The translations under genes and the position numbers were made by a program. Under the pieces are notes generated by a model. It made no database searches. It saw only the letters and a list, made by a program, of their open reading frames with translations, and had not been told where the DNA came from. Shown piece after piece: positions 1-32,048 of a stretch of DNA of 32,048 bases (position 1 is the first letter of the stretch; each line of letters begins with the position of its first letter). The stretch is from a virus. The stretch lies in IMG/VR virus record IMGVR_UViG_3300035158_000330, positions 1 to 32,048 of that record; one strand, written 5' to 3'.

Positions 1-105
1 GGTTTCGTTGCCGCTAGGAAAGGACTTGACGTAGGCGAACAAGAAAAAAGCGAAGATCACCCCGGCAACACCAAAAAACGGTGCATAATTTACCCAGTTT
101 TCCAT
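1..105 (-). CDS. hppA: Partial host gene: N-terminus of a probable membrane pyrophosphatase (HppA-like)
   Basis: The first 35 codons of a minus-strand gene run off the left edge. The visible peptide has one hydrophobic segment (about residues 8-27), then a YVKSFPSGNE-like stretch. That resembles the start of membrane-bound proton- or sodium-pumping inorganic pyrophosphatases, where a first helix is followed by a [YW]VxxxxxGNE[KTV]M motif. A clean ribosome site (GGAGGGA, 112-118) precedes the ATG at 105. The prophage end abuts this ribosome site, so the gene has lost whatever promoter lay upstream, and it is the only host gene seen. Only 35 residues are available, so another membrane protein is possible. 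Confidence 0.5.
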   Translation of the reverse strand, partial: MENWVNYAPFFGVAGVIFAFFLFAYVKSFPSGNET

Positions 106-118
106 ACTAGTTCCCTCC

Positions 119-165
119 TGTAGCGACCCAAATGGTTTGAGATTTTTGTCCAAATGGTTTGGGAT
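119..165 (+). other. Prophage right-end (attR-type) transposase-binding sites R1 and R2
   Basis: The end starts TGTAGCGACC at 119. Two near-identical 16-base sites follow in direct orientation, CCAAATGGTTTGAGAT at 128-143 and CCAAATGGTTTGGGAT at 150-165, differing at one base. Their 22-base start-to-start spacing matches the adjacent R1-R2 arrangement of MuA sites at the right end of phage Mu. The ten-base core recurs inverted at the opposite end of the element. A role as transposase recognition sites is inferred from position, spacing and recurrence. Confidence 0.75.
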
Positions 166-192
166 AAAATGAAGCGCGCTGGCGAAGGGCGC

Positions 193-230
193 AAAAAACC
201 TGCCCGAGATGTGCGCCGATCTCGGCAGGT
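193..230 (-). terminator. Rho-independent terminator closing the late operon
   Basis: Read on the minus strand, ACCTGCC-GAGAT pairs with ATCTCGGGCAGGT around an eight-base loop (one bulged base), immediately followed by six T residues. It lies about 60 bases past the stop of the last phage gene. It would stop late transcription before it leaves the prophage and enters the host pyrophosphatase-like gene. Confidence 0.85.
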
Positions 231-290
231 CGGAAAATCGGTCATAATCGGCCTAAATCGCCTCTAATGTCCTCCAAGTGAGAGAGCTAA

Positions 291-704
291 TCATTTAGTC
301 TTACCAGATTCGAGTGCTGCCACTCGACCCTCAAGCTGAGTTAGACGATCGTCAATACTTGGCGGTGGATGCCTGTTCGTCCAGGGAGTTTTCTCAACTT
401 CAATCTCGACTTCCTCTCCCTGGTCGTTCTTCTTTTTGATCTTGACCTTGCCGTCCTTGGAATCTCTCAGAGCCTTGAACTCTTCAATGCTACCAAGTCT
501 CCCTATCTCTGGATACATATCGCTCAAGATGTCCAGCTTGTATGACTCTTCTCTGGCATTTATATAGTCTTGCAGCTCCTGGCCTGACAGATTAGGGGGA
601 GCAACGTGGGTGAACTCGCACGAGTTGGCATCTACGTCAACCAGGAGAAACACCCATTGTGTACTATCGCCTACTGGCCTAGTCCCCTTGATTATTGTTC
701 CCAT
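291..704 (-). CDS. Hypothetical tail-fibre-associated protein, last gene of the prophage
   Basis: This 137-residue soluble protein is not assigned to a family. Its N-terminal half resembles short tail-fibre accessory proteins. The middle is highly charged with a Lys/Glu-rich stretch (about residues 85-105). The last 20 residues look like a short coiled coil (DDRLTQLEGRVAALES), as in trimeric fibre-associated or chaperone proteins. It follows the fibre gene by one base and ends the late operon before the terminator at 193-230. Fibre assembly or a minor fibre subunit is the likeliest role, by position only. The region is more AT-rich than the head genes. Confidence 0.6.
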   Translation of the reverse strand: MGTIIKGTRPVGDSTQWVFLLVDVDANSCEFTHVAPPNLSGQELQDYINAREESYKLDILSDMYPEIGRLGSIEEFKALRDSKDGKVKIKKKNDQGEEVEIEVEKTPWTNRHPPPSIDDRLTQLEGRVAALESGKTK

Positions 705-705
705 A

Positions 706-2565
706 CTATCTCATCTCCACTGCGTAGATTCTAGCATACACATTAGTCCAGGTATCGTTTCTAATTATATACACATTCCCATCGTTATCACACTTCAGCA
801 AACCAGTACAAACAACAGGAATGTTGGCTACTTGACTAAACATGTAGATCGGGTAAAACAACCCTGCTGGGTCTGCGGAAATGTACAGGTTCTTGCCTGC
901 TGTAGCGCAAGCACCTCGAATCTGAAGCAGGACAGACTGTGTATCCTTGGGTATTGCACCAGCAGATTGTGCCTCCAAATTAACGGTGGTGTCAGCAGAA
1001 ATGGTATCATTGTCATAATCTGTAAGGACTTTTTTCTGTTCAAGCCAGATCATTTTATTCTGCGGTGGCACGTAGTTGCCCTCGCCTATGGAGGAGCCGA
1101 AAACAAGCATGGGTTGGGAAATGTAGGCTATCGCTCCATTAATGATATGTTGAATTTTTACAATAAAGGCAGAAGGAGAAGAGTCAATAGTGCGAGTAGC
1201 TTCGATCCACTCATATGAACCCCCGCCTGTATGATAACTACTATTTGTTATGCCTACTCCATCTGCAATAGCAATTCTGGTACAATCCGGTGTGTCACAC
1301 TTTACCCAGGCACCAAAAGTAACAATACGCCCAGCAAATTTTTGATACCATTCAGGTTTGCTGCTAATGCTATATTGATATATAATTTCATAAGCCGCTG
1401 AAGCAGTTCCAACTATTTTAAGAGCATAGAATTCACCATCTTTCGTGTTAGACCCATTGTGTTCTCTATAAAGATTAAGGGCCGAATCTTTCCGCCACCC
1501 ATCCGGCCCCAAATTATCAGCCGCCACACAGCCAGGGGTGACTTCGTACAAAGTGACAGTATCAAAAAGCAGGGTCCCACTTTCCTCATCGGCTCCATAT
1601 AGATAGATATTGTAATTTCCACCATTTATTGCTTCAAATACACTCGATTCCGACTGCCACGAACCAGAAGTCACCAGGTCGGGAGTAAAATGTTCTGTCT
1701 CACCATTTTGGTAGACACTTGCTCTAACAGATTTTCCAGTTAGGGTTCCATTCTTTGCATAAAATATCAGTTTATATAATTTACCGGCGGTAAGAGTTAT
1801 GGGGTCCGCAATTGACTTAGACTGTGTAGGCTGGTGAGTCATCTCCAGACAATTACCACTTTGTCCTCCAGCAACACTTGCTATAGTACAAGCGCTTGGA
1901 GTCCATCCACTCGTATCGCTATCAAACCCGCCATTCGTAACAAGATCGCTCCCCACATTCTCCAACGTAGCATTGCTCCACACACCAAAGCCGGCATTGC
2001 TCAGAAGGTTGACTTGAGGCCCCAGGTAAGCGTCCTCGGAGACCACGCCGGCTGCTGTCCGACGCAGGACGGCGTGGGCTATTCCGTCCTTGAGCTTCGA
2101 AAGGGAGATCTCTCCGGCCGGGATCTGGCCGTCCGTAACCCCGCCGAGGATCACATCAACCGTGCGGAGATCCCAAAGGGTGCTCTCGTTTACGTTGCCC
2201 GAGCCATCCGTATCGAAACCGCCGATTTTCCGGCTGTTATTGGCGTTCCAGCCGGTGGGATAGGTAGAGTTCAGACTAATCTTAAAAACGGGCGTGTTGC
2301 TGCCATCCAGGGGATAACAGCCATATATGTGATAGGTCTGTGATGCTCCGAAACTACTGCCTTCATCCAGATCCGCCTCTGTGAGATCCACATCGCTTTC
2401 GATGCAAAAGACCGCACCGTCCACCCGCACGTAAAACTCGGCGTTGATCCTGACCGTCTTTGAGGCTTGCTTGGTCAGAAATTTGTTGTTGTAAGGCCCC
2501 TGCAGAACGTAATTGACCGCAAGGGCAATGCTGCCGGCAGTGTTCCAAAGGACGCTGTTGCCCAT
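706..2565 (-). CDS. Tail fibre / receptor-binding protein with two carbohydrate-binding-type domains
   Basis: This is a 619-residue protein in the fibre position. The N-terminal part (about 1-190) looks like a structural adaptor and contains the phrase DGQIPAGEISLSKLKDGIA, typical of phage fibre adaptor regions. Residues about 204-340 form a jelly-roll, CBM4/9-like module (NGGFDSDTSGW start, AGKLYKLIFYAKN core). A second, divergent jelly-roll follows (about 345-500) and then a C-terminal beta-rich domain. Binding of a cell-surface glycan during adsorption is inferred. The first module is duplicated, almost unchanged, in the gene at 5513-6670. A ribosome site AAGGAG precedes the ATG. The module DNA is AT-rich relative to its surroundings, which suggests acquisition. 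Confidence 0.75.
   Translation of the reverse strand: MGNSVLWNTAGSIALAVNYVLQGPYNNKFLTKQASKTVRINAEFYVRVDGAVFCIESDVDLTEADLDEGSSFGASQTYHIYGCYPLDGSNTPVFKISLNSTYPTGWNANNSRKIGGFDTDGSGNVNESTLWDLRTVDVILGGVTDGQIPAGEISLSKLKDGIAHAVLRRTAAGVVSEDAYLGPQVNLLSNAGFGVWSNATLENVGSDLVTNGGFDSDTSGWTPSACTIASVAGGQSGNCLEMTHQPTQSKSIADPITLTAGKLYKLIFYAKNGTLTGKSVRASVYQNGETEHFTPDLVTSGSWQSESSVFEAINGGNYNIYLYGADEESGTLLFDTVTLYEVTPGCVAADNLGPDGWRKDSALNLYREHNGSNTKDGEFYALKIVGTASAAYEIIYQYSISSKPEWYQKFAGRIVTFGAWVKCDTPDCTRIAIADGVGITNSSYHTGGGSYEWIEATRTIDSSPSAFIVKIQHIINGAIAYISQPMLVFGSSIGEGNYVPPQNKMIWLEQKKVLTDYDNDTISADTTVNLEAQSAGAIPKDTQSVLLQIRGACATAGKNLYISADPAGLFYPIYMFSQVANIPVVCTGLLKCDNDGNVYIIRNDTWTNVYARIYAVEMR
1549..1956 (-). repeat. 408-base domain repeat, copy A (in fibre gene)
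   Basis: This segment aligns without gaps to 6131-6538. By eye there are about 28 mismatches, some 21 of them packed into one roughly 40-base stretch, and the rest of the repeat is nearly identical. Both copies have the same orientation and frame. It encodes the carbohydrate-binding-type module and stands out as AT-rich. Confidence 0.95.
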
Positions 2566-2575
2566 CTCAAGCTCC

Positions 2576-3184
2576 TTATATGTGACTCAGGGCCTCGGAA
2601 AGCCTATCATGCTTTTCTTTCTGTTTACCAAACGCCTGGTGCATGTCGCGAAGCTCGTCTCCTTTCCGGGCGAGTTCTTCCCTCATGCGGGCGATCTCTT
2701 CTGCAATTTTTGTCTGCTGGGTAAGGATCATGGAGCGCCAGCTCGCAAGCTTTGACTCCAGTTCCTCTTGCCTGGCGCGAATATCGGCGAGGGCTGAGCC
2801 AGTATTTTCCGCCCTGGCTGCCAGGTCATCAATGCCGGCAACCAGCTTGTGAATCTGGAGAAGTTCATCTTGTTTTTCGTGACTGAGCCTCTTCAGCTCA
2901 TCAAGCGTAACCCCGACGCTGCGTATGTCGCTTTCGAGGGCGTTTAACGTGTCTTCAACCTCACGCACCCCGGCAATCTTGGCCCGAAGCGCCCGCTGGT
3001 TTTCTTTAATCTTTTCATTAAGCACGCCCTTGAGTTTTTTGAGCTCTGACTTTTTGAGATTGAGCCGCTTCAGGTCTGCGTCCATCAGTGCCTTGAGCAC
3101 AATCAATGCCCGGCGCGGCTCGACAGACTCGCAAATATTGATCACATCCTGCCTGGTAGCTATCTTGTCCGGGATGCCTTTCAT
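2576..3184 (-). CDS. Coiled-coil tail protein of unknown function
   Basis: This 202-residue protein starts at the ATG at 3184, chosen because AGGGAG lies eight bases upstream and because a longer reading would overlap the hub gene. The N-terminal 40 residues are compact (DKIATRQDVINICESVEPRRAL). The rest is long amphipathic helix rich in Lys, Glu, Leu and Arg (about 45-200), predicted to be coiled coil. It lies between hub and fibre genes, so a rod-like linker or fibre-attachment protein of the tail tip is plausible. No catalytic motif is visible and I do not recognise the family. Confidence 0.7.
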   Translation of the reverse strand: MKGIPDKIATRQDVINICESVEPRRALIVLKALMDADLKRLNLKKSELKKLKGVLNEKIKENQRALRAKIAGVREVEDTLNALESDIRSVGVTLDELKRLSHEKQDELLQIHKLVAGIDDLAARAENTGSALADIRARQEELESKLASWRSMILTQQTKIAEEIARMREELARKGDELRDMHQAFGKQKEKHDRLSEALSHI

Positions 3185-3203
3185 CGCTTGCTCCCTTCTC
3201 GGT

Positions 3204-5513
3204 TTAAGACGGCCACTCCTGGCCCTCAAGACGAACATTCTCCAGGTTGGGATCAACATCCGCCTGTATCAGGTCCCAGGTAATGCCGCTCCAAAAATCC
3301 CATGCCAGAGAAAAAGTATTGTCCGCCCCCAGGATCTTTCCTATCCAGGGCACCAGGACCTCAACGGTTCTCCATTCCTGTTTGAGCTGAGTCAAAAACC
3401 AGGCGACCCAATCCTGGGCCATCGCCTGAATTCTGCAGGCAGAAAGCCCCACCCGTTCGATGCGCTCTCCGTTTTTGCTGATAGATGTGGCATCGAAATC
3501 CGTCTCAACTCCGTCATAGGCTTCGAAGCCGCCGCCCTTGCGGTAGTCCCTCTTGTAATGCGCATAGATCCGGTTGCGAATGTCGATCTCGGGCGTGGAG
3601 CCGAAAATCGGCTCCGCCTTGCAATCGTCCTCGGCGAAAGTCCTGGACGGGCTCGGCGCTGAGCCCAAATAAATGAGCTCGAATTTCCCCCTCCATTCCA
3701 GGAATTTGGACCGGCACTGGAAAGAGATCTTGCGCAGGAGCTCATCTGCTTCCTGGGCAATCTCGTGCAGAATAAAGCTCGGCTTATAGGTCGTTCCATA
3801 AGAGGCGCCGGAAGTGGCAAACGAACTTCCGATATCACTCGCCGACTCGCCGAGAAGCTCAATCAGGATATGTTTGCACTGCTGGTCCCACCGCTCTATG
3901 AGCGCATTGGGCGTTCCGGTATAGGTTCCGCTGGCGTCGTCTTCATAGCCGTCCACATCTGCGGTGACCATCGAGCCGATCACCGTGTCTGCGACAGAAT
4001 TACCTGAGAGCAAGACGCCGGTGGCCGGGCCGGCAACGACGCCGGAGCCGTAATTGACCTGGCACCAGTAGACTTCATGAATCCTGAACTCGCCGTATAC
4101 GCCGTCGTGGTGAAAGTAGGCCGTGAGGTTCCACTCGTCGCCGCTAAAAGTCAGCTCGATAGTGTCCTTTACATCAACACCGCCGGTAGGAGGCACGGAT
4201 TGCCAAGCGGCCGTGCCTATCGTCACCTTGTCGTTGCCGGACGGGCTGGTGGACGAATACATAAACCTGACTTTTCTCCAGTTAACAGTCCCGCTTCCCG
4301 AATTGTTGAAAAAGACCCAGCAGTCGCCGTAGTTATCGCCCCCGGTAAGCCTTGAATACGTGTCCTCGTCGCCGTCAATCATGTTTCCGGGATTTACCCA
4401 TGCGCCGCTGTCGCCGCCTGCACCTGTGGGATATCTTTCGTCCGTGGTCGAGCCAGTGGTCTCGTGGGAGTGAGAGCCCTGGCTCACATCGATCCCTACC
4501 TGCTTGACAAGCTTTGGCAGCACGCTAAAAACGATAACTGCCGTGGCGCCATAGCCTGATTTTTGATCTCCGCTCTTACCTGTGTAAGCTGTATAGTCGC
4601 CGGAATCAACGAGCACCATCCTGCCGTCGGTCGACCTGGCACAAACAGCATTGATGGCCTTGACCGGATGTTTTGCCACCTCGTAGATGTATTCTGTGAG
4701 CACCTCGGCCACCACGGCCCCTTTCTTATGTGCCTGGGCGGTGGTCCCGTTGGCGCCTCTGGAATTTACTGTGAAGGTATTGCCCGATCTGGAAGTGACT
4801 GTGACCTGCTCCTCGTCAATCTGGATGGTCTGGGCGCCGGTCGGAAAGCTGGTCTTACTTATGCCGGAGATGGTGATTGTAGTAGCCGAATCAGTGATAT
4901 CAGCATCAAGGGTGTCAATGGCTCCGGTCAGCACGCCTCTGCATGGAACGTGATCAATGCTGCCATAGATTGTGTTTCTGATCTTGCCGAGATCGTCCGG
5001 GTCGGCGTTGGGAAAAGTGGCGGTGTCTACCACATGCAAGGGCAGGCGATTGCGCTTAGCGAGCAGCACATTGTGGACGTCTATTCTGAACTCGCGCCTG
5101 GTGATCGCGTACGGCTGGCCGCACACTCCCCGGAAGACGACCTGCTTCACATCGCTTGTAAAAGTCTCGCCGCTTTCAATCAACCTGAGCTCGTAAATCT
5201 TTATAGTTGAAAAGCAGAAGCGCTCGGCCGCATCCAGCTCGATCAAGCGATCATAGGTCAGGATCTGGCTGTTCTTGAACCGCAAGGAGATTCTCTGGTT
5301 CGACCCGAGCTCCACGCGTGCCAGTTCCACCGCGAGCTCGGAGAGGTCAAACAAATAATCCTCGTAATCCTGCGAGCTGGCGCCGTACTCGTATTTATAG
5401 TTGCGATCGGAGATATAAAGGGTCTTCGTGGGCAGCCCCCACTCTACCAGGTAGCGCCTCTCGAAGAAGGAAAGCTCAAGCCGCTCGTCTTGCGTGAGTG
5501 CTGGCAAACCCAT
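3204..5513 (-). CDS. Tail tip/hub protein (baseplate-hub-like, siphophage type)
   Basis: This 769-residue protein is encoded after the distal tail gene, with which it shares a TAATG overlap. The N-terminal 220 residues and C-terminal 180 residues look like the structural hub. In between are a short beta domain (about 195-270, TTITISGISKTSFPTGA), a type often inserted in tail-tip proteins, and a discoidin-like stretch (about 385-490) with GNMIDGDEDTYSRLTGGD, reminiscent of galactose-binding folds. Position after tape measure and Dit suits the protein that caps the tube and anchors fibres. The hub assignment rests on position and overall look. I see no peptidase or lysozyme motif. Confidence 0.65.
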   Translation of the reverse strand: MGLPALTQDERLELSFFERRYLVEWGLPTKTLYISDRNYKYEYGASSQDYEDYLFDLSELAVELARVELGSNQRISLRFKNSQILTYDRLIELDAAERFCFSTIKIYELRLIESGETFTSDVKQVVFRGVCGQPYAITRREFRIDVHNVLLAKRNRLPLHVVDTATFPNADPDDLGKIRNTIYGSIDHVPCRGVLTGAIDTLDADITDSATTITISGISKTSFPTGAQTIQIDEEQVTVTSRSGNTFTVNSRGANGTTAQAHKKGAVVAEVLTEYIYEVAKHPVKAINAVCARSTDGRMVLVDSGDYTAYTGKSGDQKSGYGATAVIVFSVLPKLVKQVGIDVSQGSHSHETTGSTTDERYPTGAGGDSGAWVNPGNMIDGDEDTYSRLTGGDNYGDCWVFFNNSGSGTVNWRKVRFMYSSTSPSGNDKVTIGTAAWQSVPPTGGVDVKDTIELTFSGDEWNLTAYFHHDGVYGEFRIHEVYWCQVNYGSGVVAGPATGVLLSGNSVADTVIGSMVTADVDGYEDDASGTYTGTPNALIERWDQQCKHILIELLGESASDIGSSFATSGASYGTTYKPSFILHEIAQEADELLRKISFQCRSKFLEWRGKFELIYLGSAPSPSRTFAEDDCKAEPIFGSTPEIDIRNRIYAHYKRDYRKGGGFEAYDGVETDFDATSISKNGERIERVGLSACRIQAMAQDWVAWFLTQLKQEWRTVEVLVPWIGKILGADNTFSLAWDFWSGITWDLIQADVDPNLENVRLEGQEWPS

Positions 5514-6670
5514 TATGCGGGCACCTCGATCATTTCAAGTTGCAGGTCGTACCTGTTCAGGCTAGGCCGGTCAAAAGGGCCGATGTTGGGATCTGCCAGG
5601 CTCATGAAATACCAATTGCCGTCCAGATCCTTCAGCCAGAAAGGTTTCCCTCTGCTGTGCGAAAAGAAAGCCTCCAGGTCGTCTCTCACCGAACTGGACT
5701 GCACCTTGCAGAGGTAGTTTCTGTATTCGCGATCCTCTCCTCTGATCAAAAAATAAGGCTTTCCGGAAAGCCCCTCGGACCTTTCCACGTTGCCCTGCGG
5801 GCCGTTCTGATAGCCCCAGGCGATCACATCTTGAAGCTCTATCTTTTTTCCCATCCAGAGCTCCGGGATCTCCGGGATCGCGGCGAGAGAGGTCAGCACC
5901 AGCCGCCAGTACCTTTTTGTCTGGGCGCTGGCTGTTTCCTTGATGATCGGACCCGCAGCGCCGGCCCACTCAGTCACCATGTTGTACCAGTCAACGTCGT
6001 TGGCGCTGTATTCCCAGTCCAGCTGGGCGCCGCCGGTGAGGTTATGACCGGCGGGGATGATCAGCGTGTCCACATCATGTTGCGTCGCCGCCCCCTGGTC
6101 CGCCTTGATGGTGTGGTCTGCGGGGGCCGTCAAAGTGACAGTATCAAAAAGCAGGGTCCCACTTTCCTCAACGGTTCCATATAGATAGATATTGTAATTT
6201 CCACCATTTATTGCTTCAAATACACTCGATTCCGACTGCCACGAACCAGAAGTCACCAGGTCGGGAGTAAAATGTTCTGTCTCGCCACTTTGGTGGACAC
6301 TTGCTCTAACAGATTTTCCAGTTAGGGTTCCATTCTTTGCATAAAATGTCAGTTTATATAATTTACCGGCGGTAAGAGGTATAGGGTCTGATTGTACGTA
6401 GCTAATACCAGCCTGGTGAGTCATCTCCAGACAATTACCACTTTGTCCTCCAGCAACACTTGCTATAGTACAAGCGTTTGGAGTCCATCCACTCGTATCG
6501 CTATCAAACCCGCCATTCGTAACAAGATCGCTCCCCACGCCCTTGAAGAGCTTGCCGATGTCCCGATCGTGCAGCCGCCATTTGGGATAGTCGCTGTTCT
6601 CGTTAGTCACGGTGACCGTGCTGTTTTCCAGAATGTTCCTATATAAGAGATAGAACGATGGCACGATCAT
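5513..6670 (-). CDS. Distal-tail (Dit-like) protein carrying an inserted carbohydrate-binding module
   Basis: This 385-residue protein starts inside the tape measure stop (ATGA overlap at 6667-6670), as expected for the gene after tape measure. The N-terminal about 44 residues are a short structural strap. Residues about 45-180 are the same jelly-roll module found in the fibre protein. The C-terminal 200 residues (GYQNGPQGNVERSEGLSGKP region, then PFDRPSLNRYDLQLEMIEV) look like the distal-tail ring protein of Mu-like siphophages. The module appears inserted between strap and core, giving the tail tip an extra ring of possible glycan-binding sites. The Dit assignment is by position and general resemblance. 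Confidence 0.65.
   Translation of the reverse strand: MIVPSFYLLYRNILENSTVTVTNENSDYPKWRLHDRDIGKLFKGVGSDLVTNGGFDSDTSGWTPNACTIASVAGGQSGNCLEMTHQAGISYVQSDPIPLTAGKLYKLTFYAKNGTLTGKSVRASVHQSGETEHFTPDLVTSGSWQSESSVFEAINGGNYNIYLYGTVEESGTLLFDTVTLTAPADHTIKADQGAATQHDVDTLIIPAGHNLTGGAQLDWEYSANDVDWYNMVTEWAGAAGPIIKETASAQTKRYWRLVLTSLAAIPEIPELWMGKKIELQDVIAWGYQNGPQGNVERSEGLSGKPYFLIRGEDREYRNYLCKVQSSSVRDDLEAFFSHSRGKPFWLKDLDGNWYFMSLADPNIGPFDRPSLNRYDLQLEMIEVPA
6131..6538 (-). repeat. 408-base domain repeat, copy B (in distal-tail gene)
   Basis: This is the gap-free partner of 1549-1956, in the same orientation and reading frame. Near-identity starts at CAAAGTGACAGT and ends at GCTCCCCAC in both copies and falls away at once on either side. 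The copies are 4582 bases apart. Confidence 0.95.
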
Positions 6671-8247
6671 AGCCCCATAGACTTCAAGGCGGCGGCGAAG
6701 TTGCCGGTGCCGTATTTGACCTCTTTGGCCAGAACCCCGCCAATCGCTTTGGCTGCCACCTCCGCCTGTTCCTGCGTGGGGGAGATACCCAGGCTCAATG
6801 GGACGATAACGGGTTGCAAAGTGCCGATTTGAGCGGGTCCTGGGGCCTCGTGGCGCCGAATCCTTTCGATAAAAGAGAGCTTCCTCGCCACTTGTGCTGA
6901 AGTGGTCGGCAACCCCACCGAGGTGCGGACACCGCTTGGGGCCTGGCCACCTGCGGATGATCCCATAACGACAGTGGTGCTGGCAGCAAGGGCTGCATTG
7001 TGGAGCTCGGCAAATTTGGATTTCGCGATCTCGATTGTTTCGCTGAGGGGTCTAACGGGAGACATGCGCCCCTTGATGTCGAACACAATCCCGGTCTTAT
7101 GGCCAAAGAATCTATTTACTGCGTCGCTAAGACGCCCGAAGGCGCTTGTGTTTCTTTCGATCTTAGCCGTCAGCTCATGACCAAAATACTTGTTGACCCT
7201 CGCCCCAATTACTTCGAGGCCGTGCGAAACTCGCATCAAATAAGGTTCAAGCGATTTGAACACATCCTTGACCCGTTTTCCCCATTCCTCTAGCACGTTC
7301 CAGCCGCTCAAAAGTACGTCTTTTAAGGACATCACTTTTGTTATGAGATTTTCCACACTTTGAAGAACTATCGGCCAGTTATCTTGAAACCAGGTGATTG
7401 AAACCGAAACGAACCCGGATATAGCCTCACTAGCTGACCTTGCCCACTCCAGCCAGCGCTCGCTGTCCAAAAAATTCGCGAGCCATTGATCGGCTTGTTC
7501 GAAATATGGCAGGAGCTTCTCTGCGACGTCTGCATGGATCCTCGAGATTGCCGCGCCGATCTTCTCCTTGATGTCTCCCCACACGTTGCCGAACCGCTGG
7601 ATCTTGCCGGCGTCCGTCGTTGCCAGGGCCTCCGCCTGGCCGCCGACCTGCTTTTCGATCTCGGAAAGAATGGCGGCAAAATCGCCGGCCTTCGCCACGT
7701 CCTCATCGATGGTGATGCCTACTCGGCGGAGCTCGCCGGCAAGACCCATCGACGCCTTGCCCAGCATGTTGGCCGCCTGGCGGGTGTCGCCTCCCATGAG
7801 CGCCGCCAGATCCAGCATCGCCCGGCTGGCACGCGGCATCAGGTCGTCGGTAATGTCCTTGTAGGTCATCAAAAACTTCATGCCAGAGAGCGTCGCCTCG
7901 TCGCCGAAAGTGGTCACCTTCTGCAATGCTGAGGCGTGCTCTTTCATGGCCTCGAAGGCGCCTTCCGAGTAACGCTCCATTGAGACCATCGCCTGCTTGA
8001 GCGTTGCCTCGGCCTGTTCCTGCACGCCGGCGAGGCGCTCGAACTCGCCGACTACCCGCTTGATCCCCCAGCCGGCCAGGGCGCCAATGGCGATGCTCTT
8101 GAGATTGAAAAGCTTCTTGCCGATGTTGCGGACGAAATCGCCCATCCGCTTGAACTGTTGCACCGCCTTTTCGGTGAATGACCGGACCTTTTCTCCGGCC
8201 TTCTCCACCGCTGCCTTGATGATGATCTCAACCGTGTTGTCAGGCAC
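6667..8247 (-). CDS. Tail tape measure protein
   Basis: This 526-residue helix-rich protein starts with GTG at 8247, preceded by GGAGGA, two bases before the stop of the GT frame. The N-terminal region (EKVRSFTEKAVQQFKRMGDF) and the Gly/Ala-rich helix at about 50-60 are typical. A TP901-type segment with FGDEATLSGMKFLMTY and MGGDTRQAANMLGKA (about 115-165) is characteristic of tape measures. The C-terminal third is Ala/Ser-rich. At the usual 1.5 angstroms per residue this length predicts a rather short tail of about 80 nm. It lies directly after the G/GT chaperones and before Dit. Confidence 0.88.
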   Translation of the reverse strand: MPDNTVEIIIKAAVEKAGEKVRSFTEKAVQQFKRMGDFVRNIGKKLFNLKSIAIGALAGWGIKRVVGEFERLAGVQEQAEATLKQAMVSMERYSEGAFEAMKEHASALQKVTTFGDEATLSGMKFLMTYKDITDDLMPRASRAMLDLAALMGGDTRQAANMLGKASMGLAGELRRVGITIDEDVAKAGDFAAILSEIEKQVGGQAEALATTDAGKIQRFGNVWGDIKEKIGAAISRIHADVAEKLLPYFEQADQWLANFLDSERWLEWARSASEAISGFVSVSITWFQDNWPIVLQSVENLITKVMSLKDVLLSGWNVLEEWGKRVKDVFKSLEPYLMRVSHGLEVIGARVNKYFGHELTAKIERNTSAFGRLSDAVNRFFGHKTGIVFDIKGRMSPVRPLSETIEIAKSKFAELHNAALAASTTVVMGSSAGGQAPSGVRTSVGLPTTSAQVARKLSFIERIRRHEAPGPAQIGTLQPVIVPLSLGISPTQEQAEVAAKAIGGVLAKEVKYGTGNFAAALKSMGL

Positions 8248-8652
8248 TTAATCCTCCCGGATTCGTTGCACGCCGCGCTCGACCGCCATGATCAGCTGCA
8301 AGTCGAGCTCTCTTTGATCCTCAAGGCCGCCCGCCCTTGGCAAGATGCCCTTTTCCGCCCATCCCCAAAGCTCGACCGCCTCAACCGCATCCTCGTCGAT
8401 GAGCGCAAAAGGACAGCTTACAAAGCCTTCTTCTCCTATTTTCTCTGCCAGGGACTCAAAGACCGAAGCTTCGGGCAAAAGCCACTCGCTGCGATCGAGC
8501 TCCGGGCAGTGCCGCTGCGCCTGCAAGCCTACTTTCTTGCACTCTTCGCAGGAGACTTCCTGGCCTTTGCCTTGGAAGAGGAGCGCTGCGGCGATCTGGA
8601 CTTTTTTGGCAGTTCTGGCCCTCCGTAGGTAACTAGCATCACCTCGGCCCAC
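8248..8652 (-). CDS. Tail assembly chaperone T extension, expressed as G-T fusion by -1 frameshift
   Basis: This open frame has no good start of its own and overlaps the G gene out of frame. It is entered by a -1 slip at AAAAAAG (8601-8607), after which translation runs KVQIAAALL... to the stop at 8248. The predicted GT product has about 87 residues of G plus 117 of T (about 204). In the T part, CEECKK and a helical C-terminus rich in Glu and Leu are visible. GT proteins bind tape measure and tube subunits during tail assembly and are absent from the virion. The G/GT arrangement is a well-established siphophage hallmark. Confidence 0.85.
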   Translation of the reverse strand: MGRGDASYLRRARTAKKVQIAAALLFQGKGQEVSCEECKKVGLQAQRHCPELDRSEWLLPEASVFESLAEKIGEEGFVSCPFALIDEDAVEAVELWGWAEKGILPRAGGLEDQRELDLQLIMAVERGVQRIRED

Positions 8653-8861
8653 AGCTCAAGGGCCTCTCCCTGGGTCAAATCGTCGGGGTTCCCCTTGGTG
8701 ATTGCGGCCTTAAAGATTTTGTCCAGAGCCTCGTCGAAAGCTTCGCCCGGCCCGAGCTTGTCCAGCCCCTCAGGCGGAGCGCCTTCCTTGCGAAACTGTT
8801 TTATTTCGCCGCGCGTAAGCGGTCGCACCTGAAATTTATGCCCTCCAATCTGACAATCCAT
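8529..8861 (-). CDS. Tail assembly chaperone G
   Basis: This 110-residue protein starts at ATG 8861 behind AGGAG. The N-terminus (IGGHKFQVRPLTRGEIKQF) matches tail assembly chaperones that follow the tube gene. The C-terminal tail, past the slip site, is Lys/Ser/Arg-rich (KSRSPQRSSSKAKARK), as expected for an abundant short form ending soon after the frameshift point. It lies between the tube and tape measure genes. Confidence 0.85.
   Translation of the reverse strand: MDCQIGGHKFQVRPLTRGEIKQFRKEGAPPEGLDKLGPGEAFDEALDKIFKAAITKGNPDDLTQGEALELWAEVMLVTYGGPELPKKSRSPQRSSSKAKARKSPAKSARK
8601..8607 (-). other. Programmed -1 ribosomal frameshift site (A AAA AAG)
   Basis: On the minus strand the zero frame reads CCA AAA AAG TCC, giving the classic slippery heptamer A-AAA-AAG in register. 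A -1 slip reads AAA AAA GTC CAG and joins the T frame exactly (the G frame starts at 8861, and the T frame is offset by two bases downstream, that is -1). It lies in the G/T overlap, where siphophages carry such sites. Confidence 0.88.
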
Positions 8862-8868
8862 GTTCTCT

Positions 8869-8890
8869 CCTGTCCTGAGCTTGTCGAAGG
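8869..8890 (-). repeat. Copy of a widespread interspersed repeat (CCTTCGACAAGCTCAGGACAGG type)
   Basis: On the minus strand this intergenic segment begins CCTTCGACAAGCTCAGGAC and ends AGG. I recognise it as a short repeat that recurs in many environmental, often anaerobic, bacterial genomes. It fills most of the 43-base gap between the tube and G genes. Its last bases supply part of the AGGAG ribosome site for G. Its function is unknown. Confidence 0.6.
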
Positions 8891-8904
8891 ATACTCCCTG
8901 CTCT

Positions 8905-9831
8905 TTAGGTAAACGCCAGGCTCAACTCGTCATCACCGGCATTTCGCCTCAAGATAGCCTCGATCTCTTTGGTCGCGTGGCCTTTGCGCTCGCCCAGGCC
9001 GGCTTTCATGTACTGCACTTTGGGCGCGGTAATGGTCAGAATATTTCCGGCTGTGGCGCCGAGCTGCGCGGTGAATGCTACCAGGGCGCCAGTCTTCCAG
9101 GTGGTCCAAAAATCTTCGGTGGCCACAGGGACGTCCTCCGGGTTGAGTCCCATTGTCGCAAGGCGCTTGCTGATCACTGCGCTCAAGTAGCCGTGTGCAG
9201 CATTTGCGCTGTCCCTGAGTTCGACGCTATTGCCGCTGGCGATGCTTATCGCCTCGACAATTGCCGCATAGCTGTCGATCTGAAAGTTGGCGTTCATAAA
9301 AGATTGCGCGCGGCTGGTCTGGTAGTTGATACCGGTGAGAAGCGCTACGTCCGCCTCCTCCACGGCCGTTCCCAAAAAATCAAAGTTGATCTTTCCCGGC
9401 TTTCCGGCCTTGAGCTCGATCGAGAAGTCTCCCCTCGCCCCTGCCATAAGATAGCGCTTTCCGTCCACGTACTTGGCCATCGTAAGCGACGGGATGGAGC
9501 TTGAAGCCGGATCGTAGGTGACGCTGCTTCCCCCGACTATGGTCTCTTCATAGCCGCAGGCCCTCAGAAGTAGGCCGATCTCCGGCGGCGTCCCGGCCGT
9601 GCCCGAGCCCTTGGGCTCGCATTTGAACGTCATCCTGGCCATGCGGCCGCCGGCCACCGCCGGAAAAGGGCTCAAGCTGGAACTCTGGAGATCCAGCTCC
9701 TCCATATCCACATCCGGGTCGAACTTGATCTCTCCGGCCAAAATGGCATTGGCCGCAGCCAGGGTTTCGGCCGTGCCCTCGGTGGTCTCTTCCTTGGCGG
9801 CCAGTTGCGACCGCGCTTCTATGATTGGCAT
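8905..9831 (-). CDS. Major tail tube protein
   Basis: This 308-residue protein lies behind a strong GGAGG site, between the head-tail joining genes and the G/GT chaperones, where siphophages encode the tube subunit. The N-terminus (RSQLAAKEETTEGTAETL, then ANAILAGEIKFDPDVD) is typical of tube proteins of Mu-like siphophages. The rest is beta-rich with Gly/Ala/Thr loops. There is one tube gene and no long sheath gene nearby, so the tail is predicted to be non-contractile. Confidence 0.8.
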   Translation of the reverse strand: MPIIEARSQLAAKEETTEGTAETLAAANAILAGEIKFDPDVDMEELDLQSSSLSPFPAVAGGRMARMTFKCEPKGSGTAGTPPEIGLLLRACGYEETIVGGSSVTYDPASSSIPSLTMAKYVDGKRYLMAGARGDFSIELKAGKPGKINFDFLGTAVEEADVALLTGINYQTSRAQSFMNANFQIDSYAAIVEAISIASGNSVELRDSANAAHGYLSAVISKRLATMGLNPEDVPVATEDFWTTWKTGALVAFTAQLGATAGNILTITAPKVQYMKAGLGERKGHATKEIEAILRRNAGDDELSLAFT

Positions 9832-9846
9832 AATTACCTCCGTTGA

Positions 9847-10317
9847 TTAAGGTGCGTAGCTGTAGCGCCAGGAGACCTCAAACTCCCGGCTGAAGATGGC
9901 CACCCTGGGTGAAGCAGCCAGAGCCAGCACCCGAACGGCCTTGCAGTAGCTGATGTCGAGTCCTAGATTTGAGTAGTTAAGGCAGCTCAGCACATCCTTG
10001 AGCAGGTCATAGACCCCTTTCTCACCCGTCTCCGGGCCTGTGAGGGCAGCAGAGGGAGTGCGCAGGTTCCTGGCGGCACACCAGACGGCGAACCGGCCCA
10101 TATGGTCGCAGACGTTGAAATTGTCGGTATCGTCCTTACCGCCGGCGTAGGCAACGAGCAGCGCAGGATATTGTTTGACGAGCTTCTCCGCCTCAGTGGC
10201 CCGCTCCCAGGGAAGCCGATCGAAAATCTTCACATAGGCCGAAAGGGTTGTATCGTTTTTGAGCGTTGAAACCAGCGCGTCTTCGATCTCCTCGATGCTG
10301 TAGCCTGTATAGCCCAT
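9847..10317 (-). CDS. Head-tail connector protein, DUF1834 (Mu gp37-like)
   Basis: This 156-residue protein starts at ATG 10317 (MGYTGYSIEEIEDALV). The longer reading would overlap the upstream gene. The opening segment SIEEIEDALVSTLKND and the middle PALLVAYAGGKDD are characteristic of the gp37/DUF1834 family encoded between gpG and the tail tube in Mu-like phages. It is thought to act at the neck or tail terminator position, though this is not settled for the family. Confidence 0.72.
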   Translation of the reverse strand: MGYTGYSIEEIEDALVSTLKNDTTLSAYVKIFDRLPWERATEAEKLVKQYPALLVAYAGGKDDTDNFNVCDHMGRFAVWCAARNLRTPSAALTGPETGEKGVYDLLKDVLSCLNYSNLGLDISYCKAVRVLALAASPRVAIFSREFEVSWRYSYAP

Positions 10318-10327
10318 TTCTCTGCCC

Positions 10328-10801
10328 TCAAGCTGATACGGCCAACCAGTGCTGCACCGCATCCCGGATCTCCGGCCAGTCGTCGTCCCTGACTCCAAGG
10401 TAAGGCCGGGCCGGTATTCTTACCCTACGTCTGGTGCTGATCACCGTGAAGTCGGCGCCGAACTGGTGCACGGCCGCGTAGATGAGGTTGGTTCCGACCT
10501 TGACGTGGTCCGAGTGCGGTTCCGGGTGGATGGAGCCCATCAGAGTGCGCGTATCGATTAGGATGTCCGTGACGTTCCTGCCCCGCGCCGCCTTCTCTCT
10601 TGCAGTAGAGGGCGCCAGCGGCGCCCAGGGCGTGCCGTCGGGGGCGCGTGCCTCCTCGAAGTTGCGCTGCACGCTCTCGTAGACGATCTCACCGATCTCG
10701 GCAAACACTGGCCCCATATTGGCCATGCGTCTGGCGAGATCCGCCATCAAACGCCGAAAGCGCTCGTCGCTGACCTCCACCTCCAGGAACGTGCCCGCCA
10801 T
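10328..10801 (-). CDS. Virion morphogenesis protein (Mu gpG-like)
   Basis: This 157-residue protein has the features of phage virion morphogenesis (gpG) proteins: a helical N-terminus (RFRRLMADLARRMANM), then VQRNFEEARAPDGTPWAPL, RTLMGSIHPE, IYAAVHQFGA and IPARPYLGV. These motifs are strongly conserved in the family (NFxxxxxPDGxxW, HQFG, IPARPFLG). The protein acts at the head-tail junction or in tail completion. In Mu, gpG sits beside MuF. Here it lies downstream of the capsid, as in the B3/D3112 order. Confidence 0.9.
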   Translation of the reverse strand: MAGTFLEVEVSDERFRRLMADLARRMANMGPVFAEIGEIVYESVQRNFEEARAPDGTPWAPLAPSTAREKAARGRNVTDILIDTRTLMGSIHPEPHSDHVKVGTNLIYAAVHQFGADFTVISTRRRVRIPARPYLGVRDDDWPEIRDAVQHWLAVSA

Positions 10802-10803
10802 TT

Positions 10804-11229
10804 TCAGAACCCGCTCATCTTGTCCCGCGTGAAGATTCCATCGCTGGACTTTATGTCGACGCTGGCTTCGGTAGTCTCCGGCGCCGGCGTAGCCGCGCCG
10901 AGATGTGCTCTCCCTGCCGCTATATCTTTGAGAAAGGCAACACCTTCCTTATAGCGCTCCTTTCGGGTCTCAGGCGCCGTGTCGTCCCTGCGGGAGTAGA
11001 GGTTGTAGATGGCGACATCCACGCTGATGCTGCGGATCTTGTCGGGTACGGGATCGAGCGGCACTGTGTAGCGCCCCTGGCAGTAGGCGTCGATGGTGGC
11101 GTCTGCGTCTGCGATCGCCCGCGTCACCTTGTCGTCGTCCACTATTCCCGCGCCATCGTCGTCCGTCAGCTGGATCAGCGTGGTTTCGTCCATCTGCTCC
11201 AGGATGTCACTTTTCGTGCTGTAGGCCAT
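10804..11229 (-). CDS. Head-tail connector, DUF1320 (Mu gp36-like)
   Basis: This 141-residue protein begins MAYSTKSDILEQMDETTLIQLTDD, the classic start of DUF1320/gp36 proteins, followed by ADATIDAYCQGRY and a YNLYSRR segment, all family signatures. It is an adaptor-type protein added beneath the portal at the neck. AAGGA precedes the start. It ends two bases before the gpG gene. Confidence 0.88.
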   Translation of the reverse strand: MAYSTKSDILEQMDETTLIQLTDDDGAGIVDDDKVTRAIADADATIDAYCQGRYTVPLDPVPDKIRSISVDVAIYNLYSRRDDTAPETRKERYKEGVAFLKDIAAGRAHLGAATPAPETTEASVDIKSSDGIFTRDKMSGF

Positions 11230-11232
11230 CGG

Positions 11233-11529
11233 TTATCCTTGAGACTTTTCCCTTGCCGCCTTTAGAAGCCCCACGAGGTCGGCCTTTTTCGCCTTCGAGG
11301 GAATGTCGACGCCAAACCCTTTCAGCTCTTCGGTGCCTTTCAGCTCTTCGGTGATTTGCCGCACCGTCATGTCCTCAGGTTCCGTCTCGACCTCCTCAAA
11401 TCGCTGACCTCCATCCGCCAGAAGTTCGGCAGCAGCTTCCTCAGGGTAGTCCTTCACCCTGTCTTTCAAATGCCGGCCGTGCCCCAGGACCTCCACATAG
11501 TCCTGGGGCCCAATGAATCTAACCTTCAT
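11233..11529 (-). CDS. Small head protein, FluMu gp35-like N-terminus plus HeH/SAP-like C-terminus
   Basis: This 98-residue acidic protein lies behind a perfect AGGAGG. The first about 45 residues resemble the gp35 N-terminal domain of Mu-like phages. The C-terminal 35 residues (VDIPSKAKKADLVGLLKAAR) look like a HeH/LEM-type helix-extended loop-helix found in phage head accessory proteins. Between them the motif EELKGT/EELKG is repeated because of an 18-base tandem duplication (about 11318-11353). It is encoded between the capsid and gp36-like genes. Its function is not established. Confidence 0.65.
   Translation of the reverse strand: MKVRFIGPQDYVEVLGHGRHLKDRVKDYPEEAAAELLADGGQRFEEVETEPEDMTVRQITEELKGTEELKGFGVDIPSKAKKADLVGLLKAAREKSQG
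11318..11353 (-). repeat. 18-base in-frame tandem duplication
   Basis: CCTTTCAGCTCTTCGGTG occurs twice head to tail and adds six residues (TEELKG) to the gp35-like protein at its domain linker. Confidence 0.9.
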
Positions 11530-11572
11530 TGTCTCTAACCTCCTATGGAGGCGACTTTTCAGCCGCGACTCG

Positions 11573-12574
11573 TTATGTGGTGTGCGCGTCGTAGAAGAGA
11601 TAACCCAAATCGTTCCCGGTCAGCTTGGCATCGATATCCATGAAAGCCTCAATCCTGTCCGAATGGATCTTCTCCTCACGCCATTTGCGCACACCGACGG
11701 GCATCGCATCAGAGGGAGCCTGCTGAATGAGGCCGGCCAGCGCTGCGCGCACCCAGCGGAAGAGCACTCCCGCTGTGGGTTGCTTTGGCCCGACTATGCG
11801 CGGTGCATACAGAAGCACTCCGGAGCCTTTGTCGGCGTTGGTCTCCCAGATCGCCGCAGGCGTGAAGTCGTCGCCCGCAGCCGTTTCTTCGGCCGTGGAG
11901 TAGACGGCTCCACCCACAAGGCAGCGGTCGAGGCTGAACATGGCCGCAACCAGGTCCTCGGTGACCACGCCGCGCTGGGTATATTTGATTTTGTCCAGCA
12001 CCGCATCATCCTGGCGGATGTTACTCCAGGTAGTGGCGTCAACAACCAGCACATTGGGCCTGTGGCCGGTATTGGATAGCACCGTCTTGATGCCCTTCTC
12101 TATGTCGGCAATGAAAGTGCTGGATGATCCGGCAGTCCAGCCACCCGCGGCATCCTCGGAATGTCCGCTGGCCCAGTTGGCGGCTGTCAGTACCAAAGCA
12201 GCTACGAGCCGCTCCAATCTGAGCAGGATTTTATTGACGCAGAATTCGGTTGCGTCTTGATCCGGCTTCAAAGGCTGGTCGGCGTTTTCGCGGATCTCGT
12301 CGGGCACGTCGTCGTGCCAGGCCCATTCATCGCATGAATAGGTGTCTGTGGTTATGGGAAAGCCGCCGCCTCGGCTCGCCGTGCCAGGAGCGCGCATGGC
12401 GGCCTCGTCGCGGAACCAGGCGCCCTTGAGAAACTTGAAGAACTTGTCGCTCTTTTTGGCCACGCGCAGCATGGAGAGCACCCGCAAGGCGATGTACTCC
12501 GCGTTTTTGTAACGCATGGCGAAGTTGGTAAGAGGCGCATCAATGTGCACGTCTTTTGCTGTTGGTTGGGGCAT
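11573..12574 (-). CDS. Major capsid protein (HK97-fold type)
   Basis: This 333-residue protein is encoded after the protease/scaffold and decoration genes, behind GAGGAGGG. Typical features include a start with ...LTNFAMRYKNAEYIALRVL, a segment around RGGGFPITTDTYSCDEWAW, and a central PNVLVVDATTWSNIRQDDAVLDKIKY region, which is a common P-domain signature of phage capsid proteins. The size suits Mu-like siphophages. It forms the icosahedral shell around DNA. It does not obviously match Mu gpT, so the head subtype is nearer B3/D3112. Confidence 0.8.
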   Translation of the reverse strand: MPQPTAKDVHIDAPLTNFAMRYKNAEYIALRVLSMLRVAKKSDKFFKFLKGAWFRDEAAMRAPGTASRGGGFPITTDTYSCDEWAWHDDVPDEIRENADQPLKPDQDATEFCVNKILLRLERLVAALVLTAANWASGHSEDAAGGWTAGSSSTFIADIEKGIKTVLSNTGHRPNVLVVDATTWSNIRQDDAVLDKIKYTQRGVVTEDLVAAMFSLDRCLVGGAVYSTAEETAAGDDFTPAAIWETNADKGSGVLLYAPRIVGPKQPTAGVLFRWVRAALAGLIQQAPSDAMPVGVRKWREEKIHSDRIEAFMDIDAKLTGNDLGYLFYDAHTT

Positions 12575-12636
12575 AGTCTTCCCTCCTCTTTATTTGCTTT
12601 GAGCTCTAAACTTTTTAGCCTACGGGCCGTCAGCTC

Positions 12637-13032
12637 TTACGACGCCACGTTTACCTGAAATGGGAACGGCCAGACGGAGACGGTGATCAGGTCGTCTTCG
12701 TCGCCGCCCTCGATACACATCGCGCTGGCAAGATCCAATGCCGTGTCTGCATCCAATCCCTTGCCGGCATCAGCGGCGTCTATGTACTCAAGCTTGACGT
12801 ACTCGTTCTCGGCGATGGTTTCGCCGGCCACCAGTTTGCTTGTCCCAAGGCGCATTACGCTTGCTTCCTCACCCGATTCCGGGTTGTTCTGCAAGATGCC
12901 GATGGATTTATCCGTTGTCGCATTGGGCCGGCAAACCTTCCCGCCTGAAAGAATCACGAAGCGGTACTGGTCATTGGAAAGGTCCTCGCCGGCCTCATAT
13001 GACTCGACCCATATGGGCAGTTCCCAAGCCAT
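12637..13032 (-). CDS. Head decoration/stabilisation protein (DUF2190-like)
   Basis: This 131-residue acidic, beta-rich protein lies between scaffold and capsid genes, the usual place for a decoration protein. Phrases such as FVILSGGKVCRPNATTDKSIGILQNNP and GETIAENEYVKL resemble DUF2190-type proteins, which bind capsid threefold or quasi-threefold positions. AAGGAGG precedes the ATG. About 36 bases separate it from the upstream gene. Confidence 0.7.
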   Translation of the reverse strand: MAWELPIWVESYEAGEDLSNDQYRFVILSGGKVCRPNATTDKSIGILQNNPESGEEASVMRLGTSKLVAGETIAENEYVKLEYIDAADAGKGLDADTALDLASAMCIEGGDEDDLITVSVWPFPFQVNVAS

Positions 13033-13068
13033 GATTTGTCCTCCTTTTGGGCCTTGGAGCCCTTCTGT

Positions 13069-13701
13069 TTAGCCCTTGCTACGGCCGGCCTCCAGATAGC
13101 TCTCGGCCAGCTCGGGATTTTCTGCAGCCACCAGATTCATGGCATCCTGATAGCTCAGGTCCTTGTTCTCCTTCTGCTTCTTGGCGATCAGCCGATCCAT
13201 CTTCCCCTGCGGTGTCCCGCCGCCCGCGTCCGGATCTTCCGGCGGTAGGTCCTTGAGTGGCACTTCGCTGTACTCGCGACGCCCCAGGACGACCTTTTTG
13301 AACCGCTCCGGGTCTTTGAGCGCCATCTCTCGGCCATACTCTTCCACCTGGGCAGGAGTGATCTGTCCCTTAGCGGTAGCCTTGGCAATGAGCTCGTCGG
13401 CGGTGCGCTCGTCCCACTTGTGCTTCAGGGCCTCGTGGTCCTTTTTGAGTGACTGGAGCTCAGTTTCCAGGTCGCTCTTTTTCCCTTGGGCCTTGCGCAG
13501 TTCTTGCACCTTGGCCACCACCTTGTCCTTGTCATCGGATTGATCGACTTCGAGCGCTTCCAGGATCTCCTTGCAGGCGACCACCTGGCCGGCTTCCTCA
13601 AGTTCTTTGTTCTTGGCCACCAGGCCCTCAACGGCCTGCACCATCTCCTCCTCGCTGGCCTCTTTTGCGAGGCCCAGAAGCTTCTTTAGCTTCTCAAACA
13701 T
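13069..13701 (-). CDS. Scaffold protein Z, internal in-frame start within gene I
   Basis: At 13701 an in-frame ATG (MFEKLKKLLGLAK, residue 271 of I) is preceded by GGAGGTGATC, an unusually complete match to the 16S anti-Shine-Dalgarno sequence, at about ideal spacing. This would yield a 210-residue protein equal to the scaffold region of I. In Mu, and in lambda C/Nu3, the scaffold is made from just such an internal start so that it outnumbers the protease. Residues 1-140 are strongly helical and the C-terminus is rich in charged residues. Confidence 0.8.
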   Translation of the reverse strand: MFEKLKKLLGLAKEASEEEMVQAVEGLVAKNKELEEAGQVVACKEILEALEVDQSDDKDKVVAKVQELRKAQGKKSDLETELQSLKKDHEALKHKWDERTADELIAKATAKGQITPAQVEEYGREMALKDPERFKKVVLGRREYSEVPLKDLPPEDPDAGGGTPQGKMDRLIAKKQKENKDLSYQDAMNLVAAENPELAESYLEAGRSKG

Positions 13702-14511
13702 AGGATCACCTCCATGCTTAAAAGTTTTTGTTTCACATTTTGCCGCCAGCGCCCGGACATTCATCATCCGGGGCTGATTGGTAAGCGCCACATTGTAAAG
13801 CTCAACTATTCTGTTGTCGGACCGGCGGCGCCAGAACACCGGTGAGAAGTAGCGATATTCCCGTTTCTGAATGTAATTTGCGGCCTCCTCCGTCCAATCG
13901 GTGCGAGCCCATAGTCCCTGCTTGTCGCGCCATTCCAGTTCTTTTATCCAGCCGGCTGCCGGTGCCTTCTCTCCCGAAAGCGTCTGGTGTTCGTAGTCGA
14001 TCACCATGTCGTGCTCAAGGCTGTTAAAGTGGGCCAATACCAGCGCGGCCCCTTCCTCGTCCATAATCGCCGGTTCCTCGTCTTCGATTAGCACTTCGCC
14101 ATATGGAAAGAGCTGGAACCATTCAGGCGCCTCGGCGAGCTCGCCGGCGGTGCGAAGCGCGTAGAGTTTCGCCTCCTCCTTTTCCTTTCCGTCAAGAGCT
14201 TCGATGAGCCTGCCCGCAGCGGCGAAGACGTCGCCTTCTTTCTGCTGCCCCGCCCGTTGCCGGATGGCGATGAGCGCGGAGCGATAGACCTGCCCGCCCT
14301 TGCCGAACGGGTACTTGTAGCGCTCCTTGGTCTCCTCGTTGGCGCTGGTATCAACGGCCAAGTGCCAACGGGAGTATTCGTCCCAATCGGGAGGATCGCC
14401 TAGAATGCGGTTTTCATCCTCCGCCGAAATGCCCCAGTCTGCGGCCTTGTTGACCTTGCCCTGTCTGATCAGGCTCATGGCGTGTCTGTATCCGGCTTGA
14501 TTGAGCTTCAT
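13069..14511 (-). CDS. Mu I-like head maturation protease with C-terminal scaffold
   Basis: This 480-residue protein has three parts. Residues 1-125 are a charged helical region common in such proteins (YRHAMSLIRQGKVNKAADW). About 125-265 is the protease domain, with HDMVIDYEHQTLSGEKAPAA containing the conserved His and Ser region, and ALTNQPRM near its end. Residues 271-480 are a helix-rich scaffold that includes a coiled coil. In Mu the protease I contains an in-frame scaffold Z at its C-terminus, and the same organisation is visible here. The start overlaps the MuF stop (ATGA), so translation is probably coupled to ribosomes finishing the full-length MuF frame. Confidence 0.88.
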   Translation of the reverse strand: MKLNQAGYRHAMSLIRQGKVNKAADWGISAEDENRILGDPPDWDEYSRWHLAVDTSANEETKERYKYPFGKGGQVYRSALIAIRQRAGQQKEGDVFAAAGRLIEALDGKEKEEAKLYALRTAGELAEAPEWFQLFPYGEVLIEDEEPAIMDEEGAALVLAHFNSLEHDMVIDYEHQTLSGEKAPAAGWIKELEWRDKQGLWARTDWTEEAANYIQKREYRYFSPVFWRRRSDNRIVELYNVALTNQPRMMNVRALAAKCETKTFKHGGDPMFEKLKKLLGLAKEASEEEMVQAVEGLVAKNKELEEAGQVVACKEILEALEVDQSDDKDKVVAKVQELRKAQGKKSDLETELQSLKKDHEALKHKWDERTADELIAKATAKGQITPAQVEEYGREMALKDPERFKKVVLGRREYSEVPLKDLPPEDPDAGGGTPQGKMDRLIAKKQKENKDLSYQDAMNLVAAENPELAESYLEAGRSKG

Positions 14512-15257
14512 GATTCACCTCTCAATTCATCTTCCAACATCTTTCTGGCTTCCGGTTCGTACTTATCGAGATCCGGCTGCCAGGAATCCAGCCCGGCCTT
14601 GCCAGGGTTGTAGCGCCAACCCTCGTCCGGCCTCTCGTTCACTCCCCGCGTCTCTTCTTTCAGGCCCCTTTGCTCCATCTGCCGCACGGACAGGGTCGTC
14701 ACATAGCAGCGTCACCCGAATCCGTTCGGCGGATACCACTGGTCCCAAAATGGGTGGTCCGCGTGATAGACCTTGTTGTGCTGATTAACGTGATCCTCAC
14801 GGCTAGTCTTGTATCGAACGGATTTGTACTGCCAATATGGCCTCCGTTCTTTGACCTCCTGCATCTGTTTGTAGCGGCCGACACTATAGGAGGTCTGAAG
14901 GTTCGCCCGGTAGATGGTCTCCAGCCGCCAGGGAGTGAGCCGCTTGACCACCGTGCCGTCTGGGAGTGTTATCTCGGCATCCACGCCGCTCGGCGCAAAC
15001 CAGCCCCTGCGTTCCAGCAGCTTTCCGAGGTCTTTCTTGAACTGCCCTAGGCTGATTCCATCGGCCAGGGCCTTATCCACCGCCTCGCGGACGTCCACCA
15101 GGACATCCATCGAGGTCACACGCGCCACCGTAAAAGAGCGAGCGTGCGCCGCCTGCCACACGTCCCGCCAGCTCTCTAGCGAAAATTCAAAGCCCTTCTG
15201 CCGGAAGAAATCTATCGCCTCCTGGAAGGGCAGGTTTCCGTAATTGACTTCAGGCAC
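14508..15257 (-). CDS. MuF-like head morphogenesis protein, split by an in-frame TGA (candidate selenoprotein)
   Basis: Read through, this is a 249-residue MuF (SPP1 gp7-type) minor head protein that associates with the portal. The N-terminal portion is helical. The conserved C-terminal part reads YRANLQTSYSVGRY, HPFWDQWYPPNGFG, then TGA (codon 182, at 14712-14714), then RCYVTTLSVRQMEQRGL and DEGWRYNPGKAG. Homologues have Cys at the TGA position (GF[NG]CRC). The frame after TGA is open for 67 codons, keeps family motifs, and ends in ATGA overlap with gene I. Either UGA is decoded as selenocysteine (Sec182-Arg-Cys184) or a recent nonsense change truncates F at 181 residues. It is shorter than Mu F itself. 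Confidence 0.8.
14679..14693 (-). promoter_or_regulatory. Candidate bacterial SECIS hairpin downstream of the MuF TGA
   Basis: On the minus strand, 18 bases after the TGA, CTGTC-CGTGC-GGCAG folds into a five-base-pair stem with one G-U pair and a five-base loop. Two more C-G pairs are possible below a two-base bulge. The loop begins 23 bases after the TGA and has G as its second base. This fits the relaxed bacterial SECIS rules (loop 3-14 nt, a G in the first two loop bases, stem of at least 4 bp, loop 16-37 nt from UGA). Short hairpins are common by chance, so this is supporting rather than decisive. Confidence 0.5.
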
Positions 15258-16830
15258 TGTCTCCCTCTGCGGCGGCGAAGCCCGTCAGCCCCGCCGCGAA
15301 CACGGCCCGCGTAAGCAGCTCCTGGAAGTCGCTGCTGTCCAGATTCGGATAGAGCCCGTAAATCTTCTCGCCGATCTCCTCCAGGGACCCGGCGCTCTCG
15401 ATCATCTCCAGAACGGGCTCCAGGAGTTTCGAGATTGCCTCCTCGGCCTCTTGCGCCCCCTGGGACGAAAGTTCGTCTGCGTCATCCTGACCGAAACGTT
15501 CAGGGGCCGATTTCAGAGCATAGAACCGCTTTTTCAGCGACGTGGGCATTGTCGGAGTCTGCAGAAGCGTCTCTCCCTCCTGCGGCATAGGCACGCTGAA
15601 GCGCTCGGATACGTGTTCCGCCGATATGGGCTGCCCCATCTCCGCGAGGTTCTTGTAAACCTCCGATAGTTCCTTGAGGTCCTCCGGCTCCTGCAGGTAG
15701 AACCGGAACCACGGCACCGGCGCGTCCCAGCCGAAATTGAAGCCCACAAGCGGTCTCAGTAACTGCATCCTCACGGTGTTGGACAGTGCCCAACTATCGG
15801 ATTTCACCAGGTCCAGCCGCACTTCGTTGTGCGTCTTGCTTGCTGCAAAGGAGCCCCTTTCTCCCACCTCTGTGGTCAACGTGGCGCCTACGATGGCTTT
15901 ACTCATTTCCCGGTTGCAGAAGGACGCTAGGGTATTGAATATGTTTTCCTTGGTTGCAGCCTTGAGCGCCTCAATGAATTCGATTTCGGTGTTCTTACTG
16001 ATAATGCCCGCTGCATCGGTGCCGAGCGATTGAATAGCATCGCGTAGCGCTTCCTTGTCCTCCTTTGATGCACCCGGTTCGTATTTCCCAACCCGCAGCG
16101 GCATGCCGAAAACTTCCGCAAAACGAACCCAGTCTTTGATGGAATAGTTTTTGAACAGATACATCCAGGCGCAAACCCGCAGCATCCCTACCCGCGTGTC
16201 GTAACCGCTCCTGGCCTTATGGCGGTGGTAGATCACCTTGAAAGGTTGGATATCTTCGCCGCCCCGGTTCTCTTCAGTGATCAGCTTCGGCTCCAGGCTG
16301 TCCACGAAAGTGAACCGTTTCTGGTGAATCCATTTGAGCTTGGCCGGAATAACCTTGCCGCCACTTACTTCCCAGACGATTTCGCATCCAGAAAAGCCCT
16401 TGCCGATGGCGTCCAAAAGGTCAAAAAGCGCATCCTCGAAAGAAGGCAGTGAAAAGGTCACGTCCTGACAGAACTCCAGCACCTTGTCTGTTTGTGCGGG
16501 TCTGCCCCGGCTCCTCTTGGTGGCGGGAGTCCTGGCCCCCTCCTCGTAAGGCAAAATATCGTAGTCCAGCCCCATCACTGCGTTTTTGCGTTTCAAGATC
16601 TCTGCAGAAAGATGAGTGTCCTTTTCCTCCATTTCCTCAAAGAGTTCAGCCTGACTGTAAACATCGCCCTGATCTGCAAACTTCAGATAGGAGGCAAGCT
16701 TTTGCGGCGTGAGTCCTTCGGATGGATAGCTGCTCCAGCGGTCACTGATCGCGACGGTTGATATTTCTTTCGTATCAGGCTTCTTGAGGTCCTCGATCGG
16801 CCTGCCGAACTGGTCAACCAGCATTGCCAT
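15250..16830 (-). CDS. Portal protein, DUF935 (Mu gp29-like)
   Basis: This 526-residue protein carries family landmarks: DRWSSYPSEGLTPQKLASYL near the N-terminus, EMEEKDTHLSAEILKRKNAV (about 65-85), YLFKNYSIKDWVRFAEVFGMPLRVGKYEPGA (about 225-255), and FCNREMSKAIVGATLTTEVG (about 305-325). It forms the dodecameric DNA channel at the head vertex. It follows the large terminase with a one-base overlap and overlaps MuF by eight bases, the standard Mu order. Confidence 0.93.
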   Translation of the reverse strand: MAMLVDQFGRPIEDLKKPDTKEISTVAISDRWSSYPSEGLTPQKLASYLKFADQGDVYSQAELFEEMEEKDTHLSAEILKRKNAVMGLDYDILPYEEGARTPATKRSRGRPAQTDKVLEFCQDVTFSLPSFEDALFDLLDAIGKGFSGCEIVWEVSGGKVIPAKLKWIHQKRFTFVDSLEPKLITEENRGGEDIQPFKVIYHRHKARSGYDTRVGMLRVCAWMYLFKNYSIKDWVRFAEVFGMPLRVGKYEPGASKEDKEALRDAIQSLGTDAAGIISKNTEIEFIEALKAATKENIFNTLASFCNREMSKAIVGATLTTEVGERGSFAASKTHNEVRLDLVKSDSWALSNTVRMQLLRPLVGFNFGWDAPVPWFRFYLQEPEDLKELSEVYKNLAEMGQPISAEHVSERFSVPMPQEGETLLQTPTMPTSLKKRFYALKSAPERFGQDDADELSSQGAQEAEEAISKLLEPVLEMIESAGSLEEIGEKIYGLYPNLDSSDFQELLTRAVFAAGLTGFAAAEGDSA

Positions 16831-18329
16831 CAGTAGGCTCCTCTCTGTGTGCCAAAACGCCGTTTGCTAACACTTTCATATTCAATCGGGCCGCCTTCCA
16901 TTGTGGTGGCCGCATACCAGGCCAGAGCTCCAGCCACTGCCGCATCACCATGCCGCTGGCCGCCGTCTCTGCCTTTACTTCGCAAGGTTTCCGGTACTTT
17001 TGCGACGCCCTTTTCCATGCGTACGGCCCGATGGTCATCCAGAATGTCTGCGTCTTTGGGCAGCGTAATGCTCCCGTCTTCAAAGGCCGCCTTGTAGCGC
17101 GGCATGTTGTCCCTGTACCATTCGTTGCTCAACATTACCTGAGCGATCCGCCAGGAGCCGTATCTCTGCATGGCCACCTCGGCCAGATACTGGCCGTTTC
17201 CTCGCGCATCCAACGCTCCGCCTGAAAAGCGTGGCAGCCGGTCCACCAGGTAGAAGAGAACCTGCTCCTGCTGCCGGAAGGGCACGTTTCTAAGCTCAAT
17301 TGCGCAGGGTGGCCGATAGTGCAGCCCTGGGTTCTGTTGCAACGGCAGGATCACGGTCAGGTCGCCGGTGCGGCCGAAATCCTCGCCGAAAGAGGTAGGC
17401 CAGTTCGGCTCCAGCTTCTCAAGCACCGGCGCCAGGTGTTCCTCGCACCAGGCTGCGGCCTCCGCCTCGCGAATCCGGTCGGAAAGCTGAGCAAACTCCG
17501 TCTTACAGGTCCAGCGCAAAACCGGGATGTCCGGGTCCATGCAAGCCTCGATCAAAGCGCGTGGCAGGTAGATGCCGCTGCCTCTGCTCGGGATGCAGAA
17601 GAGCTCCTCGTCGGCATGCTCGCCATAGAAATTTATAAGCTCCTGGCGCCAGTCGGCCTGGGCTTCGGGCGTCCACTTCCGGTTGAGCCGCAGACAGATC
17701 CGTTCATAGAGCCCCTGAGCCAGGGCCTCGTCCAATGTTGTCCGGTGCAGGCTGTAAGGCTTCTTGCCGGCGCGGATCTCGCCGATGAGTTCGTTGAAAG
17801 GATTCTCGTCGCCGTCGTGGGTGCTGATCACGGCCACCTTGCCGCCCCACATAAGGAAGGCTATCGCCGCCTTGAGCAGGCCCTGTAGGTCGTCGTGAAA
17901 AGCCGCCTCGTCGATTACGGCTTTGCCCTGTTTGCCGCGCAGGTTTGAGGGCCGGGAAGAAAGTGCGACAACCTTCCACCCGGAGGCAAATCGCAGCCTG
18001 AAAGCCTGGATGTCCTTTTTCTCGTCTTCAAAGACAAACTCCTCGATCCGGGCGGCAGCAAGGTTGTAGTGCCTGGCCCAATCGGCGGAATCTTCGATGA
18101 ATTCCAAAGCCATGTCCTTGTTGTATCCCGTATACCAGACGTCCATGCCGTCCTTGCTGGCTGCCGTAAGGGCGTCATCACCGGCCTCTGCCCATGAGGC
18201 CCCGATCCGCCTCGACTTCTCCCAGAGCTTCACCGGACTTTGGTCTTCGATCCACTTCTGCTGGTAGGGCAGCAGCACCGCCGGTGTGCGTTGGGATCTG
18301 TTCTCTTTCCCGGCCCAGCCTTTCATCAC
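16830..18329 (-). CDS. Terminase large subunit (Mu gp28-like)
   Basis: This 499-residue packaging motor has an ATPase half with a non-canonical Walker A around residues 37-45 (EKSRRIGAS), Walker B at 138-143 (VIDEAA) and a coupling ISTHDGD motif (about 169-174). The RNase H-fold nuclease half carries GEDFGRTGD at 315-323 and H460-G-D462, consistent with the acidic metal-binding residues. It cuts and translocates DNA into proheads. In Mu-like phages packaging is headful and takes host DNA at the ends. It follows directly on the small subunit gene. Confidence 0.93.
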   Translation of the reverse strand: MMKGWAGKENRSQRTPAVLLPYQQKWIEDQSPVKLWEKSRRIGASWAEAGDDALTAASKDGMDVWYTGYNKDMALEFIEDSADWARHYNLAAARIEEFVFEDEKKDIQAFRLRFASGWKVVALSSRPSNLRGKQGKAVIDEAAFHDDLQGLLKAAIAFLMWGGKVAVISTHDGDENPFNELIGEIRAGKKPYSLHRTTLDEALAQGLYERICLRLNRKWTPEAQADWRQELINFYGEHADEELFCIPSRGSGIYLPRALIEACMDPDIPVLRWTCKTEFAQLSDRIREAEAAAWCEEHLAPVLEKLEPNWPTSFGEDFGRTGDLTVILPLQQNPGLHYRPPCAIELRNVPFRQQEQVLFYLVDRLPRFSGGALDARGNGQYLAEVAMQRYGSWRIAQVMLSNEWYRDNMPRYKAAFEDGSITLPKDADILDDHRAVRMEKGVAKVPETLRSKGRDGGQRHGDAAVAGALAWYAATTMEGGPIEYESVSKRRFGTQRGAY

Positions 18330-18886
18330 TACTCACCCAGTAAAATCTTGCGCCTGATCTCGTCGGCCGCCTCTGCAGACAAGCCGCCCGGAGCTGGCTT
18401 GCCTGCCTGCTTGGCCGCTTTCTCCTGACGAACCAGCTCCGCCTCGACTTTTTTGGCCGCCGCCTGTGCCCTTATCAATTCGGCCACGGCGATGATGGCC
18501 GAGCTGGTAGACTTTGTTGTCTTGGTCAGCGTCTCCAGGTCGGCATTGGCCGCCAGGATCGCCTCGGCGCCGATGGAGATCACCAGGTTGGTGAGCGCCT
18601 CGGCGTTATTGTCCATGTTCTGCGGCATCAGGCCCGCCACAAGCTGAGATAGCGTCTCGCGTCGCTGGTGCAGTGCCCGCTCGTTGCGAAGCGCCTCGTA
18701 ATAACGGCTGATGGCCCGGCCGGAGATGTCGCAGCCGTGCGATCTGGCGAGTTCCTCGGCCGACTCCTCGGTGAGGTCGCGCCGGTCGAGCTTCTCGATG
18801 ATCTCGTCCTGGAGGTCATGAGGCAGCTCCAAAAACTTGTGCCGGGCCTTTTTGGCCCGCGCCAGCATCAGGTCCCTGTGATTCAT
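18329..18886 (-). CDS. Terminase small subunit, DUF3486 (Mu gp27-like)
   Basis: This 185-residue helical protein matches DUF3486: LPHDLQDEIIEKL, then EELARSHGCDISGRAISRYYEAL (a helix-turn-helix-like segment, about 40-65), then a long helical region including LVISIGAEAILAANADLETLTKTTKSTSSA. It recognises the packaging start near the repressor-proximal end and feeds the large subunit. Its start overlaps the previous stop by four bases (ATGA). Confidence 0.88.
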   Translation of the reverse strand: MNHRDLMLARAKKARHKFLELPHDLQDEIIEKLDRRDLTEESAEELARSHGCDISGRAISRYYEALRNERALHQRRETLSQLVAGLMPQNMDNNAEALTNLVISIGAEAILAANADLETLTKTTKSTSSAIIAVAELIRAQAAAKKVEAELVRQEKAAKQAGKPAPGGLSAEAADEIRRKILLGE

Positions 18887-19131
18887 GAGGTAATCCCGAG
18901 ATCTTTCTCAATTCTCTTGATCTCTTCCAGCAATTCTCGATAGCTTTGCACAACCGCCCAGAGTTCCATTGTCTCCTGCGACGCTCTCTCCGCCCTGAGA
19001 TCCTCGACCCTGACATCAGGATCAAGACAGTCGCGGGCCGAGTCTCTGAGCCTTTTCGCTCGGACTTCAAATCCCTCAGCCTCAGCGCGGAACAGTTTCA
19101 GTCGCGCCATGCGTTTATCTCGCTCACTCAT
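18883..19131 (-). CDS. Small coiled-coil protein in Mu gp25/gp26 position
   Basis: This 82-residue, highly charged, almost wholly helical protein (AEAEGFEVRAKRLRDSARDC..., LWAVVQSYRELLEEIKRIEKDLG) lies behind GGGGAGG. It sits between the membrane genes and the small terminase, where Mu encodes gp25/gp26. No membrane segment or motif is visible. Its function is unknown. Confidence 0.65.
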   Translation of the reverse strand: MSERDKRMARLKLFRAEAEGFEVRAKRLRDSARDCLDPDVRVEDLRAERASQETMELWAVVQSYRELLEEIKRIEKDLGITS

Positions 19132-19146
19132 TTATTCCTCCCCGAC

Positions 19147-19473
19147 CTACGGGTCTCTCTGCCCCTGGCGTACCACGGGGCAGAACTGATTCTTTTCTAT
19201 GCTATCGCAGAGCCTGGTCATGGCCTGCGCATTCATGACCACAATCTCCTTCAGGTCGCCGGCGGTTGTCTGATACGATTCCACCAGCTTGACATTGTTC
19301 TCGTACATCTTTACCACCGCCTCGAAGCGCTTGCCTTGCATTCCTGCCAATAGCAGCGATAACACCCAGGGGCCAATCACCAGAATGAAAAGTAACAGCG
19401 CGAAAGGCCATGAACTGAGAAACTTGAAAACATTCAAAAGGGCGGTGATGATCGAGATCTGATCTGGTGGCAT
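19147..19473 (-). CDS. Membrane-anchored coiled-coil protein, possible spanin/holin accessory
   Basis: This 108-residue protein has one long or two closely spaced membrane segments (about residues 14-44, WPFALLLFILVIGPWVLSLLLAG), then a helical C-terminal domain (FEAVVKMYENNVKLVESYQ..., VVMNAQAMTRLCDSI). The layout fits an inner-membrane lysis accessory such as an i-spanin, or a Mu-type lysis-region protein, but no partner lipoprotein (o-spanin) was found. GAGGAGGG precedes the ATG. It lies in the lysis block between the holin-like gene and the terminase genes. Confidence 0.6.
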   Translation of the reverse strand: MPPDQISIITALLNVFKFLSSWPFALLLFILVIGPWVLSLLLAGMQGKRFEAVVKMYENNVKLVESYQTTAGDLKEIVVMNAQAMTRLCDSIEKNQFCPVVRQGQRDP

Positions 19474-19485
19474 GCGTCCCTCCTC

Positions 19486-20061
19486 TTACTTTGTACCGGC
19501 CTGGGCGAGATAACCCTCTAGCTTTTCGTCCTTATCCTTCGAGCCCTTGCTGGAACCAAAGAAAAATTGGATGATGGCCGTAACACCCGCCGTCAGGGTG
19601 CCGAAAAGGCTGCCCAGTAAAAAGGTCACATATTGGGGCATCGCCTCGGGCAGCTTTCCTTTGAGCACAAGAACCATCATCACGATTATGGACACGAAAA
19701 AGCCAACGACGAATCCATAGGCGAGGACGTACAGGTTGATATCCCGCTTGCCTGTGGCCTTCGTGGTCTCAACGTGCATGCGCCTTGCACTCGCCACGTC
19801 CGCATATCCGATCTTCACTCGCTCAATGGCCAGCTCCTCCAGCCTCTCCTCGTGCCTATTCTGCAGCTCCCTCAGCTTGATGGCCGCATCCGGGTCGGCA
19901 GTCATCTTCGCATAGATGTCGGCTGGATCTTCCGGGTCCGCGCCCCAGAGCTTCGCCACCAGGTTGCCGGCAAGTTGCCCTCCCATAGGACCTGCCACCG
20001 CGTTGCCCAGCAGGCTTGCGCCCATGCTGGTGATCGATTTCCCTAGTTCTTTCCAGCCCAT
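19486..20061 (-). CDS. Holin-like protein (GTA-type three-TM holin family)
   Basis: This 191-residue protein starts at ATG 20061, chosen because GGAGGGAGG sits just upstream. The longer frame overlaps the amidase gene. The start MGWKELGKSITSMGASLLGNAVAGPMGGQLAG, then a charged helical middle (LQNRHEERLEELAIERVKIG...SARRMHVE), and two strong C-terminal membrane segments (about 120-142 and 152-175) with a Gly-rich break fit the holin family of gene transfer agents and Mu-like phages. It would permeabilise the inner membrane so that the adjacent amidase reaches the wall. Confidence 0.72.
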   Translation of the reverse strand: MGWKELGKSITSMGASLLGNAVAGPMGGQLAGNLVAKLWGADPEDPADIYAKMTADPDAAIKLRELQNRHEERLEELAIERVKIGYADVASARRMHVETTKATGKRDINLYVLAYGFVVGFFVSIIVMMVLVLKGKLPEAMPQYVTFLLGSLFGTLTAGVTAIIQFFFGSSKGSKDKDEKLEGYLAQAGTK

Positions 20062-20089
20062 GCCTCCCTCCTGGGTGTCCAAAAAATAT

Positions 20090-20632
20090 CTAACCCGCCG
20101 CAAGATCGGCGTAATTCCTCAATCCGAGCCCGATCGCTTCCGCCAATGCGAGCTGGTTTTCCGGCTCCCTCAACCACTGTCTAGTTTCGGGATTGGACAA
20201 GAATTCGCACTCGATTAGACAAGCTGGACAGTGGCTTTCTCGCAACACATAGAAATTGGACTGCTGCACGCCTCGCTGCTTGTGATCCGGAAATTTATCC
20301 ATAAGAGCCTGAGCTATGGCCTCGCCCAAAGGCTCGCTGACAAGCGTCTTCTCATAGATGTGGACGCTCATTCCCGAGATCGTGGTGTTATGGAAAGCAT
20401 CGCAGTGGATCGAGACAAAGAGATCCGCGCCCCACTTATGCGCCAGCCAGCACCGGTGATAGAGTGAAATTGCGACATCTCTCTGCCTGGAGAGCATCAC
20501 CTTAAAACGGTGATCGATAAGAACCGGCCGCAGCAAAAGAGCAATGCTCAAATTGATGTCGTCTTCTTCGGCATATCCCCACGCAGCGCCGTTATCATCA
20601 CCACCATGCCCAGGATCGATAAATACCTTCAT
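20090..20632 (-). CDS. N-acetylmuramoyl-L-alanine amidase (Amidase_3), endolysin
   Basis: This 180-residue zinc-dependent amidase begins MKVFIDPGHGG, with zinc ligand His9. The family acidic ligand is at Glu22/Glu23, the second His is in SIHCDA (His76), and the catalytic Glu is in LIECEFLSN (Glu141). It cleaves the bond between MurNAc and the stem peptide to lyse the cell. The protein is a bare catalytic domain without signal peptide, so export depends on the holin encoded next. Its start overlaps the stop of the upstream small gene by one base. Confidence 0.92.
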   Translation of the reverse strand: MKVFIDPGHGGDDNGAAWGYAEEDDINLSIALLLRPVLIDHRFKVMLSRQRDVAISLYHRCWLAHKWGADLFVSIHCDAFHNTTISGMSVHIYEKTLVSEPLGEAIAQALMDKFPDHKQRGVQQSNFYVLRESHCPACLIECEFLSNPETRQWLREPENQLALAEAIGLGLRNYADLAAG

Positions 20633-20799
20633 TATTCCAACCTCTGATCTCTCTCAGTCTGCATGGCCCTGAGCCGCTCCGAATAACCTTTCACGGCCGG
20701 GCACCACCCTTTCTCTTGAAACACCTGGCATACAAAATCTGACGGCCTCTTGTCCGCCGGGCAGTGAATACACTCGTAATGCGCGCCCCAAAGTGCCAT
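20632..20799 (-). CDS. Small Cys-rich protein upstream of the endolysin
   Basis: This 55-residue reading frame starts ATG at 20799 (MALWGAHYECIHCPADKRPS) and ends in TAATG overlap with the amidase, so the two are probably translated together. It has four Cys (CIHC, then DFVC and GWCP), suggesting a small zinc knuckle, and no membrane segment. AAGGGG upstream is a weak ribosome site. It fills the otherwise unexplained 185-base gap between two genes. The family is not recognised. Confidence 0.6.
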   Translation of the reverse strand: MALWGAHYECIHCPADKRPSDFVCQVFQEKGWCPAVKGYSERLRAMQTERDQRLE

Positions 20800-20817
20800 G
20801 CCCCTTGCCTCTGTGGC

Positions 20818-21132
20818 TCAGATCATCGGAGATTCCTCAACCGCTTCGAAAATATGCGCCCTTTCCGGCGCCGGCATGATCGCCAGCTTGCCCGCGTCGG
20901 GCCGGGCGCTCGTCCTTATGTAAATGAAAGTGATCGCCCTAGGGTCGAACAGCTCTGTCATGTGCACCCCGTCCGGCGCCACCAGAAAGAACCTGCTCCC
21001 CAGCGCCAACTCCTGCTCAAAGGCCCTATAGAAGTCCCGCACCGTCGCCTCGGCCCTGCCGTCAAGCTGGACCTCCGCCTTCGCCTGATAGGCGCAGAAG
21101 TCGATGATTTGCGCTTTTTTCGATTCGCCCAT
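20818..21132 (-). CDS. Unknown protein, first gene of the late operon
   Basis: This 104-residue soluble protein (IIDFCAYQAKAEVQLDGRAEATV..., RFFLVAPDGVHMTELFDPRAITFIYI) belongs to no family I recognise. Its start lies only 11 bases past a strong terminator hairpin (21144-21187), so it is made only if transcription passes the hairpin. The ribosome site is poor. Position suggests a late-operon or lysis-timing role, but nothing in the sequence confirms it. The next gene begins 18 bases on. Confidence 0.6.
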   Translation of the reverse strand: MGESKKAQIIDFCAYQAKAEVQLDGRAEATVRDFYRAFEQELALGSRFFLVAPDGVHMTELFDPRAITFIYIRTSARPDAGKLAIMPAPERAHIFEAVEESPMI

Positions 21133-21143
21133 CGGCAGCCCCC

Positions 21144-21187
21144 AAAAAAACCCGACCTATCACTCGCAGGTGATAAGCCGGGTTTTT
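21144..21187 (-). terminator. Strong near-symmetrical terminator between early and late genes
   Basis: AAACCCG...CTATCAC pairs with GTGATA...CGGGTTT around a short loop, flanked by A-run and T-run, so it could act on both strands. On the minus strand it ends in seven T residues. It lies past the last early gene and directly in front of the late operon's first gene, just after a promoter-like sequence (21197-21225). It is therefore both an early-operon stop and a potential leader attenuator. Confidence 0.85.
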
Positions 21188-21196
21188 CCCGTCCTT

Positions 21197-21225
21197 ATCA
21201 TATGTTGTAAGGGTTTACGCTTCAA
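21197..21225 (-). promoter_or_regulatory. Candidate late promoter
   Basis: The minus strand carries TTGAAG (21225-21220), a 17-base spacer and TATGAT (21202-21197), a good sigma-70-type match. Transcription would begin near 21190 and meet the hairpin at 21187-21144 almost at once. Confidence 0.5.
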
Positions 21226-21296
21226 GCCGCCAGAAGAGCCGGGTTTGTCCTCATCCTCTCCTGGCTACCGCCCCAATAAAAACCGTTTATCTGAAA

Positions 21297-21467
21297 CTAC
21301 CGCGAATCAGCATCTTTGTCAACTATGTCCGGCTCCACCTTGATGCAGCCGGTAAACTTGAGGAGTCTGAGCCCGTTGGGCCTTTGGATCTCCGTCACCT
21401 CGGTGTCCTTCACGTTGTGCTCTCGGAAAAAGGCCCTCACGATCGCCCTGGCGTCCTCGTATTGCAT
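21297..21467 (-). CDS. Small unknown protein, last gene before the early terminator
   Basis: This 56-residue protein begins MQYEDARAIVRAFFREHNVKD. The start at 21467 is chosen because GGAGG lies just before it. A GTG six codons earlier would lack a ribosome site. The sequence looks like a small alpha/beta domain (TEVTEIQRPNGLRLLKF, TGCIKVEPDIV). There is no recognised family. It lies downstream of the GemA-like gene, after a gap holding a near match to the transposase end site. Confidence 0.6.
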   Translation of the reverse strand: MQYEDARAIVRAFFREHNVKDTEVTEIQRPNGLRLLKFTGCIKVEPDIVDKDADSR

Positions 21468-21496
21468 TTCTCCCTCCAAGCTCACACGGTAGTCCT

Positions 21497-21512
21497 ATCT
21501 CAAACCATCTGC
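21497..21512 (-). other. Internal near-match to the prophage end (transposase) site
   Basis: The minus strand reads GCAGATGGTTTGAGAT, which matches 14 of 16 bases of end site R1 (CCAAATGGTTTGAGAT). It lies in the short gap after the GemA-like gene. It may be a regulatory or internal transposase-binding site, or chance. Confidence 0.4.
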
Positions 21513-21517
21513 AAATG

Positions 21518-22027
21518 TCAATCGTAAATAGCCTTCGCACCTTTAGGTTCCGTCCATCTTCGTGCCATTGCCTTGAGGGCCTCTATAACTTGGTGGGCCG
21601 TGCCCTCGTCGAGAAACCGAAGGTCCATCATACCGAATCGCCTGTATAGGAAGCTTCGCAGGGCCTTGTGCTTCTCGTTCGCAGTGGATACCTGCGGCCA
21701 CCTGGCCTCGATGTGCGCGAGCTGTCCCGGCGTCGCCATGCCGGCCCTGTGCTGCGGAAACTCTTTTTTCCAGTATGCCAGCCGCTCCTGGAAATAGTTA
21801 CGCCCGGCCTCCGGCCGCCGCGCCCTGGTTGACGGTCTCCAGCCGCATTCGCGGAAGGCTTCGACCAAACGCCGTAGCTCTAGATCGTTCAGGTCAGAGC
21901 AGGACCTCCGGCCGCCAAAGCGCGCAGCAATGAAATCCCGCCGCGTGCCCTCGTCTAGGCCGAGATCCTTGGCCGCAATGTGCGCCTGGGCCAGGAGCCG
22001 CCTGCGATTTGCTGCGGCTTGGCTCAT
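21518..22027 (-). CDS. gemA: GemA-like regulatory protein (Mu gp16 family, DUF1018)
   Basis: This 169-residue protein starts at ATG 22027 (MSQAAANRRRLLAQAHIAAKDLGLD), overlapping the upstream stop as ATGA. The much longer frame is rejected. The opening RRRLLAQAHIAAKDLGLDEGTRRDF and the C-terminal ATPGQLAHIEARW...FLYRRFGMMDLRFLDEGTAHQVIEALKAM fit the GemA/gp16 family. In Mu, GemA modulates host gene expression and DNA topology during the early-to-middle switch. Its exact action here is unknown. Confidence 0.85.
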   Translation of the reverse strand: MSQAAANRRRLLAQAHIAAKDLGLDEGTRRDFIAARFGGRRSCSDLNDLELRRLVEAFRECGWRPSTRARRPEAGRNYFQERLAYWKKEFPQHRAGMATPGQLAHIEARWPQVSTANEKHKALRSFLYRRFGMMDLRFLDEGTAHQVIEALKAMARRWTEPKGAKAIYD

Positions 22028-22446
22028 TCGCGCTCCTTTGCCATCGCCAGCTCTCTCCAGTATGGCGGCCGCTTGCAGCCACCCCAACGATTCAGAAAAG
22101 CCCTGATGATCTTCTCGTCTTGAGAGATCAGCCAGTCCATGAGAAGCGATTCTTGCTCGGCGAGAAGCGATTCTTGCTCGGCAACATTTACCAGGTGTGT
22201 GTGCAAATATCTTGTTTGCCAGTCGCTGTAGAGTACTCTTTTCTTGTCTTTCGGCTTCTTGTGTATCCACAGTTGGACGGTTTCGCCATAAACTCTGAGC
22301 CGTACTGCCTCACCGCTCTTGGCAAAATGCTTCGCCCAGACATAGACGGCTTCGTCCTTATCATGTCTGCATGGCAGCCCGTCCTTGCAGAGATGCTGCA
22401 CATATTTGACGCGGCACTCGTCGCACCAGTAGCCTACGGTTGTCAT
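22024..22446 (-). CDS. Cys-rich early protein with internal heptad duplication
   Basis: This 140-residue protein has an N-terminal metal-binding-like cluster (CDECRVKYVQHLCKDGLPCRHD, residues 8-29: CxxC, two further Cys, one His). A basic central region (WIHKKPKDKKRVLY) follows, then a helical C-terminus. In the helix the heptad AEQESLL is repeated by an exact 21-base tandem duplication (22142-22183). It precedes GemA in an ATGA overlap and follows a long untranslated stretch. The family is not recognised. Nucleic-acid binding is plausible from the Cys cluster and charge. Confidence 0.65.
   Translation of the reverse strand: MTTVGYWCDECRVKYVQHLCKDGLPCRHDKDEAVYVWAKHFAKSGEAVRLRVYGETVQLWIHKKPKDKKRVLYSDWQTRYLHTHLVNVAEQESLLAEQESLLMDWLISQDEKIIRAFLNRWGGCKRPPYWRELAMAKERE
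22142..22183 (-). repeat. 21-base in-frame tandem duplication
   Basis: GAGAAGCGATTCTTGCTCGG plus one C is repeated exactly, head to tail, adding seven residues (one helical heptad) to the Cys-rich early protein. Confidence 0.9.
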
Positions 22447-22911
22447 TTCTTCACGTCCTGAATTGCCCTAGGGCCACGGTCCTACAGTGGAGGCTCTAGT
22501 GCGCGCCGATCATTGCCTGCTTTCGACCTCAGCCACCGCTAGATGTCAAGCAAGTCCGGGCGCGAGACAGCATTTTTTTACGACCGAGCTTCAACGTCCT
22601 CCACTCCGCTCCATCGTAGATACCTACTCTGGCACGCCTATGGCGTTTTCTAGCCTCTCGTTCGCGCCGTCCCGGCCTATATCTCCTTGACATGGGCGGT
22701 TACCTCATCGACCTACTAACAGCGTCCCTCGGGCAAGTCGTTTTAAGTGGCGGGAGCCCACCCCGCCTATCTCATAACGGGAGCGACCTAGAAGCCGAAT
22801 TTGGTTTCAGACTGCCGGGCCAGCAGAATTTGCTCACGGGCCGCGCTCATTCCCACGAGCCCCACACCCACTAGGTTTACCGCCCCCCCCTTGGGTATCA
22901 GCTTAAGTGCT
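22447..22911 (-). ncRNA. ORF-free, hairpin-rich segment of the early operon: candidate structured RNA
   Basis: This is 465 bases without a convincing gene in a genome otherwise packed with overlapping genes. On the minus (transcribed) strand there are several compact perfect hairpins: GGCGGG/CCCGCC at 22749-22767, GCCG/CGGC at 22666-22676, ACGCC/GGCGT at 22634-22646, GTAG/CTAC at 22616-22627, CCAC/GTGG at 22474-22490. A seven-base long-range pairing (GGCGCGA 22662-22668 with TCGCGCC 22559-22565) encloses two of them, though it competes with the GCCG hairpin. I could not match it to a tRNA, intron or known riboswitch. The only short frame is about 20 codons (ends at 22791). Decayed coding DNA is the alternative. 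Confidence 0.35.
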
Positions 22912-23085
22912 CTAATCACCCAAATAGAATGTCCCTTCATCTGGATAATCAGAATAATAAGCGTAAAGCCCGTATCCAGAATGGGCGGTTTCGTCGCCCT
23001 CAACAACGGTGATTTCCGTTTCTTCATCCTCGCCGAAAAATTCGACAAGAAGTTTCGCTTGTTTTAACTTGAAAGTCAGGCTCAT
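22912..23085 (-). CDS. Small acidic early protein (57 residues)
   Basis: ATG at 23085 lies behind GGAGG (spacing four) and runs MSLTFKLKQAKLLVEFFGED... to TAG at 22912. The protein is very acidic, with beta-strand-like pattern in the first half (TFKLKQAKLLVEFF, TEITVVEG) and a Tyr/Asp-rich C-terminus (GYGLYAYYSDYPDEGTFYL). Small acidic phage proteins of this sort often mimic DNA or inhibit host nucleases, but there is no direct evidence. It is encoded 20 bases after the Gam-like gene. Confidence 0.65.
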   Translation of the reverse strand: MSLTFKLKQAKLLVEFFGEDEETEITVVEGDETAHSGYGLYAYYSDYPDEGTFYLGD

Positions 23086-23104
23086 TAGTCCTCCACGTCC
23101 AGGA

Positions 23105-23548
23105 TCAAATCACCTCGTACTCAAAGCTCTCCTTGAGCTTCCGCTCGCCGCCGATAAGAAAGAGCTTCTCAGTTGACCACTTCTCAATCGCAGCCCGATC
23201 CAGGCTCTTGGAAATCCTGATACCATCCTCAAGGCCCTGCGCCTCGATTCGCGCTAGCGCGTCCTTGGGCAGTTTCAGCTTGAGCTCTTTCAGGTAGAGC
23301 AAAAAGCCGTGCTCCAGCCGCACCTTGTCAATCCCATCGAAGATATCGCCCTTGTGCACCTTCATCAATTTGACGAGCTCCTTCTCCAGGCCCTTGAGCT
23401 CCTCCTGGAGCGGCCCCAGGGCCTTCTGGTAGCCCTCGGTCACGGCCTGGAGTTCTGCTTCTGCTTTGGCCTGCCCCTGGGCGAGCGTCTTTCTTACCTC
23501 TTTGATCTCACTCAGGAGTTTATCTGCCTGCTTAACCGCTTGCCCCAT
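23105..23548 (-). CDS. gam: Gam-like host-nuclease inhibitor (Mu Gam family)
   Basis: This 147-residue protein has an N-terminal coiled coil (about 1-65: LLSEIKEVRKTLAQGQAKAEAEL..., LKGLEKELVKLMKVHKGDIFDG) and a C-terminal globular part with KVRLEHGFLLYLK and LFLIGGERKLKESFEYEV. This matches Mu Gam, a bacterial Ku-like protein that binds DNA ends and shields them from exonucleases such as RecBCD. It overlaps the upstream winged-helix gene by 17 bases and is shorter than Mu Gam (about 174 residues). Confidence 0.85.
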   Translation of the reverse strand: MGQAVKQADKLLSEIKEVRKTLAQGQAKAEAELQAVTEGYQKALGPLQEELKGLEKELVKLMKVHKGDIFDGIDKVRLEHGFLLYLKELKLKLPKDALARIEAQGLEDGIRISKSLDRAAIEKWSTEKLFLIGGERKLKESFEYEVI

Positions 23549-23924
23549 GCTTCTCGCTCCCTGCTCGCTGCTGTAAATTCAGCCTCATCTGACCCAGGAG
23601 CTCCGGCAGACTGAGATTGCGGAGCTTGGCCTCCATGCTGAGCTCCTTTAGCGCCCTCCGCCGAATGCGGCCGAGATAATCGTCCATCTCGCTGCCGGCA
23701 GCGATCAGGTAATACCCGCCGCCGTCCCTGGAGGGCGTAGAGCCAATGGGCACGCCTTCGTTGCGCAGCTCGGTGACGAGCTTGCGCAGCGGCTTCCTGT
23801 TGTCGTGATTTCCCGGCTCGCCGAACACTTTTTGATAAAGGACATCGGCGCTAATGGCCTTTTCCCGGCCGATGTGCCGGGCAAGGGTTGCCAGCAGGGT
23901 TCCTGCTGCTTCTTCGCGTGTCAT
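23532..23924 (-). CDS. Winged-helix-like early protein
   Basis: This 130-residue protein has a probable winged-helix fold: ATLARHIGREKAISADVLYQKVFG, RKPLRKLVTELRNEGVPIGS, then a wing-like DGGGYYLIAAGSEMDDYLGRIRRRA. A helical basic C-terminus follows. Such proteins are common in early regions of Mu-like phages and resemble helix-turn-helix regulators, but the target is unknown. It overlaps the upstream gene by four bases (ATGA). Confidence 0.7.
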   Translation of the reverse strand: MTREEAAGTLLATLARHIGREKAISADVLYQKVFGEPGNHDNRKPLRKLVTELRNEGVPIGSTPSRDGGGYYLIAAGSEMDDYLGRIRRRALKELSMEAKLRNLSLPELLGQMRLNLQQRAGSEKHGASG

Positions 23925-24142
23925 TTTTGCAAATCCTCCCGCCGCTCAAGCTCCTTGTCGATCGCCTCAATAAATAGCTTGCCCTTGCGGCCTCCTGGAT
24001 TAATCCCCCTCCTCACGGCCTCCAGATCGGCAGTGTCCACCTCCAGAAGACAAGCCTTGAAGGTGCCCAGAGCACGGGCGGAAAGTGCTTCCTCAAGCCG
24101 CCGCTTCCGCTCTTTTATTTGTTCAATCGTCGGTCGTGTCAT
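23921..24142 (-). CDS. Small charged early protein
   Basis: This 73-residue protein starts at 24142 (MTRPTIEQIKERKRRLEEAL). An in-frame ATG one codon earlier is equally placed relative to GGAGGG. It is helical, rich in Arg, Lys and Glu, with a central LEVDTADLEAVRRGINPGGRKG. Nothing indicates a family. It lies between the exported protein and the winged-helix gene, sharing ATGA with the latter. Confidence 0.6.
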   Translation of the reverse strand: MTRPTIEQIKERKRRLEEALSARALGTFKACLLEVDTADLEAVRRGINPGGRKGKLFIEAIDKELERREDLQK

Positions 24143-24166
24143 CATCTGCCCTCCGCACAAAAACCC

Positions 24167-24499
24167 TTACCAGCTCAATAGAAGGTCAGCATTCGCCCCC
24201 GTCAGCCCTTTGGACGGAATCACCACGATGGTCCAGCCCTCGGGTTCAACGGATTGAAAGACTTTTGCGTTGCCCAGCTCTAAGTACTCGTGCTCCACGG
24301 CGAAGTAGAGCAGCTGGCCCTCGGTGGATTCGATCTCGAACTTGAAGACCGGAGGCGCCGGACTGAAAAAGATGGGCTGGCCGAAGGGGTTCCACCCCGG
24401 CGGAATGCGTGCCTTGTCGCCGGCCATTGCCGCTGCTGGCACTGCCACGATCGCTGTCAAAACGATCCCAACAAGCAAGCCTGTCGATATGGTCCTCAT
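24167..24499 (-). CDS. Exported early protein with Sec-type signal peptide
   Basis: This 110-residue protein starts at ATG 24499 behind GGAGG and overlaps the upstream stop (ATGA). Residues 1-26 are a clear signal peptide: MRTIS, a hydrophobic core LLVGIVLTAIVAVPAAA, then a likely cleavage site after AMA. The mature part begins GDKARIPPGWNPFGQPIFFSP and is beta-rich with no Cys, so it is probably a soluble periplasmic protein. An exported protein made early, from a small-gene cluster, suggests superinfection exclusion or host-envelope modification. No homologue is recognised. Confidence 0.75.
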   Translation of the reverse strand: MRTISTGLLVGIVLTAIVAVPAAAMAGDKARIPPGWNPFGQPIFFSPAPPVFKFEIESTEGQLLYFAVEHEYLELGNAKVFQSVEPEGWTIVVIPSKGLTGANADLLLSW

Positions 24500-24672
24500 A
24501 TGTCCTCCCTGCAAATCAGCGAGCCGTTCCGGAGTTCTTTGACAACTATGAATTTCCGCCCGTCAATGCAGAGCGAGCTGATGGCAACGGTGGGATGATC
24601 AGCTGCCGTCACCCCCTTGATCACCCAGGTTTGCTGGGCTCGTTTCCGTCTCTTGAAAGCTTCGGGGCTCAT
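24496..24672 (-). CDS. Small unknown early protein
   Basis: This 58-residue protein starts at ATG 24672 (MSPEAFKRRKRAQQTWVIKG), in ATGA overlap with the preceding stop. A basic N-terminus is followed by a short beta-rich domain (PTVAISSLCIDGRKFIVVKEL). It overlaps the exported-protein gene in the same way. The family is not recognised. Confidence 0.6.
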   Translation of the reverse strand: MSPEAFKRRKRAQQTWVIKGVTAADHPTVAISSLCIDGRKFIVVKELRNGSLICREDI

Positions 24673-25190
24673 CCGATATTCTCCGCCAATTTTCCGAGGC
24701 GCCGTTTCGCCTCCTCCGGGCATAGCGGCCCGTGTTCGGAGCCCGGCACCGTGTTGTGCCGGTGGTCACCCCGCCTGCGACGTTCCTCTCGGCGCCGCTC
24801 CTCCTCTGCACTGAGGCCCTGGGCGTCTACCTTTTCGTTTCCCTTCGCCAGGATGGCCTTCAGGTAGTTATGGTTCTTGAGCGGTGGCTCGGTCGAGTCG
24901 ATGGTGGTCCGCAGCGCCTGGAGCACGCTTTGCTGGTCTGCGCGGTAGTGTTTGCCCGCGTACTGAAAGCGGCCATCGTCGAGCAACCGGGCCACCGCTC
25001 TGATAATTCTTAGCTTTTTCTTGAGAGTCATGCGCCCGGATCGCGCCCGGAAATGCTCGGCGTATTCTTCCGTGAGGGCGGCGTGCTTCCCAAGCCTGGC
25101 TGCCAGGTCCCGATATTCCAGCCAGTCTGCTGTCCACTGGGCCTCTTCCGCCTTGATCTCTCTGGTGCAGTATGGACAAACAAGTTTCAT
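24669..25190 (-). CDS. Early protein with N-terminal zinc-ribbon half and basic tail
   Basis: This 173-residue protein opens MKLVCPYCTREIKAEEAQW, a CPxC zinc-ribbon half-motif. A second pair near the C-terminus is not obvious (a single CPEE). The middle is helical (LTLKKKLRIIRAVARLLDDGRFQYAGKHY region). The C-terminal third is Glu/Arg-rich (AEEERRREERRRRGDH). Its start overlaps the preceding stop (TGATG). A DNA- or RNA-binding role is plausible, but no family is recognised. Confidence 0.6.
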   Translation of the reverse strand: MKLVCPYCTREIKAEEAQWTADWLEYRDLAARLGKHAALTEEYAEHFRARSGRMTLKKKLRIIRAVARLLDDGRFQYAGKHYRADQQSVLQALRTTIDSTEPPLKNHNYLKAILAKGNEKVDAQGLSAEEERRREERRRRGDHRHNTVPGSEHGPLCPEEAKRRLGKLAENIG

Positions 25191-25531
25191 CAGAAATATC
25201 TCCAGCCTTGAAAGCCAGGATGCCTCATCGGTGGCACCTTATGAAATCGGCCCTTCCTGCCGATGTAGATGCCGGTCGGCCACTCCTTGCCGGTAGTGCT
25301 GCAAATAAATCCCTTGCGATATTTGATTGACGAGATTACGTGGTAGCCGCGAATGAACCCGCGCCAGGTCACATAGCAACGGCTCTCTCCTGGCACGGCG
25401 CGAAGCGGCCTGGTCGGAACCCTGAAGAGCATCTCGACATCGGGATCATCGGCCACCGCCTCACACTCGCGGAGCCACTTTTCAAAGGCCTCCGTTCGCG
25501 GCAATGTTATGACGATGTCTTTTGCTTCCAT
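25190..25531 (-). CDS. Unknown early protein
   Basis: This 113-residue beta-rich protein carries RPLRAVPGESRCYVTWRGFIRGYHVI and GFICSTTGKEWPTGIYIGRKG. The pattern faintly recalls PUA/ASCH-like small beta-barrel domains, which bind RNA or modified bases, but the resemblance is too weak to assign. It starts three bases after the membrane gene ends and overlaps the next gene (TGATG). Confidence 0.6.
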   Translation of the reverse strand: MEAKDIVITLPRTEAFEKWLRECEAVADDPDVEMLFRVPTRPLRAVPGESRCYVTWRGFIRGYHVISSIKYRKGFICSTTGKEWPTGIYIGRKGRFHKVPPMRHPGFQGWRYF

Positions 25532-25533
25532 CT

Positions 25534-25752
25534 TTAGAAACTAAATAGCCTCAGAATCCCACGAAGCGCCTGCCAGAGAACCTTGGCTCCGGCATACCCG
25601 CCGCCAATACCCAAAATGATAAAGGCGCCGGTTGTAATAACGAGCTTCCATGTGGGCGTGTTCTCTCCAATCACCCCGCCGACATCCAGCTCTTCCAGCT
25701 CTTCGCGTTCCGTGCCCTTCAAATGCTTTGCTCGATAAGCACTCTGACACAT
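25534..25752 (-). CDS. Small single-pass membrane protein
   Basis: This 72-residue protein starts at 25752 (MCQSAYRAKHLKGTE), chosen because an earlier start overlaps the previous gene and a GGAG lies upstream. An acidic N-terminal half (EREELEELDVGGVIGEN) precedes one membrane segment (about 39-62, VITTGAFIILGIGGGYAG) and a short basic tail. Topology and role are unknown. Early phage membrane proteins of this size can block superinfection. Confidence 0.6.
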   Translation of the reverse strand: MCQSAYRAKHLKGTEREELEELDVGGVIGENTPTWKLVITTGAFIILGIGGGYAGAKVLWQALRGILRLFSF

Positions 25753-25756
25753 TGCT

Positions 25757-26035
25757 CTATGCTCCGAGACCCACGCTCTTGGCCAGCGCCCAGATTTGCA
25801 GGTAGCTTCCGCCGGCCAGCGCGGCCGCCCGGTCAATGTCTCTTATCATCAGCCGACCCTGTAGCTTCGGCCAGCAAGCATTTCGCTCTGCCGCCTCCAG
25901 GAGCACATTCATCGCCAGATCTCGCCTGAATGGCCTGTGCGTGGGATCAAAACAGGCCATCTCTCGCCCTTTGATCCTGCTGCCGGCCGCAATCAGTCGG
26001 CGACAGGTTTTATTTCTGCATTTTGCAGTGGACAT
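25757..26035 (-). CDS. Cys-rich small early protein
   Basis: This 92-residue protein begins MSTAKCRNKTCRRLIAAGSRI and continues MACFDPTHRPFRRDLAMNVLL, giving a CxxxxC, then C/H pattern like a small treble-clef or zinc ribbon. The C-terminal 45 residues are helical (LMIRDIDRAAALAGGSYLQIWAL). It overlaps the upstream gene by 43 bases. A later start at 25960 (MACFDPTHR) with its own weak ribosome site is possible but would delete the Cys cluster. The family is not recognised. Confidence 0.55.
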   Translation of the reverse strand: MSTAKCRNKTCRRLIAAGSRIKGREMACFDPTHRPFRRDLAMNVLLEAAERNACWPKLQGRLMIRDIDRAAALAGGSYLQIWALAKSVGLGA

Positions 26036-26550
26036 TTGATCACGAACCCGTTGTGACAGAGGTGCTGTTGTAATATATAAATCGCTTGCTGCTCCGGCGT
26101 TCTCACCTCGTCCTCGGCGGCACCCTTTAGCACTTCCAGGAGCTCCTGGTGCTCACTGAAGTCGATGGTCAGCTTCGGATCTTGCTTTGCCTTTTTGGGC
26201 GGCTCTTTGGGCTTTGGCTTTTTGGCCTTTTTCTTCCTGTCGACAGCCTCCCGCCGATGCCCTACGCTGCAGTAACCGTGGCTTTTTGCTGGCCTGTCGC
26301 AGCCCTCTAACTCACAGCTTCGCTCTGTCACCTTGCCCTTCCCCTCGTCCTTCTCGGCCGCTGCCGGTGCCGCAGCCTTCAGCTTCTCCACATCCTCATC
26401 GTTAAGCTGCCCGGTCGCCGCCAGCTTGCCCTGCTCGCAGTCTCTGCACTCCAGCGGCCCGCCATAGTACAGCGCGCTGCGGGGCCTTGCTTTTTGCCTC
26501 GCCAGGCACGTCTTAACCGAAATCGTCGCGTGCATCCGCTCGCAGTACAT
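25993..26550 (-). CDS. Cys-rich early protein with Lys/Pro-rich linker
   Basis: This 185-residue protein has two Cys clusters: CERMHATISVKTCLARQ ... CRDCEQGK (about 3-42) and CELEGCDRPAKSHGYCSVGH (about 79-98), the latter like a small zinc finger. A Lys/Pro tract (KKKAKKPKPKEPPKKAKQD) leads to a C-terminal helical domain (LTIDFSEHQELLEVLKGAAE). The N-terminal cluster is common in Mu-like phages of anaerobic bacteria. Nucleic-acid binding is likely from charge and zinc ligands. The start overlaps the preceding stop (TGATG). Confidence 0.65.
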   Translation of the reverse strand: MYCERMHATISVKTCLARQKARPRSALYYGGPLECRDCEQGKLAATGQLNDEDVEKLKAAAPAAAEKDEGKGKVTERSCELEGCDRPAKSHGYCSVGHRREAVDRKKKAKKPKPKEPPKKAKQDPKLTIDFSEHQELLEVLKGAAEDEVRTPEQQAIYILQQHLCHNGFVIKCPLQNAEIKPVAD

Positions 26551-26867
26551 CAGTCAACCAGTTCAAAGACTACTTCCCGGCCGATCGCGCGCTGGTGTTC
26601 CATACACTTCTTGAGCTGCTCGTCGGTGAGCCGCTCTGCCTTCTCCAGCACTGCATCCAGCTTGCCGTTCTTAAAGCAAAGAATGTTGACCCCGATCTTC
26701 TTGGCCCGGAACTCTTCCAGGCCGGCCTCGCCGACGAGAGCTGCCTTGCACTGCTCGCAGATCCCGTGAGTTACCCCTTGAACCTCGGGCCTCTCGCCGA
26801 GATCCCCATCACACCAGGCGCAAATCGCCCGGCCCGCCGCCTCTATATTGGCTGTTGTTGCTTGCAT
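26550..26867 (-). CDS. Small zinc-finger-like early protein
   Basis: This 105-residue protein has a four-Cys zinc-binding pattern: CAWC (residues about 17-20) and CEQC (about 36-39) separated by GVTHGI. A helical C-terminal half follows (NGKLDAVLEKAERLTDEQLKKCMEHQ). GGAGG precedes ATG 26867, which lies 25 bases inside the upstream gene. The layout resembles small phage single-zinc-ribbon regulators, but no family is assigned. Confidence 0.65.
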   Translation of the reverse strand: MQATTANIEAAGRAICAWCDGDLGERPEVQGVTHGICEQCKAALVGEAGLEEFRAKKIGVNILCFKNGKLDAVLEKAERLTDEQLKKCMEHQRAIGREVVFELVD

Positions 26868-27439
26868 TGCTCCTCCTCGCCCGCCATCTCGTCGAGCAGC
26901 ATCTTGCGCACCTCGCGGATACCGTCTTCAAACCGATCCAGAGCTTCCAGCATAAGCTTCTGCCGCGCCCGGATCTCTCTGAGCTTCTCGGCCTTCTTTC
27001 TGTCAGGCTCCAGCCCAGGCCCTGGGTCTTCCACCAAGCGATAGACGGCCAGAACGCCGGGCTTGCTGATTTTTTTGACGATTCCGCGTCTTATAAGCAG
27101 GGCGACAAATTCCTTGCAGTAAAGCCTGCTAGCCCCGCCGAGCTCGGCCAGGTCATCCAGGGAGAACGTCCTCTTGGCCCGGATCACGCGCCACATCTTG
27201 TCCTTGCGGTATTGCTTCTTTCTGCCGATGTATTGGTACCGGCCGCGACTGACGCTTACTATCTCACCGGTCTTTCTCATCTCGTGGACGGCGTTCACCA
27301 TCTTCTTGTGCTCCGCTTGCGTCCGGACTCCCGCCTCGTGGCCCAGGTCGCTCGTTTCAAAGGGCTCCTTACCTCGTTCCTTGAGCCGCTGCGCCGCCTG
27401 GCGAATCTTTTCTGTAAAACTGATAGTTTTCAGGTACAT
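26843..27439 (-). CDS. Early protein with tandem winged-helix-like domains
   Basis: This 198-residue protein shows two successive helix-turn-helix/wing patterns: EPFETSDLGHEAGVRTQAEHKKMVNAVHEM...GRYQYIG (about 25-75), and TFSLDDLAELGGASRLYCKEFVALLIRRGIVKKI...LAVYRLV (about 91-136). A C-terminal coiled coil follows (EKLREIRARQKLMLEALDRFEDGIREV). It lies nine bases past transposition gene B, where many Mu-like phages encode similar proteins. A DNA-binding accessory role in transposition or regulation is plausible. Confidence 0.68.
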   Translation of the reverse strand: MYLKTISFTEKIRQAAQRLKERGKEPFETSDLGHEAGVRTQAEHKKMVNAVHEMRKTGEIVSVSRGRYQYIGRKKQYRKDKMWRVIRAKRTFSLDDLAELGGASRLYCKEFVALLIRRGIVKKISKPGVLAVYRLVEDPGPGLEPDRKKAEKLREIRARQKLMLEALDRFEDGIREVRKMLLDEMAGEEEQCKQQQPI

Positions 27440-27448
27440 GCTCGCCGC

Positions 27449-28192
27449 CTATTTCCCGCGCAGCCCCTTCTTGATCGCCGCTTTCACCATCTCGACCGTA
27501 GCTGTATGGGTCCCGTTCGCCTTGGCGATCTTGCCGGTCTCCCACAGGTCCCGCTTGATGAGCCTGAAGTCTCCGCCGCTTGCCTGCTCCAGGAGCTTCG
27601 CACCCTCTGGCGGGATCTCCAGGCCGCTCCAGGAGCCATCACCGTTTTGGATCTCGATGGCCTTGGCCGCATAATATTTTGCCTCGGTAGCGTCGATAGG
27701 TCCGAACTGCACCGTCTGGTAGGTTCTGCTCCATACCCTGCGGTTTCGCTGCATCAGCGGTAAAAGCTCCTCTTCGCCCACCATCACGAACGGGCAGCCG
27801 GTAATGTCCGCCAGGTCCCGGATGGCCTCAAGCAGGCGGTAGTTGATCTTGTCCGCCTCGTCGATAAACACCGGGCGCGGGTTCTTCCTGAGCGCGTCTA
27901 CTATGAGCATGAAAGCCTTGGCCTTTCTGCCGGGGATTTCCATCTCTTTGACGCCGACCTCCCGGCACAGATCCTGGAGCATCCATAGCTCGGTCCAGAG
28001 CACCAGCGCACGCAGATACACGTAGCCGTTTTCCGCATGCTGCTGGATCGATGTCCTGGTCTTGCCCCGGCCGGCTCGGCCCCAGGCGGCGACCAGGACG
28101 CCTTCGTCCAGGCTCAACACCGAATTCATTGCAACCAGAAAATTCCGCACGTTCTCAGTCTGGATAAAGGTAGGATTAGTCCTAAATTGCAT
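27449..28192 (-). CDS. Transposition target-capture ATPase B (MuB-like)
   Basis: This 247-residue AAA+ ATPase starts at ATG 28192 (MQFRTNPTF), behind GGAGGAG and 11 bases inside transposase A. Walker A is GRAGRGKT at 38-45 and Walker B VFIDEAD at 108-114. The sensor-like GCPFVMVGEEEL and the C-terminal helical domain (GGDFRLIKRDLWETGKIAKAN) fit AAA_22-type MuB proteins. MuB forms ATP-dependent filaments on target DNA and delivers it to the transposase. It is shorter at the N-terminus than Mu's own B (312 residues), as in other Mu-like phages. Confidence 0.92.
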   Translation of the reverse strand: MQFRTNPTFIQTENVRNFLVAMNSVLSLDEGVLVAAWGRAGRGKTRTSIQQHAENGYVYLRALVLWTELWMLQDLCREVGVKEMEIPGRKAKAFMLIVDALRKNPRPVFIDEADKINYRLLEAIRDLADITGCPFVMVGEEELLPLMQRNRRVWSRTYQTVQFGPIDATEAKYYAAKAIEIQNGDGSWSGLEIPPEGAKLLEQASGGDFRLIKRDLWETGKIAKANGTHTATVEMVKAAIKKGLRGK

Positions 28193-30299
28193 AGTTCTCC
28201 TCCTCGCCCGCAAGGAGCACCTCGCGCACCATCTCGAAACGAGGCTGATAGATTTTGAAATCCTCAGTTCCCTCGTACCAGCGCATCCAGCGCATCTGAT
28301 CTATGGTCAGGTTTTCGCCTGCGAGCTCCTTCCGCAGATATTTTTCATAGCGTGCGGGCTCTGAGAGCGCGATTTCGGGCTCTTCCTTGGGCTTCAGCCC
28401 GATTACCTTGAGCTTCGCCGCCTCCCGCTCGATCCGCTCCGCCTCGCCCGGCGTGATAATTAGCTCTTTGTTGCCCTTGGACTCGATCCCGGCGGGGAGG
28501 GCCTCTGTGCCCGTTGGGCGGGCCTCTGTGTCCGCCAAAGACCGGCAGTTCCCCGCCAAGGTGTTCTCTATGAACCCTCGGAGCTCTTTTTCGGTGTCGC
28601 GCTTGAGTTCCCGCTTCATCCGGATGGCAGCCTTCACCTTCCCCTCGTCCTCCTCGGTGCCGAGAATCCGCGCCACCGGGTGGAGCGGCTTGACCGCCTC
28701 GGCCTCACAGATGAGCTTCGAGCCGTCTTCGGTACAGACCAGGACTGAGTCCGGCTGGCCAAAGTCGTATTTGACCAGCACCCGGTGCTTCCTGCCGTAG
28801 AGTTCCGGGCTGTAATAGCTGGCGCCGTTCAGGCTGATTCCGTTTCGCCCGATGGATCTCACGGTGCGGTTCATCATCAGGTGCCTGAGTGCAACCGAAT
28901 CCACCCCCGGCCCACGCCCTTCGCTGAAAACCTCCCAGGGTGTGCGGCCGCCCAGGCTGTCTTTCGGCTCTCCGGCGTATTCTCCCACCCAGGATCTGAT
29001 CATCTCGTGCGCCTGGTGGATGTCGGGGACAAAGTCGCCGAAAAGTTTTTTGTGGAGTTTTATGTGGAGCTTCTCGTTTCGCTTCAGCCTGGCCGGCTGG
29101 TTGTCGATGGAGGTACCCACATAGGTCGGCATCATCCGCTCGAACTCACTGAAGTATCCAAACCAGCGCTCGACGAGCTTCGATTGCGCGTTATATGGCC
29201 AGGCGAAAACCGTCATGATCCCGAGGCGCGCGAACATGCCGTAGAAGCCCGCCTCCTCGAAGTCGATGGTCGTGTCGGTGAAAACCTTCGCCTTGAACGC
29301 TTTGCCGTTGTCTAGATAGGCCACCTTCGGCACCTTGCCCAGGGCCAGGATCGCGCGCCTGAGTCCGGCCGCAACGCATTGGGTGTTCTCTGTGGGCATG
29401 ATCTCCCACCCGGCCGGGTATCGGCTTGCCATGTCGTACCAGACAATGAGCGACATCCTGGCATCCTTGCCGGTAAAAGGATCTTTGATGAGGAAGTTGA
29501 GCTTGTGGCCGTCGGCGACCAGGACGTCGCCGACTTCAAGCAGCGATAGGTCTCTCTGTATATAAGGTAGGACCTTGTCGTTGAGCGCCTTCTCGCCCTC
29601 GCGCATCAGCACCCAACGGTCGTAATTCTCTTTTTTCCACGCTGTGACGGCTCGCTTGTAAGTATCTTTATGGCAGCCGGGCTGAATTCCCCGGCGCTCC
29701 ATCGTTTTCATGGCCAGCCGCACCGCCCTGTCCAGCGGGAACCTGTGCGGGTGGAGTGCGAAAGATAGCACCAGGTGAAACTCTTCATCACTCACCTTGG
29801 TCGTTCCCTTGCGGTTGCCCCAGGCCGGCGCCAGCACCGTGTAGTCCCGGCCGTTGTCCTTGAACTTCTTGAGCTTCCTCTCAAGCGATTGGTAGCTAGT
29901 TGTGCCGGTCAGCTCGAAGAGTCTCGGATAGAGCAGCCCGGAGTTGTAGCCTTTCACAAATTCCTTGGCTGCGGCCGTAACGGACCGCTTCCGGGTCTTG
30001 GCCAGCCGTTTGGCCTTCTCGTATTCCCGTATCAAATCCGCCCAGGCAAGCGCTTTCTCGTTCTGCCAGTCGGTGAGCTCCGGGCACCACACCGCCACCG
30101 CACCGCCGCCGTTGCCGTCCACGGCGAAGCGGATGTCTTCCGGCAGCATGTCCAGCCGGTATACCTTCACCTTGCCGCCCCTGGATTTTCGCCACGTAAA
30201 GGGCCAGCTCTCCATGTTCGCCCGCCGCTGTATTGTTCGCGCGGTTTTGCCAAGAACGCCTGCAATCTCTCTCGCCGTCGGCCAGCATTCCGCTTGCAT
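28182..30299 (-). CDS. DDE transposase A (MuA-like)
   Basis: This 705-residue transposase has an N-terminal winged-helix, Mu-type DNA-binding region (CWPTAREIAGVLGKTARTIQRRA, residues 5-27). The catalytic RNase H-fold core carries Asp263 (VLVADGHK), Asp330 (YLDNGKAF) and Glu377 (KLVERWF), the DDE triad, at spacing close to MuA (269, 336, 392). The C-terminal Mu-type beta-barrel follows (NRTVRSIGRNGISLNGASYYSPEL), then basic helices that would bind B. It catalyses strand transfer in integration and replicative transposition. AGGAG precedes ATG 30299. Confidence 0.95.
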   Translation of the reverse strand: MQAECWPTAREIAGVLGKTARTIQRRANMESWPFTWRKSRGGKVKVYRLDMLPEDIRFAVDGNGGGAVAVWCPELTDWQNEKALAWADLIREYEKAKRLAKTRKRSVTAAAKEFVKGYNSGLLYPRLFELTGTTSYQSLERKLKKFKDNGRDYTVLAPAWGNRKGTTKVSDEEFHLVLSFALHPHRFPLDRAVRLAMKTMERRGIQPGCHKDTYKRAVTAWKKENYDRWVLMREGEKALNDKVLPYIQRDLSLLEVGDVLVADGHKLNFLIKDPFTGKDARMSLIVWYDMASRYPAGWEIMPTENTQCVAAGLRRAILALGKVPKVAYLDNGKAFKAKVFTDTTIDFEEAGFYGMFARLGIMTVFAWPYNAQSKLVERWFGYFSEFERMMPTYVGTSIDNQPARLKRNEKLHIKLHKKLFGDFVPDIHQAHEMIRSWVGEYAGEPKDSLGGRTPWEVFSEGRGPGVDSVALRHLMMNRTVRSIGRNGISLNGASYYSPELYGRKHRVLVKYDFGQPDSVLVCTEDGSKLICEAEAVKPLHPVARILGTEEDEGKVKAAIRMKRELKRDTEKELRGFIENTLAGNCRSLADTEARPTGTEALPAGIESKGNKELIITPGEAERIEREAAKLKVIGLKPKEEPEIALSEPARYEKYLRKELAGENLTIDQMRWMRWYEGTEDFKIYQPRFEMVREVLLAGEEENYAI

Positions 30300-30312
30300 A
30301 GAGCACTCCTAG

Positions 30313-30954
30313 TTATCGCGTCCCTTTGAGCTCACGCCTCAGTCTCTGCATTTCGGAAATCGTCTCGTCCAACTTGTCGAGCGCCATCTGCCGGACCTCA
30401 ACACCTGAGATCACCCGTGCATCCATAGCCTCGGCCAGAGCTCTCGTTGGCTCCAGCGAGCCGGTTACATGCTGTATGGCGAATATATAAAAGGTTGGAA
30501 TGGGGTATTCGACGGGCTTGGAAAGATAGTGGTTGAACATGTGGATGGAGAGTTTCTTGTTCTTGTCCGAGCAGCCGTAATATCTATTGATGCCGTCAAC
30601 GACCTGCTCCCGGCTCATCTTGCCCTGACGGATCGCCTTCTTTATGGCGGCCGCGATCTCGATGCATGCCTCTTCCCAGCTTTCCATGTTCTTTGGGCAT
30701 CGAGTGTCGCTGCAGGCTTCCAGAATCTCTTCCCTGGCCTTGCCCTGCTTGGCGTTGTAAAAGTAGTAGTCCGGCCAAAGCCGATTTTTGTCCTCGCCCA
30801 GGGCCTCGGCCACCGCGCTCCTGAGCTTGTCCGAGCCGAGGTTGTAATAAATCAGCTGGCTCACCGCCTGCTTGCTGTATCCATGCTTCCTGGCGATGGA
30901 GCGCTGAGTCACGCGCTTAAGGGCGAAAAGGGCCAGGATTTCGTTTGATTTCAT
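30313..30954 (-). CDS. HTH regulator in the Ner position
   Basis: This 213-residue protein is the first gene of the early operon. An N-terminal helix-turn-helix (ILALFALKRVTQRSIARKHGYSKQAVSQLIYY, residues 6-37) recalls Ner/Nlp-type phage regulators, but a further about 175 residues follow. They include CSDTRCPKNMESWEEAC with paired Cys and a C-terminal coiled coil (LDKLDETISEMQRLRREL). Ner proteins repress early and repressor promoters after induction. This one is about three times Ner length, so it may have a second function. GGAG lies seven bases before ATG 30954. Confidence 0.75.
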   Translation of the reverse strand: MKSNEILALFALKRVTQRSIARKHGYSKQAVSQLIYYNLGSDKLRSAVAEALGEDKNRLWPDYYFYNAKQGKAREEILEACSDTRCPKNMESWEEACIEIAAAIKKAIRQGKMSREQVVDGINRYYGCSDKNKKLSIHMFNHYLSKPVEYPIPTFYIFAIQHVTGSLEPTRALAEAMDARVISGVEVRQMALDKLDETISEMQRLRRELKGTR

Positions 30955-31080
30955 GGGGTGACTCCTTCGTTGTTGGTTCCTCGTGGGTCTAAATTGAAGC
31001 TCCGACTTAGTCAGTTCTATTTATATACCCGTAGACGCATGCTTGTCAATTAAAAAATAGCTTGTGGGGATAATTTTCTT
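30955..31080. promoter_or_regulatory. Divergent early/repressor control region
   Basis: This is 126 bases between divergent regulators. For the leftward early operon, TTGACA (31049-31044), a 16-base spacer and TATATA (31027-31022) form a strong promoter, with a start near 31013. For the repressor, GATAAT (31069-31074) is a -10-like box only seven bases from its ATG, with TTGTCA 20 bases upstream. The two -35 elements overlap at 31043-31049. GACGCATGC (31034-31042) with GCATGC symmetry sits inside the early spacer and would suit an operator. TCCGACTTA (31001-31009) recurs at 31655-31663. Confidence 0.7.
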
Positions 31081-31500
31081 ATGGCCTATGGCACTCGGTT
31101 AAGACAATACCGAAAATCTGGTGGATTAAAATCTACAGAACTTTCTAATATAATTGGAATATCGCAAGGAAGCCTATCTGACTTGGAGAATGAGAAAAGC
31201 AAGCCTTCTGCCGATACCTTGAGCGCTCTTGATCGCAATACCAATATAAATATAAGGTGGCTCCTCACAGGTGAGGGCGAGATGAAAAGGCAACAACCGG
31301 GCTCCCTTCTCATCCTCAACCGGACCGAGGAGGCGGTAATCCGTACCTTGCGTTTTCTTGGCCCGGATTATGCGCAGGACGTGTATTTCTCTCTCAGGAA
31401 ACAGGCCCAGCGAGAGGCGAGGGAGAGAAAGCTGAAGGGCAGCGACCTGGAGGATCTGGAAAGCGCCTTGGACGTATTGGGCAAGGCTGCCATTGAATAG
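31081..31500 (+). CDS. Xre-family lysogeny repressor (c-like)
   Basis: This 139-residue protein is the only rightward gene. The N-terminal Xre helix-turn-helix spans about 8-45 (LRQYRKSGGLKSTELSNIIGISQGSLSDLENEKSKPS), followed by the linker NINIRWLLTGEGEM seen in many prophage repressors. The C-terminal 65 residues are charged and helical with no LexA-type Ser-Lys peptidase residues, so induction by RecA self-cleavage is unlikely. It would silence the divergent early promoter. No strong ribosome site precedes the ATG and a -10-like box lies seven bases upstream, so the mRNA may be leaderless. Confidence 0.85.
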   Translation: MAYGTRLRQYRKSGGLKSTELSNIIGISQGSLSDLENEKSKPSADTLSALDRNTNINIRWLLTGEGEMKRQQPGSLLILNRTEEAVIRTLRFLGPDYAQDVYFSLRKQAQREARERKLKGSDLEDLESALDVLGKAAIE

Positions 31501-32008
31501 CGCGCTAGATTTTGAATGGAAAACGTAGAAAAGAAGAGCATCTTGCCGCTAATAGGAGAATGGCTCTCGCTCTCATGATATTTTGCTGAAGCTTCTCATT
31601 GACAAAGCTACTTTATTTCGCGGTTTTTTTCATTTTTGAGCGCCGATTGGCGTGTCCGACTTAATTTTTTGGTGATTTGATTTTTACTAATTACATTGGT
31701 CTGTTAACCCTGTTTTTGCAATGTCCGATTTTTTGTCCGACGTTCTTTAAACGTGCTACACAGGAATTCCCTAGAAATTGAAGGAGGATCTCACCGAAAG
31801 AAGCTCCCCTGGCGGCTATTCATTTTTGCCCGCATCTCATTTCTGCCTAGCTTTATTCGAGACCATTTCCAAAAAATCCCCTCAAAATGGCCCAAAAATC
31901 TCAAATTAAAAACGCCGCCTCCCAGCGCCGCCCTAATTTTCATTTCCCGATAACCACGCCTCTTTACGCCCACCCTCGCCACTCCCCGACACCTCTCGAC
32001 CTTTTCCG
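31501..32008. other. Non-coding AT-rich region at the repressor-proximal end
   Basis: About 510 bases lie between the repressor stop and the end site with no convincing gene. Short frames here have poor composition and one runs into the end motif. The word TGTCCGA occurs at 31653-31659, 31722-31728 and 31734-31740, embedded in T-rich DNA, and may mark protein-binding sites. Near 31860-31869, AAATGGT on the minus strand is a degenerate match to the end core and could be an L2-type transposase site about 150 bases inside the end. Confidence 0.5.
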
Positions 32009-32030
32009 AAACCATTTGCATACTGATACA
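32009..32030 (-). other. Prophage left-end (attL-type) terminus with L1-type transposase site
   Basis: Read inwards on the minus strand, the end is TGTATCAGTATG followed by CAAATGGTTT (32018-32009). The TGTA terminus and ten-base core are shared with the opposite end at 119-138, in inverted orientation. The spacing from terminus to core is 12 bases here and 10 at the other end. The 18 bases beyond 32030 would be flanking DNA. Confidence 0.65.
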
Positions 32031-32048
32031 AGATCAGCCATCAGCAGA

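Follow-up and report, generated by a model that had tools for sequence, protein, structure and literature searches.

A CBM_4_9 domain probably copied from the tail fibre into the Dit-position protein of a Mu-like phage

Most known evolved Dits come from phages of Gram-positive bacteria, and, to our knowledge, the origin of their binding modules is usually not visible. In Lactobacillus phage J-1, the lactococcal 936 and P335 phages and Oenococcus phage OE33PA, a domain of CBM fold is inserted into the protein located between tape measure and hub, and counterparts without the domain exist; the domain inserted in OE33PA was predicted as CBM4 (PMC7291167, PMC8540738 and PMC9692632). In dairy phages, CBMs within Dit loops bind the same host as the receptor-binding protein, but less tightly (PMC7291167). 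A decoration of the major tail protein accompanies 20 of 30 Dit decorations in 936 phages (PMC6669499, section 3.8). Recent domain shuffling, in which otherwise unrelated tail proteins have a fragment in common, has been described for receptor-binding and neck proteins of phages (Smug et al. 2023, PMC10684548). Another related system is the major tropism determinant (Mtd) fibre of phage BPP-1, which is accompanied by a DGR. A search of the literature, mainly open-access, gave no description of a near-identical CBM common to the fibre and the Dit of one phage. The one paper found on domain duplication in connection with tail fibres concerned the BACON repeats of crAssphage.

The DNA analysed here, referred to as the window, was a whole virus record of 32,048 bases. 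By its gene content the source is a transposable, Mu-like phage: a Mu transposase C-terminal domain, Mu portal, Mu protein F, Mu-like protease I and a tail tube protein scored above the Pfam cut-offs. The tail genes concerned were as follows.

6667-8247, minus strand, tail tape measure gene, which places 5513-6670 in the Dit position
5513-6670, minus strand, Dit-position tail gene, 385 aa, of which 249 aa lie outside the module, apparent target of the insertion
3204-5513, minus strand, tail hub (Tal-like) gene, 769 aa, kept in relatives and used as synteny anchor
2576-3259, minus strand, gene of a 227-aa protein, between hub and fibre genes
706-2565, minus strand, tail fibre gene, 619 aa, with PF21916 near the N-terminus, probable module donor
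291-704, minus strand, gene of a 137-aa protein, after the fibre gene in the tail gene order

In the window and in its relatives, the 5513-6670 gene lies between tape measure and tail hub, and the order of the tail genes flanking it was also the same. No Dit family in Pfam, PHROGs or NCBIfam matched its product. Because the place is that of Dit, yet the protein was unrecognised by any family model, it is called here the Dit-position protein. The assignment of the two proteins in the initial annotation, as a fibre and a distal-tail protein, was thus upheld, for the latter by gene position. The core of the Dit-position protein was predicted poorly by AlphaFold2 (pLDDT mostly <50), which bears on the belt and the galectin-type fold. 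The fibre contained the second domain of Mtd (PF21916, 63.1 bits against a Pfam cut-off of 24.6), as in BPP-1; its C-terminus was poorly predicted and had no Pfam C-type lectin match.

A blind search for repeats of at least 30 bases in the window returned a single pair, located in these two genes.

1549-1956, minus strand, copy A, CBM_4_9 module, 136 codons, within the tail fibre gene
6131-6538, minus strand, copy B, 136-codon CBM_4_9 module, inserted into the Dit-position gene behind codon 44

When copy A was used as query against the window, only two places were found, the second with an E value of 1.5e-183. The copies aligned without gaps over 408 bases, 380 of which were identical (93.1%), and the longest identical run was 108 bases. 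Each copy is read from the minus strand in codon phase 0 of the gene that contains it; as their spacing of 4582 is not divisible by three, the shared phase does not reflect one frame of the contig. The identity dropped abruptly at both edges, and in a BLAST comparison of the Dit-position protein with the fibre locus the module was the only match. The initial annotation had described a 408-base, same-strand and same-frame repeat of about 93% identity with sharp edges in two otherwise unrelated proteins, and each of these points was reproduced.

Both copies passed the Pfam cut-off of CBM_4_9 (PF02018), with 29.5 and 30.5 bits against 25.9. In the AlphaFold2 model of the Dit-position protein (alignment of 16 rows), only the module was well predicted: residues 61-180 had block means of 86-93 and residues 51-60 one of 69, and the repeat covers residues 45-180. 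By VIA-align (995 chains aligned), it matched CBM16-1 (2zew_B) with Z of 17.2, rmsd of 2.4 and 137 residues aligned, and CBM22-1 with Z of 17.1-17.0. The fibre model (AlphaFold2, 15-row alignment) was poor overall, but the block means of module residues 241-340 were 74-87, and the module matched CBM22-1 (Z 15.5, rmsd 3.4, 143 aligned) and CBM4 1gu3 (Z 15.1). The glycan-binding type first proposed for the domain was therefore supported, as the CBM_4_9 fold, both by Pfam and by the structure prediction suggested as a check, which gave a CBM-type fold for each copy (Z 17.2 and 15.5). These modules resembled the CBM4, CBM16 and CBM22 modules of bacterial glycanases in fold, although the identity was low, about 9-21% among the matches listed. 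Each copy is thus predicted to be a complete, autonomously folding beta-sandwich of CBM4/16/22 type, and the repeat would comprise one complete domain whose edges are about the domain edges. Judging from the fold, both modules may bind glycans.

Relatives of the Dit-position protein were found in L016 (an IMG/VR contig), L017 (a contig) and L018 (a Deltaproteobacteria MAG). L017 and L018 were one phage seen twice, identical over the 5829 bases compared; together with L019, L022 and L026, which were the same or a near-identical phage, they were counted once. The Dit-position proteins of L016 and L018 were 80% and 77% identical to that of the window and had no module: residue 44 joined directly to residue 181 with flanks of equal length, therefore 136 codons were inserted without net loss. 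The flanking gene DNA of these module-less relatives was 71-73% identical to the window. When 395 genomes of the phylum were searched with a profile, six matched, namely the L018 genome and five with distant homologues. The profile match started no earlier than the insertion point in L028, L030 and L031 (profile positions 47, 45 and 51); in L030 and L031, the frame ahead of the match was <60 residues long and could not hold a module of 136 residues. The module was absent in 7 of the 7 distinct relatives found, with L028, whose stop-to-stop frame is longer, counted on the assumption of an L031-like start. As in evolved Dits, the CBM thus lies within a core that exists without it. Two anciently diverged copies, which the initial annotation had named as evidence that would refute its reading, were seen in none of the relatives. 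The Dit copy appears to be a derived, in-frame 408-base insertion. At its junctions, inspection by eye showed no target duplication or terminal inverted repeats as for a transposon-like insertion, and inverted repeats of at least 30 bases were absent from the window.

For the fibre, L018 was the sole full-length relative, 45% identical to that of the window. It had a divergent counterpart of the module at the same place (BLASTP E 9e-7, 32% over 72 columns), which at 13.7 bits was below the Pfam cut-off of CBM_4_9. A search with the fibre segment matched 1 of the 395 genomes of the phylum, again that of L018, and a profile of the segment found only the L017 contig in IMG/VR; similarly, the hub protein was found in 1 of 85 genomes of the class of the L018 genome, which was the L018 genome itself. 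The GC contents of the modules (43.9 and 44.1%) were close to those of the C-terminal half of the fibre gene (43.5%) and of the L018 fibre module (44.3%), and differed from those of the Dit-position gene after (57.8%) and before (50.8%) the module and of the window (56.2%). Since the 44% GC of the module fits the fibre C-terminal half and not the Dit-position gene, and since the Dit site of the relatives is empty, the fibre is the likely donor. Copying was probably directed from the fibre to the Dit-position gene, because it is at the Dit site that the relatives are empty. That the fibre was the ancestral home of the module is suggested by one relative (L018), and the roles of donor and recipient were deduced from one genome. 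The high identity of the copies together with the empty Dit site supported the recent copying proposed at first.

The mismatches between the copies were not evenly distributed. Nineteen of the 28 fell within 24 bases, and 21 (75%) within 34 bases (module offsets 126-159), in agreement with the first estimate of about three quarters in one protein-altering patch.

1807-1830, minus strand, divergent 24-base patch of copy A, residues PTQSKSIA, defined by A/B mismatch clustering
6389-6412, minus strand, divergent 24-base patch of copy B, residues AGISYVQS, defined by A/B mismatch clustering

The changed block was PTQSKSIADPIT versus AGISYVQSDPIP. The protein change reported in the initial annotation was thus real, but its first string was one letter short. 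When the mismatches were placed at random in 5000 draws, the highest count in any 24-base window was 10. Outside the patch, 9 mismatches in 384 bases were spread along the module, 7 non-synonymous and 2 synonymous, with pN of 0.024 and pS of 0.022; such equal values give no sign of selection for function. Inside the patch, 19 of 24 bases differed and the gapped similarity was no better than that of shuffles (p 0.23), so that the copies look there as unlike as unrelated sequence. For this reason, the patch looks like a replaced block rather than a build-up of point changes. There was no support for inversion or small indels as its source (p 0.69 inverted, p 0.23 gapped), and every 11-mer of either patch was unique to its own place in the window.

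From these results, it is rather probable that the CBM_4_9 domain of the fibre was copied into the Dit-position protein, either within one phage or between very close sisters, and that one predicted ligand-contact block was replaced later. The complete domain of a host-recognition fibre would have been copied in frame without net loss at the target, which would have turned the Dit-position protein into an 'evolved Dit'. By analogy with described systems, the extra modules on the tail-tip ring may add weak glycan contacts beside those of the fibre. One of the copies would later have had a block replaced in its predicted ligand-contact loop and strand, and the two would then probably differ in affinity or specificity. 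Two related donors are a less likely but still sizeable alternative, in which one copy came from a sister phage with another allele in a mixed infection and the alleles already differed in the patch. A patch like unrelated sequence between flanks diverged by about 2% is what loop-swapping alleles would give, and CBM_4_9 modules were found scattered across the tail proteins of many phages (13 loci). However, no near-identical module or second allele was found in IMG/VR or INPHARED, where close relatives are possibly not covered: IMG/VR gave no allele when the module flanks were fixed and the patch left open, nor with the shared 28-base string, and INPHARED phages had no match to the module-region DNA or to the Dit-position protein. 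The nearest other module was 39% identical over the full length.

The patch corresponded to residues 87-94 of the Dit-position protein, which formed a loop (86-89) and a strand (90-94) in the model. Its position relative to a conserved G-x-x-Y, which is G102-K-L-Y105 in the Dit-position protein and G57-T-T-Y60 in C. fimi CBM4-1, is shared with the glycanase modules. By an ungapped count back from this motif, the patch would match about residues 42-49 of CBM4-1, although the profile alignment puts a short insertion there and the alignment of the patch to CBM4 contacts could be shifted by a few residues. Tyr43, through its main chain, and Asn50 form hydrogen bonds with cellopentaose in simulations of CBM4-1 (PMC6267901). 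In a termite-gut xylanase with two CBM4 domains, alanine at Y213 or Y378 abolished binding, and alanine at Q216 or Q381 weakened it (PMC7848910); according to our reading of the primer sequence context there, these residues lie in the segment matching the patch. Among 14 phage modules compared, the patch segment, which has conserved strands on either side, differed in both length and sequence. The family alignment places the patch in the segment that contacts the ligand in CBM4 domains. A difference in binding between the copies is likely, because the patch of copy B contains one tyrosine and one glutamine and that of copy A has no aromatic residue. It had been suggested that the same module at two levels of the tail tip provides avidity. 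This is possible, but a changed specificity appears at least as likely, since the copies differ in the segment contacting ligand in CBM4.

More speculatively, the tail tip might have two specificities, with one glycan-binding scaffold at two levels and, in one copy, an 8-codon cassette that replaced the ligand-contact loop. The fibre and the Dit ring would in that case read different surface glycans without a retroelement, and the fibre slot of this clade would then alternate between DGR-diversified domains and CBM cassettes. It is also conceivable, though rather unlikely, that the Dit insertion is a tolerated passenger, recent and neutral, with no gain in adsorption and destined for loss. The similar pN and pS outside the patch and the absence of the module from the Dit-position protein of all seven relatives would be in line with such a passenger. 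Nevertheless, the module is a complete fold, in frame and without stops, its change is mostly in one loop and not random, and CBM-decorated Dits of dairy phages do bind the host (PMC7291167).

Continuing gene conversion, proposed in the initial annotation as the alternative to recent copying, was not borne out. An old duplication kept alike in this way would explain the high identity and the identical runs of up to 108 bases, but relatives at 71-73% DNA identity in the flanking gene have no insertion, mismatches also occur dispersed over the rest of the module, and the patch was not homogenised; this explanation is thus very improbable and was rejected as the main account. In the full-text literature, gene conversion between duplicated bacteriophage tail fiber paralogs gave no match. 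The proposed deletion of the 4.6 kb between the repeats could occur via the 108-base identical run, but a useful switch is not expected. Such a deletion would take away the remainder of the Dit-position gene together with the hub gene, the 227-codon gene and the fibre N-terminus. Since it takes the hub and parts of two tail genes, recombination between the repeats should give genomes with defective tails rather than regulation or a switch.

An assembly artefact, the other finding that by the initial annotation would refute its reading, is hardly credible, although a record made of one virus contig leaves room for a chimera. Assemblers join wrongly where sequences are shared, whereas at neither junction in the Dit-position gene do the fibre and the empty site have sequence in common; a misassembly would thus take two joins without shared sequence. 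Moreover, there are 28 base differences between the copies, and the tail genes on either side follow the order of the relatives. Equally improbable is an origin of the patch by a DGR or similar targeted mutagenesis, for which the real DGR on the homologous fibre gene of a sibling phage (L020) might speak: no reverse transcriptase was found in the L016 or L017 contigs, nor RVT_1 in the window (a record that may be incomplete at its end), and the patch differences extend over all four bases in both copies and are not adenine-specific, so that this origin was rejected.

The sibling L020, a 4.6 kb contig, had a fibre N-terminus 66% identical over 139 columns to that of the window, with a different C-terminus ending in a variable repeat. 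A template repeat followed 186 bases on, 20 of the 23 differences between the two repeats were at template adenines, and a reverse transcriptase (RVT_1; phrog_1423) lay after the template repeat. Therefore, one sibling uses a DGR on its fibre and the window phage CBM modules. Within this phage group, two routes to altered host recognition through one fibre gene may thus be compared. The likely donor, the insertion point, the empty-site relatives and the first changes after copying are found together in one small genome, which opens the testable question of whether a duplicated binding module first adds avidity or first changes specificity.

Compared with BPP-1, the window phage has CBM-type modules after the shared N-terminal part of the fibre, and no reverse transcriptase was found. 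Unlike the shuffled fragments of Smug et al. 2023 (PMC10684548), the two proteins here belong to a single genome, and the empty site can be seen in relatives. The described evolved Dits belong to siphophages of Gram-positive bacteria, whereas the present case is a Mu-like phage with a relative that is a prophage in a Deltaproteobacteria MAG. Furthermore, the recipient here is a Dit by position, unrecognised by any family model, and a 93% identical copy is present in the fibre of the same phage, hence a likely donor can be named. CBM-decorated Dits and domain shuffling were already known, and the present locus represents a modest variant of them, with a likely donor in the same genome, a visible empty site and a single replaced loop.

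The tail fibre gene of the window (706-2565, minus strand) was itself found to be mosaic in base composition, with a GC content of 55.7% before the CBM_4_9 module and 43.5% after it, the parts compared being 1957-2565 and 706-1956. It was also observed that two divergent CBM_4_9-like modules, with ∼1 kb between them, are carried by another virus contig (L008:4860-6253).

The homologous Mtd-type fibre gene of a sibling phage contig (L020:1656-4638) bears a diversity-generating retroelement, with the following variable repeat:

3446-3560, variable repeat (VR) of the L020 retroelement

The template repeat (TR) lies 186 bases downstream of the VR and is followed downstream by the reverse transcriptase gene. 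Template adenines account for 20 of the 23 differences between VR and TR.

At the fibre place of the related phage L016, the gene found (L016:13942-16647) showed no relation to the window fibre. Inspection by eye revealed numerous ADLAHGHALDNVAL-like repeats in it, together with one stretch resembling a zinc carboxypeptidase.

Past the last tail gene of the window, 75 bases (129-202) matched L018:16374-16447 at 73%. The latter segment lies immediately beyond the final prophage-like gene of L018, which comes from a Deltaproteobacteria MAG, and positions 129-202 may represent a conserved phage end.

Follow-up and report, generated by a model that had tools for sequence, protein, structure and literature searches.

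For the most part, the selenoproteins catalogued in bacteria are cellular redox or metal enzymes. A 2026 inventory describes 119 prokaryotic selenoprotein families and subfamilies with their bSECIS elements, among them thioredoxin-like proteins with UxC or CxU motifs and metal-binding proteins with UxxU (PMC13188914). The viral selenoproteins named in a review are the glutathione peroxidases of molluscum contagiosum and fowlpox viruses (PMC8310308). MuF proteins (PF04233; Mu gpF/gp30, SPP1 gp7) are components of the phage head. MuF genes are neighbors of the portal gene, each SPP1 capsid has one or two copies of gp7, which bind the portal, and the function of the MuF domain is unknown (PMC5576092). 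Here, we describe a MuF gene with an in-frame TGA and compare it with its relatives; Mu-like phages of anaerobic bacteria appear to build selenocysteine (Sec) into this minor head protein, at one or both positions of a C-x-C motif.

The DNA analyzed, referred to below as the window, is a viral record of 32,048 nucleotides (32 kb) that carries a Mu-like phage gene set: transposase, transposition protein, GemA, a Gp27-like protein, terminase, portal, MuF, head protease, major head protein, and tail genes. In its packaging module, the MuF gene comes right after the portal gene. The genes that define this context are as follows.

28182 to 30299, minus strand: Mu A-type transposase (PHROG 310, E 1.5e-104)
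27449 to 28213, minus strand: Mu B-type DNA transposition protein (PHROG 296, E 7e-36)
18329 to 18886, minus strand: Mu Gp27-like protein (PF11985)
16830 to 18329, minus strand: terminase large subunit (PHROG 2, E 2e-34)
15250 to 16830, minus strand: portal protein, immediately upstream of MuF (PHROG 113, E 6e-144)
13069 to 14511, minus strand: head maturation protease (Mu I-like), ATGA overlap with MuF (PHROG 328, E 1e-62)
11573 to 12574, minus strand: major head protein (PHROG 1005, E 1.5e-76)

The window's MuF was assigned to PHROG 220, "minor head protein and DNA pilot" (E 1.5e-79), and exceeded the curated cutoff of the Pfam model Phage_Mu_F (PF04233; 67.1 against 29.6 bits). It fell below the cutoff of the NCBIfam model for SPP1 gp7 (TIGR01641, phageSPP1_gp7; 31.6 against 39.65), and none of the NCBIfam selenoprotein models matched it. 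It thus shares with the MuF family the domain, the position after the portal gene, PHROG 220, and an invariant His with the C-x-C motif, but differs in that the window and its TGA-containing relatives encode one or both of the motif's Cys residues as TGA and carry a SECIS-like hairpin. The features of the gene that matter here are listed below.

14508 to 15257, minus strand: MuF minor head protein gene (PF04233, PHROG 220), 249 residues if its single TGA is read through (Sec182)
14790 to 14792, minus strand: codon for His156, the invariant partner of C-x-C, invariant in alignments of 31 and 53 rows
14712 to 14714, minus strand: in-frame TGA, predicted Sec182, position 1 of the invariant C-x-C; most relatives have Cys here, and many lineages have TGA
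14706 to 14708, minus strand: TGC for Cys184, position 2 of C-x-C; TGA in other lineages
14679 to 14693, minus strand: SECIS-like hairpin CUGUC-CGUGC-GGCAG; Sec forms have it or an equivalent, Cys forms are without it

The MuF frame runs from a GTG start at 15257 to a TGA stop at 14510-14508, which overlaps the ATG of the next gene as ATGA. As the original prediction had stated, a single TGA interrupts it (14714-14712, codon 182, between PPNGFG and RCYV), and 67 codons follow. That these codons are family-like was also borne out: the PF04233 match crosses the TGA, scoring 67.1 bits when the codon is read through and 52.9 bits when the protein is truncated. An open stretch of 67 codons is expected by chance in about 8% of cases at 56% GC and so is not decisive alone; homology and selection are decisive. 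Alignments of 31 and 53 MuF rows showed R153, H156, C182, and C184 to be invariant and D167 to be nearly so.

The predicted coincidence of the TGA with a conserved Cys held up among relatives. In 40 related viral loci, the column of the first Cys was TGC or TGT in 36 and TGA in 4, the latter from two lineages (L014/L015 and L036/L037). A scan of 2.9 million viral contigs followed, using a single long MuF motif in which only the two Cys codons were varied. It returned 28 stretches with TGA in place of the first Cys, 12 with TGA in place of the second, and 4, from three lineages, with TGA at both (U-x-U), along with at least 120 that have Cys at both positions. The same scan found neither TAA nor TAG at the first Cys, nor TGG, which like TGA is one step from TGC or TGT. 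All TGA forms stay in frame and continue through to C-terminal sequence typical of the family (for example, GIDPGWDYNPGK), save one ended by a contig edge, and 14 of the 32 distinct Sec-MuF open reading frames use TGA as their own stop. The TGA forms, which are not phylogenetically independent, fall into 30 clusters at 80% identity and 15 at 60%. A genome collection yielded four TGA forms, one each from Desulfovibrio cuneatus, a Desulfobacteraceae bacterium, a Bilophila, and a Nitrospirae bacterium. The D. cuneatus form (strain DSM 11391, L081) belongs to a prophage and is identical in sequence to viral locus L054. Among 69 readable loci of one clade, 57 were Cys/Cys, 6 TGA/Cys, and 6 Cys/TGA, with no TAA or TAG; a phylum-wide pattern survey gave two matches only (G002 and G019).

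Two annotated phages were checked for a split MuF gene: Chromohalobacter phage YPCBV-1 has ordinary Cys, and for Pseudomonas phage CF5a the motif did not resolve the locus. Three Desulfobacterota-type genomes (G137, G223, and G300) contain MuF homologues with an internal TAG, the matches being weak in two and stronger in G300 (E 3e-20); these could be pseudogenes, assembly errors, or cases of amber recoding such as pyrrolysine. Several MuF loci, Cys and Sec forms alike (L002, L003, L053, L054/L081, L057, L061, and L062), have long unrelated C-terminal domains after the conserved MuF region, resembling described MuF polymorphic proteins. In Sec-form MuF, these domains would be made only if the UGA is decoded.

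Coding constraint persists after the UGA. For two pairs with unsaturated dS, the dN/dS values upstream and downstream of the TGA were 0.10 and 0.11 (L057/L058) and 0.15 and 0.10 (L057/L068, with 244 codons downstream). Between the window and its nearest relatives, downstream dN/dS was 0.15 to 0.21 where computable, with dS high or, for several values, saturated. On a tree of 88 MuF domains, built by a quick method and with many weak branches, parsimony required at least 15 changes between Sec and Cys, 7 of them forced by well-supported branches. Sec forms are interspersed with Cys forms on this tree, and in one clade U-x-C and C-x-U forms are sisters (L051/L070). Together with the U-x-U of three lineages, all four motif states occur (CxC, UxC, CxU, and UxU). 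Cys and Sec forms appear to interconvert repeatedly.

The hairpin of the window (CTGTC-CGTGC-GGCAG, 14693-14679) starts 18 nt after the TGA. The bSECIS rules call for a loop of 3 to 9 nt with a G in its first two positions, located 16 to 37 nt from the UGA, and a minimum free energy of −7.5 kcal/mol or lower (PMC13188914). With its CGUGC loop, a distance of 23 nt, and −9.4 kcal/mol, the window's hairpin satisfies them, as the original prediction had proposed, although by itself it is not significant against synonymous shuffles (P = 0.45), so that its significance comes from the relatives. We compared the folding energy of positions +18 to +42 after the first-Cys column with that of synonymous-codon shuffles. 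Sec forms had a mean z of −1.19 (n = 31; Wilcoxon, P = 9e-7), whereas Cys forms had no excess stability (mean z of +0.10, n = 37), and the two differed from each other (Mann-Whitney, P = 3e-6). The bSECIS rules were passed by 31 of 35 Sec sequences, with 20.0 predicted from synonymous shuffles, and by 37 of 74 Cys sequences, with 35.6 expected; as with the clusters, the sequences behind these hairpin statistics are not phylogenetically independent.

Sec forms carry the hairpin in two registers. In the window's register, pairing reached 93% over nine Sec lineages, pair 3-13 flipping from G-C to C-G, against 67% without covariation for the same columns in nine Cys sequences. The other register showed 100% pairing, and in three of its six pairs both partners had changed; TCC/GTG, TCT/GTA, and TCG/GTC, all synonymous, are among these changes. 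One sequence of that register (L223) has a largely rewritten stem and has kept the CGUGA loop. Since the rows of these covariation alignments were hand-picked for register, the shuffle-energy and bSECIS-rule statistics are the fairer tests. Two Cys forms of the clade (L168 and L169) have a SECIS-like hairpin that is nearly or fully intact, and perhaps are recent Sec-to-Cys reversions.

The genomes of relatives with a TGA-form MuF, as distinct from the window's own host, encode Sec machinery: SelB over the curated cutoff was present in 4 of 4, tRNA-Sec in 4 of 4, and SelA in 6 of 6. SelA is common in genomes of the same phylum with a Cys-form MuF as well (17 of 20), so the host association shows consistency, is weakly discriminating, and was rejected as a decisive test. 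The nearest relative of the window's MuF in a genome (G428, 65% identity) is a Cys form with SelA present.

On these sequence data, selenocysteine at codon 182 of the window's MuF is very probable. The reading is supported by the alternation of Cys and Sec, recurrence in many lineages, the lack of any other stop or of Trp in the scans, purifying selection downstream, a covarying hairpin specific to Sec forms, and Sec genes in the hosts that could be checked. The original prediction had also offered an alternative in which UGA readthrough determines how much short and how much long MuF is made. In this view the UGA is leaky, the short product has 181 residues, and the identity of the inserted amino acid does not matter. 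One gene could give both products in this way, and the truncated form still scores 52.9 bits against PF04233. We nevertheless disfavor this idea as improbable, because the stop is TGA in every case and never TAA or TAG in the scans, because it falls exactly on one or both invariant Cys codons, including U-x-U, and because the SECIS-type hairpin at SECIS distance is missing in Cys forms; the short MuF would, moreover, be without the invariant C-x-C. A nonsense mutation, pseudogene, or sequencing error would take a single substitution, TGC to TGA, in what is a viral-contig record, but it is very hard to reconcile with a TGA that recurs in about 30 lineages and also in the genomes of the four bacteria named above, with the absence from the scan of TGG, also one step from TGC, and with a dN/dS downstream that equals the one upstream. 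A phage code with TGA as a sense codon throughout would account for the reading through of TGA in MuF and is scarcely credible: TGA ends 15 of the 35 main open reading frames of the window, in agreement with the predicted use of TGA as an ordinary stop elsewhere in the phage, and the same 14 of 32 distinct Sec-MuF frames. No tRNA gene was found in the 32-kb record, and hence no suppressor tRNA in the window, and an Rfam search of the window gave no matches.

With Sec accepted, the question of its role divides more evenly. Instead of working as a redox pair, Sec and Cys may bind a metal together with the invariant His156, perhaps joined by Asp167, a reading to which we give a little less than an even chance. 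It draws on the invariance of H156, C182, and C184 and the near invariance of D167, on the interchange of U-x-C, C-x-U, and U-x-U, as would befit ligands, and on the presence of UxxU among the motifs of metal-binding selenoproteins (PMC13188914). Against it, UxC and CxU are also given for thioredoxin-like selenoproteins (PMC13188914), and the MuF model has no structural match to any metal-binding fold. Searches with solved structures, Foldseek, and VIA-align, using the full MuF model and a confident domain model (residues 105 to 235, pLDDT of 91.8), returned nothing usable and did not place the C-x-C. We infer that a redox or cross-linking role and a metal role of the C-x-C site are about equally likely.

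Under the selenoprotein reading, the host's SelB and Sec-tRNA, together with the hairpin just after the UGA, would insert Sec at codon 182 during late gene expression. The product would be a 249-residue MuF head protein with the invariant His156 and Sec182-Arg-Cys184, and the phage would depend on a Sec-decoding host. Since U-x-C, C-x-U, and U-x-U occur in different lineages, the two motif positions look like interchangeable chalcogen sites; this interchangeability and the U-x-U forms would favor symmetrical roles. Most likely, to judge from the motif states, the two chalcogens act together as a pair, which may be a selenenylsulfide or diselenide serving in redox chemistry or as a cross-link or may bind a metal with His156. 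A further idea, which we consider rather unlikely, is that of a selenium switch in the virions of phages of Sec-using anaerobes: the U-x-C or U-x-U of the portal-associated MuF would take on a state, with an Se-S bond, an Se-Se bond, or a bound metal, able to sense or resist the reducing conditions of the host cytoplasm while the head is assembled or during delivery, tying productive infection to the selenium status of the host.

The MuF locus resembles known bacterial selenoprotein genes in having an in-frame UGA for a conserved Cys, Cys homologues, and a hairpin 16 to 37 nt downstream with a G in the first two loop positions, but it differs from the catalogued proteins (PMC13188914) in that MuF is a phage head component. 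With the poxvirus glutathione peroxidases (PMC8310308) it shares a virus's use of the host Sec machinery; those, however, are enzymes that eukaryotic viruses captured from their hosts, with a eukaryotic SECIS, whereas MuF is a morphogenesis protein native to the phage, with a SECIS of the bacterial type. Sec-MuF would be a new bacterial-type selenoprotein family inside a known phage head family, an earlier buried mention being possible. It appears to be the first phage selenoprotein described, as far as literature searches reach: searches for a phage selenoprotein found none, and the main texts of selenoproteome papers and reviews name no phage or MuF selenoprotein, although supplements may hold a mention. 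The main text of the 2026 inventory (PMC13188914) contains no MuF or PF04233, phage, virus, capsid, or prophage, and the suggestion in the original prediction that MuF-like Sec proteins feature in selenoproteome surveys was not confirmed.

If the reading is right, a head protein that repeatedly gains and loses Sec at either or both Cys of its motif means that phages use the 21st amino acid in morphogenesis, and selenium would be both a host-range and a nutritional factor for them. The C-x-C of MuF would then have a real chemical role, and in CxC, UxC, CxU, and UxU nature supplies a set of mutants with which the site could be tested. Gene callers probably cut MuF short in Sec-using lineages.

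Elsewhere in the window, a 166-codon frame on the minus strand (20632-21132) also contains a single in-frame TGA (20818-20820), and its far end joins the amidase gene as TAATG. We rejected it as a second selenoprotein gene: no Cys is known from relatives at the position of this TGA, 14 related phage records contained no relative of the frame, and downstream of the TGA there is a separate ATG with a ribosome-binding-like sequence. The frame probably represents two genes. Just before the gene that starts at 21132, at about 21140 to 21200 on the minus strand, lies a terminator-like inverted repeat followed by a T run (aacccggcttatcacctgcgagtgataggtcgggttttttt), which sits between the GemA region and the lysis and packaging genes.
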